A stretch of DNA of 64,000 nucleotides, taken from NCBI GenBank assembly GCA_028277445.1, contig JANQGG010000028.1:1-64000 (forward strand), written 5' to 3'. This stretch comes from Chloroherpetonaceae bacterium. GTDB taxonomy: Bacteria > Bacteroidota > Chlorobiia > Chlorobiales > Chloroherpetonaceae. Below, piece by piece: positions 1 to 64,000 of the stretch. The first letter of the stretch is position 1. Every line of letters begins with the position of its first letter. The notes below the pieces were generated by a model, which was not told where the DNA came from, searched no databases, and saw only the letters and a program-made list of their open reading frames with translations. The translations under genes were made by a program, and so were the position numbers.

Positions 1-13
1 GGCATTTTCTGAG

Positions 14-117
14 ACCCTGAAATTAATTCAGGGTGACCAATAACGTAAATGCGTCATTGGAAATGAAATGAAGCAATCCAGAGGCATTTTCTGGATCGCC
101 GCACGCCTTCCAGGCGT
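14..117. repeat. Cluster of decayed REP-like palindromes
   Basis: Three short inverted repeats lie downstream of the FabL-like gene: an 8-bp stem at 14-21/27-34 (5-nt loop), a 7-bp stem at 76-82/90-96, and a 6-bp stem at 103-108/112-117. The wording resembles the degenerate intergenic palindromes scattered through many bacterial genomes. The rest of 1-238 shows no coding signal that I trust. Confidence 0.45.
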
Positions 118-238
118 TCGCGATGCCCCGTTAAAAAGTAATTCGTCATTTCCGTTTTGTCTTTTTGGCTTCCATTGCTAAAAATTTGTACTTCTAATGG
201 CCGATTTGGGATTAAAATTACATGGCGATGAAACGCGT

Positions 239-997
239 TTATAATTTTAACGTTAAACCGCCATCTGCAACGATGGTTTGTCCGTGTATCCATCGGGACT
301 GTTCCGAACACAAAAATGCAACAATTGATGAAATTTCCTGAGCTGTCCCCAATCGGCCTAACGGTGTTTTTTTCGCCCAAACCGTTCGTATTTCATCTTT
401 ATCTTTAAAATCATCCAAAGCATCGGTATCAATCGGCCCTCCTGAAATGGCATTTACACGAATGTTTTTTGGTCCTAATTCAACAGCCAAATATCTCACC
501 ACAGTTTCCAATGCTGATTTAGCGGTTCCAACCGTTGCATATCCCGGCAGACATCTTATGCTGCCAATACTTGATAAAGCCACAATTGTGCCTCCCTTTT
601 CCCCAAAATATTTCAGCGCTTGCTGTGCGCCCAAATAAAGCGCTTTTGGTCCGGTTGCCAGCGCCATATCCAGTCCATTTATGCCAACACGGCTAACATT
701 ACCAAATACACCTTTGGCCGCATTGCTAATAAAAATATCGCACCGCTGAAACTGTTCCATGGTTTTCTCAAACAATGCCGTTATGGTTTCAGGATACTTC
801 ACATCTCCTTTAAATAGCATTGCTTTACGCCCCATTGCCTCAATTTCTTCTGCTAAAGCTTGCGCCGCGGTATCATTCCGTACATAATTGATGGCAATAT
901 GAGCGCCCATCGAGGCTAATTTTATTGCCGTCGCTCTTCCTATGCCTCGTGAAGCGCCGGTAATAATTGCAACCTGATCGTGCAACGTTTTTTCCAT
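239..997 (-). CDS. fabL: Enoyl-[acyl-carrier-protein] reductase, FabL-type SDR
   Basis: Short-chain dehydrogenase of 252 residues, the usual family length. The nucleotide-binding glycine motif TGASRGIG is at 13-20 and the NAA motif at 92-94. The active-site pair is Tyr153 and Lys160, six residues apart. That Y-x6-K spacing is the mark of enoyl reductases (FabI/FabL) rather than the Y-x3-K of ordinary SDRs. The surrounding SSIGSIR and the closing ISGGPIDTDAL stretch closely match Bacillus FabL as I remember it. It would catalyse the last NADPH-dependent reduction of the fatty-acid elongation cycle in the cytosol. It lies 17 nt after the hydrolase gene at 1015-1722 and is probably co-transcribed. 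A related SDR with another substrate cannot be excluded. Confidence 0.8.
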   Translation of the reverse strand: MEKTLHDQVAIITGASRGIGRATAIKLASMGAHIAINYVRNDTAAQALAEEIEAMGRKAMLFKGDVKYPETITALFEKTMEQFQRCDIFISNAAKGVFGNVSRVGINGLDMALATGPKALYLGAQQALKYFGEKGGTIVALSSIGSIRCLPGYATVGTAKSALETVVRYLAVELGPKNIRVNAISGGPIDTDALDDFKDKDEIRTVWAKKTPLGRLGTAQEISSIVAFLCSEQSRWIHGQTIVADGGLTLKL

Positions 998-1014
998 TCC
1001 TAAGTCGGTTTATT

Positions 1015-1722
1015 TCAATCCAGGTAATCCATCCACTGATCAACGCCAATCTTTGCGCCATACCAAGGTGTCATCGGCGTTGGCAGGTGCTCAATACCTT
1101 CTAAAATAACATTTTCAGCGCCATCCAGTGTGCAGCTTTCTACCGTTACGATACCATCGCCAAACAACTCCCCTTTACCCGAAACACTTTGGTAAAAGTA
1201 ATAACTGGCAATGTTGGAAAGAGAATCACCAAGCTTGCCTTCCCAAGAATTACTTGTAAATGAAATCACAGGAAATTTCTCAAAAAACGTTTTATCCAAA
1301 TGCTTAAATATAAAATCGGACTTAAGTTTTCCATAAGTTTCCAAACTATGATAGGGCGTCCCTAATGTCAAAAGTTTGTTAATTTTTGCTGAGTTATTGT
1401 AGGCATCTCCCAAATAGGGTATTCCCAGAAGATAAATCATGGCAATGGTTCCGCCGCCGCTATGGGCTACAATATTTATCGGTTCTTCAGGATAACGCTT
1501 TTGGATATCTTTTAAGGTGTTATCCAAAACTTTCATGACACGATTGGTTGATCTTTCAGGATCCGGCGGGAATCCCACCCAATCAAAAACATTGATCGGC
1601 AAAATAAATATTTTCTCAGCGGGTATTTTCTTTGAAAGGCATTCTTTCATTTCCTCATAAAGAGAATCCCAGAAACCGACCCCTTCTATAATAACAACGG
1701 GATTTTGATTTTTCTGTGCCAT
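1015..1722 (-). CDS. Alpha/beta-hydrolase, lipase-like
   Basis: Protein of 235 residues with an alpha/beta-hydrolase nucleophile elbow, AHSGGG, placing the probable catalytic serine at residue 88. A later DGIVTVES segment and a His-Leu-Pro segment near the C-terminus could supply the acid and histidine. There is no signal peptide, so it is probably cytosolic. The fold resembles small triacylglycerol-lipase or PGAP1-like hydrolases, but the substrate cannot be read from sequence. It lies directly upstream of the FabL-like gene in the same direction, suggesting a lipid-related role (inference). Confidence 0.65.
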   Translation of the reverse strand: MAQKNQNPVVIIEGVGFWDSLYEEMKECLSKKIPAEKIFILPINVFDWVGFPPDPERSTNRVMKVLDNTLKDIQKRYPEEPINIVAHSGGGTIAMIYLLGIPYLGDAYNNSAKINKLLTLGTPYHSLETYGKLKSDFIFKHLDKTFFEKFPVISFTSNSWEGKLGDSLSNIASYYFYQSVSGKGELFGDGIVTVESCTLDGAENVILEGIEHLPTPMTPWYGAKIGVDQWMDYLD

Positions 1723-2022
1723 GGTTCGTCTTAGATTAAAATGGACAAATTTTCCTCGTCAAGTCATTTGAACGGGATAAGATTAAACAAAACCAACTGT
1801 AGTTCAGGTTATTGAGCGGCTGTACATTTATTAAGTGCGCTGAAGTTAGCCTCTGTCTGGCAAATCAGTATTTAACAGCATTCTTACAACTCCTCATACA
1901 TTTGCCTAGCATCGTCTCTTGATAATTGCCTAACCCATTTTATGAACAATGCATACCAATGATGATTGAGATTTGTTGAGATCAGCAGTTTTGATTTATA
2001 CAGAAGCCGTTTAATACCTGAT
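1723..2022. other. Intergenic region without a recognised gene
   Basis: Roughly 300 nt between pepA and the hydrolase gene. A 61-codon minus-strand frame (1884-2069) runs into the 3' end of pepA. I found no family match or ribosome binding site for it. No clear terminator or promoter was identified. Confidence 0.4.
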
Positions 2023-3555
2023 TTATGACGTATATGAACGCATAAACTCCACCAACATCCTAACGCCAAAACCCGTGCTGCCTTTTTGCGAGCCGCCTAT
2101 CATTCCGGGAAATGCTGGGCCTGCAATATCCATATGCGCCCATGCGGGATGATCGCCAATAAATTTTTCGAGAAATTTAGCCGCAGTAATGGCTCCAGCG
2201 CCTTTGCCGCCAATGTTTTTGATATCTGCAACATCCGATTTGAGTTGCTTATCATAAACATCCCATATAGGCATTCGCCATACTTTTTCTCCGGATGTTT
2301 GGCCGGCTTTAAAGAGTTTATCGGCAAGTTCATCATTATTGGAAAAAAGACCAGCAACCGAACTGCCCAAGGCAACAATACATGCGCCGGTTAGCGTAGC
2401 CAAATCTATAATTACATCAGGTTTATAAGTTTCTTTGGCATAGGTGAGGCCGTCGGCTAAGATCAATCGGCCTTCGGCATCGGTGTTATCCACTTCAACG
2501 GTTACGCCGGCATAGGTGGTTAAAACATCGCCGGGATTCTGGGCCGTACCGCTGGGTTTGTTGTCAGTGGCGGGTATGCATCCGATAACATGAACCGGAA
2601 GCTTAAGCCGTGCCGCAGCTTCAACCGCACCAATAACATCAGCGCCGCCAGACATATCTGCTTTCATGTCTCCCATGCCATCCGAAGGCTTAAGAGAAAT
2701 TCCTCCCGTATCAAATGTTACCCCTTTTCCAATGATGGCAATTTTTGCCTTGGGTGTGGCTGTTGGTTTGTATTCCAGAATTGAGAACGTCGGAGGATTT
2801 GTGCTACCCAAATTCACACCTAAAAGCCCCCCGAAACCAAGCTCTTCTAACTTCTTTTTTTCAAACACCTGGACATCATAGCCGTAAGCTTTACCGGAAG
2901 CTTTCGCTTGTTCGGCTAACAAGGTTGCGGTCATATAATTGCTTGGCGAATTGATTAAATCTTTGACCATAGATTGCGATGAAGCAATGATCTCTCCATG
3001 TTCAGCGCCTGTTTTGATTTTAGCCAGTGTATCCGCAGAGCTAACAAGTACAACATCTTTGATTTCATGCTTTTGCTCATCTTCGGGCTTTGGTTGTTTT
3101 TTTAGCTCATTGATTTTGTCAGTTTTTAACTGATCATATTCATAACACCCTTCAAAAACGCCTTCCACAAACGTTTGAGCCACATAATCTACTGAAGTGC
3201 TCACAAGCTCGGCAATTGGTTTTACACTTCTTAAATCCACCCCGATCTTATTAAGCTTCAAGCTTTTGGATTTTTCCGAATATGCAATTGCAGCTTTTCT
3301 GAGGGATTCCAATGAAGATTTTTCCGGAAGCGCTAAACAAAATACTCGCTTTGATTCAAAATTGTCGTCATTGGGGTAAAGCATCATGATATTGGACTCT
3401 TTAACCTTGAAATCACTTTCAAGTCCAGCAAGATTTACACCGGTTTGCTTAGCAATTTCTTGAAGGTCTTTTTCTCTATTAGCTTTTGTTACAAAAAAAG
3501 CCATTGCATCCAATTTCAACTTATGAACGGCGGTTTTTGAAGTATTGATTTTCAT
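2023..3555 (-). CDS. pepA: Leucyl aminopeptidase, M17 family
   Basis: Cytosolic di-metal aminopeptidase of 510 residues that removes N-terminal residues from peptides. The M17 signature NTDAEGRL is at 357-364. The metal-binding GKGVTFDTGG segment (Lys277, Asp282) and the following KADMSGGA helix are intact, so the enzyme should be active. The variable N-terminal domain (about 1-180) is longer and more charged than the catalytic half. Its ATG overlaps the stop of the upstream DHH-nuclease gene by 4 nt (ATGA arrangement), so the two are translationally coupled. Confidence 0.93.
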   Translation of the reverse strand: MKINTSKTAVHKLKLDAMAFFVTKANREKDLQEIAKQTGVNLAGLESDFKVKESNIMMLYPNDDNFESKRVFCLALPEKSSLESLRKAAIAYSEKSKSLKLNKIGVDLRSVKPIAELVSTSVDYVAQTFVEGVFEGCYEYDQLKTDKINELKKQPKPEDEQKHEIKDVVLVSSADTLAKIKTGAEHGEIIASSQSMVKDLINSPSNYMTATLLAEQAKASGKAYGYDVQVFEKKKLEELGFGGLLGVNLGSTNPPTFSILEYKPTATPKAKIAIIGKGVTFDTGGISLKPSDGMGDMKADMSGGADVIGAVEAAARLKLPVHVIGCIPATDNKPSGTAQNPGDVLTTYAGVTVEVDNTDAEGRLILADGLTYAKETYKPDVIIDLATLTGACIVALGSSVAGLFSNNDELADKLFKAGQTSGEKVWRMPIWDVYDKQLKSDVADIKNIGGKGAGAITAAKFLEKFIGDHPAWAHMDIAGPAFPGMIGGSQKGSTGFGVRMLVEFMRSYTS

Positions 3556-4667
3556 AATTGTTTTTCTTCAGGATTCAAATAAGGTTCTTTTAAAAGTTGT
3601 TGTATTTCTGTTAAAACAGTTTGAATTGCTTTATATGATGGAAGTTTTAACTTGCAACCCGCAGCATTTTTATGCCCGCCACCTCCAAATTTTTTAGCCA
3701 CACGATTAATGTAGATATCACCATGCGATCGCAAACTCATTTTTACATTGCCATCTTCTTCCTCAATGAAAACAACGCCAACATCAATACTGGAAATAGA
3801 CATCAAATACTCGGCTATTTTTTCGGTATCCGAACGTGAGGTTGATGTTTGCTGAAACATTTGGCGAGTAATCAGCAAATAGGCGATTTTACCGTTCATT
3901 TCAAGATGAATGCTGCTTATCGCAAGGCCAATAAGCTTCATGGCATTGTAGGGAATGGAATAAACTTGTTTATGAATTTTACTTGGCTCAACGCCTAATT
4001 CAATTAATTTCGCTGCAATCTGATGAACATGCGGGGTGGTTTTTGGAAACCTAAATGAGCCGGTATCGGTCATCAACGCCGTATAAATCCCTATCGCAGA
4101 TTTTTGATTGAAAATCGGTCGCTTAAGCAAGCTTTCAGAGTTATAGATCAAATCGTAAATCAATTCACCTGTGGCCGATGCGTAACTCAAACAGATCATA
4201 ACATCAGCAAATGATTGAGGATCAAGATGATGATCAATACATCCGATTTTTAATGCACTGCTTTTTTGCAGTGATAAGACAATGTCTTTTAAAGCGCCAA
4301 TGCGTTGCAGGCTATTGGTATCAAGCACTAAAAACAGATCCGCATCGTTTAGAATTGCCAAATGATCTTGATTTTCAGGAGAAAAAACCAGCAATTCGAG
4401 ATCGCCAAATGCCTCAAACAAAAACTCATAATTTTTTGGAATTTCTGTGGGATTTAATATGTGGACACGCTTACCGAGGTTTTCTAATGCAAAATATAAA
4501 CCAACCTCGCTGCCTAATCCATCGCCATCAGAGTTTTCATGGGTTGTAAGTACAATGGTTTCCGACTCGGAAATCAAAGTAATCATATCGCCCCAAATGT
4601 CTGAGTATCGTTCCTGATCAGCTGATGATGTGTCTTGAGAAAGCATTTTGATTCGTTTAATGAGCAT
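3552..4667 (-). CDS. nrnA: DHH-family oligoribonuclease/pAp-phosphatase, NrnA-like
   Basis: Protein of 371 residues with the full DHH/DHHA1 layout. The motif-I DGDG is at 47-50, LVLDTN near 114-119, the DHH triad at 145-147, and TDTGSFRF at 200-207. The C-terminal glycine-rich GGGGHKNAAG substrate loop lies near 335. The family degrades short RNAs (nanoRNA, including pGpG or pApA) and dephosphorylates pAp. The start could instead be the ATG at 4646 (residue 8). The stop overlaps the pepA start. Two genes upstream on the same strand is a c-di-GMP phosphodiesterase-type regulator, which fits a role in finishing dinucleotide breakdown (inference). Confidence 0.82.
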   Translation of the reverse strand: MLIKRIKMLSQDTSSADQERYSDIWGDMITLISESETIVLTTHENSDGDGLGSEVGLYFALENLGKRVHILNPTEIPKNYEFLFEAFGDLELLVFSPENQDHLAILNDADLFLVLDTNSLQRIGALKDIVLSLQKSSALKIGCIDHHLDPQSFADVMICLSYASATGELIYDLIYNSESLLKRPIFNQKSAIGIYTALMTDTGSFRFPKTTPHVHQIAAKLIELGVEPSKIHKQVYSIPYNAMKLIGLAISSIHLEMNGKIAYLLITRQMFQQTSTSRSDTEKIAEYLMSISSIDVGVVFIEEEDGNVKMSLRSHGDIYINRVAKKFGGGGHKNAAGCKLKLPSYKAIQTVLTEIQQLLKEPYLNPEEKQL

Positions 4668-4754
4668 TATGGTTCAATCTACCTCAAACAATGCTCTCGG
4701 CATGATTGTTCCTTTTTACATACCGATAGTTACGAATGACCATATTTTCAAAAC

Positions 4755-5639
4755 TTACCGTTCAATTAAATATTTCAAGAGCTCCTCAATAACTTTATCA
4801 ACACTTTCTTTTGGCACACGCGTGCTACCTACAGCTTTATGGCCACCGCCACCATATTTTTTAAGCAATTGACCAATATTAATATTGGCTGTCTTGTTAA
4901 AAATGTTGTACCCAACACCGATAGAAACTTTTCCTGGACGTTCAGGGTCGTTGGCAATTTTTACAGAAAGATTTGTTGCAGATTGAAAGGCATATAAAAA
5001 GTAACGATTACCTCTGGGAAGTTCATCGTAATCTCTTAAATCTGTTATCAGGACATTTTTTTCCATTCGTGAGCGCTTGCGAACAATTTCTTTATACTTT
5101 TCATTATCGCTTAAAAAAGAATCGCACTTACTTTTAACTTCATCATCATTCATTATCGTACCGATGTCTTTTTCAGACAATAAATCAATTAATCGAAGCC
5201 AGTAAGGCTTTTCTTGATAGTACCGTCCGTCAATCGTCATGGATAACAATAAATGACGTTGAGGGTCCATAACTTCAGCGTAAGTTAGTTCTGCCGAATC
5301 AATCCTGTCGGTTTCTTTAACCAAATCTGCATATTGGGTTAAGCCTGGAAAATTTGGCAGATAATAATCATAAACAACCCTGGCAGCGCTGGGAGCAGTC
5401 TTGAAGTGGCCTTTGAACTCTTTGGGTTTTGAATTAGCTATATGGTGATCAAACCACATAGCGCAGCGGGAATCGTATGGTAAATTAGCCAGGATATCGT
5501 TGGGGTGCACATCTGCTTCGCCATCTTGGACAAATTTTGGTTCGGAAAAACGAACTTGCTCAATATCCTCTGTTTTTTTTAAAAGAACCGCGCATACAAT
5601 ACCATCTAAATCTGCACGGGTTAAAACGCCCATTTTCAT
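4755..5639 (-). CDS. DHH-family phosphoesterase
   Basis: A second, distinct DHH protein (294 residues). It has a variant motif I (RADLDG, 8-13), the DHH triad at 64-66, a metal-ligand region KETDRIDS in the middle, and a C-terminal DHHA1 loop GGGGHKAVG at about 263-271. Sequence motifs place it with exopolyphosphatase-like or nanoRNase-like DHH proteins, and I cannot choose between these. It starts only 6 nt after the stop of the REC-HD-GYP gene and is surely co-transcribed with it. An in-frame ATG two codons further in (5633) is an alternative start. Confidence 0.72.
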   Translation of the reverse strand: MKMGVLTRADLDGIVCAVLLKKTEDIEQVRFSEPKFVQDGEADVHPNDILANLPYDSRCAMWFDHHIANSKPKEFKGHFKTAPSAARVVYDYYLPNFPGLTQYADLVKETDRIDSAELTYAEVMDPQRHLLLSMTIDGRYYQEKPYWLRLIDLLSEKDIGTIMNDDEVKSKCDSFLSDNEKYKEIVRKRSRMEKNVLITDLRDYDELPRGNRYFLYAFQSATNLSVKIANDPERPGKVSIGVGYNIFNKTANINIGQLLKKYGGGGHKAVGSTRVPKESVDKVIEELLKYLIER

Positions 5640-5645
5640 AAGCTA

Positions 5646-6659
5646 CTATGAATAATCGTAAATTATTGGTTTAATTTCAGATATGTGATGATCAATTTCT
5701 CCGGATATAATCATATCCAAAAACACTTTCATTAAGTTTGGATCCCACTTGTTCTCTTTAGTTTCAGTTTCCATGATTTCCATAGATTCCTGGATGTTAT
5801 ATGCTTTTTTGTATGGGCGAACCGTAATCAATGCATCATAAAAATCAACAATCGCAATAATTCTGGCTGTTAATGGAATTTGATCTCCAACGAGTTTATC
5901 CGGGTATCCGGTTCCATCCCAGCGCTCCTGGTGAAAACGAATGATAGGTAAAACATGGGTCAATGATTTTAAAGGCTTACATATTCGTTCACCTTCTTCA
6001 GGATGGCGCTTCATGATTTCATACTCTTCCCTATTCAGCTTACCTGGCTTAAGCAAAATAGAATCAGGAACAACAATCTTACCAATATCATGAATCACCC
6101 CACCTTTTCGGACGGCATCAATATGAAGATCATCCAGCCCAATTTTTTTTGCCAATTTTGAGCCATATTCCGAAAGGCGTTGGCAGTGCCCGTTGGTATA
6201 AGGATCTCGACCTTCAATAGCAAGAGCCAAAGAAAAGATCACCGTTTCGGCATCTTCCAACTGATCGATATAAGCTTTGGTTTTTAACAGCGCCCTAACT
6301 TTGGTGATAAGCTCAATTCTATTGAACGGTTTACCTAAAAAATCATCAACGCCAATTTCAAGGGCACGAACCTTATGCTCAAAATCAAACAGACCTGTAA
6401 GCATAATGGTTGGAATCAAGCGGGTTTCGGACGATTCCTTTAATTTTGAGACCATATCACACCCATTCAGCTTTGGCATAAGCATATCCGTAATGATCAA
6501 ATCCGGTTGTTTTTTATCAACAGATTCCAAGGCTTCCATACCATTGGTGGCCATACGGACCGTATACCCCTCACTTTTTAGGGTTTCTTCAAGCAAACGA
6601 AGAATAATCTCCTGATCATCAACAATTAAAATTTCAGCCGCTTTTTTATCAATAGACAT
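5646..6659 (-). CDS. Response regulator with HD-GYP domain (c-di-GMP phosphodiesterase type)
   Basis: Protein of 337 residues. The receiver domain (about 8-125) has acidic pocket Asp15/Asp16, phospho-acceptor Asp58 and Lys110. It is followed by an HD-GYP domain (about 135-330) with the HD pair at 190-191, HPEEGE near 219-224 and the GYP triplet at 251-253, all intact. The family hydrolyses cyclic di-GMP to pGpG and GMP under control of a sensor kinase. No kinase gene is nearby, so the partner is unlinked. The tight downstream link to one DHH phosphoesterase, with another behind it, suggests a shared nucleotide-signal turnover role (inference). Confidence 0.88.
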   Translation of the reverse strand: MSIDKKAAEILIVDDQEIILRLLEETLKSEGYTVRMATNGMEALESVDKKQPDLIITDMLMPKLNGCDMVSKLKESSETRLIPTIMLTGLFDFEHKVRALEIGVDDFLGKPFNRIELITKVRALLKTKAYIDQLEDAETVIFSLALAIEGRDPYTNGHCQRLSEYGSKLAKKIGLDDLHIDAVRKGGVIHDIGKIVVPDSILLKPGKLNREEYEIMKRHPEEGERICKPLKSLTHVLPIIRFHQERWDGTGYPDKLVGDQIPLTARIIAIVDFYDALITVRPYKKAYNIQESMEIMETETKENKWDPNLMKVFLDMIISGEIDHHISEIKPIIYDYS

Positions 6660-6707
6660 ACTACTTGAAAGTTAGTATGGTTTTAAAATGTTTATCTACG
6701 CCTAACT

Positions 6708-7694
6708 TTATTTTGAAGCCGAACTGCTATGGCCTGGAAAGAAATGCGCCTTAGGGTCTAAATTGGTTTTAGCATTATTAACGGCTATGGCTGCTTCAGC
6801 AAATCCTGTGGCTATTAGTTTCAATTTAGCCGGATGCCAAACAACATCTCCAGCAGCATAAATACCTTCAATGTTTGTTGCCATATTTATATCAACCTTA
6901 ATGGCATTATTAAGAATTTCAATCCCCCAATCTTTAATTGGACCTAAATTTGTTGAAAATCCCATGTTACATAATATAGCATCAACCTCTAAGGTTTCTT
7001 CATCTTTGGTTTTATTATTAAATATAACCGCTTTTTCTACCTGACCATTTGTTCCATGAATAGATTTTAACTCATAAAATGTCTTAATGGTAGCTGATGA
7101 TGATTTTACTTTATTTACACTATCTTCATGAGCAGTGAATTTATCACGACGATGAATAACCGTAAGATCCGAATTATCGGCTAAAGCCATCGCCCAATCC
7201 ATTGCAGAATCACCACCGCCTATCACTAAAACTTTACTTCCATGGAAAACCTCCGGATTTTGAACAAAATAAAACAAGCCTTTCTCTTCCCATTGCAGCG
7301 CTTCTTCCAATTGAAGCTTTCTTGGAGAAAACGCACCAACGCCTGCTGCAATCAATATGGTTTTAGATGAGAACGATCTACCGTCTTCGGAATGAAGTGC
7401 AAACTCAGAATCATACTTATCAATAGACATAATCTTGGTTTTGGTAAGTATGGTTGGCTCGTATTGTCTAGCTTGTGTATGTAAGTTATCTACCAGATTT
7501 TCGGCAACAATATCGGGGTAACCGGCTACATCAAATATACTTTTTTTAGGGTACAAGGCTGTTAATTGGCCGCCAACCTGAGGCAAACTATCAACAACAA
7601 GAGCATTTAGCCCTCTTAATCCGGCATAAAATGCTGCATACAATCCTGTTGGGCCTGCTCCAATGATTGCAATATCATAGTGTTCTTGACTCAA
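6708..7694 (-). CDS. Ferredoxin-NADP+ reductase, thioredoxin-reductase-like type
   Basis: Protein of 328 residues with an FAD-binding IGAGPTG at 11-17 and a second, NADPH-binding GGGDSAMD motif at 159-166. The redox CxxC of true thioredoxin reductases is absent (MDWAMA occupies that place), which separates it as the type-2 FNR first characterised in Chlorobium and Bacillus (YumC). It transfers electrons between NADPH and ferredoxin. The tandem ferredoxins at 30.9 and 31.5 kb are possible partners. The start is a TTG at 7692-7694. The frame has a stop four codons upstream, and the family's N-terminus needs this start. Confidence 0.87.
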   Translation of the reverse strand: MSQEHYDIAIIGAGPTGLYAAFYAGLRGLNALVVDSLPQVGGQLTALYPKKSIFDVAGYPDIVAENLVDNLHTQARQYEPTILTKTKIMSIDKYDSEFALHSEDGRSFSSKTILIAAGVGAFSPRKLQLEEALQWEEKGLFYFVQNPEVFHGSKVLVIGGGDSAMDWAMALADNSDLTVIHRRDKFTAHEDSVNKVKSSSATIKTFYELKSIHGTNGQVEKAVIFNNKTKDEETLEVDAILCNMGFSTNLGPIKDWGIEILNNAIKVDINMATNIEGIYAAGDVVWHPAKLKLIATGFAEAAIAVNNAKTNLDPKAHFFPGHSSSASK

Positions 7695-7751
7695 ATCAGT
7701 GACTTATTTTGATTACTTATTTTAAAAAAACAAAATAAAAGAAACTTGGTG

Positions 7752-7787
7752 AAAACAAAAAAGGCATCCCAAATTGGAATGCCTTTA
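7752..7787 (-). terminator. Rho-independent terminator of the OmpA-family gene
   Basis: On the minus strand an 8-bp stem (7779-7786 with 7760-7767), extended by two C:G pairs across single mismatches, is followed by a T-rich run. It lies just past the stop at 7806. Confidence 0.8.
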
Positions 7788-7805
7788 ATTGAAATGCTCA
7801 AATTT

Positions 7806-8882
7806 TTACTTGTGTTCCATAAACCGTGAACTTCGTGGCGCTGTTCTGTAACTTGAGCCTTGCGAGCGGCTGTACCAGCGATCATTATCCATTCGTTTGC
7901 CTCTTAATGTTGGTATAAACGTTACATTTCTATCCGGCTGATATTGGCTATCATTTGAAGGATAAACATCCGGAACTCTTGGTTTGTAATTTGCTTTGGC
8001 TTTACCATAACTGATCAGTTTAAACCGACGGTAGTCGTCGCTTAAATTAAACTGCTCCGACATATAGTTCCAGGCATTGTTGGCTCTTTTATAGCCTAAA
8101 CGATAGTTATAACTTGCGCCACCTCTTACATCACAATGGCCTTCAACTATGATCTTAACCTTTGGATCTTCAAGAAGTGTTTTAATAGAGTCGAGATTTC
8201 TGTTAAACTGCTCTCTTGCAGAACCATCAATATCGGCCCTATCATATGCAAATAACACATTTTGCAACTCAGGAATAACAACAATCAAAGTTAAGGATTT
8301 ACTTGTTGTGCCGCCTTTACCAACTGCTGTTAGAGCATATTGCTGAGATTCTTTTGGGCGAACGGTTTTTTCACCTTTAGCGGCAACTTTTCCCAGACCC
8401 GAAATCGTGATTTGATCTTCAAATGCACCGGTTACATTCCAGGAAACTGTAGCGCTTTCCGGCTTACTTAAATTGATTTTATCGGTTGAAATTTTGAACT
8501 CAACCTGAGGTGGAGCAGGAACAACCACTGACAAAGTTACCGTATCCCTGGCAATCTTTTCACCTTTGGAAGCCGTTGCAATATATTCATACTTTTGAGT
8601 TTTCGGTCCAGGTAATGAAGGGCGAGGTGAAATTCCCGAGCTATCAATACTTGCATTTTCAATGTTTCTTGCAGAAAAAAGATTAGATATAGAAAGTTGT
8701 TCTGTATTTTTAGCGTCCCAACCAATAACTGCAGAATCCCCGATTGCCATTTCCATACTTTTTTGACGAGCGCTGTTATCGGCATTATCCCGAATAAATA
8801 AACTAACCGTAGGATCGGAGGCACAACCCGTGCCAAGCAGCACAAAAACGAGAATTATGGGAAGAATGTGTTTTGTATTCAT
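7806..8882 (-). CDS. OmpA/Pal-family outer-membrane lipoprotein
   Basis: Protein of 358 residues. The N-terminal hydrophobic segment ends in a lipobox (LGTGC) with Cys20 as the lipidation site. Two Ig-like beta repeats follow (about 30-190), each centred on a similar SxxSWxV and KxYxLTA pattern. A C-terminal OmpA domain (about 205-320) has the peptidoglycan-binding features VEGHCDVRG and YNYRLGYKRA. It would anchor the outer membrane to the cell wall in the periplasm. The Ig repeats between the lipid anchor and OmpA domain make it longer than a plain Pal protein. It has its own terminator and is probably monocistronic. Confidence 0.8.
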   Translation of the reverse strand: MNTKHILPIILVFVLLGTGCASDPTVSLFIRDNADNSARQKSMEMAIGDSAVIGWDAKNTEQLSISNLFSARNIENASIDSSGISPRPSLPGPKTQKYEYIATASKGEKIARDTVTLSVVVPAPPQVEFKISTDKINLSKPESATVSWNVTGAFEDQITISGLGKVAAKGEKTVRPKESQQYALTAVGKGGTTSKSLTLIVVIPELQNVLFAYDRADIDGSAREQFNRNLDSIKTLLEDPKVKIIVEGHCDVRGGASYNYRLGYKRANNAWNYMSEQFNLSDDYRRFKLISYGKAKANYKPRVPDVYPSNDSQYQPDRNVTFIPTLRGKRMDNDRWYSRSQGSSYRTAPRSSRFMEHK

Positions 8883-8943
8883 ATTTCGTGTTTTTTGGTT
8901 TGTAAGAGATAAAATGTTGGAAAATTTAAGTCAGACTTATTTC

Positions 8944-9978
8944 CTAATTGCAAATATAATAATTATATCTTTTAAATGCCTCATCTAAAACCCGATTTAT
9001 CATACGTTTAAATGAAATTCCTGCCATAAAAGCAGCTTTTGGGAAGCATGAATTTTCATTTGGGTCAGGCAATACACCCGGCAATGCATTCACTTCCAAA
9101 ATATTAACATTACCTTCATTATCGAGTCTGAGATCAACTCTGGCCCAATCCTTGCAATCCAGCGCCTTAAAAGCTTGAATGGAAACGTTTGAAAGCTCAG
9201 CTTTCAAATCATCCGGTATTATAGCCGGGCATTGAAAGATTTCCAATGGGTTAGACGGATCATCCCATACCCATTTAGCTTCATAGGAGTATATTCTGCG
9301 AGATTTTGCAGGTAATTTATCAAACAAAACTTCTACAATCGGCAACGCTTCAATGCTACTACCATTGCCAATCAAACCGACTGTAAATTCACGTCCTTGC
9401 AGTAATGTTTCTACAATAACCGACTGAGAGTAAGTTATAAGATGTTTTTCTACCACTTTAACCAACTCATCGTAGCTATCAACAACTGATTTTTCACTAA
9501 TCCCCTTACTTGACCCTTCCAATAATGGTTTGATGATCAAAGGATAACTAAATTTATCCAAGGCTTGGGCATTCAAATCGCCGATATTAGCGATAACAAC
9601 AAAAGATGGCGTTGCCAAACCATGATACGATAGAACCTCTTTTGTTTTGGCTTTATCCAGTGTTATGGCAAGGGTTGCAACGCCTGATCCCGTGTAAGGA
9701 ATCGCCAGCCAATCCAAAATTGCCGGAACCTGAGCTTCACGACTAGCGCCATTGAACCCTTCTGCCATATTAAAACAGAAGTCGGGTTTTTCGGATCTTA
9801 GTTTCTCAATAACCTCAGGCAATTTCTCAGGGTGACAATCAATAACCGCTACTTCATGAAATTCTTCGAGTGCATTGCTGACAGCAGAAATCGTTTGCAT
9901 CGAATCCCATTCCAGGAAATCCTCATGAGAAATGGATGCGTCATTCGGTTTTTGATTAACCATTAAGGCAATTTTCAT
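8944..9978 (-). CDS. ATP-grasp ligase of the D-alanine-D-alanine ligase family
   Basis: Protein of 344 residues from the ATG at 9978. An upstream TTG at 9990 would add four residues that do not fit the family. The N-terminal domain carries the typical FNMAEGF and IPYTGSG motifs. The ATP-grasp core has IIKPLLEGSSKGIS and ends with the metal-binding LEVNALPG segment. It joins an amino acid or peptide through an acyl phosphate. No cell-wall gene is adjacent, and a second member with low similarity lies at 57618-58622, so the substrate may not be D-Ala. It starts about 70 nt downstream of the carboxylase gene on the same strand. Confidence 0.7.
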   Translation of the reverse strand: MKIALMVNQKPNDASISHEDFLEWDSMQTISAVSNALEEFHEVAVIDCHPEKLPEVIEKLRSEKPDFCFNMAEGFNGASREAQVPAILDWLAIPYTGSGVATLAITLDKAKTKEVLSYHGLATPSFVVIANIGDLNAQALDKFSYPLIIKPLLEGSSKGISEKSVVDSYDELVKVVEKHLITYSQSVIVETLLQGREFTVGLIGNGSSIEALPIVEVLFDKLPAKSRRIYSYEAKWVWDDPSNPLEIFQCPAIIPDDLKAELSNVSIQAFKALDCKDWARVDLRLDNEGNVNILEVNALPGVLPDPNENSCFPKAAFMAGISFKRMINRVLDEAFKRYNYYICN

Positions 9979-10048
9979 ATCACAAATCAACCGTTCTTTA
10001 ACTGAAATTTCAATACCTCAATATCGACCTGCGAGGTATCGAACATAG

Positions 10049-11605
10049 TTAAAGTGGAATGTTACCATGTTTTTTTCTGGGATTTGTATCTACTTTATGC
10101 TTGAGCATATCAAATGCACGAATCAATCGCTGCCGAGTTTCTCGTGGATAGATCACCTCATCAATATAGCCTTTTTCCGCTGCCAGATAAGGATTCGCAA
10201 AGGTATCTTCGTAATCTTTGGATTTATCTTCCAAAGCAATTTTTGGATCGTCTGCAGCGGCAATTTCTTTTCTAAAAATAATTTCTGCCGCACCTTTACT
10301 TCCCATTACTGCAATCTCAGCTGTTGGCCAGGCAAAATTCATATCACCGCGAATATGTTTGGAGTTCATCACATCGTAAGCGCCGCCGTATGCTTTTCGG
10401 GTAATAACGGTAACTTTTGGAACGGTTGCTTCAGCCAAGGCATACAATAATTTAGCGCCGTGAATGATAATGCCATCCCACTCCTGATCCGTACCCGGCA
10501 AAAAGCCCGGAACATCTACGCATACGAGTAGCGGTATGTTAAAACAGTCGCAAAAGCGAACAAACCGCGCCGCTTTTCTGGATGCATTAATACTCAGAAC
10601 GCCTGCTAAAACCGCAGGTTCATTGGCAACGATCCCAATTGATCTCCCACCAATCCTGGCAAAGCCAATTCTAATGTTTTCCGAATAATTGCCTTGTATT
10701 TCAAAAAATTCACCGCCATCAACAATGAGTTCAATCACTTCTTTCATGCTGTAAGGCTTGCTGGAGCTATCCGGTATGATCTCATCAAGCTTTTCTTCAG
10801 CGCCATCAACCGCTTCAACCACATTGCTGTTGAACGGCTTTTCTTCACAATTTTGCGGAATGTATTCAAGAAGTCTTTTAATATTTTCCAATAAATCAAT
10901 CTCATTTTCACAGCAAAGATGCGCCACCCCGCTTTTGGAAGAATGCGTTTCTGCACCGCCCAATTCCTCCTGAGTTACATCTTCGTGAGTTACGGTTTTA
11001 AGCACATTCGGGCCAGTAACAAACATATAACTGGTATGATTGGCCATCAAGATAAAATCTGTTATTGCCGGTGAATAAACCGCTCCGCCGGCACAAGGTC
11101 CCATAATGGCAGATATTTGCGGCACCACGCCCGAAGCTAATGTGTTGCGAAGAAAAATATCGGCATAGCCGCCAAGCGATTCAACGCCTTCCTGAATTCT
11201 AGCGCCACCGCTATCGTTCAAACCAATTACCGGACAACCATTTTGCATGGCCATATCCATAATTTTACAAATTTTTTCGGCATTGGCTTTGGATAAGCTT
11301 CCCCCCAAAACGGTAAAATCCTGGCTAAACACATAAACCGTTCGACCCGCTATTGTTCCATAACCTGTAATAACGCCATCTCCAAGATATCGCTGCGACT
11401 CCAACCCAAAATTTGTTGAAGAGTGCTTCACCAATGCTCCGATTTCCTGAAAAGACCCTTTATCCAATAGTAAATCCAGACGTTCTCTGGCCGAAAGCTT
11501 GCCTTTTTTATGCTGGGCTTCAATTCGTTTATCACCGCCCTGTTTAAGGGCTTCTTCTCGTAGTTGATTTAATTTTTCAAATTTTTCCGGTTTGGATTGA
11601 GTCAT
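10049..11605 (-). CDS. pccB: Acyl-CoA carboxylase, carboxyltransferase (beta) subunit
   Basis: Protein of 518 residues, the standard length for propionyl-CoA or methylmalonyl-CoA carboxyltransferase subunits. The N-half contains [13 protein letters not shown], the acyl-CoA oxyanion region [17 protein letters not shown], and [13 protein letters not shown]. The C-half has the second oxyanion loop with VDVPGFLPG and a [10 protein letters not shown] motif. It transfers carboxyl from biotin to an acyl-CoA in the cytosol. Its biotin carboxylase and carrier subunits are not in this window; the biotin ligase is at 45956. Acyl-chain preference cannot be told with certainty. Confidence 0.88.
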
Positions 11606-11886
11606 AATTCATACATGTTAAGGTGAACAAAAATACACGCTCGGTATTAAATTTTATTTATATCTGCTCGCATTTGAGATATTTATTTGCAGGTAAATGT
11701 ATATGGTTTTTTTATTGGCAACGAATTAAGTAAATTTTAAGCTTATGTGGAAAATTTCTACGAAAGAAAGATACGAATTTTTGGTTCTTGAATGGCGAAG
11801 AAATGCAACGACTTTTTGCTGATTTTTACTTGATCAACTACTTTTTTCAGCGCAATAAAATTTATTAGAAACGATAATACAACATA
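11606..11886. promoter_or_regulatory. Divergent promoter region, carboxylase/secA
   Basis: AT-rich 281-nt gap between two divergently transcribed genes, so it must hold both promoters. I could not identify convincing -35/-10 pairs or a protein-binding leader. Confidence 0.4.
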
Positions 11887-14800
11887 ATGTTAAAATTTAT
11901 AGAAAAGATATTTGGCACAAAACACGACCGTGATATTAAGAAAGTTTTTCCCTTAGTGGGTGAAATAAATGCCTTTTATGAAGACTTTAACAAATTAAGC
12001 GACGACGAGCTACGTTCTAAAACCCTGGAATTAAAAAAAATCATATCCGACCATATTCATGACACTCAAAAAGAGCTCGAAGTCGAAAAAGAAAAGCTTA
12101 ACAATCTTGAGCTCACCTTTGAAGAAATCGATAGCATAAAGGAAAATATAGATCATTTACAGCAAGCCTTATTATCTGAAACAGAAGAGATATTGCTTGA
12201 AATTTTGCCCCAAACATTTGCCATTGTAAAAGACACCTGTCGCCGATTGGTTGGCAAGCAGTTTCAACTCATGGGTAATGACTATACATGGGATATGATC
12301 CCTTATGATGTTCAGCTTATTGGCGGTATTGTGCTTCATGAAGGAAAAATTGCCGAAATGGCAACCGGTGAAGGTAAAACATTGGTTGCGGTTCTCCCTA
12401 CGTTTTTAAATGCCTTAACAGGCAAAGGAGTTCATGTTGTTACGGTCAACGATTATCTGGCCGAACGCGATTCGCAATGGGTTAAACCGGTTTTTGATTT
12501 TCACAACTTATCCGTGGGCGTTATTTTAGCCCGCATGTTGCCGGAAGATCGCAGAGAACAATACAATTGTGATATTGTCTACGGCACGAACAATGAATTT
12601 GGCTTCGATTATCTTAGGGATAATATGTCTTCAATCCCCGAAGATGTCGTACAACGTGAATTTAATTATGCCATTGTAGATGAGGTTGATAGTGTTTTAA
12701 TTGATGAAGCCAGAACACCACTTATCATTTCAGGCCCGGTACCTAACGCTGATGTTAATAAATATCAAGACATTAAACCTCGTGTTGAGCGTTTGGTCAG
12801 AGCTCAGCAAAACATCGTGGCTAAGATGCTCAATACCGTTGAAAAAAATTCAAAGCAACAGTCATCGGATAAAGACAGCGAATTTGAAATGGGTTTAGCG
12901 TTGCTTCGCTCCAAACGCGGCCAGCCAAAAAATAAAAAACTAATTAAGACATTGGGTGAAACCAATATGTCTAAACTCATGCAAACTGTTGAGAATGAAT
13001 TTTTAAAAGACAATGCCCGCCGCATGCATGAAGTTGATGAAGAGCTTCTATTTTCAATTGATGAAAAAAACCACACGATCGATTTAACCGAAAATGGACG
13101 ATCATTCTTGACAGATTCCAATGAGGATTCAGATTTCTTTCTCCTGCCTGATGTTGGTACCGAAATAGCAAAAATAGAATCCGACAGTTCTTTATCCGAG
13201 AGTCAAAAACAACAAAAAAAAGATGACGTGTACCGGGTGTTTTCGGAACGCTCCGAACGCATCCATAATATATCCCAATTGCTGAGGGCTTATTCGTTAT
13301 ATGAACGTGATGATGAATATGTGGTTCAACATGGTAAAGTTCTGATTGTTGATGAATTTACCGGTCGTATTTTACCGGGCCGACGTTACAGTGATGGATT
13401 GCATCAAGCTATCGAAGCTAAGGAAGGCGTGAAAATTGAAGGCGAAACCCAGACGATGGCCACAATCACACTTCAAAATTTCTTCAGGTTGTATAACAAA
13501 TTAGCCGGAATGACGGGTACTGCCGAAACGGAAGCTTCGGAGTTTTATGAAATTTACAAATTGGATGTTGTGGTAATCCCAACCAACAAGCCGATACAAC
13601 GAAACGACCAGGAAGATTTGGTTTATAAAACCAAACGGGAAAAGTATACCGCTACCATTGACAGAATTGAAGAGTTAAGAAAAAAAGAGCAGCCGGTGCT
13701 TGTAGGTACTACAAGTGTTGAAGTTTCGGAAACGCTTTCAAGAATGCTCAGGATGAAACGCATTCCCCATAACGTTTTAAATGCCAAACAAAACGAACGA
13801 GAAGCTGAAATCGTTGCTCAAGCCGGACAAAAAGGCGCTGTTACCATTGCTACAAATATGGCTGGCCGTGGAACGGATATCAAACTTGGTGAAGGCGTAA
13901 AAGAAAATGGCGGATTATTTATACTTGGCACAGAACGGCATGAATCGCGCAGGATCGACAGGCAATTGCGAGGCCGTGCTGGGCGTCAGGGCGATCCCGG
14001 TGAATCGGTATTTTATGTTTCACTGGAAGACGATTTAATGCGGCTGTTTGGTTCGGATCGCGTCATCTCTGTTATGGATCGATTGGGTCATGAAGAAGGC
14101 GATGTGATTGAACATGCGATGGTCACCAAATCAATTGAACGCGCGCAACGCAAGGTTGAAGAACAAAATTTCGCCATTAGAAAACGATTGCTGGAATATG
14201 ATGATGTGATGAATCAACAACGCGAAATTATTTACACCCGGCGGCGAAATGCGCTGTTTAAGGATCGACTTCGACTAGAAATTTTTGACCTTTTAAGAGA
14301 TCATGCCGATAAAATCTCAGAGCAATTTGTGCAATCATTACAAGCTAGTGATTTGGAAGAGCTTGTTCTTCGCGAATTATCGGTTGATATTAAAATCTCT
14401 GCCAATGAAATTGAAGATTTAGGCCATGATGGTTTAAGCGATAAAATTTATCACACATGTGTTGATTTCTATAAACGAAAAGAAAATATTCTGGGCTCGG
14501 AAATAATGGCCCAAATTGAAAAGTTTGCGGTTTTGGGGGTTATCGATCAAAAATGGCGCGAGCATTTAAGGGATATTGATGAACTTAAAGAGGGTATCAA
14601 TTTAAGGGCATACGGACAAAAAGATCCGCTTTTGGAATATAAACAGGAAGCCTTCAAGCTTTTTGTTGCTATGCTTGAAGATATCTCAAAAGAAACGCTT
14701 TCTTTGGCGTTTAAACTATACCCTCAACAAACTCAAAGCGCTCAAATGCTTCCTAAACGGGCGGAAGTTAACACAAAACGACTCGTGGCCACACACGAAG

Positions 14801-14976
14801 ATGCTGAAAGCGCTTATACTCACCCCTCCGAATCCGGTGTGGGAAATCAGCAGCATGAAACAAGTTCTGAGACTGAAGCTAAACAACAACCGATTCGTGT
14901 AGAAAAAACCCCAGGTAGGAACGATCCATGCCCTTGTGGAAGTGGCAAAAAATACAAACATTGTCATGGAAAATAG
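11887..14976 (+). CDS. secA: Preprotein translocase ATPase SecA
   Basis: Motor of Sec export, acting with SecYEG at the inner membrane. 1029 residues. It has the Walker A segment [24 protein letters not shown], the second-domain GTxSVEVSE and [11 protein letters not shown] motifs, and [12 protein letters not shown]. The C-terminus carries a SEC-C zinc motif ([12 protein letters not shown]). Compared with E. coli SecA (901 residues) there is a long charged insertion between the first ATPase half and the pre-protein cross-linking region (about residues 285-460), typical of Bacteroidota/Chlorobiota SecA. It is divergent from the carboxylase gene and is followed 57 nt later by the exported PorU. 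Confidence 0.97.
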
Positions 14977-15033
14977 CATTTTTATGCTTACCTGTTTTAC
15001 AGCTAATCATCATACAACTACTGGATTATTTGA

Positions 15034-18000
15034 ATGAGATATAACAAAAGGCTATTTCTTTTTTTATGGGTATGTGCTTTTATTGGAGCACAACTTTCGT
15101 TGGCTAACCAAAATAGTGCTATTGCAAAAGTCAATAGCAACTTACCTGTTGAAGGATCAAATAAAAGTATCAACGATCAGCATTTTAAAGTCTTAAAGAC
15201 ATATTCTAATAAAATTCAAATAGAGTTTTCTTACGCAATACCCGAGTATATACAAGATAATAGTAAATCGCTTGTCCAATCAAAGACTAAAGCTCATCAG
15301 GTTCTGGATAAGTATTATCAGCTCCCGTTTTTCAGTTACCCCATACTTGGTAAAATCTTATCCGCAAAAACGACTTATCTTAGTTCAAAAGGCTCATTAA
15401 AAAATATTGATTTGAAACCGTTAGTTAGTTTCACGGAAGATTCTCCAATTGGGCTAGGTGATCACTCTGAAAAACAAGTAACTGATCAAACTACTGAAGT
15501 TACTAACCCGTTTTACTCGGTCATCAAATGGAATTATGTTGGTTCTATGAGAGGTAAAGACATCTCATACCTGCATATATATCCGTATCGCTATTTTAGA
15601 GAATCCTCAACTTTGCAATTCAATCAGAAAATAATTGTTGAAATTACATTTTCTGACGCTGCTTCTATTAGCAGTTTTCAGATCGGTTTAAATGAAGCTC
15701 AAATATTGAACAATCCAACCCCGAAAAAACAAGTATCTAAAATCAATACAAGATTGAACCTTCAAAAAGGGTTAGCGTCTCAAACTCTATCTTCAAGAAC
15801 CATTTCAACATTATCCGAAGCCAATGTTTTCGGTTCTTTACCTGTTATTCCAAAATACAAGATCATTGTTGATGAAGATGGGGTTTACCAGATTGGATAC
15901 TTTGAATTTCAAGACGAAGAATTTCCTGAAGATTTCTTTAAGGCTGATCCCAGAACGTTTCGACTATTTAACAAAGGTATAGAGATCCCCATTATTGTTT
16001 CAGGAGAAGAAGATGGCGAGTTTGATCGTAACGACTATATTGAGTTCCTCGGTGAATCTCACAAAATTGGCTTGGAAGATCCCGACCGCCCTGATATGTA
16101 TAATGATCCATATACAAATAAAAACATTTATTATTTGTATTGGGAACCAACCTTGACCTCAGCAAATAAAGGGCTCCGCATGGTAGAAGTTCCGGCTCAA
16201 ATAAGACGGGTAATTAGCAGCGGAACCTCATTTAATTTAAAAGGTCGCTCGTTTCGTTCAACTTTACATTTTGAAGAAGATAATATCATTAGGGAACGCA
16301 TGAGTGGATTTTACAGCCGTTTCAATCAGGAAGAGTATGCAAAAACTAGAAATCATTCAGATGCTAGAGATTTAAACTTTTGGACGCCAATTGACTATGG
16401 TCGTTCTACAACTTTTAACATTGTAGTTCCATCACCTGATTTTAGCGTTAGCATTGATCCTGAATCGTTGAGAGTTCGCGCGGCTTTTCATAGCAAAAGC
16501 ATCGTAAATTTAAATGGCAAGCCTCAAAACACAGCTTTATTGGCATTGGGAAAACCTTCTGCTCCTTTCATCGTTACTGAAACAAGTTGGGGAGAAAAAG
16601 TATACGCAGATCGTAATAAAAGCCGTCAGGAGCTTAATTTGGTAGATGTTAAACTTCCGATCACCCAACAGCGTTTGTTGGATGAATCAGGCTTGGCTGT
16701 AATTCAAATCACCAACCGAGACAATATCTCTACAGGTACGACTTCTCGGTCTTTTTATTTTAACTGGTTAAATATTACCTATCGACGGTTGTATGAAGCC
16801 TATAATGATGAATTAACGTTTAAAGCCCCTCCTTCTTCCAGACCCGGTTTATATCAATTTCAAATCAATGGATTTAAAACTCCGGAAATCGATATTTATA
16901 AAAAAGATGTTGGGAAACTTTCCAACTTTAACGTTGAAAAATATTCTCAAATTAATGCTGATAATGTTGAAGAAAATTTATACCGGGTGATTTTTCAAGA
17001 TAACGTAATTAACCCAAACGATGTCAGTTACATAGCCTTGCCTTCGGATCACAAAAAAATCCCGAGTGCATTCAAAAAAGTTGAACGTGCAAATGTTTTT
17101 GAACCCGAAATATCCTTACAAAATACGTCCAACAATTATAATTACATTATAATTACAACCGATCAATTTATAAATGAAGAAAACAAAACCGACGATACTA
17201 ATCCTGTCAAGAAGTATAAAGACTATCGTGAAAGTTCACTCGGATTTTACAACGAATCTAACAATGTCCTTGTAACAACAGTAGAAGGAATTTACGATGA
17301 ATTTAATTATGGCATTAAAAGCCCACATGCAATTCGCAATTTCTTGAATTATGCCTATAACAACTGGTCTACCTCCCCAACCTATGTTCTGCTTTTAGGC
17401 GATGCGTCCAGAAATAATGAATCCCAAGATTTAGTGCCAACCATGCATGTTCAAACGCTAAGATTTGGTGCTACCGGCGCTGATGTTTGGTATACTATGA
17501 TAGACGGTTACGACGAATCAGGTCGGCTAGATCTGTTGCCAGAATTGCAAATTTCGCGAGTTCCAGCCAAAACGTTAACTGACATTGATGCTTATCTAAA
17601 TAAGTTAAAAAAATATGAGCTTTACGTTACCGATCCTTCAAATGCCTCAATTGGCGAATGGCAAAATCAAATCGTGTTTGTGGCTGGTGAGACTGGTTCA
17701 GAAAGTATTGGTAGCCAAAGCGTGCGAAAAGATGTATTTGTTGTCCAAACTGATAACTTGATTGAAAATTACATTCAACGAAATTTCTTTATCAATCGAT
17801 TACACACAAACCTTGGTCGAAATGCGGTTTCAAATGTTGACTATCAAGACATTTATAGAGGATCTCGTTCAGATATGGAGCAATTTCTTAACACTGGTTG
17901 CTTAATACTAAACTTCGTTGGTCATGGTGGCGGCGCAATTTGGTCGGATAGTCAGGTGATGACACTTAGCGGTGTGGATCGATTAAATAATTTTGAATCT

Positions 18001-20634
18001 TTGCCTTTTGTTACCAGCATGACTTGTTTTACAGGAGCTTTCGATGATCCATCCTATTCAGTAGGGACGCTTTCAGAAAAAATGATTTTAACTCCTGAAA
18101 AAGGTGCAATTGGATTTATAGGGTCAGCAGGATTAGGATGGCTAATCAATGATGATATCATGGCAAGATCTATCTTCAACTTTTTATTAGATGATGAAAA
18201 CAAAAATTTATCTATTGGTGATCTGCTCTTCCAAGCCAAAACGAGATATTACTTAGATAACATTTATTTTTGGGATCAAGCCCCATCTATGATTTATCAA
18301 TATGGCATTTTTGGTGATCCGGCCTTACGACTTGCACATCCTTTTTCAAAAACAGATAATGGTGAAGATATACTTAACTATAATTTAGACGCTCATATTT
18401 TAAGTATTGGCGACACCTTAACTTTCACTTGTGATATTAAAAACTTTAATACGGGCGTTGCAAAATGGGTCTTAACCGACGATTACAATTTTGATACCGA
18501 GTTAAATCCCAATAATATCCTTTTTGTCCAAAGTGGAAAATTACTGCAAAATGTAGATGGTTTTTTAACCGATACAATTAAAATTCCAATTGTTCAACCT
18601 CTTGAAGTTGCTTATAACAATAATGAAAACTTTGCAGGTGGTCAATTAAAGCTATTTATTCAGGGCTCTGGCTCTAATGCCGGTAAAGCAATTCATGGTA
18701 ATATTCCTATTAGCGCAAATGGGCCTTACTTCAAAAGTTTTGGTCCTGAAACGCCTATACAAAATGCTGTGGATCAACCACTGAAATTTTCTGCTCAGAT
18801 AGACTCAAGATATCCAATTGATTTTGTTGAACTTCGAATAACTATTGAAGAGCCAAATCAAAACTTAGAGTTCTCAGTCGTGCCTGGTTGGAATAACAAA
18901 TTGATTTCTGCACTTGAAACAACACAAAACACTTATGTCACTTCGACAGCTGTTCCTGCATCAATCATGAAAAAAGGAAATCGGATCACCTACAATTTTG
19001 TTGCCCAAAATTCTCAATTCAATGTTGCTTATTCTGAAACCAAAACTGAAATTGTTGGAAACCTTCCGGATTTAGCTGCTTACCCCCAAGCAAATAAAGG
19101 CATGCTACAATTTTTTGATAACTCATCGATTGATTTTTACACCGACAATGACTCCGTCGTTATTGGTTCAAATATATATAACTGGAGTTCTTTACCGGCT
19201 GAAAATGTAACTGTTTATTTTTATGAAAGCTCTATAAGAAATGGCGATCCGAGAAAATCATCATATCAAGGTTTAAATAAACCCCTTTTAACCAATGATA
19301 ACATTATTGGTCATACAACGATTTCTGTTGGAGCTAATCAGCATGCATTTGCTAAAATTGGTGTTCCAAGTGATTTTGAATTGTCTCAAACATATTCTGT
19401 TGGTATAAAAGTTGTTTCTGATACCAACCAATCCATTTATGAAGAAACTTATACTAACAATCTTTCAAATGAAAAAAACATTGTGTATGATATTCTTCAC
19501 ATTGATAACACAACCATTAATAATATTGCTTTAGACAAAAACCTATACCTAAGTTTTGCACAATCTACATTTTCAAAAAGCGGATTCTTAAACATTACAA
19601 AACTATCAAATCCAACTATTGTTGCTCAACCCGACAATCAATTTATACGCTTTAAAGATCAACGCATAGACACTATCCTGATCGATGAAAACTTTTATGC
19701 CTATGAAATTACCTCTTTAGATACGTCTCTGATTCTTAAAAAACCTATTACCCTTCGCTTTGAGTTTGACACTAATGATGAACTTTTTCTTCAAAATCCA
19801 TCTGAACGCGAAAAAGTTGGCGGCTATTATTACGCAAGTAATTTGGATCGTTGGATAAAGTTAGTTAACCAAATTCAACTTGATTCCGCGACAATATCGA
19901 TGACCAGCAATAAATTTGGCACGTTTTCAGTACTATACTCTTCGGATGTTACAAACCCGATAGCTAACTTAGGCATTGACGGTCAGTATTATTCAAGTGG
20001 AAGCTTTGCGCCAAAAAAAGCTCGTATTATTGCGACATTGCAAGATCAAAACGGCATTAACCTTGACCCCCAGTTTATTACGGTCATTAAGGATGGCGAT
20101 AGCTCTGAATCGCTTCAAAGTAAGTTAACTATCCCTGAAAATGCTTTAAATGCCAATAGTGTAGGTATTTCATTTAGCGACGAATTTGATCCGGGCAATC
20201 ATGAAGTCACGTTTGTTTTTCATGATACCAACTTAAACCAGACACGAAGTGAAAAAATGGTTTTTCAGGTTGAAAATGATTATAGCTTAAAAGTATTTGG
20301 GAATTTTCCGAATCCATTTACGGATGAAACGGATATCGCATATGAAATCATCGGCGGTGAATCTGCAAATACTCTTGAGTTTAAGATTTATACGGTTTCC
20401 GGAAGATTGGTTACCACTTTCAACCAACAATCAGGTAAAGTTTTAGGTTTTACGCCATCACAGTTTGCAGGTGCAGATAATGACGCCAGAACTGTTGGGC
20501 TTCATATTTATCGTTGGGATGGAACCGATAAAGATGGTAATTCTGTAGCTAACGGCGTATATTTCTGCAAAATTAAAGCCAGTTTCAAAGGCAATGTTCA
20601 GGAAGAAATTATTAAAATTGCTCGAATTCGTTAA
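15034..20634 (+). CDS. porU: PorU-like type IX secretion C-terminal signal peptidase/sortase
   Basis: Exported protein of 1866 residues starting with a signal peptide (about 1-24). A peptidase C25 (gingipain) domain lies in the middle (about 720-1110). The catalytic His964 is in FVGHGGG and Cys998 in MTCFTG, so the dyad is intact. It is far longer than Porphyromonas PorU (about 1160): about 700 extra C-terminal residues form beta-sandwich (CARDB/Ig-like) modules. They end in an FlgD-like/type IX sorting domain (about 1755-1866) with NFPNPF and a closing YFCKIKA strand. PorU removes the sorting domain of secreted cargo and attaches cargo to surface lipopolysaccharide. It lies 11 nt before a PorV-like gene, the known partner. 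Confidence 0.87.
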   Translation: MRYNKRLFLFLWVCAFIGAQLSLANQNSAIAKVNSNLPVEGSNKSINDQHFKVLKTYSNKIQIEFSYAIPEYIQDNSKSLVQSKTKAHQVLDKYYQLPFFSYPILGKILSAKTTYLSSKGSLKNIDLKPLVSFTEDSPIGLGDHSEKQVTDQTTEVTNPFYSVIKWNYVGSMRGKDISYLHIYPYRYFRESSTLQFNQKIIVEITFSDAASISSFQIGLNEAQILNNPTPKKQVSKINTRLNLQKGLASQTLSSRTISTLSEANVFGSLPVIPKYKIIVDEDGVYQIGYFEFQDEEFPEDFFKADPRTFRLFNKGIEIPIIVSGEEDGEFDRNDYIEFLGESHKIGLEDPDRPDMYNDPYTNKNIYYLYWEPTLTSANKGLRMVEVPAQIRRVISSGTSFNLKGRSFRSTLHFEEDNIIRERMSGFYSRFNQEEYAKTRNHSDARDLNFWTPIDYGRSTTFNIVVPSPDFSVSIDPESLRVRAAFHSKSIVNLNGKPQNTALLALGKPSAPFIVTETSWGEKVYADRNKSRQELNLVDVKLPITQQRLLDESGLAVIQITNRDNISTGTTSRSFYFNWLNITYRRLYEAYNDELTFKAPPSSRPGLYQFQINGFKTPEIDIYKKDVGKLSNFNVEKYSQINADNVEENLYRVIFQDNVINPNDVSYIALPSDHKKIPSAFKKVERANVFEPEISLQNTSNNYNYIIITTDQFINEENKTDDTNPVKKYKDYRESSLGFYNESNNVLVTTVEGIYDEFNYGIKSPHAIRNFLNYAYNNWSTSPTYVLLLGDASRNNESQDLVPTMHVQTLRFGATGADVWYTMIDGYDESGRLDLLPELQISRVPAKTLTDIDAYLNKLKKYELYVTDPSNASIGEWQNQIVFVAGETGSESIGSQSVRKDVFVVQTDNLIENYIQRNFFINRLHTNLGRNAVSNVDYQDIYRGSRSDMEQFLNTGCLILNFVGHGGGAIWSDSQVMTLSGVDRLNNFESLPFVTSMTCFTGAFDDPSYSVGTLSEKMILTPEKGAIGFIGSAGLGWLINDDIMARSIFNFLLDDENKNLSIGDLLFQAKTRYYLDNIYFWDQAPSMIYQYGIFGDPALRLAHPFSKTDNGEDILNYNLDAHILSIGDTLTFTCDIKNFNTGVAKWVLTDDYNFDTELNPNNILFVQSGKLLQNVDGFLTDTIKIPIVQPLEVAYNNNENFAGGQLKLFIQGSGSNAGKAIHGNIPISANGPYFKSFGPETPIQNAVDQPLKFSAQIDSRYPIDFVELRITIEEPNQNLEFSVVPGWNNKLISALETTQNTYVTSTAVPASIMKKGNRITYNFVAQNSQFNVAYSETKTEIVGNLPDLAAYPQANKGMLQFFDNSSIDFYTDNDSVVIGSNIYNWSSLPAENVTVYFYESSIRNGDPRKSSYQGLNKPLLTNDNIIGHTTISVGANQHAFAKIGVPSDFELSQTYSVGIKVVSDTNQSIYEETYTNNLSNEKNIVYDILHIDNTTINNIALDKNLYLSFAQSTFSKSGFLNITKLSNPTIVAQPDNQFIRFKDQRIDTILIDENFYAYEITSLDTSLILKKPITLRFEFDTNDELFLQNPSEREKVGGYYYASNLDRWIKLVNQIQLDSATISMTSNKFGTFSVLYSSDVTNPIANLGIDGQYYSSGSFAPKKARIIATLQDQNGINLDPQFITVIKDGDSSESLQSKLTIPENALNANSVGISFSDEFDPGNHEVTFVFHDTNLNQTRSEKMVFQVENDYSLKVFGNFPNPFTDETDIAYEIIGGESANTLEFKIYTVSGRLVTTFNQQSGKVLGFTPSQFAGADNDARTVGLHIYRWDGTDKDGNSVANGVYFCKIKASFKGNVQEEIIKIARIR

Positions 20635-20645
20635 TTCATTTTTCT

Positions 20646-21716
20646 ATGGCTCATTTCATTTTTTATCGACTAAGAAAATTCACACTGGTTTTACTGCTGT
20701 TTAATACCATTAGTTTAAATCTCTTTGCTGATAATGACAGTTATGTTGCTGCTTTTCTTGATATCCCAATTGGCGTTCGTGCATTAGGCCTTGGGGGTCA
20801 ATATACCCCTATCGATAATCACGATGGAACGGCTTTTTATTGGAATCCCGCTGGTGTAAGTTTAACCCAAAGTGGAATTTTAACATTGCTTTACTCTAAC
20901 CAATTTGGTTCTTTAGGCGATCCTTTGTCAGATTTTATTTATGTCGGTTATGCTCAAGAAATAAGTAAAGGATTTGGTTTTTCAGTTAATTGGATTCGCA
21001 ACAGCATTTCAAATATCCCATTAACGGCAAGTTTGGATTTGAATCAGGGCGATATCGGACAGATCTTGCACCGTCAAGATTTAATAAACGGTTCTTTTTC
21101 AAATACAGACCAGGCACTTATTTTAAGTTTAGCCAAAAACGTCGTTTCATCTGTTGATTTTGGCTGGCAATACTTTGATCTACCAATAGAACTTCCAATA
21201 GGGATTAATTTTAAATATATCCATCAATCTTTTAGTGGTGCAAGTGAAGTAGAGTATTCAGGCTCAGGGGTTGGTATTGATTTGGGCGCTATACTAAAAT
21301 TTAAGCTTGGCGATTTTGTTTCAAATCAGGCCTATGGTGATGTTGCCATAGGCGGAACAGTTAGAGACTTATTTAATACCCCTATTTCATGGAATACTGA
21401 TTTGAAAACAAAGGCTACCATTAAGCGATCTTATCTTTTAAGTTTTTCGTACAAGCAACCGGTTAGAATAATATCCAGTTCCTTGATTTTTCTTTTGACT
21501 TTAGATTCAAAATACGAAGATATTACCTCGTTAGGATTGGAATACAAATTTCAAGATATTTTAGCCCTGAGAATTGGTTCATATGATGAAAACTTAACAT
21601 TAGGTGCAGGATTTCATATCTTTAATGAGATTTATCTGGATTATGCATTCCAATCTCATGAACTGGGTGATCCACATCGTGTTGGACTCACAGTCGATCT
21701 ATTAAAACTACTTTGA
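20646..21716 (+). CDS. porV: PorV/PorQ-family outer-membrane beta-barrel protein
   Basis: Protein of 356 residues with a signal peptide ending near LFADN (about residue 29). The family's opening block follows: FLDIPIGVRALGLGG, then a DGTAFYWNPAG segment. The remainder is alternating beta strands. PorV-type proteins are FadL-like barrels of the type IX system that shuttle cargo to PorU. The tight spacing to porU supports that role here. PorV, PorQ and related barrels are hard to tell apart by eye, so the symbol is a best guess. Confidence 0.78.
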   Translation: MAHFIFYRLRKFTLVLLLFNTISLNLFADNDSYVAAFLDIPIGVRALGLGGQYTPIDNHDGTAFYWNPAGVSLTQSGILTLLYSNQFGSLGDPLSDFIYVGYAQEISKGFGFSVNWIRNSISNIPLTASLDLNQGDIGQILHRQDLINGSFSNTDQALILSLAKNVVSSVDFGWQYFDLPIELPIGINFKYIHQSFSGASEVEYSGSGVGIDLGAILKFKLGDFVSNQAYGDVAIGGTVRDLFNTPISWNTDLKTKATIKRSYLLSFSYKQPVRIISSSLIFLLTLDSKYEDITSLGLEYKFQDILALRIGSYDENLTLGAGFHIFNEIYLDYAFQSHELGDPHRVGLTVDLLKLL

Positions 21717-21723
21717 TTTTTTT

Positions 21724-22569
21724 ATGTCATATAATCTGAATATTGTGAAATTTTTCATGAGTAACTGCCTATTAGTTTGTGCTTTAATTTTTATCACTAC
21801 TGGATGCTCAGACGATGAAGTACTGTCAATTCCTGAAGCGCCGCAGTTTGTTCCTAAAAGCTCGGATACCGCAAAATATAGCCAAGGTATTCGCCCAATT
21901 TCCAATTCAAAAGGGATTTATTTGGAGTGGTACCAAAATAATGAAAATGATTTGGCCGGGTACAATTTATACAAAACGACCCAATTCACAATTGCTGGGA
22001 GTGGTGATACAATACCCGTAAATTTCAATTTGTTAAAAAAAATCCCACTGGGTTCTGAAGAAAGTGATACCAGCTATCAGGATCTTGATGTTGATCAATT
22101 TAACAGATGCTTTTATCGTTTAACAGCCTATTCCAAATCTGGAGGTGAAAGCACGCCATCCACTAAAAGCCCTAATTACCTTGTTAAGAGTTATCCAATT
22201 TTAGAAGAGCCAACGGGTCAATTTCAAATCCCTGCTAATAAAAAGCTAACCTTCAAATGGAGTAATGACCCCAGCGCTGCAGGCACTTATACTGTGAAGA
22301 TTTATACACAAGACGACGATTCTGGAAATTTTGATATAGTTGCCCGTGCGATTATAGACAATACTGGCTTTGCAGGTGCCGATTCGGTGACTTTTGATTT
22401 TAATTCATTAAATGCCAGTATTGATGGAAATCGCAATATAACAGTTTATAAATTGCTAGAAGCCGATTCTTTTGGGGTTATATATAATTGGTATGTTTTC
22501 TACTCTGAGTCTACAATAGATCTTTTAACGGGTTCAATTAGCGAATCGGCATTTAGTTTAATTAACTAA
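21724..22569 (+). CDS. Lipoprotein with fibronectin type III-like domain
   Basis: Protein of 281 residues. A hydrophobic segment (about 12-27) ends in TTGC, making Cys28 the likely lipidation site. After an acidic linker (SDDE) comes a fibronectin III-like module: GIYLEWYQNNENDLAGYNLYKT and YRLTAYSKSGGES are typical B-C and F-G strand wording. A second all-beta region follows. The function is unknown. It starts 7 nt after the PorV-like gene and 18 nt before an SLBB gene, so it belongs to the same transcript and probably to an envelope complex (inference). Confidence 0.65.
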   Translation: MSYNLNIVKFFMSNCLLVCALIFITTGCSDDEVLSIPEAPQFVPKSSDTAKYSQGIRPISNSKGIYLEWYQNNENDLAGYNLYKTTQFTIAGSGDTIPVNFNLLKKIPLGSEESDTSYQDLDVDQFNRCFYRLTAYSKSGGESTPSTKSPNYLVKSYPILEEPTGQFQIPANKKLTFKWSNDPSAAGTYTVKIYTQDDDSGNFDIVARAIIDNTGFAGADSVTFDFNSLNASIDGNRNITVYKLLEADSFGVIYNWYVFYSESTIDLLTGSISESAFSLIN

Positions 22570-22587
22570 TTATCAAAAAACCATTAA

Positions 22588-23145
22588 ATGAAACGTTTTC
22601 TTCAATCTTTTATACTTTTCGTATGTTTTTTTCAAATACCCTCAGTAACTTACGCTCAAGTATTCGGTGGGAGTATTTCCGGTTCTACAGGAACAGGTTC
22701 CTTTTCAACGCCATCACTTGACGGTTCAAGTGGCCCAACAGCATACTTTTACGGAAAGGATCAGGGTGTTCTCATTGATGTTAACTTATGGGGTCAAGTT
22801 GGTAAGCCTGGAAAATATTTTGTGCCATATACTACAGACTTAATTTCTTTAATTTCAATAGCAGGGGGCCCTACTGATAAAGCAAAACTTGATGAAGTTC
22901 GAATCATCAGGTACGCGGTTAAAGACACCACTGTAATAGAAAAAATTGCACGTGTAAATATTGTAAAGTTTATCGAGTACGGAGATCAAGGTAATTTACC
23001 TCAACTGATTCGGGGTGATACTGTAATCATTCCCGGCGATGCTTTAAGTGTGTTTCAAACGTTTGTTGGCATTGCGGCAAGTATTGGAGTTGTCGTCAAT
23101 ACGTTTGCTCTTATTGCATTACTTAATCAACGTACGAGTAATTGA
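22588..23145 (+). CDS. Exported SLBB-domain protein (polysaccharide-export-like)
   Basis: Protein of 185 residues with a signal peptide ending at about TYAQ (residue 24), then a Gly/Ser/Thr linker. One SLBB-like domain follows (about 60-150) with the GQVGKPGKYFVP and LISIAGGPTDKA motifs usual in Wza/GfcC-type exporters. A hydrophobic helix closes the protein (about 152-177) with polar ends. Wza proteins are longer and begin with a PES domain, absent here, so this is a stand-alone SLBB protein. No glycosyltransferase or Wzc gene is adjacent. Family placement is good; its role is unknown. Confidence 0.68.
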   Translation: MKRFLQSFILFVCFFQIPSVTYAQVFGGSISGSTGTGSFSTPSLDGSSGPTAYFYGKDQGVLIDVNLWGQVGKPGKYFVPYTTDLISLISIAGGPTDKAKLDEVRIIRYAVKDTTVIEKIARVNIVKFIEYGDQGNLPQLIRGDTVIIPGDALSVFQTFVGIAASIGVVVNTFALIALLNQRTSN

Positions 23146-23221
23146 AAAATGTTCCTTTTAAACTTTATTTCATTATATTTTAGTTGTGTAAAGTTATTTA
23201 CATAATAATACACCCAAGCTT

Positions 23222-24358
23222 ATGTCAAAAAATCTACACATTTTAGCCTTAGTTTTATTTATCATATGTGGAAGTTTTCCATCTAAGGCTCAACACATAT
23301 TTAATGCAAGTAACGAACTGTTGCATGTTCAAGAAGCCATGACACCTAAAAGTGGTAATTTAACCCTTTATAGCCATATGGATGTTAATACGGTTTCATC
23401 GCCATTGGATGATTACAACGTTTGGATTGTAAGAAATACTATTCACATAGACTATTCGATTTTTGACAATCTTGTTTTAGGTTTAAATACTTCCATATAT
23501 CAGGATATACATAGGAAGGATCCCAGCAACAATTTTGACCATTTAATTTTCACCGTTAAGACTGGCTCATTTGGTTTTGGTAATGATCATTTTTTTGTAG
23601 GTGCTTTAGGTTCATATATGCTTCCCTTTTCGGACTACAATAACAATTATGGGTTGCCATATACTGCAGGTGGTAATGAAATTGGTTTTGACTTTATTTT
23701 TTCATTTTATACCGATAATCTTTTTCCAAAAGAATCAACAAGTATTAGTTTAAACATTGGTTACTACAACTATTTTGATAAAGATGAAGACATTTCTCAT
23801 AACTCAAGAGAATTTCTTGTAAATAATAATTCTTCAGCATTCAAATACTCATTTGGTTTACTGGTTCCTACACCTTCATTGGATATCGTTATAGAAATGT
23901 GGGGTCATAGCTTTATTCAACAACCTCCTACCATCGCATATAGTCGTGAAGATCAACTGTTTTTAACATTTGCTACTAAGTTAAATCCGATTTCGTTTAT
24001 TAATCTTAATATTGGTGGCGATTTATTGCTTTCAGGTAACGATGAGGAAACAGATTTTAACGCAGCTAAAGCTTATAGTATTAGTCCAATCCCTAAAGTC
24101 AATTCTGTAAACTTCCCGGAGTGGCGCTTTTTCCTTGGCTTAGAATTTAACATTTTACCATTTAATTTGGTAGCAGATGCATCAATCTTTTCAGAACGAA
24201 AACTTTCTAAATTTGAGGCGAATCGAATACTTAAAAAGCTAAATGAACATAAAGCCAATAAAGAGTGGTCTAACAAAGAGATTGATAAGCTAAATAAAAA
24301 TCAATTAGAACTTGAAAAAAATGTTCAATTGTTAAGGTCTATTCTTCGACAAGAGTAA
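23222..24358 (+). CDS. Predicted outer-membrane barrel protein with C-terminal coiled coil (paralogue 1)
   Basis: Protein of 378 residues with a signal peptide ending at SKAQ (about 24). Repeated amphipathic beta strands rich in Gly, Tyr and Phe follow. The last 50 residues are a charged coiled coil (KLNEHKANKEWSNKEIDKL onward). I do not recognise a named family. Matching blocks (RNTIHxDxxxxD, NIGYY, DxDISxNSREFLV, PPxIAYSRED) show it is a duplicate of the next gene. It follows the SLBB gene by 76 nt. The barrel prediction is from pattern only. Confidence 0.6.
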   Translation: MSKNLHILALVLFIICGSFPSKAQHIFNASNELLHVQEAMTPKSGNLTLYSHMDVNTVSSPLDDYNVWIVRNTIHIDYSIFDNLVLGLNTSIYQDIHRKDPSNNFDHLIFTVKTGSFGFGNDHFFVGALGSYMLPFSDYNNNYGLPYTAGGNEIGFDFIFSFYTDNLFPKESTSISLNIGYYNYFDKDEDISHNSREFLVNNNSSAFKYSFGLLVPTPSLDIVIEMWGHSFIQQPPTIAYSREDQLFLTFATKLNPISFINLNIGGDLLLSGNDEETDFNAAKAYSISPIPKVNSVNFPEWRFFLGLEFNILPFNLVADASIFSERKLSKFEANRILKKLNEHKANKEWSNKEIDKLNKNQLELEKNVQLLRSILRQE

Positions 24359-24494
24359 CTTTTTCATAGGTTAAACTTTAGATTTTTAGATTAATATTAA
24401 TTTTAAACGCTTCGTATTCAGTATATTATTAAAAATTTATATATTGGCTGTAAAATTGAGTAAACTAGCTCAAACATTTAATGAAGAGATTATT

Positions 24495-25661
24495 ATGAAA
24501 AAAATACTCTACTTTTCCATATTAACGTTTTTTTTACTGCTGAATCACTCCAATTTAGTGGGTCAAAACCTTTATACGTCTTCAAATAGGTTAATACATG
24601 TTCTTGAAGCTAAATCCTCCAAGTCAGGAAATATCTCTTTTTATAGCTATACGGACGGTTATACAGCATTAAGTTTTGCCTTTTCTGATGAAAGGTTTTC
24701 AATTTTAAGAAATACAATTCACGTTGATTTTGCTTTAACAGATCACATTACGTTTGCTTTAAGTCCAACGTTATATAAAGATTTAAATGGTAACAAAGGC
24801 GAATCTGAGAATTTTCCAATTGATAATGTGTTGATTAGTGCAAAGTATGGTTCTCTTGAGTTATCAAAGAATTTCTCAGTTGGTTTTTTAGGTTCAATTT
24901 TGGTACCAGCAACCGATCGTCATAATGTGTATGGTCAAATGTATTCTGGAGGTGGAACAGAGCTCGGTCTAAATGTTTTAAGCTCCTATTACTTTGATCA
25001 GTTTTTCCCAAATGAATCTTTAAGCATTCATTTTAATATTGGTTACTATATGTTCAATGATAAAGATCAAGATATATCAAATAATTCTAGGGAGTTTTTA
25101 GTACCTGAGAGTTCTTCTGCAATTAATTATGGTTTGGGCTTTAAGTACCCTTTAGATCTTTTTGAAGAAACTGGTTTTGATATTTTATTAGAATATTGGG
25201 GTCAAATGTTTATGCAAGAACCCCCTGTGATCGCTTATTCTCGAGAAGATATTTCTTTTGTTACCGGGGCAATAAAGATTACCCCTGGTAGTTTATTTAG
25301 CTTTAGCATTTCTGGTGATCTTTTAATTACAGGAGATGATGATAAAACTGATTACTCGATTGGCAGCAGATATTCGGTACGTTCTCTTCCTTCAGCAAGC
25401 TATCCGGATTATAAAATAGCGTTGGGATTGCAATTTAACTTTAATGCCGAAGAGCAAGTCCCAACCCTTCAACAATCAGCTACTTGGCCAGTTGTTAATC
25501 AATCTGAAATTAATCTTGAGCAGCTGTTTTCTGATGATCAAAATGCAGACGAAAAAATCGAGGAAATTAAGCGACGACGGTTACAGATTGAAAAAAACCT
25601 TCAGCAGTTGCGTCAATTGTTGAAAGAAAACAATTCTGTACCTGTTCAGGAAAGCGAATAG
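24495..25661 (+). CDS. Predicted outer-membrane barrel protein with C-terminal coiled coil (paralogue 2)
   Basis: Protein of 388 residues, taking the ATG at 24495, which opens a proper signal peptide (MKKILYFSILTFFLL) and has GAAGAG upstream. A start at 24444 would add 17 residues ahead of the signal peptide. Layout and many blocks match the preceding gene: signal peptide, beta-rich body, PPVIAYSRED, then a C-terminal coiled coil (KIEEIKRRRLQIEKNLQQL). No named family was recognised. A strong terminator follows, closing the envelope block that began with porU. Confidence 0.6.
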   Translation: MKKILYFSILTFFLLLNHSNLVGQNLYTSSNRLIHVLEAKSSKSGNISFYSYTDGYTALSFAFSDERFSILRNTIHVDFALTDHITFALSPTLYKDLNGNKGESENFPIDNVLISAKYGSLELSKNFSVGFLGSILVPATDRHNVYGQMYSGGGTELGLNVLSSYYFDQFFPNESLSIHFNIGYYMFNDKDQDISNNSREFLVPESSSAINYGLGFKYPLDLFEETGFDILLEYWGQMFMQEPPVIAYSREDISFVTGAIKITPGSLFSFSISGDLLITGDDDKTDYSIGSRYSVRSLPSASYPDYKIALGLQFNFNAEEQVPTLQQSATWPVVNQSEINLEQLFSDDQNADEKIEEIKRRRLQIEKNLQQLRQLLKENNSVPVQESE

Positions 25662-25685
25662 TTTTTTTAACATCACTTGAGTTTT

Positions 25686-25720
25686 AAGCCTTTACAAATT
25701 ATTTGTAAAGGCTTTTTTTA
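25686..25720 (+). terminator. Rho-independent terminator closing the envelope block
   Basis: A perfect 13-bp stem (25686-25698 with 25702-25714) with a 3-nt loop is followed by a T-run. It lies 25 nt after the stop of the second barrel paralogue and just before purL. Confidence 0.9.
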
Positions 25721-25741
25721 TTCATAAAATCAGGATTTGCA

Positions 25742-28033
25742 ATGTTTATTAATGATCAAAAAGTTAATCTTTCTTTAGCCCTTTCACACGGTTTATCAGA
25801 AGATGAATATCAAAAAATCTTATCTATTTTAGGGAGAACTCCTACACATTCTGAGCTTGGCGTGTTTTCAGTGATGTGGTCAGAGCATTGCAGCTATAAA
25901 AACTCCATCGCTGTGCTAAAAACATTGCCTCGTGAAGGTGACTCGCTGTTAACAAAAGCTGGCGAAGAAAACGCTGGCTTGGTTGATTTTGGAAATAGCC
26001 TTGCTATTGCTTTTAAAATAGAATCTCATAATCATCCATCAGCCGTCGAGCCTTATCAAGGCGCTGCAACCGGTGTTGGCGGTATTCATCGCGATATATT
26101 TACCATGGGGGCACGTCCTATCGCTACTCTAAACTCGCTTCGTTTTGGAAACATTGATGATTCAAGAGTCCAATATTTGGTAGATGGCGTTGTTCGAGGT
26201 ATTGGCGATTATGGTAATTCTTTCGGAGTACCTACTGTTGGCGGCGAAGTATATTTTGATAAATGCTATCTGGGTAATCCTCTTGTAAATGCTATGTCAG
26301 TAGGTATCCTAGAGCATGACCATTTAATTCGGGCAATTGCTGAAGGTGAAAATAATCCGGTACTCATTGTAGGGTCTGCAACCGGTCGTGATGGTATACA
26401 TGGCGCTACATTTGCCTCAGAAGAACTGTCCGAAGCATCTGAAAAAAAACGACCAAGCGTTCAGGTTGGTGATCCCTTTGCTGAAAAGTTATTACTTGAG
26501 GCAACATTAGAGGCTCAAAAAACCGGATTTCTAGTTGGCGTTCAGGATATGGGCGCTGCCGGTATTACCAGCTCAACCTCTGAAATGTGTGCTCGTGGCA
26601 TTGAAAAAAATGGTCAGGGCGGTCTGGATATTAACCTGGATCTTGTTCCTACACGAGAAAAAGGAATGTCTGCCTACGAAATCCTGCTTTCGGAGTCACA
26701 AGAACGGATGTTAATTGTCGCAAAAAAAGATTATGAAACTGAAATAATTAACATTTATAAAAAGTGGGGATTACATGCTGTTGTCATAGGCCATGTAACC
26801 AATGATAACCTACTTCGAATTCATCATAAAAATGAAGTTGTGGTAGAAATTCCAGCTACTGAACTTGTTTTAGGTGGTGGGGCTCCTGTTTATATCAGAG
26901 AGGCTATTGAACAACAGTCAACCGATACATTCCCCACATTAAAGCCGGATAATGATATTAACTTTAAAGAAGCGCTAATATCTCTGCTGAGCAATCCCAA
27001 TATCTGTAGCAGACACCCGATTTATGAACAATATGATTCCATGGTAAGAACAAATACTGCAACTGATATTGGCTGTTCTGATTCAGCCATCGTTCGAATA
27101 AAAAATACAAACTCGGCAGTTGCAATGACAACAGACTGTAATTCACGCTATGTCTATCTTAATCCTAAAATAGGTGGTATGATTGCCGTAGCTGAATGTG
27201 CACGGAACTTAGCTTGTTCAGGTGCAAAACCTTTAGCTATTACCAATTGCTTAAATTTTGGAAATCCATACAATCCTGGCGTCTATTTTCAATTTAAAGA
27301 ATCTGTTCAAGGCATGGGAGAGGCATGTCGAAAATTCAATACACCCGTGACAGGTGGTAACGTCAGTTTTTATAACGAATCTGAAGTAGCTCAAGAAAAA
27401 ACTGCAATCTACCCCACCCCAGTTATAGGAATGATTGGGAAAATAGTGAATTTAGAACATCAGGTTACACCTCAATTTAAATCATCTGGCGACCTGATAT
27501 TGCTTTTAGGTGATAATACCCATAATAACTTAAACGGCTCTGAATTTTTATCTGAATTTTATGGCAAAATTGGTACCGATGCGCCTTATTTCAACCTTGA
27601 TCAAGAAAAAGCATTGGTTGATTTGTTGCTAAATCTCTCTGAGAATCAACTGATTCGATCGGCTCATGATATTTCCGAGGGCGGGTTGCTAACAGCAGTT
27701 TCAGAATGTGCAATTTCTAGCCCTGATCACGCCAACGGTTTTCATATTAATTTGGAAATTAATCATGAACAATCCAATGCCGCAATACAAGCTGAACTTT
27801 TTTCAGAAGCTCAGGGGCGTGCAATCGTTAGCATTGATCCAATTCATTTTGAGAAGGTCTTCGCTCAAGCTAACACTTTTAACGTACCAATTCAAAAACT
27901 TGGTACCGTTGTCTCAAAAGTTTCATCACTTGAAATCAATCACTCAGAACTATTCAGTATTCCAACTCATAACTTAAAATATGCATTTGAAAATGGGCTC
28001 GTTGAAAAGCTTCATCAAAGTGAGCATGTTTAA
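25742..28033 (+). CDS. purL: Phosphoribosylformylglycinamidine synthase, large subunit (PurL, small type)
   Basis: Protein of 763 residues, the length of the three-component (PurL-PurQ-PurS) type rather than the 1300-residue fused form. The opening [26 protein letters not shown] region (with its His) and a [20 protein letters not shown] block are diagnostic. [11 protein letters not shown] and GGNVSFYNE lie in the second half. It makes FGAM from FGAR, ATP and ammonia in purine synthesis. purQ and purS are not in this window. It has its own leader after a strong terminator. Confidence 0.95.
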
Positions 28034-28116
28034 TTGAAGGTGATCATATTTTTTGCATCAATTTTGGATTAAAAATGTAAACTAGTTATTAATAGGAATT
28101 AGTACTATTTATAATT

Positions 28117-28521
28117 ATGGCTACATCTCCATTGCATTACATTGATGACGTGTATAATCTGGCTTATATAATGACACAAAGCCAGGAAAGAACAGGTTTG
28201 TTTGTCAGTAAATTGTATTTGAACCTTTCATCATCGTTATCAAAAATTGATTTGTTTAAAGCATTTAGAATTCAATATTTGAAAACGTTTGGAAACCAGC
28301 CTCAGTATGACATCAAAAATATTGAAATTGTCGATGATTTGGTTGTCTATGATGCATGTATCAATTCACCTACAGACTTTAAATTAACCCTACTTCTAGC
28401 TAGTATTATAAATTTACCCCATTCACAAATATCTGAAATTATCGGCGTACCAATTCAAACAGTTCGTAAATGGTTATTTTGGGGAAGAAAACTTTTTAAA
28501 CATGAGCTTACCAAAACATAG
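28117..28521 (+). CDS. Short ECF-sigma-like protein
   Basis: Protein of 134 residues. The C-terminal part (about 85-130) reads as a sigma-70 region 4 helix-turn-helix: a KLTLLLASIINLPHSQISEI stretch, then VPIQTVRKWLFWGRKLF. The N-terminal part (YIDDVYNLAYIM) resembles the first helix of region 2, but the DNA-melting and -10 recognition part is shortened. ECF sigmas are usually 160-200 residues. It could be a reduced sigma factor, an anti-sigma-like decoy or a DNA-binding regulator. It stands alone after purL, with its own terminator. Confidence 0.5.
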   Translation: MATSPLHYIDDVYNLAYIMTQSQERTGLFVSKLYLNLSSSLSKIDLFKAFRIQYLKTFGNQPQYDIKNIEIVDDLVVYDACINSPTDFKLTLLLASIINLPHSQISEIIGVPIQTVRKWLFWGRKLFKHELTKT

Positions 28522-28558
28522 ATTTATATGAGTTTTATTTGTAAAATTCACTTACTTT

Positions 28559-28590
28559 AACCACAGTTAAAATAACTGTGGTTTTTAATT
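28559..28590 (+). terminator. Rho-independent terminator after the sigma-like gene
   Basis: A perfect 11-bp stem (28559-28569 with 28573-28583) with a 3-nt loop is followed by TTTAATTTTA. It covers the ATG at 28578, so that codon is unlikely to start the next gene. Confidence 0.88.
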
Positions 28591-28604
28591 TTACTTATAA
28601 AAAT

Positions 28605-29585
28605 ATGTTTGTTGTAACTGGTGGAGCTGGGTTTATTGGTAGTGCAATGGTTTGGAAACTAAACCAGCTCGGGATTAAAAACATTTTAATCGTTGATGAG
28701 TTAGGTTCAAGTGAGAAATGGAAAAATATATCCGGTTTATATTTTCAGGATTACGTCCATAAAACAGATTTTTTAGACCATTTGGCTTCAAAAAAATACC
28801 CTGCATTTCAAGCCATTATTCATCTAGGCGCCATCAGTGAAACTTCGGAAACCAATGCTGATTTATTAATACAGAACAATGTTCGTTACTCCCAAGAGCT
28901 TGCATTACACTGCTTAAAACACCACATACGTTTCATCTATGCTTCTAGCGCTGCAACTTATGGTGATGGCGCCGAAGGGTATTCTGATGATGAATCTCAG
29001 ATCCATAATCTTAGACCATTAAACATGTATGGTTATTCTAAACACTTGTTCGATATTTGGGCTCTTAAAAATAACTACACCTCTGCTATGGTAGGTTTGA
29101 AATTTTTTAATGTTTTCGGTCCTAACGAATATCATAAAATGGCTATGACAAGTGTTGTTTATAAAGCCTATCATCAAATTTTGGAAACTGGCAAAGTTCG
29201 GCTTTTTAAATCTTATAAACCTGGTATTGCTGATGGTGAACAATCACGCGATTTCGTGTATGTCAAGGATTGTCTTGATATAATTGCTTGGCTTCTGGAT
29301 AACCCCAATGTTAATGGAATCTATAATATTGGAACAGGTGTTGCGAGAAGTTTTAAAGACTTGGTTACGGCTACATTTAAAGCTATAAACAAACCTGTGA
29401 TGATCGACTATTTCGATATGCCGGAAACACTGAAAGGAAAATACCAATATTATACCAAGGCTGATATGCAAAAACTTCAACAGGCTGGTTGTCCAATCAA
29501 ATGTGCATTATTAGAAGAAAGCGTTCATGACTATGTAACCAATTATCTTTATACAGATAACCCTTATCTGGATTCATCAACTTAA
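28605..29585 (+). CDS. hldD: ADP-L-glycero-D-manno-heptose 6-epimerase
   Basis: Extended SDR of 326 residues beginning directly with the NAD(P)-binding MFVVTGGAGFIGS motif. I chose the ATG at 28605 because the upstream ATG (28578) lies inside a terminator hairpin. The catalytic Tyr-x3-Lys is in MYGYSKHLFD, and the HldD-typical LIVDELGSSEKWKNI, FFNVFGPNEYHK and GEQSRDFVYVKD stretches are present. It makes the heptose donor for lipopolysaccharide core, which fits a Gram-negative cell with an LPS-linked type IX system. No other heptose gene is adjacent. Confidence 0.93.
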   Translation: MFVVTGGAGFIGSAMVWKLNQLGIKNILIVDELGSSEKWKNISGLYFQDYVHKTDFLDHLASKKYPAFQAIIHLGAISETSETNADLLIQNNVRYSQELALHCLKHHIRFIYASSAATYGDGAEGYSDDESQIHNLRPLNMYGYSKHLFDIWALKNNYTSAMVGLKFFNVFGPNEYHKMAMTSVVYKAYHQILETGKVRLFKSYKPGIADGEQSRDFVYVKDCLDIIAWLLDNPNVNGIYNIGTGVARSFKDLVTATFKAINKPVMIDYFDMPETLKGKYQYYTKADMQKLQQAGCPIKCALLEESVHDYVTNYLYTDNPYLDSST

Positions 29586-29649
29586 CTATTATTTAAAAAG
29601 ATATGCACGAGAATCTTGGTAAGTTTGATTTCTCGGTTATAGGAGTTTA

Positions 29650-29766
29650 ATGGAATTCTTTAAAGCCAAAATGAATAAAGCTAATTTATCCGTTAAGATA
29701 ACACTACCATTTCCGCTTATAAATAATTTCAATCTATGTTACAAAAGGTGGAATTTACACCTTTGA
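29650..29766 (+). CDS. Possible 38-residue small protein
   Basis: A 38-codon frame with an AGGAG ribosome binding site at 29641-29645, four nt before the ATG. The product is basic, with a hydrophobic middle (LSVKITLPFPLINNF), and has no recognised family. It sits in the 230-nt gap between hldD and phoH. The strong binding site, rare nearby, is the main argument for translation. It could instead be a leader for phoH. Confidence 0.35.
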   Translation: MEFFKAKMNKANLSVKITLPFPLINNFNLCYKRWNLHL

Positions 29767-29815
29767 AAAATCTAAGTCAGGAGTAACTATTTTTTTTAAT
29801 CAAACCTACTAGCGA

Positions 29816-30808
29816 TTGATCACAGAAAAAAAACTTTCGATTAAAGGCGTTGAACCCGTCTTAATATTTGGAGTTCATGACGTTCATCTTAATCGCATTG
29901 AGGATGAATTTGAAGATGTTCAGATTTTAGCCAGAGGAAATACTTTAACACTGCGAGGCAATGAAGAAAAAGTTAAGCTCGTCGAAAATGTTTTTACCGA
30001 ACTAATTTTTTTGATCAACCAAAATGGTGAATTATTGCCACATGATATTGAAACGGTCATTAAACTTACCAGCTCAGATTCTGTAAAACAGCCTGAAACA
30101 AAACGCTCTCAGGATAATGATTTTGATGATATCATTATTACTACCAAAAATGATCCAGTAAGAGCCAGAACCCCTGGTCAGCGTCGCATGGTTGCCGAAG
30201 CGAAACGTAACGACATAGTGTTTGCCATTGGTCCTGCTGGTACAGGTAAAACATATACAGCCGTTGCTATTGCGGTTTCTTTTATGAAACGAAAAGAGAT
30301 CAGCAAAATTGTTTTAGCTCGCCCCGCCGTTGAAGCAGGCGAAAGTTTGGGATTTCTTCCGGGTGATCTGGCTCAAAAAATTGATCCTTATCTCCGTCCG
30401 CTTTATGATGCGCTTCAAGACATGCTCACCTCAGAAAAATTAAAAACTTTTTTAGAGCGAAAAACAATTGAAATTGTTCCATTGGCGTATATGCGCGGTA
30501 GAACTTTAAACAATGCATTTATCATATTGGATGAAGCTCAAAACGCAACAAACATGCAAATGAAAATGTGCTTAACGCGATTGGGCATTAATTCTAAAGC
30601 CATCATCACCGGAGATGTAACCCAAATTGATTTACCTAAAAAAGAAGACTCCGGGCTTATTCAAGCAAAAACTTTGCTGGAAAACGTAAAAGGGATCGGC
30701 TTCGTTTACCTTGACAAATTAGATGTCGTCAGGCATCGCTTAGTCAGAGACATTATCGATGCATACGATTCACATAAGCAAAATATTAATTCTCAAAAAG
30801 AACTTTAA
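29816..30808 (+). CDS. phoH: PhoH-like ATPase
   Basis: Protein of 330 residues. The N-terminal KH-like part (about 1-95) includes LARGNTLTLRG. The P-loop ATPase domain has Walker A GPAGTGKTYTA, ARPAVEAGE, Walker B FIILDEAQNA, and ITGDVTQIDLP. Such proteins are cytosolic, linked to RNA metabolism and often to ybeY, which is not adjacent here. The frame opens with a TTG at 29816; a stop lies just upstream, so no earlier start is possible. No ribosome binding site is visible near it. Confidence 0.9.
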   Translation: MITEKKLSIKGVEPVLIFGVHDVHLNRIEDEFEDVQILARGNTLTLRGNEEKVKLVENVFTELIFLINQNGELLPHDIETVIKLTSSDSVKQPETKRSQDNDFDDIIITTKNDPVRARTPGQRRMVAEAKRNDIVFAIGPAGTGKTYTAVAIAVSFMKRKEISKIVLARPAVEAGESLGFLPGDLAQKIDPYLRPLYDALQDMLTSEKLKTFLERKTIEIVPLAYMRGRTLNNAFIILDEAQNATNMQMKMCLTRLGINSKAIITGDVTQIDLPKKEDSGLIQAKTLLENVKGIGFVYLDKLDVVRHRLVRDIIDAYDSHKQNINSQKEL

Positions 30809-30882
30809 ATCATAAAACTGAATTATATCAGTAAAAAACCGCCATTGATCTTTAAGATCCTGATTTTTTCTATAACTCTTAA

Positions 30883-31200
<318 letters not shown>

Positions 31201-31221
31201 TGTACCGTCCATACTTAAAAT

Positions 31222-31247
31222 AAGCAGCCTTAGCGCTGCTTTTTTAT
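31222..31247 (+). terminator. Rho-independent terminator between the two ferredoxin genes
   Basis: A 7-bp stem (31222-31228 with 31235-31241), 6-nt loop, then a T-run. It shows that the first ferredoxin has its own transcript end. Confidence 0.85.
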
Positions 31248-31458
31248 TAATCCCCGCCTAACAGTTTAATAAGTATAATTACTAATATGCCTAACAATTT
31301 TAGTTAAATATTCAGCTTTTATCCCCCTGAATATTTTAACAATTTCTTTTTTTTATTATTTTGCTAGATACCGTTCTTTTCTAAGAAGGATTGGAAAAAG
31401 AATTTTCATTCCAAAGTTTATTTAATTCTCAAAAGTTAAATTAGGAAGGATATATATC

Positions 31459-31755
31459 ATGGCTCTAATGATCACTGAAGAATGCATCAACTGCTCAGCA
31501 TGCATTCCGGAATGCCCAAACACAGCAATCTATGAACCTGGTGATCCATGGGAACTATTTGGTGAAAGTTATGAAGCTTTAAATGATGAAATCACATATA
31601 TCGTGCCAGACAAATGTACGGAGTGTGTTGGCTATCATGAAGAACCTCAGTGTATTCCTGTTTGCCCTTCTGACTGTATCGTTAAAGATCCTAACTTTGA
31701 TGAATCAGAAGAAGACCTACTCGCTAAAAAGGAAGCATTGGAAGCTGATCAGTAA
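31459..31755 (+). CDS. 2[4Fe-4S] ferredoxin (second of tandem pair)
   Basis: Protein of 98 residues, a clear duplicate of the preceding gene: the same opening [12 protein letters not shown], the same spacing of all eight cluster cysteines (CINCSACIPECP; KCTECVGYHEEPQCIPVCP), the same inter-cluster WELFGESYEAL segment and tail. It lacks the extra Cys next to the last cluster seen in copy 1 (VDCC there, SDCI here). A 258-nt gap with a terminator and an AGGAAGGA ribosome binding site (31443-31450) means it is independently expressed. Confidence 0.9.
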   Translation: MALMITEECINCSACIPECPNTAIYEPGDPWELFGESYEALNDEITYIVPDKCTECVGYHEEPQCIPVCPSDCIVKDPNFDESEEDLLAKKEALEADQ

Positions 31756-31781
31756 AAGCGGTTTATTCATCTAAAAAATTA

Positions 31782-31807
31782 AGCGGTTTCTTCAGAAGCC
31801 GCTTTTA
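31782..31807. terminator. Bidirectional terminator between ferredoxin 2 and the Rieske gene
   Basis: A 10-bp stem with one G-T wobble (31782-31791 with 31794-31803) has T-runs on both strands. It serves the converging ferredoxin and Rieske genes. Confidence 0.82.
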
Positions 31808-32173
31808 CTACATTTTTGGTGAAACAAATATTACCCCCTCAATTTCCTGAATATCAAATTTTAAAAGCGGCGCAATAGGGCATGGGCCGCTGACACATTT
31901 ACCTGTCGTAGGCTCAAATAATGCCCAATGTTTTCTACATATCAAATAACTGCCATCAGCGTTAAACAAACCTTCCTGTGAAGTATCCAAAGGAATTCCG
32001 GCATGCGGACAAATATTAAGATAGGCGTACAAATTGTTTCTATAGTTTATGACAACGCCTTCATAAGCATATCCATCGTAATTATAGTTAAAGGATTTAA
32101 AGTCTCCATCTTGTAATTCCTCTACCCGACATACTTCAATTAAAGTTTGAGTATTTGTTACTTGGACTTCCAT
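31808..32173 (-). CDS. Rieske-type [2Fe-2S] ferredoxin
   Basis: Protein of 121 residues. The Rieske ligands are present as CPHAGIPL near residue 55 and CRKHWALF near 80. There is no signal or membrane segment, so it is a soluble Rieske ferredoxin, as found with oxygenases or as NirD-like proteins. A second Cys pair (GKCVSGPC) follows. It converges on the second ferredoxin gene. No oxygenase or nitrite reductase gene is nearby, so the partner is unknown. Confidence 0.85.
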   Translation of the reverse strand: MEVQVTNTQTLIEVCRVEELQDGDFKSFNYNYDGYAYEGVVINYRNNLYAYLNICPHAGIPLDTSQEGLFNADGSYLICRKHWALFEPTTGKCVSGPCPIAPLLKFDIQEIEGVIFVSPKM

Positions 32174-32255
32174 TTATCATGATTTATTTTTAAAGTTTAA
32201 GTATCTAATCCATTTTTATAGTAAATGGTTTCTTAACCTCAAACCTTAACCCATT

Positions 32256-32495
32256 ATGACTGAAGAGAATGATATTAATTTTGAAGAACCTGTTTCTGAA
32301 GCGCAACGCACTAATGCTAAATCGTCTGAATATTCAGAGTTATATGAGCAACTAAAAGACAGCAAAGTCGTTACCAATTTAAAACCACTAGTACATCAGG
32401 GGATTTCTTACATTCAAAAAAATCCGATACAATCATCTTTAATCGCTTTAGGCTCCGGATTGTTAATGGGATTGTTACTTAATAGAAGAAGGTAA
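32256..32495 (+). CDS. Small ElaB/YqjD (DUF883)-like membrane-anchored protein
   Basis: Protein of 79 residues. An acidic N-terminus (TEENDINFEEP) is followed by an amphipathic stretch and a C-terminal membrane segment (about 53-75) ending in NRRR. The NPIQSSLIALGSGLLMGLLL wording is that of the ElaB/YqjD (DUF883) family, whose E. coli members sit in the inner membrane and bind ribosomes. It heads a run of three small membrane-associated genes like the E. coli yqjD-yqjE-yqjK cluster (analogy). Confidence 0.62.
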   Translation: MTEENDINFEEPVSEAQRTNAKSSEYSELYEQLKDSKVVTNLKPLVHQGISYIQKNPIQSSLIALGSGLLMGLLLNRRR

Positions 32496-32535
32496 GCTTG
32501 ATCGGTTTAAATAATTCAAAAATTCATTATCACGA

Positions 32536-32910
32536 ATGTCTAATCTTGACGAGAAAAAACAGGCTCTCAATAAGAAAGTCAGTTCATTAATAGAAAATAC
32601 GGTTTCGGATACATATTCCGATATTCATGATATTTTCACTGCTAAAATTGAACTGGCAAAGCTTGAACTCACCGAACAATTGGCCGATATTCTTGCTAAG
32701 ATCATCATTCTTATTGTTCTATTAATTGCAGGGTTGTATTTAGTTTCTGCATTAGCGATTTTTATCGGAGACATAAGCGGATATTCATGGCTTGGATACC
32801 TTCTCATTAGTTTAGTAATCTTCATTGTAAGTATTAGTTTATTACACTTTAAACCTGAATACCTTACAGACAAAATTCAACAGTTTATTTATCGCGATCA
32901 AAATTCGTAA
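32536..32910 (+). CDS. YqjE/holin-superfamily membrane protein
   Basis: Protein of 124 residues. After a hydrophilic start and the segment FTAKIELAKLELTEQLADI come two membrane helices (about 53-75 and 84-105) joined by a short loop. The layout and the KIELAKLE helix match the putative holin / YqjE family. It lies 40 nt after the DUF883-like gene. Despite the family name there is no phage context here. Confidence 0.65.
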   Translation: MSNLDEKKQALNKKVSSLIENTVSDTYSDIHDIFTAKIELAKLELTEQLADILAKIIILIVLLIAGLYLVSALAIFIGDISGYSWLGYLLISLVIFIVSISLLHFKPEYLTDKIQQFIYRDQNS

Positions 32911-33022
32911 CTTTACAGCTATAATTTCTGGCTTTTCATATCATTTTCTCATCCACGAAAGCGCTTTTGAGATGCACTCTTTCAACAACTTGTCTAAACA
33001 TACGGACTAAACTATTAATTCT

Positions 33023-33454
33023 ATGAGCGATCCTATTGAACGACTTGAGTCTAAAAAGGCTGAATTAGAAAACCTGATTTCTGAAAAAACCGAGCAAATA
33101 CAACAACGCGCCACGAATTTAAAAAACGAAATAGAAGACCGTGTTAATCCTGAAGAAATCATTCGAAATAACCCGGTGACTTCGGTTGGCGTTTCTTTCG
33201 GAATTGGTTTTGTAATTGGTTCGATCATTAAACGCTCTTCGAAATCCGACAATCACACTACAAAATCCGCTCAAAATCACCCTAAAAATTATTCTGAGAA
33301 AAATTTGTCGCGATTTATTTCAGAATTCACTTATGACGTTTTCGATGCATTTAAGGATCTTGCAATCGGCGCTCTTGTTGATTATGCCTCTACAAAATTT
33401 TCGGATGTTTCCTCATCGGAGAACAAAAATGGGATGAATGAAGTTAATAAGTAA
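33023..33454 (+). CDS. Small YtxH/DUF883-like protein
   Basis: Protein of 143 residues. An N-terminal coiled coil (about 4-45, RLESKKAELENLISEKTEQI) leads to a membrane segment with a glycine-zipper look (NPVTSVGVSFGIGFVIGSII, about 53-72). A Ser/Lys-rich linker and an amphipathic C-terminal region follow. It resembles YtxH/DUF883 anchors. It forms the third of a co-directional set and is 29 nt before a WD40 gene. Confidence 0.58.
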   Translation: MSDPIERLESKKAELENLISEKTEQIQQRATNLKNEIEDRVNPEEIIRNNPVTSVGVSFGIGFVIGSIIKRSSKSDNHTTKSAQNHPKNYSEKNLSRFISEFTYDVFDAFKDLAIGALVDYASTKFSDVSSSENKNGMNEVNK

Positions 33455-33483
33455 AATTAATTTCATTTTTAATAAATCCCATT

Positions 33484-34437
33484 ATGACACAGAGTGTATT
33501 ATCAAAACGTTTCAGCTTACTTCGTTCATTTACAGAAAATAAAGAAAATGCTTATGCCGTAGCTTTTTCAAGCGATGGAAAAACTTTTGCCGCCGGTGGC
33601 GGTTTAAGAGCTGTATTCATTTATGATTTATTGAACGACAAAGCCATTGGCGGTCTGGCCGACCATTCCCAATCCATCTATTCCATAAAATATTCCAAAA
33701 ATGGGATGTGGTTTTTTTCAACGGGTAGAGATGGCAAGGTTTTGGTTTATGATACAAAACAATACGATAAGATTGCCGATCTTCTTCCTGAGTTCGACCT
33801 CTCCACTGCGCATCCTCAACAAATACCCAACTATAGTTTGGCTTTAAGCCCAGATGAAAATATCCTTGCTGTAGGTGGAAGTGGCGGTGTTCTCAGACTT
33901 TATAAAACAACTGACTGGTCTTTGTTCAAAATAATCCCTCTCCATAAAGGAAATATTCGTAGCATTTGTTTTTCTCCTAATGGAGAGCTCGTAGCTACAG
34001 GCAGTAGTGATAACACTGTTATTATTTCGGATGCCCAGACATTTGAACCGATTCAAACCCTTGAAGGTCATGGTGATAGCGTATTTTCCACACTATTTTC
34101 ACCTGATGGAAAGTTGTTTGCTACCGGAGGAAAAGATGCGAGATTGAGAATATGGTCTGTAGAAGGCAGAAACTTAATCCCAAAAGTTAAAATCATAGCA
34201 CATACGTTCGCAATAAAAAGCATGTGCTTCCCGAATAATTCCTATGAGCTTATTACGGTTAGTCAAGATAAAACCATAAAATTATGGGATTTAAATTTTA
34301 TGAAAGCAATAGAAAGTATCGATAAACATCTTGAAGGCCACTCGTTTACCATTAATTCAGTGGATGTTTCTCACGATAACAATTATATGGTGACTGGTAG
34401 TGATGATAAACTTGTAAAGCTTTGGAAGCTAAGCTGA
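33484..34437 (+). CDS. WD40-repeat beta-propeller protein
   Basis: Protein of 317 residues made almost entirely of WD40 repeats. About seven blades are visible from recurring units such as SICFSPNGELVATGSSDNTV, FSPDGKLFATGGKDARLRIW, ITVSQDKTIKLWD and VTGSDDKLVKLW. It has no signal peptide and no catalytic domain, so it is probably a cytosolic scaffold. It starts 29 nt after the small YtxH-like gene and is likely in its transcript. The partner is unknown. Confidence 0.85.
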   Translation: MTQSVLSKRFSLLRSFTENKENAYAVAFSSDGKTFAAGGGLRAVFIYDLLNDKAIGGLADHSQSIYSIKYSKNGMWFFSTGRDGKVLVYDTKQYDKIADLLPEFDLSTAHPQQIPNYSLALSPDENILAVGGSGGVLRLYKTTDWSLFKIIPLHKGNIRSICFSPNGELVATGSSDNTVIISDAQTFEPIQTLEGHGDSVFSTLFSPDGKLFATGGKDARLRIWSVEGRNLIPKVKIIAHTFAIKSMCFPNNSYELITVSQDKTIKLWDLNFMKAIESIDKHLEGHSFTINSVDVSHDNNYMVTGSDDKLVKLWKLS

Positions 34438-34442
34438 AAAAC

Positions 34443-34468
34443 TAAGGCAACACAGCGCTGTTGCCTTA
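34443..34468 (-). terminator. Terminator between WD40 and peroxiredoxin genes
   Basis: A 10-bp perfect stem (34443-34452 with 34459-34468) with a 6-nt loop lies between convergent genes. The T-run is on the minus-strand side, so it mainly serves the peroxiredoxin gene. The plus-strand side has only a weak T-run. Confidence 0.78.
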
Positions 34469-34474
34469 ACCGGT

Positions 34475-35134
34475 TTATATGGATTTTTTGACCAGGTAAA
34501 AATCTACGATATCTTCGTACTTTCCAGGCGTTAACCTGTCTTTAACTTCTTCTGTCGTTTTTGGCGGCGGCACAATTACTTTATCGCCAGGCATCCAATT
34601 TGCCGGACAAGCTACCCCATTTTTATCTACAGTTTGCAATGCATCAACGGTTCTGATGATTTCATCCATATTTCGGCCTATATTCAACGGATAGTACAAA
34701 ATCAATCGAATAACATCCATCGGATCAATAATGAAAACTGCACGTATTGCAGCTGTTGTGCTTTCGCCATGAATCATGCCATATTTTTTTGCAACGCCCA
34801 TATCTAAATCTGCAATGATTGGAAACGGAATTTCAACACCTAATTTTTCTTTGATGTTTTGTTCCCAAGCCACATGTGCATGAATGCTATCAATACTCAA
34901 TCCCATGAGTTTCACATTTCGCTTTTTAAACGCTTCATTTTTTTGAGCAAATCCAACAAATTCTGTCGTACAAACCGGTGTAAAATCAGCTGGATGAGAA
35001 AACAAAATTGCCCAACTGTCTTTTTTAAATTTGCTGAAATTTAATTCCCCATGTGTTGTTGTTGCAGTAAAATTCGGCATTTTTTCACCTATCCGTGGCA
35101 TAGGAACAATCGAGGTTGTTTCTTGATCAATCAT
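34475..35134 (-). CDS. 1-Cys peroxiredoxin (Prx6 family)
   Basis: Protein of 219 residues. The peroxidatic cysteine is in SHPADFTPVCTTEF (about residue 55). The Prx6-type HAHVAWEQNI and the long C-terminal domain with PLNIGRNMDEIIR mark it as the 1-Cys class. It reduces hydrogen peroxide and organic hydroperoxides in the cytosol. A 7-1-7 inverted repeat 37-51 nt upstream resembles a PerR/Fur box (see separate entry). Confidence 0.93.
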   Translation of the reverse strand: MIDQETTSIVPMPRIGEKMPNFTATTTHGELNFSKFKKDSWAILFSHPADFTPVCTTEFVGFAQKNEAFKKRNVKLMGLSIDSIHAHVAWEQNIKEKLGVEIPFPIIADLDMGVAKKYGMIHGESTTAAIRAVFIIDPMDVIRLILYYPLNIGRNMDEIIRTVDALQTVDKNGVACPANWMPGDKVIVPPPKTTEEVKDRLTPGKYEDIVDFYLVKKSI

Positions 35135-35553
35135 AATTAGAGCTAAGTTTTGGTTTTAAAAAATCATTATTAGTAATAATTACTAGTAAATAATAGCTAT
35201 TTTTTAGATTTCCAAACGTTACAACCTGTTTTTTACAAATTATTTGCATTAAATTGCTGAAGTTCCTTAAACTGTGGTTTAGGATTAAAATGTTAATTGG
35301 TTGCTAAACTACCAAAATCCCACAACCCATACGGTGAACCGGAGTCTGAATTGTTCAGCTTAACACATACCAATCGCTTAAAACACAACTCTTTCAAGGT
35401 TATGATTCATTCACTAATTAAATTATAAGTTCACTTGTTTATTATATTGGTATGGTACTATGCAATGCAAATTTATTCAGTCAATAAACGTACTAAGTTA
35501 AAGATTAGTTTAAAACTAAGAAATTTGAATGCGATGAAAACTTGAAATGATTT
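35135..35553. other. Intergenic region, divergent promoters
   Basis: A 419-nt AT-rich gap between the divergent peroxiredoxin and Cys-rich genes. Apart from the 7-1-7 dyad near its left end, I see no gene, hairpin with T-run or repeat here. Confidence 0.5.
35171..35185 (-). promoter_or_regulatory. Candidate PerR/Fur-type operator upstream of the peroxiredoxin gene
   Basis: A perfect 7-bp inverted repeat around a single central A (TAGTAAT at 35171-35177, ATTACTA at 35179-35185). The 7-1-7 geometry is that of the PerR box, and five of seven bases per half match its TTATAAT consensus. It lies 37-51 nt before the start codon. The call rests on geometry and gene function; no PerR gene is in the window. 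Confidence 0.45.
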
Positions 35554-36081
35554 ATGAAGTGTTTAAAACGTTTAAAAATAAGACTTTTTAATAGGCTTGT
35601 TCGCGTTTCAGACAATCATAAATCAGCCCGCAAGGCCGTATCAAAAATTCTTTTAATGGAATTAAGCGGGATCAAGTGGTACAGTCCGTTATGGCATTTT
35701 AAAATCACCAAACGAATTCTTGGCAACCTTTTTAGAACGATAAAAAAAGAGATGCGCGGATATCAGGATCCAATATTTCATGTAAATCCGAAAGTGATTA
35801 TTTGTGAAGATTTTTCCTGTTTGAGAAGCCAGGACGGTGGATGTAACCCAGGGGAATTTACCTCCAAATGCCATGAATGTTGTTTTGGTGTAAAGCAAAA
35901 TGATGTGGGTGAATTAATTTCAACTTGGATAGACGCTGAAGGTAAACCAACCTGGCTTGAACTGTCGTGCAGAGATTGCCAATATTTTCAATCATCGTGT
36001 AAAGGCATTCATCCTAAACTTATTGAGGAAATAAAAACGCATCGTTTTCCAAACGTTTTACCGGAATATCCGGTAGCATAA
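35554..36081 (+). CDS. Cysteine-rich protein of unknown function
   Basis: Protein of 175 residues. A basic, helix-prone first half (about 1-75) is followed by a second half holding nine of the ten cysteines, in clusters (IICEDFSC, GGC, KCHECC, SCRDCQYFQSSC). The spacing suggests two metal or Fe-S sites. No named family recognised. It has no signal peptide. It is upstream of a decayed pterin-synthase gene and folE in the same direction. Confidence 0.55.
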   Translation: MKCLKRLKIRLFNRLVRVSDNHKSARKAVSKILLMELSGIKWYSPLWHFKITKRILGNLFRTIKKEMRGYQDPIFHVNPKVIICEDFSCLRSQDGGCNPGEFTSKCHECCFGVKQNDVGELISTWIDAEGKPTWLELSCRDCQYFQSSCKGIHPKLIEEIKTHRFPNVLPEYPVA

Positions 36082-36165
36082 AATTATACATTACGCTTAA
36101 TTGTGAATCATTATCACGAAAAAAACGAACCACAATTTAACAATGAGTGCTTTAAAATCCCTCAT

Positions 36166-36533
36166 ATGCTTTATGTAACGATTACAGCACAGTTTAATGC
36201 CATTCATCGATTATTCAATCCATTCTTATGTGAAGCGGAAAATAACAGTATATATGGGGGTTGTAACAAGTTTTATGATCATGGACATAATTATAAACTT
36301 GACATGACCGTAAAAGAAATGGGTGATCCAAAAACCAGCTACGTTTTTGACTTAAAGTTACTGGATCAAATTTTTCAAACGTACATTACATCAAAGGTAG
36401 ATCATAAGCGCCTGAACTTTTAACTAAATTTCCTGAAAGATGTTACACCCTCTTTGGAACTATTGGCCTTTGGAAAATTTTGCATCAACAGCTTGAAACT
36501 TTAAACTTAAACTGTGCTTACTTTAAGAAGTAA
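36166..36533 (+). pseudogene. queD: 6-pyruvoyl-tetrahydropterin synthase / QueD-family pseudogene
   Basis: The first two thirds look functional: an N-terminal MLYVTITAQFNAIHRL segment from the ATG at 36166, the catalytic Cys in GGCNKF and zinc ligands in DHGHNY. At 36421 a TAA stop falls exactly where the family has an Asp after DHKxLNx. Reading on in the same frame gives FLKDVTPSLELLA, matching the expected FLKDVxPTxENLA without a gap. Near 36466-36474 the frame then changes, and the +1 frame continues as LWKILHQQLETLNL until a stop at 36531-36533. The C-terminal substrate-binding Glu region is lost. A longer GTG-initiated frame from 36103 would add 21 residues not found in the family. Confidence 0.72.
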
Positions 36534-36608
36534 AGGTTTTAATCAGAACGAAACAATGTGACATACCTTGGCGAGAAAAGAGTTTAATTATTTACAATTC
36601 TAATATCA

Positions 36609-37322
36609 ATGATTATGAAAAAGACGGATGTTCCCCAAAACGGCCACAGTAATGGTTCACACATCGAATTTATAGATGCCATTACAGAGGAAATTGGCGA
36701 TGAACACGTTGGCACCAGTCCGGATACCCCTCTTCGGCCCGATGCATTTGAGCTCGATGATTCCTTAAAAATGGAGCTCATTGCAAAGCATTTTGAAGAA
36801 ATCATGCATATCATGGGATTAGACTTAACTGACGATAGTCTAAAAGGTACGCCAAAACGAGTGGCTAAAATGTACATCAGGGAAATTTTCAGTGGATTAA
36901 ATCCTGAAAACAAACCAAAAATCGCTCTATTTGAAAATGCGTATCACTACAATGAAATGCTTGTTGAAAAAGACATTATTGTCCATTCAACTTGTGAGCA
37001 TCATTTTATACCGATTATCGGTAAAGCGCATGTGGCTTATATTTCCAATGGGAAAGTTATTGGGCTATCTAAAATTAATCGTATTGTTCAATATTATGCA
37101 AAAAGACCTCAAGTTCAAGAACGAATGACCATACAGATTGCTAACGATCTTCAAAAAACGCTTCAAACCAAGGACGTGGCTGTTATTATAGATGCAAAAC
37201 ATCTATGTGTATCCATGCGTGGCGTTGAAGATGTTGGAAGCCAAACGGTAACCTCCTCGTATCTGGGTCAATTTAAGGAGGAAACTAAGAAGAGCGAATT
37301 TTTAAAGCATATTTACGGATAA
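36609..37322 (+). CDS. folE: GTP cyclohydrolase I
   Basis: Protein of 237 residues. A variable N-terminal 60 residues is followed by the complete GCYH-I domain. The zinc- and substrate-binding STCEHHFIPIIGKAHVAYI stretch, LSKINRIVQYYAKRPQVQER and the second zinc Cys in HLCVSMRGVED are all present. It converts GTP to dihydroneopterin triphosphate for folate or other pterins. It lies directly after the broken pyruvoyl-tetrahydropterin synthase gene, so the two probably once worked in the same pterin or queuosine branch. Its own terminator follows. Confidence 0.96.
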   Translation: MIMKKTDVPQNGHSNGSHIEFIDAITEEIGDEHVGTSPDTPLRPDAFELDDSLKMELIAKHFEEIMHIMGLDLTDDSLKGTPKRVAKMYIREIFSGLNPENKPKIALFENAYHYNEMLVEKDIIVHSTCEHHFIPIIGKAHVAYISNGKVIGLSKINRIVQYYAKRPQVQERMTIQIANDLQKTLQTKDVAVIIDAKHLCVSMRGVEDVGSQTVTSSYLGQFKEETKKSEFLKHIYG

Positions 37323-37330
37323 TGTGTTTA

Positions 37331-37358
37331 AAAGCAGGTCATCACCTGCTTTTTTTAT
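37331..37358 (+). terminator. Rho-independent terminator after folE
   Basis: A perfect 9-bp stem (37331-37339 with 37344-37352) with a 4-nt loop and an extended T-run, 8 nt after the folE stop. Confidence 0.9.
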
Positions 37359-37429
37359 TATGTTTTGCATTCCCGATGATTATTAGTATATCCTAAGCAT
37401 GAGTAACTAAAAAACTTTTTCTTCCAGGA

Positions 37430-38137
37430 ATGTCCGTTTTTTTAAGCTATCACAAAATCACATCACGAATTGATTTTGGTATATGCACCAGAAAACCCAA
37501 CGACTTTGAGCAAGATGTTGCCTATATTGCTTCATTGCCTAAATTGATTCAGCCCACCATTACGTTTGATGACGGATATATCGACACCTATACCGAAGCC
37601 TTCCCTATTCTTTCAAAATATGGCTTAAAAGCAACGCTGTTTGTAATTTCAGATATGATCGGTAAATCAAACTCCTGGGATGCAAACTTTTTTGGTTCAT
37701 TTAAACATATTACTCAATCGCAGTTGCGTGAGCTTTCTGATTACGGCTGGGTTATTGGAAGCCACACCAAGAGCCATCGTTCTCTGAAACGATTATCGCC
37801 GAATCAATTGCAAGAGGAACTGTGTTCTTCAAAACATTGCTTGGAAAATATTACCGGCAAACCCGTTGATTTTATATCATTTCCGTTTGGGCGCTATTCG
37901 CCGCAAGTCATTGAGTTTTGTAAAGGCGCCGGATACAAGCGTGCGCTTTCGATTGCTCAGGAAAGCCCGGATGGGTTTGTTCAGAGAAGCCTTGCCGTAT
38001 ATCGTTTTGATTCGATCAAACAAATTAAGGCGAAACTATCAAACCAGCAATTTGAGATGCTTAGACTGCGCGCCATTAATTCATTTTCGAATTTAACCGT
38101 TGTCATGCATCAACTAACTACTTACAGCACGTCGTAA
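37430..38137 (+). CDS. Polysaccharide deacetylase (NodB-type, CE4)
   Basis: Protein of 235 residues with the CE4 motifs: TFDDGYIDTY (metal and base Asp) near residue 46 and SHTKSHRSL (metal His pair) near 120, then SFPFGRYSP. The active site looks complete. There is no clear signal peptide. The family removes acetyl groups from chitin-like, peptidoglycan or exopolysaccharide chains. The AGGA just before the ATG is too close for normal initiation, but the N-terminal MSVFLSYHKI fits the family. One nt separates it from the next gene. Confidence 0.85.
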   Translation: MSVFLSYHKITSRIDFGICTRKPNDFEQDVAYIASLPKLIQPTITFDDGYIDTYTEAFPILSKYGLKATLFVISDMIGKSNSWDANFFGSFKHITQSQLRELSDYGWVIGSHTKSHRSLKRLSPNQLQEELCSSKHCLENITGKPVDFISFPFGRYSPQVIEFCKGAGYKRALSIAQESPDGFVQRSLAVYRFDSIKQIKAKLSNQQFEMLRLRAINSFSNLTVVMHQLTTYSTS

Positions 38138-38138
38138 C

Positions 38139-39350
38139 ATGACAGATCAAAACATATCCAAGTATTTTATACTTGGTCTTTCAACAGTTGCCGTTATCTT
38201 TTTTGCATTTGAAATTCACGCCTTTCTTAATCCGCTGATCTTATTAGGATTACTCATTTTTGCGCTGTATCCGTTACGCGAAAATATCTACGCAAATCGT
38301 CTACTTTGGGTAACGGCAATTTTATTTGTCATTTGGTTTGTCAATATGTTAACCGGTATTTTAGCGCCATTTATTTTTGCTTTTTTATTGGCTTATTTGT
38401 TTGAACCCTTGATGACTTGGTTATGTGATAAGCGTTTTCCAAGATGGTTGGCTTCTTTGCTCATAACATTGTTCGGGCTTGTTGTTCTGATTTTTATAAT
38501 TCTGCTTATCGTTCCAGAAGTTTCGCGCCAAATATCAGCGCTATTAATCTTATCAAAGCAATTACCCGATAAACTTATTGAATGGGTACGCTCGCTCTAT
38601 TCCATTGAGTTACTCCAAAAGTTTAACATCAATGTTTATTTAATTGAAGCCGAGCTTAAAGAAATCATAAAAAGTAAAGTGGGTGATGTTGGCAAACTTA
38701 CGGCTGAATTTGCTACAACAATAGCGCAAAGCATACCAAAACTTATCTCCATTTTATTTAACATCGTTTTAGTCCCCATTCTCTCTTTTTATTTTTTAAA
38801 CGACTTTGAAAACATCAAAAAAGCGTTTTACAAGGTTGTCCCCAGAATATATTTGAGCTCTGTGCATAGATATTTGAAATTGGGCGGCAGCATATTCCGG
38901 CAATATTTGCGCGGCTACCTGATTATTATGACGATTGAAATTATCTGTTATATCGGTATTTTTAGTTTAATTGGATTGAAATACCCCTTGGTGCTTGGCA
39001 TTGTGGCAGGGGCGATGCTTTTTGTACCTTATATTGGAATCTTCATTTCTATTACCCTTACGCTGCTAGTTATTCTGATCGGGAGTCCTTCATACGGTCA
39101 GCCAATTTTGTTTTCAGCCATAACGTATACCGTGATGCAGTCGCTGGAGAACTTTGTTCTGATTCCCAAAATTGTGGGTGAGCGGGTAAACTTAAACCCG
39201 ATCCTGATCTTTTTATCCATCATTTTGTTCAGTTATTTTATCGGGTTTATGGGAATCTTAATTGCAATTCCTGTTACGGCGTTTTTGGTAGCCATCTACA
39301 AGCATGAAGTTTTTTCCGAACCGCTTACGCTGCCTAAATCAAACGATTAG
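38139..39350 (+). CDS. AI-2E family transporter (PerM/TqsA-like permease)
   Basis: Integral membrane protein of 403 residues with about eight hydrophobic helices. It has the family layout: three or four N-terminal helices, the FIFAFLLAYLFEP segment, a soluble middle part (KQLPDKLIEWVRSLY), then a C-terminal bundle with FVPYIGIFISI and a LNPILIFLSIILF stretch. Members export autoinducer-2 or act as sodium/proton antiporters, and the substrate cannot be inferred. It starts 1 nt after the deacetylase stop. Confidence 0.85.
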   Translation: MTDQNISKYFILGLSTVAVIFFAFEIHAFLNPLILLGLLIFALYPLRENIYANRLLWVTAILFVIWFVNMLTGILAPFIFAFLLAYLFEPLMTWLCDKRFPRWLASLLITLFGLVVLIFIILLIVPEVSRQISALLILSKQLPDKLIEWVRSLYSIELLQKFNINVYLIEAELKEIIKSKVGDVGKLTAEFATTIAQSIPKLISILFNIVLVPILSFYFLNDFENIKKAFYKVVPRIYLSSVHRYLKLGGSIFRQYLRGYLIIMTIEIICYIGIFSLIGLKYPLVLGIVAGAMLFVPYIGIFISITLTLLVILIGSPSYGQPILFSAITYTVMQSLENFVLIPKIVGERVNLNPILIFLSIILFSYFIGFMGILIAIPVTAFLVAIYKHEVFSEPLTLPKSND

Positions 39351-39363
39351 TTATAACGATAGA

Positions 39364-39819
39364 TTAACCTCTGAGCTTATCCAACATTTCATTGAGCGTA
39401 TGGGCTTCATCCAAAGATAGGTTTGATAACGATGCATCTATATCCTTTGTTTTTTGGTCTAAATAACCAAGCAAATCGAGCCCTTTTTGGGTAATCACGA
39501 CATCCATTTTTCGTCGATCATTCTGGCATTCTTCTCGTTTTGCCAAACCCTTTTGAACCAACCGTTGAACCAATCGTGAGGCATCGGATTGTTTATCGAG
39601 CATACGATCTCTGAGACGTTTAATCGAACAAGGATTTGGGTATTGCCCGCGCAAAATACGAAGGATATTGTATTGCTGACTTGTAATACCCGAGGATTTA
39701 AACGCAACGGCAATTTTCTCATTTAGCCAATGAAATGTTCGAATCAAATTAACGGATAGTTTATGATATTCCGAGTCAAATGTTTTTTGATCAATTTCTA
39801 ATTCCAGTTTCATACGCAA
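39364..39819 (-). CDS. MarR-family transcriptional regulator
   Basis: Protein of 151 residues, the usual MarR length, with a winged helix: ITSQQYNILRILRGQ, PCSIKRLRDRMLDKQSDASRL as the recognition part, and the wing KREECQNDRRKMDVVIT. It dimerises through its terminal helices. It sits 69 nt downstream of the YceI gene on the same strand with a terminator between. MarR-YceI pairing is common elsewhere. A palindrome at 40598-40619 between yceI and the CruA-like gene is a possible target. Confidence 0.88.
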   Translation of the reverse strand: MRMKLELEIDQKTFDSEYHKLSVNLIRTFHWLNEKIAVAFKSSGITSQQYNILRILRGQYPNPCSIKRLRDRMLDKQSDASRLVQRLVQKGLAKREECQNDRRKMDVVITQKGLDLLGYLDQKTKDIDASLSNLSLDEAHTLNEMLDKLRG

Positions 39820-39828
39820 AGTTTTTAA

Positions 39829-39866
39829 ACAAAAAAACCCCTAACATTTTCAAGATATTAGAGGTT
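39829..39866 (-). terminator. Rho-independent terminator of the YceI gene
   Basis: On the minus strand a 9-bp stem with one wobble pair (39858-39866 with 39836-39844) and a 13-nt loop, followed by a T-run, 22 nt after the yceI stop. Confidence 0.75.
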
Positions 39867-39887
39867 TTTTTTGGGGTTATTGATCCA

Positions 39888-40472
39888 TTATGTTTTGTCT
39901 AATTCAATATTTGCAACAATTGTTACGGTTTCTCCGACAATAGCTCCGCCAGTTTCCATTAATCTATTCCAATTCAAGCCATAGTCGAAACGGTTAATAG
40001 AACCCTTTAGCTTAAATCCGGCTTTGTCTTTACCCATAAAGTTTTTGACCATGCCATTGTAAATAACATCAAGCTCAACTTCTTTGGTGACGCCTTTTAT
40101 GGTTAAATCGCCAACCAATTTGTAGTTTTTCCCATCAACTTTTTTAAACGACTTGCTTTTAAATGTAATGGTCGGATATTTTTCCGCATTAAAAAAATCC
40201 TTTGCGACCAAATGTTTGTCACGTTTTTCAAGATCAGTGTCTATACTAGAAACATCAATCTTTAATTCAATATCGCTGTTCGTAAAATCTTCATTGTCGG
40301 TTTTCACTTTACCGCTAAACGATTTAAACCGACCTTCTACATCGGTTATTACAAGATGAGAAACTGAAAACCCAACCTTGCTGTGGGTTCTATCGAAAAC
40401 CCATGTATCCGTAGCAAACGTGACACTTGCGGAGGAAATTAAAAAAACCAGGGCAAAAATGATCTTTTTCAT
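39888..40472 (-). CDS. YceI-family periplasmic lipid-binding protein
   Basis: Protein of 194 residues. The signal peptide (MKKIIFALVFLISSASVTFA, about 1-20) is followed by the YceI lipocalin-like barrel with DRTHSKVGFSVSHLVIT, VDVSSIDT, FNAEKYPTITFKSK and KGVTKEVELDV. The fold binds isoprenoid-like lipids such as polyprenyl chains. Divergent, 175 nt away, is a carotenoid-cyclase-like gene, which makes an isoprenoid ligand plausible (inference). Confidence 0.92.
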   Translation of the reverse strand: MKKIIFALVFLISSASVTFATDTWVFDRTHSKVGFSVSHLVITDVEGRFKSFSGKVKTDNEDFTNSDIELKIDVSSIDTDLEKRDKHLVAKDFFNAEKYPTITFKSKSFKKVDGKNYKLVGDLTIKGVTKEVELDVIYNGMVKNFMGKDKAGFKLKGSINRFDYGLNWNRLMETGGAIVGETVTIVANIELDKT

Positions 40473-40597
40473 AATGATTCGTGGTTTAATTGTTAATGAG
40501 TGTAAAAAACTTAACTTTGTATAATCCGTTTATCACAATAGCTTCTGCAGGAATGTTTATAAAGAACAATTTCTTCGTTCCTATTACGAGTCCAAAC

Positions 40598-40619
40598 ATT
40601 ATATGTTATAACATGTAAT
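40598..40619. promoter_or_regulatory. Candidate operator palindrome between yceI and the CruA-like gene
   Basis: A 22-bp inverted repeat with 10 of 11 pairs, the core ATGTTATAACAT being perfect. A few outer A:T pairs extend it. It lies 29-50 nt upstream of the plus-strand start and about 126 nt upstream of yceI. It has no loop or T-run, so it is more likely a dimer-binding site than a terminator. The MarR protein encoded nearby is a candidate binder. Confidence 0.45.
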
Positions 40620-40647
40620 ATTTTTTCAAGAATTATCAATTCGCATC

Positions 40648-42207
40648 ATGAGTTTGAATGAACTAAAATCAACCCATCCCCTGGTATATGAACATTTTTC
40701 AAAGCTAACCGGCGGCGAAGAATCGCTTCTAAGGTTACTCGATTTGGATTCGTATTGGCGCAAAATTGGCCGGAGAGACTATGAAACGGTTATTTTTGAT
40801 GGCAATGAGCTTGATGATGATGTAAAGATTGCCGGTGAATTTGATCTCATTTACGCCGGGGCAACTTTGGGCGCTGTTCATGCCGCTGCCATGAGTTTGT
40901 TATTTGGAAAAAAAATAATGCTGCTGGATCGTCACGAGCCCGGTAAAACCCATCGAGATTGGAACATATCTTCTGAAGAACTTCAGCGCCTCATCGCGAT
41001 TGGGCTGTTTAGTCAAAGCGATGTTAATGAGGTGATTACTAAACGTTATAAAACCGGTTTTGTAGAATTTGCTTCTACCGAAAATCCCACCCGTTTATTT
41101 ATAGATAATGTTCTGGATTGTGTGGTTGAGTCGGATATTATACTGAGTAAAATGCTGGCCATCATTACGCAAAATCCTGAAAACCTGATTTTACCCAAAA
41201 CCACGTTTAAACGATGCTTCAAAAAAAACGATGGTATTGTCGTTGAGGTGGAAACCCAAAACGGTCAGAAACAATTTTTCAAATCCAAAGTTTTGATTGA
41301 CACGATGGGCGTAATGTCGCCAATTGCCATGCAGCTCAACGATGGAATGCCTCAAACGCACATTTGCCCGACAGTCGGCACGGTTGCAAGCGGATTGGAG
41401 GGCATTGATTACAACATCGGTGAGATTTTGGTTAGTACCGAACCGGCCGATACATCTGCCGGAAGCGGCCGACAACTTATTTGGGAAGGGTTTCCAACCA
41501 GCGATACGGAAATAACCACATACGTGTTTTTTTACGATCGCGTGATTTCGGATAACGATAAATCGCTGCTTAATCTGTTTGAAACCTACTTTCAGAAACT
41601 CCCTCAATACAAGACACCCGGCAAAGACTTTAACGTGAAAAAACTTGTTTATGGCATTATTCCGGCATATCACCATTCGGGCACACAAAAAACCCGGCAA
41701 ACGGCTGATGATCGGATATTGTTGTTGGGCGATTCAGCCACGTTGGCTTCCCCACTTACGTTTTGCGGATTTGGCTCAATGATTCGTAATTTAGAGCGCA
41801 CAACCACTAAACTCCAAGAGGCATTAGCTAACGAACAAATTTCAAAACCGGATTTGGATCCAATCAGTCAATACGAGCCAAATGTAGCCATCATGTCGAA
41901 CCTGATGAAATTTATGTGCTACAATCACCGTACCGACCCACCGAATTTTGTAAATGACTTGATGAACGAAATCATGAAAGTGCTCAACGACCTTCCGCCA
42001 AGATATGCGGTTTCAATGTTTCGCGATGAAATGTCGTTAAGTGATTTCAATACATTAATCTTAACGGTAGGTAAAAAATATCCCAAGATTTTTGAAATCA
42101 CTTTCAGAAAACTGGGTTTTTCCGGTAGTATGAGCTGGCTGCAAAACTGGCTGGGCTGGAGCATGAATGAGAATGGCAACGCCAAAATCAAAAGCGTAGC
42201 TCAATGA
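40648..42207 (+). CDS. cruA: CruA/CruP-family lycopene-cyclase-like flavoprotein
   Basis: Protein of 519 residues. After a 65-residue lead comes an FAD-binding start (FDLIYAGATLGAVHAAAM) and LLDRHEPGKTHRDWNISSEEL. The KTHRDWNIS motif and the later YGIIPAYH and LLGDSATLASPLTFCGFGSMIRNLERT match the CruA/CruP lycopene-cyclase family of green sulfur bacteria and cyanobacteria, from memory. CruA makes the beta or gamma rings of carotenes. It is divergent from yceI and 117 nt before aroK. The assignment as cyclase rather than CruP-like protein is uncertain. A plant-type desaturase gene is at 56187. Confidence 0.62.
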   Translation: MSLNELKSTHPLVYEHFSKLTGGEESLLRLLDLDSYWRKIGRRDYETVIFDGNELDDDVKIAGEFDLIYAGATLGAVHAAAMSLLFGKKIMLLDRHEPGKTHRDWNISSEELQRLIAIGLFSQSDVNEVITKRYKTGFVEFASTENPTRLFIDNVLDCVVESDIILSKMLAIITQNPENLILPKTTFKRCFKKNDGIVVEVETQNGQKQFFKSKVLIDTMGVMSPIAMQLNDGMPQTHICPTVGTVASGLEGIDYNIGEILVSTEPADTSAGSGRQLIWEGFPTSDTEITTYVFFYDRVISDNDKSLLNLFETYFQKLPQYKTPGKDFNVKKLVYGIIPAYHHSGTQKTRQTADDRILLLGDSATLASPLTFCGFGSMIRNLERTTTKLQEALANEQISKPDLDPISQYEPNVAIMSNLMKFMCYNHRTDPPNFVNDLMNEIMKVLNDLPPRYAVSMFRDEMSLSDFNTLILTVGKKYPKIFEITFRKLGFSGSMSWLQNWLGWSMNENGNAKIKSVAQ

Positions 42208-42324
42208 TCAATCTGTGAATGTAGCTTGTAATCCTCAAATTTTGCATTAATAAAAAAAGCATACATATTACCATAATTTTTTATTTTATGGTCTAATCCC
42301 CATGATAAAGATGTTTGATTCACT

Positions 42325-42909
42325 ATGAGTAAACCAAACCTGATCTTTTTAACTGGCTTTAGCACCTCAGGAAAGTCAACAATTGGACCATTACTTGCCA
42401 ATACTTTAGGATTTGATTTTATCGATTTGGATAAAGAAATTGTTCGGCAAGAAGGCCAATCCATTAATGAGATTTTCAAATCCAAAAGTGAAGCCTATTT
42501 CAGAGATCTGGAGTACCGATTACTTATTGAGCTATGCCAAAAACAAGAACTTGTTATTGCTTTAGGCGGAGGTACAGTTCAGCAAGACAGGTGTTTAAGC
42601 CAGATATTATCATCCGGTACGCTGGTTTATTTAAAATCAGATTTGGAAACGCTTGTTAAACGGTTATCTCATAAAACCGATCGTCCCCTAATCAAAGGAC
42701 CAAATGGCGAAAAGCTATCCAAGGAAGAAATCAAGCAAAAAATTGAAACCATGCTCCATGAGCGCGAACCCAAATATGCCAAAGCACATTTTACAATCAA
42801 TACCGATAGCACCCATTTGGGCGCTACGGTTGAACACTTAACCCGAATGATTGAACGGTATATTCGCCAACATGAGCGCAAAAAACATTCACCAAAGCAA
42901 AATCCATAA
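42325..42909 (+). CDS. aroK: Shikimate kinase
   Basis: Protein of 194 residues, slightly long for the family (about 170) through a basic C-terminal tail. Walker A GFSTSGKSTIG is at 11-21, the shikimate-binding DLDKEIVRQEG follows, and the RDLEYR and ALGGGTV motifs are in place. It phosphorylates shikimate in aromatic amino acid synthesis. The next gene, aroB, begins 5 nt after its stop, so the two are co-transcribed. Confidence 0.95.
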   Translation: MSKPNLIFLTGFSTSGKSTIGPLLANTLGFDFIDLDKEIVRQEGQSINEIFKSKSEAYFRDLEYRLLIELCQKQELVIALGGGTVQQDRCLSQILSSGTLVYLKSDLETLVKRLSHKTDRPLIKGPNGEKLSKEEIKQKIETMLHEREPKYAKAHFTINTDSTHLGATVEHLTRMIERYIRQHERKKHSPKQNP

Positions 42910-42914
42910 AAACA

Positions 42915-43997
42915 TTGAGCGAAATTATCATTGAAACCCCTGCCATTGAGCAGATTGGCATTTTGTACAATAAGCTTGGCCAAGGTAAAAAAGTTGCCGT
43001 TTTTTATGACACACACACAGCCAAACTTTTTGAAAAAGACATTTCTCAAGAATTAAATAAGCAAGGCTTTCATTTCATAACTATTGTCATTGAAGCTAAA
43101 GAATCATCCAAAAGCTTTGAAACCGCTTTTAAGGTTTATGGCGATATGATCCAGGCCAATGTAGATCGAAGCTGGTCAGTCATTGCTGTCGGCGGGGGTG
43201 TGGTTGGCGATTTGGCTGGATTTGTAGCGGCAAGTTTCATGCGCGGCATCCCGATCGTCCAGATTCCAACAACGCTACTTGCCATGACGGATAGCTCCAT
43301 AGGCGGAAAAGTGGCCATCAATCACCCTCTGGGAAAAAATATGATCGGATTTTTCCACAAACCGATCATTATTATCATTGATCCGGCCTACTTGAAATCT
43401 CTGCCCAAGCGTGAAATTTATGGTGGATTGGCCGAGGTGTTGAAGTATGCGCTGATCATCGATGAAGAGTTTTTGGATTACCTGGAAGACTATTTTGATG
43501 AAATTGTTGCTTTAAAATCGCCCTATATTGAAGAAGCCATCGCCAGAAGCGTTGATGCCAAAGTTAAAGTTGTCAATGACGATTATAAAGAACAAAGCGG
43601 AATCCGGGCTATTTTGAATTTTGGTCACACATTTGCACATGCATTTGAAAAATTATCCAATTTTGAAGACATGCGTCATGGCGAAGCGGTGCTTTTAGGC
43701 ATGTCTTGCGCCAGTTGTCTTTCGGAAACGTTGGGGAATATTTCTTCGGAAACCACATCGCGCATTAATGACATCATTCTGCGATTCAATATTGATCCCG
43801 CATTGATACAAACGTACTTTTTAAATGTTGAACCTGCTGCAATTATTGAAAACATGAAATCGGATAAGAAAAAAGCCGATGGGTATAACCGTTTTACGTT
43901 ATTGGAAGATGTCGGTCGCGCTTATCTTCACTATGAACGCATCGATGAAGAAGACATTACAGATGCAATTGAACAGGCCAAAGCGGTTTTTCGGTAA
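42915..43997 (+). CDS. aroB: 3-dehydroquinate synthase
   Basis: Protein of 360 residues. It contains the NAD-binding AVGGGVVGDLAGFVAASFMRG stretch (listed in parts: AVGGGVVGDL and AGFVAASFM), then PTTLLAMTDSSIGGKVAIN, GFFHKP and the zinc ligands in LNFGHTFAHAFE. All key residues appear intact. It closes the DAHP ring to dehydroquinate, two steps before aroK's substrate. The start is a TTG at 42915; no ATG gives the family N-terminus. Confidence 0.95.
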   Translation: MSEIIIETPAIEQIGILYNKLGQGKKVAVFYDTHTAKLFEKDISQELNKQGFHFITIVIEAKESSKSFETAFKVYGDMIQANVDRSWSVIAVGGGVVGDLAGFVAASFMRGIPIVQIPTTLLAMTDSSIGGKVAINHPLGKNMIGFFHKPIIIIIDPAYLKSLPKREIYGGLAEVLKYALIIDEEFLDYLEDYFDEIVALKSPYIEEAIARSVDAKVKVVNDDYKEQSGIRAILNFGHTFAHAFEKLSNFEDMRHGEAVLLGMSCASCLSETLGNISSETTSRINDIILRFNIDPALIQTYFLNVEPAAIIENMKSDKKKADGYNRFTLLEDVGRAYLHYERIDEEDITDAIEQAKAVFR

Positions 43998-44004
43998 TCG
44001 TTTG

Positions 44005-44038
44005 TTAAAAAGTATCTGTTAATAACCTTACTTTTTAA
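44005..44038. repeat. AT-rich inverted repeat after aroB
   Basis: A perfect 10-bp inverted repeat (44005-44014 with 44029-44038) around a 14-nt loop, 8 nt past the aroB stop. The stem itself contains the T-stretch and no separate T-run follows, so terminator function is only possible. Confidence 0.4.
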
Positions 44039-44127
44039 GCGCTTTACCTTAAATTTTCAGACCATAATCAATATTTAATATTATGATGGCCTGCATCCAA
44101 AAGCACAACCCTTTGACCATTGACTAG

Positions 44128-44147
44128 ATTCCGGCCTGCGCCGGAAT
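44128..44147. repeat. REP-like palindrome
   Basis: A perfect 8-bp stem, ATTCCGGC with GCCGGAAT, around CTGC. The flanking GAATGAC wording is that of the GATTCC...GGAATGAC intergenic palindromes common in bacterial genomes. It is far richer in GC than its surroundings. The rest of 43998-44278 holds nothing I recognise. Confidence 0.6.
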
Positions 44148-44278
44148 GACTATTGGCAGCAAGCTGCTGGGTATTGAACCTTAAAGCAGAATAAATAAAC
44201 ATTTTTTTATTAAAATTAGCTCACATATTTTGCATCTTAACCATGGTTTTAGTTAACACATTCAGATACAACTTGAAA

Positions 44279-44503
44279 ATGCCTGTAAATTGGAAAGACC
44301 ATATTCAAAGCACGCCTGAAATTCTTCATGGAAAACCTTGTATTTTAGGCACAAGAATTCCGGTAAGTTTGATCCTGGGTTACTTATCTGCCGGTTACAC
44401 TTATACTCAAATCATTGAAGAATTCCCTGATTTAACCCAGCAAAACATTGCCGCATGTTTAGATTATGCCAGAGATTTGGCAGAATTTAATGTGGCTGTA
44501 TGA
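44279..44503 (+). CDS. DUF433 antitoxin-like protein
   Basis: Protein of 74 residues using the ATG at 44279 (an upstream ATG at 44243 adds a non-family lead). The DUF433 pattern is complete: DHIQSTPEILHGKPCILGTRIPV in its N-half, then LGYLSAGYTYTQIIEEFPDLT and the final helix IAACLDYARDLAEF. It is a small winged-helix-type protein usually paired with a DUF5615 PIN-like nuclease, as here, with a 4-nt overlap. It is expected to be the antitoxin. Confidence 0.85.
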   Translation: MPVNWKDHIQSTPEILHGKPCILGTRIPVSLILGYLSAGYTYTQIIEEFPDLTQQNIAACLDYARDLAEFNVAV

Positions 44504-44871
44504 GTGAAATACGTTTTTTTGCCGATCATTGTGTATCTAATTTCATTATCAATGCACTTAAAGATATTGGTTATGTTATTTTAAAATTAAGGGATTTAAT
44601 ACCTCACAACTCTCCTGATAAATTTGTGATCGAAAAGGCTCAGGAGCTAAATACCATTTTAATTACATTAAATGGAGATTTTGCTGATATTCTTTCATAC
44701 CCGCCAGCCAATTTTCAGGCATTATCTCATTGCAAATTAGAAATCATCCCGAAACCACTCCCCATTTAATTAAAACGTTTAATTGATTATTTGAAACAAC
44801 ATCCAGATATGTCGCATTATAAAGGAAAGTTATTTATTGTTGAACCTCATAGAATTAGGATTAAGCAATAG
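44500..44871 (+). pseudogene. DUF5615 PIN-like toxin gene, frameshifted
   Basis: The open frame stops at 44767-44769 after 89 codons, but homologous sequence continues. Up to about 44718 it reads as the PIN-like half (FFADHCVSNF, ILITLNGDFADIL). From there the +1 frame gives GIISLQIRNHPETTPHLIK, which the family expects next. After the AAAA at 44772-44775 the original frame resumes with RLIDYLKQHPDMSHYKGKLF and ends IVEPHRIRIKQ at 44871. So one base was lost near 44718 and one gained near 44772. Restored, the protein would be about 123 residues, the family's size. Sequencing error at both sites is the main alternative. Confidence 0.75.
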
Positions 44872-44991
44872 TTTAAATGAATTTGCCTGGGGAAAAACAG
44901 TTAGAGAATTTATGATATCTTTATGAATCTGAAATGACAATGAAAAAAATAGATGCCTTAAGGCTTAACTGAGAAGTAAAACTTAGTGGTT

Positions 44992-45114
44992 ATGGAGAAA
45001 AAACAATTTTACAAATTCAGAAATTGGTTTTACCGAATTGTGATTTGGATGATTGTTGCACAGATTGTTTTTGCGTTGTGGCAATGGTTTTCCAACTCAT
45101 TTTTTTTCATGTAA
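44992..45114 (+). CDS. Possible 40-residue single-pass membrane protein
   Basis: A 40-codon frame with a basic start (EKKQFYKFRNW) and one hydrophobic segment (IVIWMIVAQIVFALW, about residues 16-30). No family match. Its last 18 nt overlap the end of the opposing coaX gene. A weak GGTTA-type leader precedes it, with no good ribosome binding site. Called on composition alone. Confidence 0.3.
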   Translation: MEKKQFYKFRNWFYRIVIWMIVAQIVFALWQWFSNSFFFM

Positions 45115-45954
45115 TTCGCCCAGGTTATACCGCACAATGGTGCGAATACCCCTGAGCACCGCATTGGGATCGCAAACATCTATTTCAGTTAAATGATCGC
45201 GTATTAACTCATGATAGCCTCCGGTTATGATCACCTTACAATCGGTTTCCTGATACTGTTCTTTTAACACCAATTTCAATTGATGGATTAAACCCTGAGA
45301 TTGCGCAATTAATCCCCAGTAAAGCCCTCGTTTTAAACACGACTCGGTTGACTGGCCAATAACATCTTCTTGCTTTTCCAACATCACGGCCGGTAATTGT
45401 GCAGTTTTTTCATGCAAACATTCGGAGATAATCTTCGGCCCGGCTAAAATAAGTCCTCCAATGTATTCCTGTTTGGAAGTCAAAATATCATAGGTAATGG
45501 CCGTGCCAAAATCAATGACAATAACAGCAGTATCCCTAAAATGCGCATAGCAGGATGCCACTAAGGCCAAGCGATCCATCCCTAAGCTCTCAGGAGTCAG
45601 GTAACGAATCTTAAACGGAAAGTTGAGGTTATGAGAAAGATAGTAAGCATCATGAAATTCAAAATTTTCCAAGACGGTTTTTAAGCACTGGGTTTGTTTG
45701 GGCACAACGCTACAAACCCCAATTTGCGGTTTAATTTTAAGAATTGATTGGTTTTCGAATCGGATTGCATTTATAAACGCTTCAAATGATTTAGGATTGC
45801 ACAACCTTTCAGTTTCTGATTTATAGACGCCAACGAGTTCATCGCCTTTGAATAAGCCTGCCGACGTTTTGGTGTTTCCAATATCAAGTGACAAAAAATA
45901 GGTTGTCTCGGAAGGGGATATAGAATGGCCAGTTTGGCGCTGAAGTGAATTCAT
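45097..45954 (-). CDS. coaX: Type III pantothenate kinase
   Basis: Protein of 285 residues from the ATG at 45954, one nt after the birA stop. A start at 46020 would overlap birA by 65 nt and add a lead unlike the family. The ASKHA-fold motifs are LSLDIGNTKTSAGLF, LGMDRLALV and VIDFGTAITYDIL. It phosphorylates pantothenate as the first step to coenzyme A. Coupling to birA is a common arrangement in bacteria. Confidence 0.93.
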   Translation of the reverse strand: MNSLQRQTGHSISPSETTYFLSLDIGNTKTSAGLFKGDELVGVYKSETERLCNPKSFEAFINAIRFENQSILKIKPQIGVCSVVPKQTQCLKTVLENFEFHDAYYLSHNLNFPFKIRYLTPESLGMDRLALVASCYAHFRDTAVIVIDFGTAITYDILTSKQEYIGGLILAGPKIISECLHEKTAQLPAVMLEKQEDVIGQSTESCLKRGLYWGLIAQSQGLIHQLKLVLKEQYQETDCKVIITGGYHELIRDHLTEIDVCDPNAVLRGIRTIVRYNLGELHEKK

Positions 45955-45955
45955 G

Positions 45956-46741
45956 TTAATATCGAATGGTTGAAATCTCAGCTTGTGATAATAACAGCGT
46001 TCGCTTGGGTTGCCTGACAATTAAAAATCCTTGCTCATCAATATCTTCGGCCACACCTTGTTGTGTTTGCCCTTCATACTTAAAGTGAATTGTTCGTCCA
46101 AGCATTTTGCAATAATTTTTCCAAAGTTTTAAGCTCTCTCGGGCTTTGCCTTCTAAAAATTGGGTATAATGAACATTTAATCGCGTTAATATATCGGCTA
46201 AAATTGCTACCCGATCATAACGCTTTCCTGTAGATGCTTTTAATGATGTTGCCAAATGCTGAAGATTCGGACCAAAGTCAGTTTGATTAATGTTGCAGCC
46301 AATCCCAATAACAATATAGGCGGCTTGCCGCCCCATGATTGCCGATTCGTTTAAAATGCCACATATTTTTTTGCCGTCCAACAAAACATCATTGGGCCAC
46401 TTGATTTCAAAATGCCGATCAGTATGTTTTTTCAAAGCTTCCGCAACAGAGAGCGCACTAAGCAAGCTGAGAAGCGTCAATGCATTTGGCAAGCAGTCAG
46501 GCCTTAAAATGAGACTGAACATTAAATTTACCCCGGTCTCAGATACCCATTCGTTACCATTTCGCCCCTTGCCCTTCAACTGATGATCGGCAACAACCAG
46601 CGTTCCCTCAATGGCATTGGTTTTTGCTAATGATAACGCTATATCATTGGTCGACCCAACTTCGGGATAAATATAGATATCTGAAATAAAATCTCTGAGA
46701 TGGCTGAGCGCATCTTGCAAATAGTCTTGACGTATGGTCAT
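45956..46741 (-). CDS. birA: Biotin-[acetyl-CoA-carboxylase] ligase (catalytic type)
   Basis: Protein of 261 residues from the ATG at 46741 (an upstream TTG gives five extra residues). The biotin-adenylate loop is KGKGRNGNEWVS and the catalytic segment IKWPNDVLLDGKKICGIL. There is no N-terminal helix-turn-helix, so it ligates biotin without acting as a repressor. It attaches biotin to carboxylase carrier proteins; a carboxylase subunit is encoded at 10049. It is followed by coaX with 1 nt between them. Confidence 0.94.
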   Translation of the reverse strand: MTIRQDYLQDALSHLRDFISDIYIYPEVGSTNDIALSLAKTNAIEGTLVVADHQLKGKGRNGNEWVSETGVNLMFSLILRPDCLPNALTLLSLLSALSVAEALKKHTDRHFEIKWPNDVLLDGKKICGILNESAIMGRQAAYIVIGIGCNINQTDFGPNLQHLATSLKASTGKRYDRVAILADILTRLNVHYTQFLEGKARESLKLWKNYCKMLGRTIHFKYEGQTQQGVAEDIDEQGFLIVRQPKRTLLLSQAEISTIRY

Positions 46742-46763
46742 GCAATCGGAGAGCAAGCTTGGT

Positions 46764-47273
46764 TTAATACACGCGTCTTAATTTCACATCGCTTAATGCC
46801 TGAAGCTTTTCCATTAAGTTAGAAAAGCCTGGTAAATTCTTTTTTACCGTAATTGAGTCACGCCCTGCCTCAGAAACCGAAACCACAAAATATTTAACCG
46901 GCGGGTTGAACGTTACGGGCTCCTGGTAAATTTCTTTAATGTCTTTTATTGACAACTCATTTACTTCCCCGTATCGGGTTTCATAGGTTAAGGCTTGTTG
47001 TGTTAGAGTAATTTTATCGCCCTGGTGGCCATTTTCAGCTTCAAACTTGATATTGTATTGTTGAGGCAATCCGAACGCAAGCATGGTTGCAATAAGTATC
47101 GCAAATGTTTTTACCACGCACCCCAGATCAATACCATATTTAAATTCACCGTATTTAAAAAAGACAGCCCAGGCCGCCGAAAAAAACAGCATGCTAAATA
47201 CCCATGTTATATAAGGATAGCTATTTAGCCAAAATTCCGGATAGGTAATCGGATACGAATAGACCTCCTGCAT
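46764..47273 (-). CDS. Membrane protein with PH-like C-terminal domain
   Basis: Protein of 169 residues. Two membrane helices (about 24-40 and 53-70) are followed by a soluble part with ITLTQQALTYETRYGEVNEL and SIKDIKEIYQEP, wording seen in bacterial PH-like (DUF304/YdbT-like) domains. The N-terminus is rich in Tyr and Trp. I do not know its function. It is 22 nt upstream of birA and co-directional, so it may share its transcript. Confidence 0.55.
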   Translation of the reverse strand: MQEVYSYPITYPEFWLNSYPYITWVFSMLFFSAAWAVFFKYGEFKYGIDLGCVVKTFAILIATMLAFGLPQQYNIKFEAENGHQGDKITLTQQALTYETRYGEVNELSIKDIKEIYQEPVTFNPPVKYFVVSVSEAGRDSITVKKNLPGFSNLMEKLQALSDVKLRRVY

Positions 47274-47370
47274 ATGTTCTTTGTGGTGTGTTTAAAAATT
47301 AATCCAAGAAGATAGGAGTTTCAACGCTGAAGGCCAAAAATGAATAAACCCAAATTGAGTTTTTGTAAAT

Positions 47371-47400
47371 AAAAATGGGCTTACATTGGTTGTAAGCCCA
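47371..47400 (-). terminator. Rho-independent terminator of glnN
   Basis: A perfect 10-bp stem (47376-47385 with 47391-47400) with a 5-nt loop, followed on the minus strand by TTTTT. It lies 24 nt past the glnN stop. Confidence 0.9.
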
Positions 47401-47423
47401 CCAAATTAAGTATTGGCATTTGA

Positions 47424-49583
47424 TCAATACTTGAAAAGTAGATCAAGGTAGCTTGGCAACGGCCACAGCTCTTGATCGACATATAATTCAAGTTCATCAA
47501 CAATCTGACGAAGTTCAACAGATTTTGGAAGAACATCGCTGGCACAGAATTTGGCTTTTGCCGATTCATCTTCCATTTCTTCCATTTTTTCAATTAATTC
47601 ATTGAGCTCTTCAGCGCCCTTCATGGTTTTAGCGATATCTTCAGCTATTTTCTTGTACAGCTCACCTTGAGCTTTCAGTGTATCAGATCCCAAACCAATC
47701 TGACTGGCCTGTTCAGAAAGAAGCTTGTAAGATTCACCCAATGAAGCCTGAAATTTTATACATGCCGGTAAGATCATAGAATCAATCAGTAACAACATCG
47801 TTTTCATCTCAATATCAACGGCCATCACATACTGCTCGGTACGTACATTATATCGGGAATCGATTTCCGGTGCACTTAAAACACCAAGCTTTTCAAATAT
47901 TTCACGATTTGATTGATCCAACCATACATCCAATGCTTCCGGTGTTGTTTTAAGATTTGGCAATCCATTTTCAGCCGCGTAATCTTGTAATTCCTGGCTG
48001 TAGTTATCGCCCTCAAAACGAACAGCTTTCGTTTCTTTAATGGCTTTTCTAACCACATCTAAAATCGCCGTATCTTTTTCTTTACCACCTTTTAACTCAT
48101 TTTCAAGATCATTAGCCAACTCACCCAAAGCTTCTGACATAACCGTGTTTAAAACGGTGTTTGGAATAGAAATCGGCATTGATGAAGGCACAGCGCGGAA
48201 CTCAAATTTGTTTCCTGTAAATGCAAATGGCGATGTACGGTTACGATCAGTGTTGTCTTTACTTACAACCGGCAAGTGAGAAATACCCAAATCCAAGAAT
48301 TGGCGCTCGCTGGCAGTTTTGACTTCACCATTTTCAATCTGATCAAGAATTTGAGTAAGCTGATGACCTAAAAATACAGTCATAACAGCAGGAGGCGCTT
48401 CGTTAGCTCCCAAACGATGATCATTTCCAACAGAAGCCACACCCGAACGAAGCAATGCGCCTCGTTTATGGACGGCTTTTAACACAGCAACCAGGAACAC
48501 CAGGAATTGAAGATTTTCTTCGGGTGTGTGACCAGGATCTAAAAAGTTTTCGCCATCAACAGTTGCAACAGACCAGTTGTTATGTTTTCCAGAACCGTTA
48601 ATAGCAGCAAATGGTTTTTCATGCAATAACAACGCCAAGCCTTTTCTGTTGGCCACTTTGCGCATCATATCCATAACGAGCAAGTTATGATCGGCAGCAA
48701 TATTGGCTTCTTCAAAAATCGGAGCAATTTCGAATTGGTGAGGCGCCACTTCGTTATGGCGGGTTTTTGCCGGAATACCCAGCTTATAGAGTTCTTTTTC
48801 AACTTCCTGCATGAAATCCAATGCACGCTCCGGAATAGATCCAAAATAGTGATCATCAAGCTGCTGGCCTTTTGGCGGCAAAGCGCCCAGAACTGTTCTG
48901 CCGCTCATCACCAAATCCGGTCGTTTTTCATACAACTCTTTATCAATCAAAAAGTATTCTTGTTCAGAACCAAGGAATGTTGTCACTTTTGGAACATCAG
49001 TGCGCCCCATAACACCAAGCAAACGTTTGGCCGCTTTATCAATGGCTGTCATTGAACGCAGCAATGGCGTTTTTTCATCTAATGCTTCACCGTGATAAGA
49101 AATAAATACGGTTGGAATACAGAGGGTAACACCCTGTGCTGACTGCATCAAAAAGGCCGGGCTGGTTGGATCCCAAGCCGTGTAACCACGTGCCTCAAAC
49201 GTGGTACGCATACCACCGGAAGGAAAACTGGAAGCATCAGGCTCACCTTGGCTTAATTGACTTCCTGAAAACCGTTCAATTACAGTACCATCTTTATCAA
49301 AACTTAAAAAGGCATCATGTTTTTCTGCGGTAGCTCCAGTCATCGGTTGGAACCAGTGGCAGTAGTGTGTGGCGCCATGTTCAATTGCCCATTCTTTCAT
49401 AGCATGTGCAACAACGCCGGCAGTTTCTGGCGCGAGCTTTTCACCATTTTTTATGGTTTGTTTTAATAAATAAAACACATCTTTTGGTAATTTTTCACGC
49501 ATAACATCCATATTGAATGTCAAGCTTCCAAACGATTCTGAAACTAATGAGCCTGCAAGGCTCCCATTATTTTCTGTAGCCAT
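47424..49583 (-). CDS. glnN: Type III glutamine synthetase
   Basis: Protein of 719 residues, the length of the large GSIII class found in Bacteroidota, Chlorobiota and cyanobacteria. The GSIII signatures GSEQEYFLIDKELY, EVAPHQFEIAPIFEEAN and INGSGKHNNWSV are intact. It forms glutamine from glutamate and ammonia. It lies 46 nt after the lrp gene on the same strand, so the regulator is probably made from the same transcript. Confidence 0.95.
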   Translation of the reverse strand: MATENNGSLAGSLVSESFGSLTFNMDVMREKLPKDVFYLLKQTIKNGEKLAPETAGVVAHAMKEWAIEHGATHYCHWFQPMTGATAEKHDAFLSFDKDGTVIERFSGSQLSQGEPDASSFPSGGMRTTFEARGYTAWDPTSPAFLMQSAQGVTLCIPTVFISYHGEALDEKTPLLRSMTAIDKAAKRLLGVMGRTDVPKVTTFLGSEQEYFLIDKELYEKRPDLVMSGRTVLGALPPKGQQLDDHYFGSIPERALDFMQEVEKELYKLGIPAKTRHNEVAPHQFEIAPIFEEANIAADHNLLVMDMMRKVANRKGLALLLHEKPFAAINGSGKHNNWSVATVDGENFLDPGHTPEENLQFLVFLVAVLKAVHKRGALLRSGVASVGNDHRLGANEAPPAVMTVFLGHQLTQILDQIENGEVKTASERQFLDLGISHLPVVSKDNTDRNRTSPFAFTGNKFEFRAVPSSMPISIPNTVLNTVMSEALGELANDLENELKGGKEKDTAILDVVRKAIKETKAVRFEGDNYSQELQDYAAENGLPNLKTTPEALDVWLDQSNREIFEKLGVLSAPEIDSRYNVRTEQYVMAVDIEMKTMLLLIDSMILPACIKFQASLGESYKLLSEQASQIGLGSDTLKAQGELYKKIAEDIAKTMKGAEELNELIEKMEEMEDESAKAKFCASDVLPKSVELRQIVDELELYVDQELWPLPSYLDLLFKY

Positions 49584-49629
49584 TTTCTTGTTATTATTAT
49601 TGTTATAGAGATGATCAGTTTAAATTTTC

Positions 49630-50166
49630 TTATTTATCGTGTTGCTTTTGCGAACCTTTTCTGCCGCCAATCTCCGTAATCCTTACATTTTCAAAATCCT
49701 TAAATGATTTTTCAGCGGGTAGATTCACCGTCTCTTTTATTGTGGATAAAACAAAACTCGTATCTGTTCCTACAACGCCCGTCCAGGATTGAATACGAGC
49801 CAACAACTTTTCCAAAGAACCGGTATTTTTAGTTTTGACTTTCAACATATGCGATCCTTCACCCGTAATTGAATAGCACTCCAAAACTTCATCTTCTTTA
49901 ATGACGTGCTTGGCAAAATTATCGTAGTGCTTCGAGGATTCCATTCTTACACGAATGAACGATGTGATATCATAACCAAGCATTTTTTCATCAACCAATA
50001 GCGTATAGCCTTTAATTATGCCACGTCGTTCGAGTTTTTCTAAACGCTCGCTCACCGATGGAATGGAAAGGCCAACCGCTTCGGCCAATTCATTTCGGCG
50101 AATTCTTCCCTGCTCATTGAGCATATCAAGAAGCTTTAAATCAATGGTGTCAATATGCCAAGTCAT
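49630..50166 (-). CDS. lrp: Lrp/AsnC-family transcriptional regulator
   Basis: Protein of 178 residues. An N-terminal helix-turn-helix (DLKLLDMLNEQGRIRRNELA, SIPSVSERLEKLERRG) is followed by an alpha-beta RAM ligand domain (GYDITSFIRV, YSITGEGSHMLKV). About 20 basic C-terminal residues exceed the common length. It is the first gene of a pair with glnN and may sense an amino acid and control nitrogen assimilation (inference). Confidence 0.9.
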   Translation of the reverse strand: MTWHIDTIDLKLLDMLNEQGRIRRNELAEAVGLSIPSVSERLEKLERRGIIKGYTLLVDEKMLGYDITSFIRVRMESSKHYDNFAKHVIKEDEVLECYSITGEGSHMLKVKTKNTGSLEKLLARIQSWTGVVGTDTSFVLSTIKETVNLPAEKSFKDFENVRITEIGGRKGSQKQHDK

Positions 50167-50220
50167 TTTTCCTACCGTCCTGTATAAAAGTTATAAAATA
50201 TATTGTATAAACAGTTTTTT

Positions 50221-50237
50221 TCCTAATAAAATTAGGA
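50221..50237 (-). promoter_or_regulatory. Dyad upstream of lrp
   Basis: A perfect 7-bp inverted repeat (TCCTAAT and ATTAGGA) around AAA, 55 nt upstream of the lrp start. It could be an autoregulatory site. No similar copy was spotted elsewhere in the window. Confidence 0.3.
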
Positions 50238-50451
50238 TTAAAATTATTTTAACTGAAAAAAGTTAGGTATTAATATGCGTAATACCAAATATTTTCTACA
50301 AAAAAGTAGATTTATCACATGATTCAATCAAAGTATGGTTTATAAATATCATTTAATTGGGATTTTAACCATGAAAGATTAACTTTAGTCAAATCATAAG
50401 TACTTACCCAAAAAAATTATCAACCAATATTTGCTTTTAAGGAGATCCGAT

Positions 50452-50700
50452 ATGGCTGAAGAAACCAAAACATCTGCGGCTGCCGCACCGGCTAGCAAAT
50501 CTCAAAAACCTGCTGAAAACGCTGCTGAGCAAACCACAGAAAGTAATGACGCGGGTTTTAAATTTGTTAGTGAACGAGAAAATTTTAATGAAATGTCCGG
50601 CGCCGATCATGCCAGATTTGTACTAGGTACGATTACCTCATTACCAATGTTTGCATTAAAATCCGTAGCAAACGCGTTTAAAAATCAGTTTACAAAATAA
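50452..50700 (+). CDS. Small Ala-rich protein of unknown function, strong translation signal
   Basis: Protein of 82 residues from the ATG at 50452, which has AAGGAG at 50439-50444. The first 40 residues are low-complexity Ala/Ser/Lys/Glu. The rest (ARFVLGTITSLPMFALKSVA) forms an amphipathic or membrane-peripheral helix. No family recognised. It has its own 285-nt upstream gap and a terminator, so it is a single-gene transcript, perhaps abundant. The function is unknown. Confidence 0.6.
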   Translation: MAEETKTSAAAAPASKSQKPAENAAEQTTESNDAGFKFVSERENFNEMSGADHARFVLGTITSLPMFALKSVANAFKNQFTK

Positions 50701-50723
50701 ATTGATTATTAAAATCTATACTT

Positions 50724-50749
50724 AAACCCACTTTCTTGTGGGTTTTTTT
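50724..50749 (+). terminator. Rho-independent terminator after the small Ala-rich gene
   Basis: An 8-bp stem (50724-50731 with 50738-50745), 6-nt loop and T-run, 23 nt after the stop. Confidence 0.88.
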
Positions 50750-50835
50750 ATCACGTGTCTTTAAATGCATATAGTTTGCACGGAAGATTCATTGTATTAT
50801 ATTTGTGATACCGGTTGAAAATAACAGCTCCTAAA

Positions 50836-51222
50836 ATGAAACACTTGATTTCATACTCACCCCCATTGGCTAAAAGCCTCGGCATTAGTGGGATGGTATC
50901 AGCGCTTATAGGAGTTTTGTTTTTCTTTCAGCTGGAAATCTCAGCCTTTCATACCCATAGCTCTCCTTGCGACATAACCGAAACTTGCCACACGGATGTG
51001 CATGGCTCAGAGTGCGAGTCGGAGCATGAGACCGAACACGAGGAGCACTCCTGCCAAGTCTGTATTTTTAAAGCGTCGCTTCACAGTGTTCTGGCTACCC
51101 AGCCATTTATTCTTTCAGACACTTCACTAACTCAAATCAACTACCTGCATCGGGGCATTCTATTACCTCTTTCTTATTTAACCCATTTTCAACCTTCTCG
51201 CGCACCTCCTCAACAGGCTTAG
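50836..51222 (+). CDS. Exported His/Cys-rich protein, DUF2946-like
   Basis: Protein of 128 residues from the ATG at 50836 (a TTG at 50815 would add seven). A hydrophobic segment (about 18-36) is followed by FHTHSSPCDITETCHTDVHG and the acidic, His-rich SECESEHETEHEEHSCQVC. This dense His/Cys/Glu stretch suggests metal binding, and the HSCQVC motif resembles DUF2946-like proteins of copper or zinc loci. It is upstream of a lipoprotein and a TonB receptor in the same direction. The metal cannot be inferred. Confidence 0.6.
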   Translation: MKHLISYSPPLAKSLGISGMVSALIGVLFFFQLEISAFHTHSSPCDITETCHTDVHGSECESEHETEHEEHSCQVCIFKASLHSVLATQPFILSDTSLTQINYLHRGILLPLSYLTHFQPSRAPPQQA

Positions 51223-51283
51223 CTAATAACATTCAAAACTAAGCTATTACATATTTTTCAACTAAACTGCGTACGGAGGAATT

Positions 51284-52168
51284 ATGCGCGTTAATACTTA
51301 TTCAGCTTTTAGTAAGCTATGGATTGTTGCACTCCTTTTTTCAACACTTTCTTTTGCTGTTGGATGTGACGATGATGATCCGCTTTCACCACCAGAAGAC
51401 CATTTTGAAGCTGTTGGATTGCAGATTGTTCAATCCGGTAATGTGATTTTCAGCTATTACGGACCGGATTACGCACCAGGCACAACCCTGACTGATGATA
51501 CCATCAAAATATCGCAAGGATTAACTGATCATTGGGATGTTAAATTCTATGACGAAGACAGCCTTGTCATCGATCCGCCTGATGATGCCGATAAATCGTT
51601 TAGCGCTGTTTTTTCGGATCCAACTGTGGCTGAACTTTGGTGGCATGAAGGTGAAGAAGGCGAATTTGAATTCCACATGAAAGGCCTCAAGGAAGGCTAT
51701 ACCACGGTTGAGTTTAAAGTTATGCACAACGACCACGCTGATTTTACCACCTTGCCAATTCCGGTTTTAGTTGATACTACGGTTAATCATGGCCCCCCTG
51801 TCGAAGTACAGCTGAAAGACGAAGACAGTGGCGATTTGCTGGCGACATCGTATGAAAAGACTTCAAGTTCCACATCAACCGATACTATTTTGGTTACAAA
51901 TGGTGAAACAACCGATCATATCGTTGCATACTTTTTTGATGCTAACGACATTAAATTTCAACCGGGTGTGCCACCTCATAGCTTAGAGGTTACCAGTTCC
52001 AACACAGCCATTGCAGATATTACTGGCCAGGAACCCGGGGAGCCCTGGGCCTTTAAAATTGAAGGTAAGTCGGAAGGAAAAACTCAAATAACCGTGAAAA
52101 TTCTTCACGATGGCAGTCTTGGCAAAGAGTTTAAGCCTATTTCAGTTAAAGTGACACCAACACCTTAA
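51284..52168 (+). CDS. Surface lipoprotein with two repeated domains
   Basis: Protein of 294 residues. The signal peptide ends AVGC at about residue 28, followed by DDDD. Two copies of about 115 residues follow: the first has DDTIKISQGLTDHWDVKFYD and HEGEEGEFEFHMKGLKEG, the second DTILVTNGETTDHIVAYFFD and EPGEPWAFKIEGKSEG. These line up unit by unit. No named family recognised. The start has GGAGGA (51275-51280), the strongest ribosome binding site nearby. It is 1 nt before the TonB receptor gene, so the two probably form a receptor-lipoprotein pair (inference). Confidence 0.7.
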   Translation: MRVNTYSAFSKLWIVALLFSTLSFAVGCDDDDPLSPPEDHFEAVGLQIVQSGNVIFSYYGPDYAPGTTLTDDTIKISQGLTDHWDVKFYDEDSLVIDPPDDADKSFSAVFSDPTVAELWWHEGEEGEFEFHMKGLKEGYTTVEFKVMHNDHADFTTLPIPVLVDTTVNHGPPVEVQLKDEDSGDLLATSYEKTSSSTSTDTILVTNGETTDHIVAYFFDANDIKFQPGVPPHSLEVTSSNTAIADITGQEPGEPWAFKIEGKSEGKTQITVKILHDGSLGKEFKPISVKVTPTP

Positions 52169-52169
52169 C

Positions 52170-54389
52170 ATGTACATTTTTAGTCTAACAGGTCGCCCTT
52201 TGGTGGCGGCCTGTTTCATAATGATTTTTTCCCTGGACTTATTTGGGGCGCAGCAGCCAGTTAGGTTCTCAGGGGTAATCCTTGATATGCTCACCCATCA
52301 ACCGGTGATTAATGCAACAGTTAAGGTTCTTAACCAAACCATTACCAGTGATAAAAAAGGGCAGTTTGCTTTTCAGGGCACGGATAACAAGCCATTTGAA
52401 ATTCTCATCTCACACGAGTCTTACCACTCAACCACCCAGGAAATAGATCACAAAACCTATGCCCAACAAAAGATTGTGATCTTATTAAAGCCTAAAATTT
52501 ACAGAACCGACCCGATTTTGGTTACCGCTAAACATACCCATAACAAGCTGGAGCATATCGCTGAAAAAAGTAATGTGTTAGAAGGCAAAGACCTTGAGAA
52601 AAAATTAAGCTCGAACCTTGCTTCAACATTGAAAAATGAAACCGGCATTGCGATGAGATCTATGGGGCCAGCGCCTGCAAGGCCAGTTTTAAGAGGACTT
52701 GGCTCAGACCGGGTTTTGATCAGCGAAGACGGGCAAACAACGGTTGACCTTTCGACTACCTCACCAGACCATGCTGTGACAATTGATCCATTTTCTTCAG
52801 AACGCATTGAAGTTATTCGCGGGCCAAAAATCTTGCTGCAAACCTCAACAACCATTGGCGGTGTCATTAATGTGGTTCGTCACGATATTCCACAATCCCT
52901 GAAAGACGCTATAACAGGTAACTTTGGCTTGTATGGCGAAAGCGCTAATTCGGGGTATTTAGGCTCAGCCCAAGCCGAAATTCCCCTTAAACCCTTTGCC
53001 ATTAAAGGGATGGTTAGCCGCAGAAAAACCGATGATTTGCAAACCCCAAAAACTAAATTACAAAATTCCCAGTCTGAAAATTTCTCCGCTATCGCCGGTG
53101 CGAGTTGGATTGGCGACTTAGGATTTGTGGGGAGTTCATTGAAACATTTCAGCTTGGATTATGGTATTCCCGGTGGATTTGTTGGGGCTCACCCTAATGG
53201 TGTGTTCATTGAAATGAAAAAAGACCAGATGGATATCAAATCAAGATTGTATTCAGATGGTGGTTTGTTTTCTTCCATTGAAACCCACCTCAGTTTTTCT
53301 GATTACTATCATAAGGAGATAGAATCCAATGGGTCGGTGGGCGCAGAGTTTAAGATCTTGAATTACCAGGGTTTTGTTCATTTCAACCATCTTAAAAGTG
53401 GAATTTTTAACCAGGGCACGCTTGGTCTATCTTTCCATGTGCGCAATTTCGATATAGGAGGTAATGTTTTTACCTCGCCCAGTCTCTCTAAAAATGCGTC
53501 CTTATACGTCTTTGAATCTATTGTTCTTAACCGGTTAACACTGGAATTTGGCGGACGGTTAAACTACGATGTCATTACCCCGGACAAAGAAAAACCTGAT
53601 GCCAATATTGGCTTTGTAAGGGAACGGGATTTTTTCACTACTGCGTTTTCGGCGTCTCTGTTATATGAACTCACTAAAAACTGGTCGATTGGGGGAAATT
53701 TAAGTCAATCATCTCGCGTCCCCTCAATCGAGGAGTTGTATTCCGAAGGGCCGCATTTGGCCGCTTATTCTTACGAAGTTGGCAATCCTGATTTAAATAG
53801 TGAGTTTGGATTAGGCGCAGAGCTATTTAATTATGTGGAATCTGAAAACTTCAATCTGTTAGCCACCTTTTTTTGGTACGACCTCAACACATTCATAGTT
53901 CCCAGAAATACCGGAGAGTTTAATTACCGTCTCTTGTTGCCAATTTACCAAACCGTTGGCGAGCCAGCTCAATTATTTGGCGGTGAATTCAATTTTAATT
54001 TATCCATTTCTAAGAAACTGGGTTTTACAACTTCAGCCAGTTACACACAAGGTGAGTTTTCTAACAGAAATCATGCGTTGCCTTTAATTCCACCGTTAAA
54101 AGGAACATTCGGATTAAATGGCCATATTGATGATTTTGACTGGGATATTGAATGGGTATGGGCTGCCAGCCAAAACCGAACCGATGAGTTTGAAGAGTCT
54201 ACCGAGGGTTATGCCATTTTAAATGCCAGTGTGTTGTATTCATTCATGACGGGCTCTCAGGTACATAACCTCTCATTTACAGTGGAAAACCTGTTTAACA
54301 CCGAGTACCGCAATCACCTCTCACGTGTGAAAAGCATCATGCCGGAAGCCGGCACAAATGTGCGTCTGACGTATAAAATTTACTATTAG
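52170..54389 (+). CDS. TonB-dependent outer-membrane receptor, ZnuD-like
   Basis: Protein of 739 residues. A signal peptide leads to a carboxypeptidase-regulatory-like beta domain (about 30-110), a plug (LSSNLASTLKNETGIAMRSM, RPVLRGLGSDRVLISEDGQT, FSSERIEVIRGPKILL) and a 22-strand-type barrel ending LTYKIYY. The segment DYGIPGGFVGAHPNG resembles the loop region of zinc receptors (ZnuD), but the His-rich insert typical of ZnuD is absent. It would import a metal or metal chelate using TonB energy. The upstream His/Cys-rich protein and lipoprotein fit a metal role (inference). Confidence 0.78.
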   Translation: MYIFSLTGRPLVAACFIMIFSLDLFGAQQPVRFSGVILDMLTHQPVINATVKVLNQTITSDKKGQFAFQGTDNKPFEILISHESYHSTTQEIDHKTYAQQKIVILLKPKIYRTDPILVTAKHTHNKLEHIAEKSNVLEGKDLEKKLSSNLASTLKNETGIAMRSMGPAPARPVLRGLGSDRVLISEDGQTTVDLSTTSPDHAVTIDPFSSERIEVIRGPKILLQTSTTIGGVINVVRHDIPQSLKDAITGNFGLYGESANSGYLGSAQAEIPLKPFAIKGMVSRRKTDDLQTPKTKLQNSQSENFSAIAGASWIGDLGFVGSSLKHFSLDYGIPGGFVGAHPNGVFIEMKKDQMDIKSRLYSDGGLFSSIETHLSFSDYYHKEIESNGSVGAEFKILNYQGFVHFNHLKSGIFNQGTLGLSFHVRNFDIGGNVFTSPSLSKNASLYVFESIVLNRLTLEFGGRLNYDVITPDKEKPDANIGFVRERDFFTTAFSASLLYELTKNWSIGGNLSQSSRVPSIEELYSEGPHLAAYSYEVGNPDLNSEFGLGAELFNYVESENFNLLATFFWYDLNTFIVPRNTGEFNYRLLLPIYQTVGEPAQLFGGEFNFNLSISKKLGFTTSASYTQGEFSNRNHALPLIPPLKGTFGLNGHIDDFDWDIEWVWAASQNRTDEFEESTEGYAILNASVLYSFMTGSQVHNLSFTVENLFNTEYRNHLSRVKSIMPEAGTNVRLTYKIYY

Positions 54390-54398
54390 AACGTGATT

Positions 54399-55637
54399 TT
54401 AAATCTTCTCGGGTTGCTTTGAGAGCTTTTTGGAAGCTGATTTTAGCAGTAGTTTCCCGCTTTTATCCACAACGATTGTATCGCCGGCGTCTTCTTCTGT
54501 TGGGCAGGTATGAATCTCTTTGGCGTAGAGTTTTTCGAGGAAATATTTATCGCGGCAAAAGGCGTTAAAAACCTCTTGGGAAAGCAACCAAATGTAGACA
54601 AATTTATCATCTTTTTCAGTAAGGATATATGAATATCTTCCGCTGCGAACATGTTTCATGATGCTTTTGGCATAACGCGTCGGATCAATCCAGGGTAGTT
54701 CCGTAACCGGCGGCTTTTCATCTTGGAACTCCACCAAAAAAACTTTTTTGATCATACTGTGACTCAGAAAACCCTGTACGCGCGTCAGAACATTTTCGTT
54801 ATAAGAATTGATAAACCCTTCCAGTTCATGATGATGCGGCGAAGCAAAAAGCTCATGAAACAAATGATGAAGATAATGAGCCTCGCGTTTGGGAATAAAT
54901 CGCGTGTCTTTATTGACGCTGCTCATCAAGTACCTTGAAAGCTCGCCAAGATATACAATTGCCGGGTTATGATTTTTCATCAATTTTCTAACGGTTGTGC
55001 CGCCGGTTACGCCAATTGCAAATAAAATTGCCAGTGTAATCGCTGTTGTTTTGCGATCGGCTTCGGCCTGTTTTTCACGTTCAAAGAGCACATCGATATC
55101 CTCACCGGCAAGAACTTTGTCTGGCTGAATGCTCAGCGGCATTTCTTTTGGAGTAACTTCAAACCTTAGCGGCAAAACTTCAAGCTCATAACGCTCGGTT
55201 TTACCAATCCGGTGCAATACGGTTTCCATGGTTGGCAGACCGGCGTCGAATAGTCGCTCTGTTGAAAGTTTTTCTATAAAAATTTTTGCGGGAGAAATAA
55301 ACCAATCACCGGCTTGGCTTAAGGTGACTTTAATTGAAGCAATATGCCTGGAAAAATATCGCTGCCCATTGATAACCATTGGGCGATCAACCACTTGCCT
55401 TGGCACAGGAAGAAATTCGCCTTCCACACTCCAAAAACTTCGGCCTTTGAGAACATCCACTTCACGATTGGGTTTTGTTGAATAAAGCGTATAGGAAAGA
55501 ATGGCCGATTCACCTTCCACCAGTTGCGATGCATTGCTTTTGATCACAACAAATTCCCTGGCTTCAGCCGATGAAATGATAACTTCAGGTAAGAGGGCAA
55601 GGGTTAGTATTAGTATGATCTTCAAACAACGCATCAT
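54399..55637 (-). CDS. BatD-like membrane protein
   Basis: Protein of 412 residues. A signal peptide (about 1-25) precedes an Ig-like domain (about 30-175) with LVEGESAILSYTLYS and LSQAGDWFISPAKI, characteristic of BatD (aerotolerance) proteins. A membrane helix lies at about 200-222, and a cytoplasmic C-half with helical and alpha-beta parts follows. No BatA/BatB or MoxR genes are nearby, so it is an orphan. The C-half has no recognised match. Confidence 0.6.
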   Translation of the reverse strand: MMRCLKIILILTLALLPEVIISSAEAREFVVIKSNASQLVEGESAILSYTLYSTKPNREVDVLKGRSFWSVEGEFLPVPRQVVDRPMVINGQRYFSRHIASIKVTLSQAGDWFISPAKIFIEKLSTERLFDAGLPTMETVLHRIGKTERYELEVLPLRFEVTPKEMPLSIQPDKVLAGEDIDVLFEREKQAEADRKTTAITLAILFAIGVTGGTTVRKLMKNHNPAIVYLGELSRYLMSSVNKDTRFIPKREAHYLHHLFHELFASPHHHELEGFINSYNENVLTRVQGFLSHSMIKKVFLVEFQDEKPPVTELPWIDPTRYAKSIMKHVRSGRYSYILTEKDDKFVYIWLLSQEVFNAFCRDKYFLEKLYAKEIHTCPTEEDAGDTIVVDKSGKLLLKSASKKLSKQPEKI

Positions 55638-56186
55638 TATCCCGACATTTACGCTTCAAAAAATTCTATAACCTGGCTAATCTTGACTTTCGAACATATA
55701 ATTTATTTAAAACTTTCCCAAGACCCTGATTTCCAGATTAATTTTTCCGGACATGTATTAACCCGGTATTTTTGTAATAGCATTATTTTCTTTCCTGAAT
55801 TGGTCACCAGGCAAGGAGCTTGCCGAAGCATAGACGAAGGGGTATACATTGCAAAATCGGTCATTGAGCGTAGCCGAAATGCCGATTTTTTTTAGAAAAC
55901 ATCAACTATTCTGATTATTAGCTCACACTGATCCATTCGGTGAGAGTATGATCATTTTTAGGGATTGTTATCAAATCATGATTAAAAAAGCTCCACCCTT
56001 GTCATGTAGCATTTTTTTGCCATCGTTATGGATCGCCCCGATAAACCGGATGATGCCATTAAATGTAGACGAAATGATTTTTCACTTAAGAAAACATCAT
56101 ATTTTTCAAACCAGCTTAAGATGCAAAATGTTGGATTTTGTATATTTGGCATCATTTATTAACAGCTTTAGAAAGGATTTTATACC
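55638..56186. other. Intergenic region with decayed repeats
   Basis: About 550 nt between divergent genes. It includes repeat-like wording (AGGCAAGGAGCTTGCCGAAG near 55808-55827, and CATTGAGCGTAGCCGAAATG near 55862-55881) and short frames (55683-55895 and 55948-56190) with no family match or ribosome binding site. GAAAGGA at 56171-56177 is the ribosome binding site of the next gene. Confidence 0.5.
55853..55892 (+). terminator. Hairpin with T-run inside repeat
   Basis: AAAATCGG (55853-55860) pairs with CCGATTTT (55882-55889), enclosing the REP-like CATTGAGCG...AAATG unit, and is followed by TTT. It could terminate transcription, but no plus-strand gene ends nearby. Confidence 0.4.
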
Positions 56187-57554
56187 GTGAAAATTGCAAT
56201 TTTTGGCGGCGGCGTCGCTGGGCTTAGCGCAGCGATAAATTTGTTGGATCGTGGCTATGATGTGGATTTATATGAAAAACGAGGCGTCCTCGGCGGTAAA
56301 GTTTCCGCTTGGCGCGATAAAGATGGCGATACCATAGAATCCGGCTTGCACATTGTGTTTGGCGGATATGAAGAACTTCAGAAACTGCTTGATAAGATAG
56401 GAGCTAAAGACAATTACCTCTGGAAAGATCATGCCTTAACTTATGCCGAATCAGAAGGACAACAGTCGGCGTTTAAAAAAGCCGACCTCCCCAGCCCTTG
56501 GGCTGAGCTAATTGGCGGGCTTCAAGCCGATTTTATAACCCTTGGCGATAAACTTTCTTTAATTAAAGGGCTATTCCCAGCCTTGAGCGGTAATGAAGAG
56601 TATTTCCGCAGCCAGGACGATATGACTTACTCCGAGTGGCACCACATACGTGGCTGCTCCGAAAATTCCCTCCAACGCTTATGGCGGCCGATTGCGCTGG
56701 CCATGAATTTTATTGAGCCGAATGTGATCAGCGCTCGGCCAATGGTGACCATTTTTAAATACTTTGGCACCGACTACGCCGCTACGCGATTTGCCTTTTT
56801 TAAAGCCAATCCCGGCGACTCGATGATTGATCCCATGATCAAGTACATCGAAGAAAAAGGCGGCAGGGTTATACCAAGCTCACGGTTAAGTAAATTTGCC
56901 CTTAATGAGGACGATACCGTTCGCGCGGCCATTATGGCCGACGGTTCGGAAATTGAAGCCGACGCCTATGTTTCAGCCTTGCCTGTTCATAGTTTTAAGA
57001 AAATTATCCCGAGAGCATGGAACAAACACCGGTATTTTCAAAACCTCTACCAATTTGTCGGAAGCCCTGTCGCCAACTGCCAATTGTGGTTCGATAAAAA
57101 AATAACCGATACCGATAACCTGATGTTTTCTCATGGAACAACCTTTGCGACATTTGCAGATGTTTCTTTAACCTGCCCGGATGATTTCCAAGCCGGCATT
57201 GGTTCGGCTACCGGCGGCAGCGTCATGAGCCTTGTTCTTGCCCCGGCGCATCATATTATGGATATGCCAAATGATATTATCATCGAAAACATCATGAAAG
57301 ATCTGCACGACCGTTTCCCACGTTCTCGTGATGCTAAATTGTTGAAATACACCATGGTTAAAATTCCCGAATCGGTCTATAAAGCCGTCCCCGGCGTCGA
57401 TAAGTACCGCCCAGATCAGCGCACCCCAATAGATAATTTCTTTTTAGCCGGAGATTATACCTACCAGAAATACCTGGCGTCCATGGAAGGCGCGGCATTG
57501 AGCGGTAAGCAGGTTGCCGAGCGCATTCACAAACGCTTTAATGGCGCTGATTGA
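56187..57554 (+). CDS. crtP: Plant-type phytoene/zeta-carotene desaturase (CrtP/CrtQ-like)
   Basis: FAD flavoenzyme of 455 residues. The N-terminal dinucleotide motif is IFGGGVAGLSAAINLL with EKRGVLGGKVSAW. HIVFGGYEELQKL, ALAMNFIEPNVISARPM and the C-terminal RPDQRTPIDNFFLAGDYT with KYLASMEGAALSGK are typical of CrtP/CrtQ desaturases. It introduces double bonds into phytoene or zeta-carotene at the membrane. CrtP and CrtQ are hard to separate by eye. The start is a GTG at 56187 with GAAAGGA 9 nt before it. It completes a carotenoid link with the CruA-like cyclase at 40648. Confidence 0.8.
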   Translation: MKIAIFGGGVAGLSAAINLLDRGYDVDLYEKRGVLGGKVSAWRDKDGDTIESGLHIVFGGYEELQKLLDKIGAKDNYLWKDHALTYAESEGQQSAFKKADLPSPWAELIGGLQADFITLGDKLSLIKGLFPALSGNEEYFRSQDDMTYSEWHHIRGCSENSLQRLWRPIALAMNFIEPNVISARPMVTIFKYFGTDYAATRFAFFKANPGDSMIDPMIKYIEEKGGRVIPSSRLSKFALNEDDTVRAAIMADGSEIEADAYVSALPVHSFKKIIPRAWNKHRYFQNLYQFVGSPVANCQLWFDKKITDTDNLMFSHGTTFATFADVSLTCPDDFQAGIGSATGGSVMSLVLAPAHHIMDMPNDIIIENIMKDLHDRFPRSRDAKLLKYTMVKIPESVYKAVPGVDKYRPDQRTPIDNFFLAGDYTYQKYLASMEGAALSGKQVAERIHKRFNGAD

Positions 57555-57564
57555 TAAAAACTTT

Positions 57565-57590
57565 GTAGGACGCATTGTGCAGCGTCCTAC
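57565..57590. repeat. REP-like palindrome between crtP and the ATP-grasp gene
   Basis: A perfect 9-bp stem (57565-57573 with 57582-57590) around an 8-nt loop. The GTAGGACGC wording resembles common intergenic palindromes and no T-run follows. It lies between converging genes and might still stop transcription. Confidence 0.5.
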
Positions 57591-57617
57591 CGTTTCCGAT
57601 ACTTTATATTGGATATC

Positions 57618-58622
57618 TTAAGCGTTGAGGGCAAGAGATATAATCTTTTTGAGAAGCATGTCGTAGTCATAGCCGGCTTTTTGCGTGGCATTACTCAATC
57701 CTGCATCCCCGGATAAATCCGGGTTTGGATTAACATCAATTACATAAAACTCGCCCTGCGCATCCTGCCTGAAATCCACCCTGGCATAACCGCGGCATTC
57801 AAACAGGTTATAAACTGCCATAGCTAAATCTTGCAATGCCGTTTCCTCTGATTTAGTCAGATGCGCCGGACAAACCGGAACTGTTCCCCGATACTCTTCC
57901 GAATCTTCTTCCCATTTTCCGTTGTAAGTCACGATGTTGGGACAGGTTTTTGGCATACCTGAAAAATCAATCTCGGAAATTGGTAAGACCATTGGCTTAT
58001 TCTTTGCATCATCCGAATTACCAACAACGGCCACATTAAATTCTCGTCCTTCGATATACTGCTCTAAAAGCGCGGCTTGATGAAACGAGTCCCAAATGAA
58101 CGATACTTGGTTTAATAATGCTTCTGCATCATAAACCACTGATTTTTGGGATATGCCGATGCTGGCATCTTCGTGTTCGGGTTTAACAATTAAGGGAAAT
58201 TGCCCGCCAAACTGCACGTCATCGCCGGGAGCAAGTCGTTTAAAATCCGGCGTTGGAATGCCTTTTTGAGCCATCATTGCCTTTGCTTCTGGCTTGTTCA
58301 AACACTGTTTAAGCGTCGTTGACGATGATCCGGTATAAGGAACATCCATAACTTCCAATGCCAACGGGATTAAAGCTTCACTTTGCGAAAGGCCATAGAC
58401 GCCTTCAAACAGGTTAAACACCACATCGGGTTTCTTGGATTGCAAGGTTTGCATAAAATGGATGATATCACCGGTAAAAGGATAAATCGTAAGTTGATAG
58501 GTTTTAGAAAGCCTGCGGGCAATTTCATCAACCGATGCCAAAATCCCGATTTCAGATTTTAAGTCTTTAGTCTTGGGATTAAAATCGGGTACGGCGTTAT
58601 AAACAATCAGGCAATGCGTCAC
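57618..58622 (-). CDS. ATP-grasp ligase of the D-alanine-D-alanine ligase family (second copy)
   Basis: Protein of 334 residues. It has the family motifs NLFEGVYGL, VPYTGSSSTTL, an ATP-grasp core with LIVKPEHEDASIGIS and EQYIEGREFNVAVVGN, and a metal-binding DVNPNPDLSG segment. It is only distantly like the copy at 8944: the final motif here is DVNPNPDL, there EVNALPG. The start is a GTG at 58620-58622. No wall genes are adjacent. It could ligate another amino acid or peptide. Confidence 0.7.
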   Translation of the reverse strand: MTHCLIVYNAVPDFNPKTKDLKSEIGILASVDEIARRLSKTYQLTIYPFTGDIIHFMQTLQSKKPDVVFNLFEGVYGLSQSEALIPLALEVMDVPYTGSSSTTLKQCLNKPEAKAMMAQKGIPTPDFKRLAPGDDVQFGGQFPLIVKPEHEDASIGISQKSVVYDAEALLNQVSFIWDSFHQAALLEQYIEGREFNVAVVGNSDDAKNKPMVLPISEIDFSGMPKTCPNIVTYNGKWEEDSEEYRGTVPVCPAHLTKSEETALQDLAMAVYNLFECRGYARVDFRQDAQGEFYVIDVNPNPDLSGDAGLSNATQKAGYDYDMLLKKIISLALNA

Positions 58623-58718
58623 GGAATAGGAATTTAATTCAACGGATTAATGGCTTTAAAAAACAAAATTTTTAGTTACTTTCTGAAAACTTTTTGAATC
58701 CTTGACCTCAAAACTAAC

Positions 58719-60479
58719 ATGCCGCTTACATTGGTCGACTACATTGTCATAGCCGGTTACTTAGCTCTCACCTTGCTTATCGGTGTAAGATATTCCAAAC
58801 TCGCCTCACAAAACACGACCGAGTTTTTTTTATCAGGCAGGAAACAGCCGTGGTGGCTTGCCGGAACCGGTATGGTGGCTACGACCTTTGCTGCCGATAC
58901 ACCGCTTGCTGTTTCAGGATTGGTTGCCAAGCACGGCATTGCCGGCAATTGGATTTGGTGGGCATTTGCGTTTGGCGGTATGCTCTCGGTATTTTTTTTC
59001 TCAAGATTGTGGCGACGGGCTGAAATCCTCACAGACCTCGAATTTATTGAGCTGCGCTATAGCGGCAAAGCCGCCGGTTTCCTCAGAGGGTTTAAAGCCT
59101 TATACTTTGGTCTTTTTATGAATGTGATCATTATTGGCTGGGTGAACCTGGCCATGGTTAAGATCATTACCATTATGATTCCCGAATTAAACCCAGTATT
59201 CGCCATCGTCTTCTGCGTGCTCTTAACCACGTTTTACTCCGGGTTGGCTGGACTGTGGGGCGTTACGGTTACCGATCTCATTCAATTTTCAATTTCAATG
59301 ATCGGTTGTGTTATTCTGGCTATTCTGGCTGTACAGTCTCCGGCAGTTCAATACGCAGGCGGCGTTCAGGAAAGTTTGCCGGATTGGATGTTTCACTTTA
59401 TCCCAACAATTACAACCGATCCATCGTCTGATGGTTTGGGTGGCGTGTATCAATTAACCCTCTTTTCTTTTCTGGCTTTTGTCGGCGTTCAATGGTGGGC
59501 ATCGTGGTATCCCGGTTCTGAACCCGGCGGCGGCGGTTACATTGCACAACGCATGATGAGCGCGAAAAATGAAAAGCACTCGTTATTTGCTACCCTTTGG
59601 TTCACCGTAGCCCATTATTGCCTGAGGCCATGGCCTTGGATTATTGTGGGTTTGGTTAGCGTGATCATGTTCCCGGATTTGCCGGCTTCACAAAAAGAAG
59701 ACGGGTTTATTTATGTCATGCAAAAGGTTTTACCCATTGGGATTAAAGGACTGCTTTTGGCTGCGTTTCTTGCTGCGTACATGTCAACGCTCTCTACTCA
59801 TTTAAATTGGGGTTCAAGCTATATCCTCAACGATTTTTACAAGCGTTTCATCAAACCGGATTTATCGGAAAAGGAATATGTCAGTATTTCCAGGATCATC
59901 ACCATCATTGTTGCTGTGGTATCGCTGCTCATTACCTTCTATGTTTTGGAGAGCATTACCGGCGCATGGGAGTTTATTCTGGAATGCGGAGCCGGCACCG
60001 GGTTTGTTTTAATTCTGCGTTGGTATTGGTGGCGACTTAATGCATGGTCGGAAATCGCATCAATGATTGCGCCTTTTGTGGCCTATGCGCTAATTTCAAA
60101 CTACACCACTATTGAATTCCCGAACACGCTATTTTTGATTGTAGGGTTTACTGTCGTCATAACGCTTCTTGTTACGCTGCTCACCAAGCCCGACGACACC
60201 GAGCATCTTAAAGCGTTCTATAGAAAAATCCGGGTTGGGGGTCCGTTATGGAAACCCATTGCCAATCAACTGCCTGATGTAAAATCCGAAGAGAATTTAT
60301 CGGCTTTAGTATTAAACTGGGTCTATAGCCTTGTGCTGGTGTATTCGTGTTTGTTTGGCATTGGCAAGTTGATCTTCCGGGATTTTTTGGAGGGCATTGG
60401 ATTTCTGTTGCTTGCCGTTGTTGCCGGGTGGCTCATTTATCGTGATTTTCAGCAGCGTGGCTGGCAGAAATTAACTTAA
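58719..60479 (+). CDS. Sodium:solute symporter family protein (SSS)
   Basis: Integral membrane protein of 586 residues with about 13-15 membrane helices. The first helix (VDYIVIAGYLALTLLIGVRY) and the FFLSGRKQPWWLAGTGMVAT and TFAADTPLAVSG stretch are the SSS opening. Later, ISMIGCVILAI, EPGGGGYIAQRMMSA and MSTLSTHLNWGSSYILNDFY match the core. The family imports sugars, amino acids or vitamins with Na+. A larger than usual C-terminal part ends in two helices. The substrate is unknown. It heads a row with maf and miaA. Confidence 0.88.
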   Translation: MPLTLVDYIVIAGYLALTLLIGVRYSKLASQNTTEFFLSGRKQPWWLAGTGMVATTFAADTPLAVSGLVAKHGIAGNWIWWAFAFGGMLSVFFFSRLWRRAEILTDLEFIELRYSGKAAGFLRGFKALYFGLFMNVIIIGWVNLAMVKIITIMIPELNPVFAIVFCVLLTTFYSGLAGLWGVTVTDLIQFSISMIGCVILAILAVQSPAVQYAGGVQESLPDWMFHFIPTITTDPSSDGLGGVYQLTLFSFLAFVGVQWWASWYPGSEPGGGGYIAQRMMSAKNEKHSLFATLWFTVAHYCLRPWPWIIVGLVSVIMFPDLPASQKEDGFIYVMQKVLPIGIKGLLLAAFLAAYMSTLSTHLNWGSSYILNDFYKRFIKPDLSEKEYVSISRIITIIVAVVSLLITFYVLESITGAWEFILECGAGTGFVLILRWYWWRLNAWSEIASMIAPFVAYALISNYTTIEFPNTLFLIVGFTVVITLLVTLLTKPDDTEHLKAFYRKIRVGGPLWKPIANQLPDVKSEENLSALVLNWVYSLVLVYSCLFGIGKLIFRDFLEGIGFLLLAVVAGWLIYRDFQQRGWQKLT

Positions 60480-60485
60480 CTCACC

Positions 60486-61067
60486 ATGGTTTCTCATTTG
60501 ATATTAGGGTCTAAATCGCCGCGCCGGCAGGAGCTTTTGAAATTACTAAACATCCCATTTAAGGTTTTAACGGCTGAAACGCACGAGCGCTTTGATCCGA
60601 ACTGGCATCCCGAAAAAATTGTCACGGAACTGGCTTTACGCAAAGCTATGGAGATCAAAGACATCCATAAAAGCGCAACCACGAATGCCACCCTGCTTTG
60701 CGCCGATACGATTGTTGTGATTGATCAAACCATTCTAAATAAGCCAAAATCAAAAGACGAGGCGTTTGATATGCTCAACCGGCTTCAGGGGAGGGTTCAC
60801 CAGGTTTATACCGGTTTTGCTATCCATACCCCATCAACCTCGCTTACTGATTTCGAAAAAACCGATGTCACGTTTTCCAGCATGTCCGATTCCGAGATCA
60901 ACCATTATATTGAAGTTGCCAAACCTTTTGATAAAGCCGGATCGTATGGCATTCAGGATGATGTTGGCGCGTGCTTTATTGAAAAAATAAATGGGTGCTA
61001 TTATAATGTGGTTGGTTTGCCTATTTCAAAGCTCTACAAAGCCTTTCAATCGTTGAACAATATTTAA
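60486..61067 (+). CDS. maf: Maf nucleoside triphosphate pyrophosphatase
   Basis: Protein of 193 residues of normal length. The Maf signature LILGSKSPRRQELLKLL opens it, the acidic CADTIVVID and KPKSKDEAFDML lie in the middle, and GSYGIQDDVG near the end. It hydrolyses dTTP or UTP, or modified nucleotides, and acts in nucleotide sanitation and septum control. It starts 6 nt after the symporter stop and ends 6 nt before miaA. Confidence 0.94.
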   Translation: MVSHLILGSKSPRRQELLKLLNIPFKVLTAETHERFDPNWHPEKIVTELALRKAMEIKDIHKSATTNATLLCADTIVVIDQTILNKPKSKDEAFDMLNRLQGRVHQVYTGFAIHTPSTSLTDFEKTDVTFSSMSDSEINHYIEVAKPFDKAGSYGIQDDVGACFIEKINGCYYNVVGLPISKLYKAFQSLNNI

Positions 61068-61073
61068 GAAAAC

Positions 61074-62027
61074 ATGTCTCTGGCTTCCAATACCAGGCCT
61101 CTAATACCTGTTATACTTGGTCCAACTGCATCCGGTAAAACCGCTGTTGGCATTGAGCTGGCGTTGCAATTGGGCGCTGAGATCATCTCAGCCGATTCCA
61201 GGCAAATCTTCAAGGAACTTACGATCGGTTCAGCCAAACCAACCCGTGATGAGCTTAAACGTGTAAAACATCACTTTATTGATGAACTTTCGCTCACTGA
61301 GCATTTTGATGCCGGTCTGTTTGCCAATGCTGCTACTATGCGCATAAAAAACCTGCTGGTCCAAGGAAAAAATGCCATCGTGGTTGGCGGTTCAACATTA
61401 TATCTGGAAGGATTAATTAAGGGCTTTGCCAAGCTGCCAAAACAAAACAAAAAAATTCGCCAGGAGCTTGAGACAGAACTGCAAAAACAAGGCGCTGAGG
61501 CTATGTATTTTGAGTTGAAAAAGCAAGATCCCGAACATGCCAAAACACTGGATCCCACCAAAACCCAACGATTAATTCGAAGCCTGGAAATTATCAGACT
61601 ATCCGGGAAAACGCTATCTGAGCTTTACAAAGAGCAAGCCCGGCCTGATGATTTCACATTTAAATTGTTTGGTCTCAATCTTAACCGTAATGAACTTTAC
61701 AGCCGAATTAATGAGCGAACTGAAAAAATGTTTAGCGCCGGATTTCTGGAAGAAGCAAAACAACTCTTTGAGCGATATGGCCAAAAAACAACGCATTCGT
61801 CGATAAATGCCCTGGCAACTGTTGGTTATAAGGAACTCTTTGCGTATTTCAATCATGAACTTACGTTATCCAAAGCAAAAACGCTGATAAAACAGCACAC
61901 CAGAAATTACGCTAAACGTCAAATGACTTTTTTTAGGAACCGTCTTGAAATAGAGTGGATTGATAGTCATCCAAAATCCGATTTACCAAGCACAATTGCG
62001 CAAAAAATTGTTGAGAGAATGCAATAA
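61074..62027 (+). CDS. miaA: tRNA dimethylallyltransferase
   Basis: Protein of 317 residues. The P-loop LGPTASGKTAVGIEL, the ISADSRQIFKELTIGSAKP motif, VGGSTLYLEGLIKGF and the tail KQHTRNYAKRQMTFFRN are all MiaA hallmarks. It adds an isopentenyl group to A37 of UNN-reading tRNAs. It belongs to a run with maf, followed after 138 nt by the STAS gene. Confidence 0.95.
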   Translation: MSLASNTRPLIPVILGPTASGKTAVGIELALQLGAEIISADSRQIFKELTIGSAKPTRDELKRVKHHFIDELSLTEHFDAGLFANAATMRIKNLLVQGKNAIVVGGSTLYLEGLIKGFAKLPKQNKKIRQELETELQKQGAEAMYFELKKQDPEHAKTLDPTKTQRLIRSLEIIRLSGKTLSELYKEQARPDDFTFKLFGLNLNRNELYSRINERTEKMFSAGFLEEAKQLFERYGQKTTHSSINALATVGYKELFAYFNHELTLSKAKTLIKQHTRNYAKRQMTFFRNRLEIEWIDSHPKSDLPSTIAQKIVERMQ

Positions 62028-62165
62028 ATCTTGGTTTTATGTTTAAGCATTTCTTATACTCATATTTGATGCATTAATTAAATTTCAGTCAAATCAATTT
62101 TAAATCATTTAGATTGTTGAAAATTTGAAATACCTGCTTATAGCTATCTCTAACCATCTTTTGCC

Positions 62166-62801
62166 ATGAAATTTACCGTTGATAAAAAAAAGGAACTGAC
62201 CATATTCAAACTTATGGAATCTCGCCTGGATGCAACGATTGCCCCGGACCTGAAATCTGAATTTGTTATACTTATTGAAGCGGAAGGAAAAAAATACATT
62301 ATTGTTGATATATCCCAGGTTGAGGCGATCGATTCAAGCGGTATCGGCGCTTTATTAATGGCACACCGGCAAACTGCCGATCGTGAAGGTTTTGCTGCAT
62401 TTGCCGGCGTAAAAAATCGTGTGCGCGACCTTCTGAAAATGACCGGCCTTGATAAACAACTCTTTATATTTTCATCGGTTCAAGAAGCATTGAATTCAAT
62501 TGAGACGGTTGATAGTGATGACACGGAAACCGAAAAACCCACAAAAAAGCGTTCATCGCAGCGAAAGTCCAAAAAGAAAAAAGCATCCGAGGTTGATTTC
62601 GAAGAAGATGAGCTGATCGGCGATATTCCGGAAATTGCCAGCGCAGACTTAGATATTGATGATATTAACGAAGAAATGTCATTTAACGATGATTTTGAAA
62701 CCATGCCCGAAGAGGATGAAAACGCGGCGCAAGCTTCTGATCAAAAAAAATCCGGTAAAAAAAACAGTTCATCAAAATCAACTCGTAAAAAAAGTAAGTA
62801 G
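62166..62801 (+). CDS. STAS-domain anti-sigma factor antagonist with basic-acidic tail
   Basis: Protein of 211 residues. A STAS domain (about 1-105) has the phosphorylatable serine in the DSSGIG motif (Ser57/Ser58), typical of SpoIIAA-like antagonists. The remaining half is a low-complexity tail of Lys-rich then Asp/Glu-rich then Lys/Ser-rich segments, unusual for the family. No anti-sigma kinase gene is next to it. The tail may tether it to partners or nucleic acid (inference). Confidence 0.85.
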   Translation: MKFTVDKKKELTIFKLMESRLDATIAPDLKSEFVILIEAEGKKYIIVDISQVEAIDSSGIGALLMAHRQTADREGFAAFAGVKNRVRDLLKMTGLDKQLFIFSSVQEALNSIETVDSDDTETEKPTKKRSSQRKSKKKKASEVDFEEDELIGDIPEIASADLDIDDINEEMSFNDDFETMPEEDENAAQASDQKKSGKKNSSSKSTRKKSK

Positions 62802-62830
62802 CTCATACTCTCATCTTGATTTAACAACTC

Positions 62831-64000
62831 ATGGCAACATTTACAGCCTTGGATTGGGCTGTGATGCTGATTTATCTGGTTGGCATCACAGCCTTCGGCA
62901 TATTTAAAGGAGGAAAACAACGTTCATCAACCGATTATTTTTTATCCGATGAAAAAATCCCCTGGTTAGTGGTTTCCTTTTCCATTGTTGCAACGGAAAC
63001 TTCAGCTTTAACCTTCATTTCAATTCCGGGGCTTGCTTACCTGACCAATCTAAATTTTCTCCAAATAGCTATTGGCTATATTATTGGCAGGCTCATTGTT
63101 TCACAAATTTTTCTCCCTCAATATTTCAAAGGCGAACTCACTACGGTTTATGAGCTCATTGAAACCAAATTTGGCGCTAATTTAAGAAAGCTGACTTCGG
63201 CTGTCTTTATCGTAACCCGGTTGTTTGCCGATGGGGTCAGGCTGTATGCCACTGCAATTCCACTTACCCTGATTTTAAAGGGATACGGACTGTTTCAGGG
63301 CATTTCCGATCTGGAAATCTATTTGGTTGCCATTAGCCTGATTTCCCTTCTTACAATGCTTTATGTCCTTTATGGCGGTCTTCGGGCAGTGATCTGGACG
63401 GATTTGGTTCAACTCCTGATTTATACCCTGGGCGGGGTATTATCGCTCGTGTTCATTTTAACTTCTCTTTCCAGCCCAACCGATGCCGTTCAACATCTAC
63501 GCGATTTAGAAAAACTAACCATGTTCAATCTGGATTTCAGCGATATTTTCAGTAATCCCTATAATATGATTTTAGCCATATTTGGCGGCATGTTTCTTTC
63601 AATGGCATCTCATGGCACGGATTACATTATCGTTCAACGCTTATTTGCCACACAAAGCTTGGACGATAGTAAAAAAGCGCTTGTTTTTAGTGGAATTATG
63701 GTGTTTGTGCAGTTTTTGATATTCCTGGTTATTGGTTCGTTATTGTATGTTGTGTTTAATGGCGTAGAAATGAAAGCTGATGAGGTTTTTCCGATGTTTA
63801 TTATTGAGTCGCTTCCTCAAGGCATATCGGGATTAATTGTAGCCGGAATATTAGCTGCTGCCATGTCAACGCTCTCGAGTTCTATAAACTCAATATCCAG
63901 CGCTACGATTTTTGATATTCTCAAACCGTTTTCTAAACCACAATCAAAACCTAGTGTGAATATCTTAACGCTTTCGAGAAAGGTCAGTTTATTTTGGGGA
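62831..64000 (+). CDS. Sodium:solute symporter family protein, 3' truncated by the window end
   Basis: An open frame of 390 codons from the ATG at 62831 runs off the window without a stop. It encodes about ten membrane helices. It has the SSS opening (STDYFLSDEKIPW, VATETSALTFISIPG), VLYGGLRAVIWTDLVQLL and MSTLSSSINSISSATIFDI. It differs in sequence from the symporter at 58719, so it is not a recent duplicate. Substrate unknown. Confidence 0.88.
   Translation, partial: MATFTALDWAVMLIYLVGITAFGIFKGGKQRSSTDYFLSDEKIPWLVVSFSIVATETSALTFISIPGLAYLTNLNFLQIAIGYIIGRLIVSQIFLPQYFKGELTTVYELIETKFGANLRKLTSAVFIVTRLFADGVRLYATAIPLTLILKGYGLFQGISDLEIYLVAISLISLLTMLYVLYGGLRAVIWTDLVQLLIYTLGGVLSLVFILTSLSSPTDAVQHLRDLEKLTMFNLDFSDIFSNPYNMILAIFGGMFLSMASHGTDYIIVQRLFATQSLDDSKKALVFSGIMVFVQFLIFLVIGSLLYVVFNGVEMKADEVFPMFIIESLPQGISGLIVAGILAAAMSTLSSSINSISSATIFDILKPFSKPQSKPSVNILTLSRKVSLFWG

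Follow-up and report, generated by a model that had tools for sequence, protein, structure and literature searches.

A divergent type IX sortase and PorV-family barrel lie in a conserved gene unit with a lipoprotein and a single-SLBB protein in Chloroherpetonaceae

The window analyzed here is a stretch of 64,000 nucleotides, part of contig C68 in the 3.42 Mb genome of a Chloroherpetonaceae bacterium, and it carries a block of six genes in a row on the forward (+) strand. The first gene (15034..20634) encodes a C25 type IX sortase of 1866 amino acids, assigned from its Peptidase_C25 domain and a C25 tree, and is followed by genes for a PorV-family outer membrane barrel (shuttle) of a module-specific orthologue group, assigned from profile scores (20646..21716), a lipoprotein (21724..22569), a single-SLBB protein with a signal peptide and a C-terminal hydrophobic helix (22588..23145), barrel 1 (23222..24358), and its paralogue barrel 2, recognized by homology and ending at 25661. 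The most likely start of barrel 2 is ATG 24495 rather than the alternative TTG 24444, since it coincides with the beginning of both the signal peptide and the family alignment. Upstream lies secA (11887..14976, +), perhaps co-transcribed with the block; the gaps from secA to barrel 2 are 57, 11, 7, 18, 76, and 85 nt, and the gap between the two barrel genes is 136 nt if barrel 2 begins at the ATG. An intrinsic-terminator-like hairpin of 13 pairs followed by T7 (25686..25714, +) closes the block, with purL beyond it. Consensus promoters in the block numbered 52 versus 54.1 in shuffles, which is no excess, and a scan for Bacteroidota -33/-7 promoters found none between block genes. All six products are predicted to be exported, from an N-terminal signal or lipobox read from the sequence. 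The first-pass annotation had described these six exported, co-directional, closely spaced open reading frames and a terminator at 25686, and all were found as it described them.

The same annotation had named the first two genes porU and porV-like and spoken of PorU/PorV, and here it does not hold. The sortase matches Peptidase_C25 strongly (3.8e-84), with the C25 domain at residues 704 to 1100 and a GHG motif at residues 963 to 965; an alignment of ten module sortases with two canonical PorU proteins (A5) shows no variation at His964 or Cys998. Its C terminus is a type A sorting-like domain, over the TIGR04183 cut-off and ending in KIARIR. It scored 254.9 bits against the PorU equivalog NF033707 and 227.2 bits against PorU2 (NF052324), reaching neither cut-off (420 and 450, respectively). 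The PorV-like protein scored 68.7 bits against the PorV/PorQ model NF033709 (E, 6e-19; cut-off, 90) over nearly its full length, 65.3 bits against PorV2 (NF052325), and 34.8 bits against PorQ, the latter two short of cut-offs of 325 and 220; its orthologue in genome G039 reached 89.9 bits with NF033709 (cut-off, 90). By these profile scores, it is a divergent relative of the PorV/PorQ family. The canonical pair of the source genome lies on contig C58, with PorU at 928 bits and PorV at 275 bits, both over the NCBIfam cut-offs; the block pair is therefore an additional, divergent paralogue, and its identity with the canonical pair is ruled out. SprA (1397 bits) is likewise encoded in the source genome, where type A sorting domains number 35, with the sortases accounting for two of these. 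A search for GldM with TIGR03517 gave no match in the source genome or in the controls and is hence uninformative.

In a tree of 45 C25 domains, the ten module sortases formed one clade (100/98), sister (97/91) to a canonical PorU clade (100/100), while the PorU2 clade (100/99) and other long C25 proteins were separate from them. As with PorU2/PorV2 in other Bacteroidota, where a protein of ~1670 to 1690 amino acids often lies beside a PorV-family gene, the block holds a second, longer C25 sortase, but the tree (for the sortase) and the scores (for both proteins) rule out identity with that pair. No SLBB or lipoprotein genes of the block's kind adjoined PorU2, and no paper on a PorU2/PorV2 sorting pair was found by title or abstract. 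Putatively, the block sortase would cleave the C-terminal domains of cargo proteins and attach the cargo at the cell surface.

Long C25 sortase-like proteins of ~1750 to 1930 amino acids were also seen in exopolysaccharide loci that have no PorV gene, where they adjoin O-antigen-ligase-like, glycosyltransferase, or sugar-transferase genes (L058:5091-10628, L143:6963-12545, L145:6562-12294, and L137:7088-12406, as well as L135, L136, L141, L070, and L071). These are possibly a further glycan-linked sortase class.

The lipoprotein has a lipobox, TTGC followed by SDDE, whose Cys28 is invariant among its relatives (alignment A3), so that the mature protein begins with CSDDE; acidic residues stand behind this Cys in many relatives, not all. 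In Capnocytophaga, SDDFE and SDDDD signals directed a lipoprotein to the surface of the cell (PMC5080379), and the CSDDE start resembles these surface-export signals at the sequence level. In an AlphaFold model (pLDDT, 83), the protein folds into two sandwich domains whose best Foldseek matches are tandem Fn3 domains.

The SLBB protein has its SLBB domain at about residues 64 to 150; hmmscan placed it just under the cut-off of 27 (25.8 bits; 9.5e-06), a genome search placed it over the cut-off (28 bits), and it is the only Pfam match of this protein. A single SLBB domain and a C-terminal hydrophobic helix were found in 19/19 module SLBB proteins. Its profile matched one polysaccharide export protein among PDB sequences. 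Of the features of a Wza-type export protein, it has the SLBB domain but not the Poly_export (PES) domain, and no Wzz partner is encoded in any carrier block. Beyond the module, its closest relatives are single-SLBB proteins that share the helix and are mostly encoded next to chain-length proteins (Wzz/GNVR/AAA_31) of polysaccharide loci. Like the single-SLBB proteins of Wzz/tyrosine-kinase loci (relatives of EpsY, pepcterm_export, and EpsE), the module protein combines a signal peptide, one SLBB domain, and a C-terminal helix in 170 to 190 amino acids; unlike them, it stays with a sortase rather than with Wzz, and it scored far under the cut-offs of the EpsY and other such models. In an SLBB tree, the module copies grouped apart from the polysaccharide-locus copies, but the separation is weak (64/47), so descent of either group from the other cannot be read from it. 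Stand-alone SLBB proteins of ~170 amino acids with a C-terminal membrane helix, mostly adjoining Wzz/tyrosine-kinase-like proteins, were seen separately in loci L107 to L119, and these appear to be Wza exporters in reduced form.

AlphaFold predicted barrel 1 as 12 strands followed by a C-terminal helical hairpin, or coiled coil (pLDDT, 71; pTM, 0.67), and Foldseek ranked FapF (4.5e-08) and COG4313 (7e-07) at the top, with a query TM of ~0.46. Barrel 2 is 37 to 39% identical to barrel 1. Neither barrel matched any Pfam family or, at E ≤ 1, any NCBIfam model, and assignment to PorP/SprF, OmpA, or a Pfam barrel family was rejected for want of a match; among PDB sequences, the barrel profile picked up nothing beyond coiled coils matched by chance. 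FapF-type transporters are 12-stranded trimers with an N-terminal coiled coil and genes for amyloid cargo. The block barrel shares with FapF and COG4313 channels a predicted 12-stranded barrel with an appended helical coil, but it carries the coil at the C terminus, comes without Fap genes, and shows no sequence similarity to either. The model thus supports placing the barrels in the 12-stranded channel class, which does not imply common descent with FapF or COG4313. The barrel family has one more paralogue, the third, which ends in an AgmX/PglI (TonB-like) domain scoring slightly short of the cut-off (NF033768, 1e-09) and occurs at L065:8586-9941 (contig C28 of the source genome), L067:7578-9077, and L056:14487-16307; the domain is named for myxobacterial gliding proteins.

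We followed the block through two genome sets, 148 genomes drawn across the phylum and 395 genomes of the phylum. Among the 148, the PorV profile exceeded 450 bits in 11 genomes (next best, 145), and these same 11 carriers exceeded 100 bits with the lipoprotein profile (next best, 54) and 130 bits with the SLBB profile (next best, 95). Barrel homologues were found in 10/148, and in 10/10 of these all five genes (sortase, PorV, lipoprotein, SLBB, and barrel) are clustered; the eleventh carrier, G039, reads secA-sortase-PorV-lipoprotein-SLBB, with a sufS-like gene at the barrel's place. The proposal that the block is an add-on to type IX machinery is supported in this sample: in carriers, one particular sortase/PorV pair is followed by the genes for the lipoprotein, SLBB protein, and barrel, and 11/11 carriers have SprA and at least two C25 proteins. 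The other SprA-positive families of this sample, of which there are many, were found to lack the module.

In the larger set, a PorV orthologue (>270 bits) was present in 19/395 genomes of six families, always linked to the module. The 19 carriers cluster in families and are not independent events; within them, we counted the sortase in 19/19, the SLBB protein in 19/19, the lipoprotein in 18/19, and a barrel in 15/19, with the order sortase-PorV-(lipoprotein)-SLBB in 19/19, a recurrence well beyond chance. Independent occurrence of these genes in most genomes was looked for across the 395 and did not appear, as the lipoprotein orthologue (>80 bits) was confined to 17 genomes, all carriers, with one extra copy off the module (G260:C18). 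Because they are missing in four carriers and one carrier, respectively, the barrel and the lipoprotein are not essential to the core. The barrel belongs to the module in Chlorobiales and family f4 and is absent in families f21 and f35, and a second copy occurs only in the source genome, G005, and G133; the two barrels, which the first-pass annotation had counted in the set, are accordingly no fixed part of it. The genes from sortase to SLBB are usually ≤30 nt apart or overlap by a few bases, a spacing that suggests translational coupling, whereas the gap before the barrel gene is wider (21 to 146 nt across carriers). Wherever a carrier contig extends far enough to tell, secA is the upstream neighbor; in the one exception, G164, it lies a few genes away from the module. 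The order remains unchanged over six families while PorV orthologue identity falls to ~35%, which is strong evidence for joint function, and co-function of the module genes is well supported. We found no paper on this operon and none joining an SLBB domain with type IX secretion; the module is a conserved gene unit that has apparently gone undescribed. Of the view of the block as an unknown envelope unit in a type IX context, the linkage stands, and the sortase has to be read as a second lineage, not as porU.

Our favored explanation, which we hold with slightly more confidence than doubt, is that the block encodes a second, dedicated type IX attachment (sorting) complex. We infer that cargo would exit through the SprA translocon and be carried by the module PorV rather than by the canonical PorV; the module sortase would then cut it at its C-terminal domain and pass it to a surface acceptor. 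The lipoprotein may hold the complex on the outer face. The acceptor is probably a surface glycan, which the SLBB protein and the barrel, the latter an optional channel, may bring or export. Porphyromonas PorU acts alongside PorV, PorQ, and PorZ, and PorZ hands A-LPS to PorU (PMC8545088), and the SLBB protein and barrel would play a role parallel to that of PorZ and A-LPS. Like the Porphyromonas attachment complex, the module has a C25 sortase that keeps its His/Cys and C-terminal domain, a PorV-family barrel, and a genome with SprA; unlike it, its sortase and PorV stay under the equivalog cut-offs, the sortase forms a separate clade, an Fn3 lipoprotein, an SLBB protein, and a 12-stranded barrel are added, and the canonical pair is present in the same genome. 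A glycan acceptor is made more plausible by the other long C25 sortases that sit in polysaccharide loci (L058, L135 to L137, L141, L143, and L145). Counted against this explanation are that no cargo is linked to the module and no subset of cargo assigned to it, that the block holds no glycan gene, that SLBB domains bind other ligands as well, and that some carriers lack the barrel or the lipoprotein. The link to surface polysaccharide that the first-pass annotation had raised is plausible but indirect.

The SLBB relatives in Wzz loci, the nearness of the barrel fold to FapF (a polypeptide exporter) and COG4313 channels, and the long C25 sortases inside polysaccharide loci would also suit a small polymer or peptide exporter, with an SLBB ring under the 12-stranded barrel, whose polymer the sortase and PorV decorate with protein. 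We consider this unlikely, as no carrier block encodes Wzz, Wzy, a flippase, or a glycosyltransferase, the barrel is missing from four carriers, and the barrel fold matches are generic at a query TM of ~0.46. Strict linkage to secA and one PorU/PorV lineage could instead mean that the products of the lipoprotein, SLBB, and barrel genes serve this divergent pair in assembly or quality control, by inserting it into the outer membrane or stabilizing it there, and have no acceptor role. This seems quite unlikely to us: the canonical PorU/PorV of the source genome (L064) has no such adjoining genes, and SLBB proteins are not known to act as assembly factors.

It is also conceivable that the four genes after the sortase pair are envelope genes of an ordinary kind, in a neighborhood that was inherited and is nonfunctional, and the flanking of the block by secA and purL in Chlorobiales would fit such static synteny. 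Families f4, f21, and f35 retain the order, however, despite differing downstream neighbors and a PorV identity of ~35%, the genes overlap, and the lipoprotein orthologue is confined to carriers, all of which make mere inheritance improbable. Type B cargo in Flavobacterium uses specialized barrel shuttles (PMC12618676), and the block barrels might by analogy be PorP/SprF-like type B shuttles for adhesins, but neither barrel matches TIGR03519 and no obvious cargo gene adjoins them, and we regard this as very improbable indeed.

A more specific form of the dedicated attachment complex, which we offer as doubtful but possible, is that a distinct PorU-type sortase, supplied with cargo by its own PorV, would join that cargo to a surface polysaccharide which the SLBB protein and a dedicated 12-stranded barrel deliver; the gliding adhesins of Chloroherpetonaceae might be anchored in this way. 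Chloroherpeton glides, Thermochlorobacter is held to glide, and Chlorobiaceae are nonmotile (PMC9318685); type IX secretion in Chlorobiota has been suggested earlier (PMC5837995; PMC11285876). In the Chlorobiaceae-like family f2, no listed genome has an SprA match, the module was not found, and C25 matches amount to one marginal case at most; the related gliding families have both SprA and C25 sortases. Within Chlorobiales, SprA and the module are thus distributed along the line between gliding and nonmotile groups, but it follows phylogeny as well, so a causal link between module and motility cannot be drawn from it.

These results place sprA, sortases, and the module in the green bacteria that glide (Chloroherpetonaceae sensu lato), and they present type IX sortases as several deep lineages with different partner genes. 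The lineage with an SLBB partner is a lead on protein-glycan joining outside Bacteroidia. The nearest relative compared, G005, belongs to the same family, consists of a single contig of 3,293,456 bases, and is presumably Chloroherpeton thalassium, in which a gliding or surface-display role becomes testable. Elsewhere in the window, at 51284 to 54389, a lipoprotein-like gene is followed closely by a TonB-dependent-receptor-like gene.
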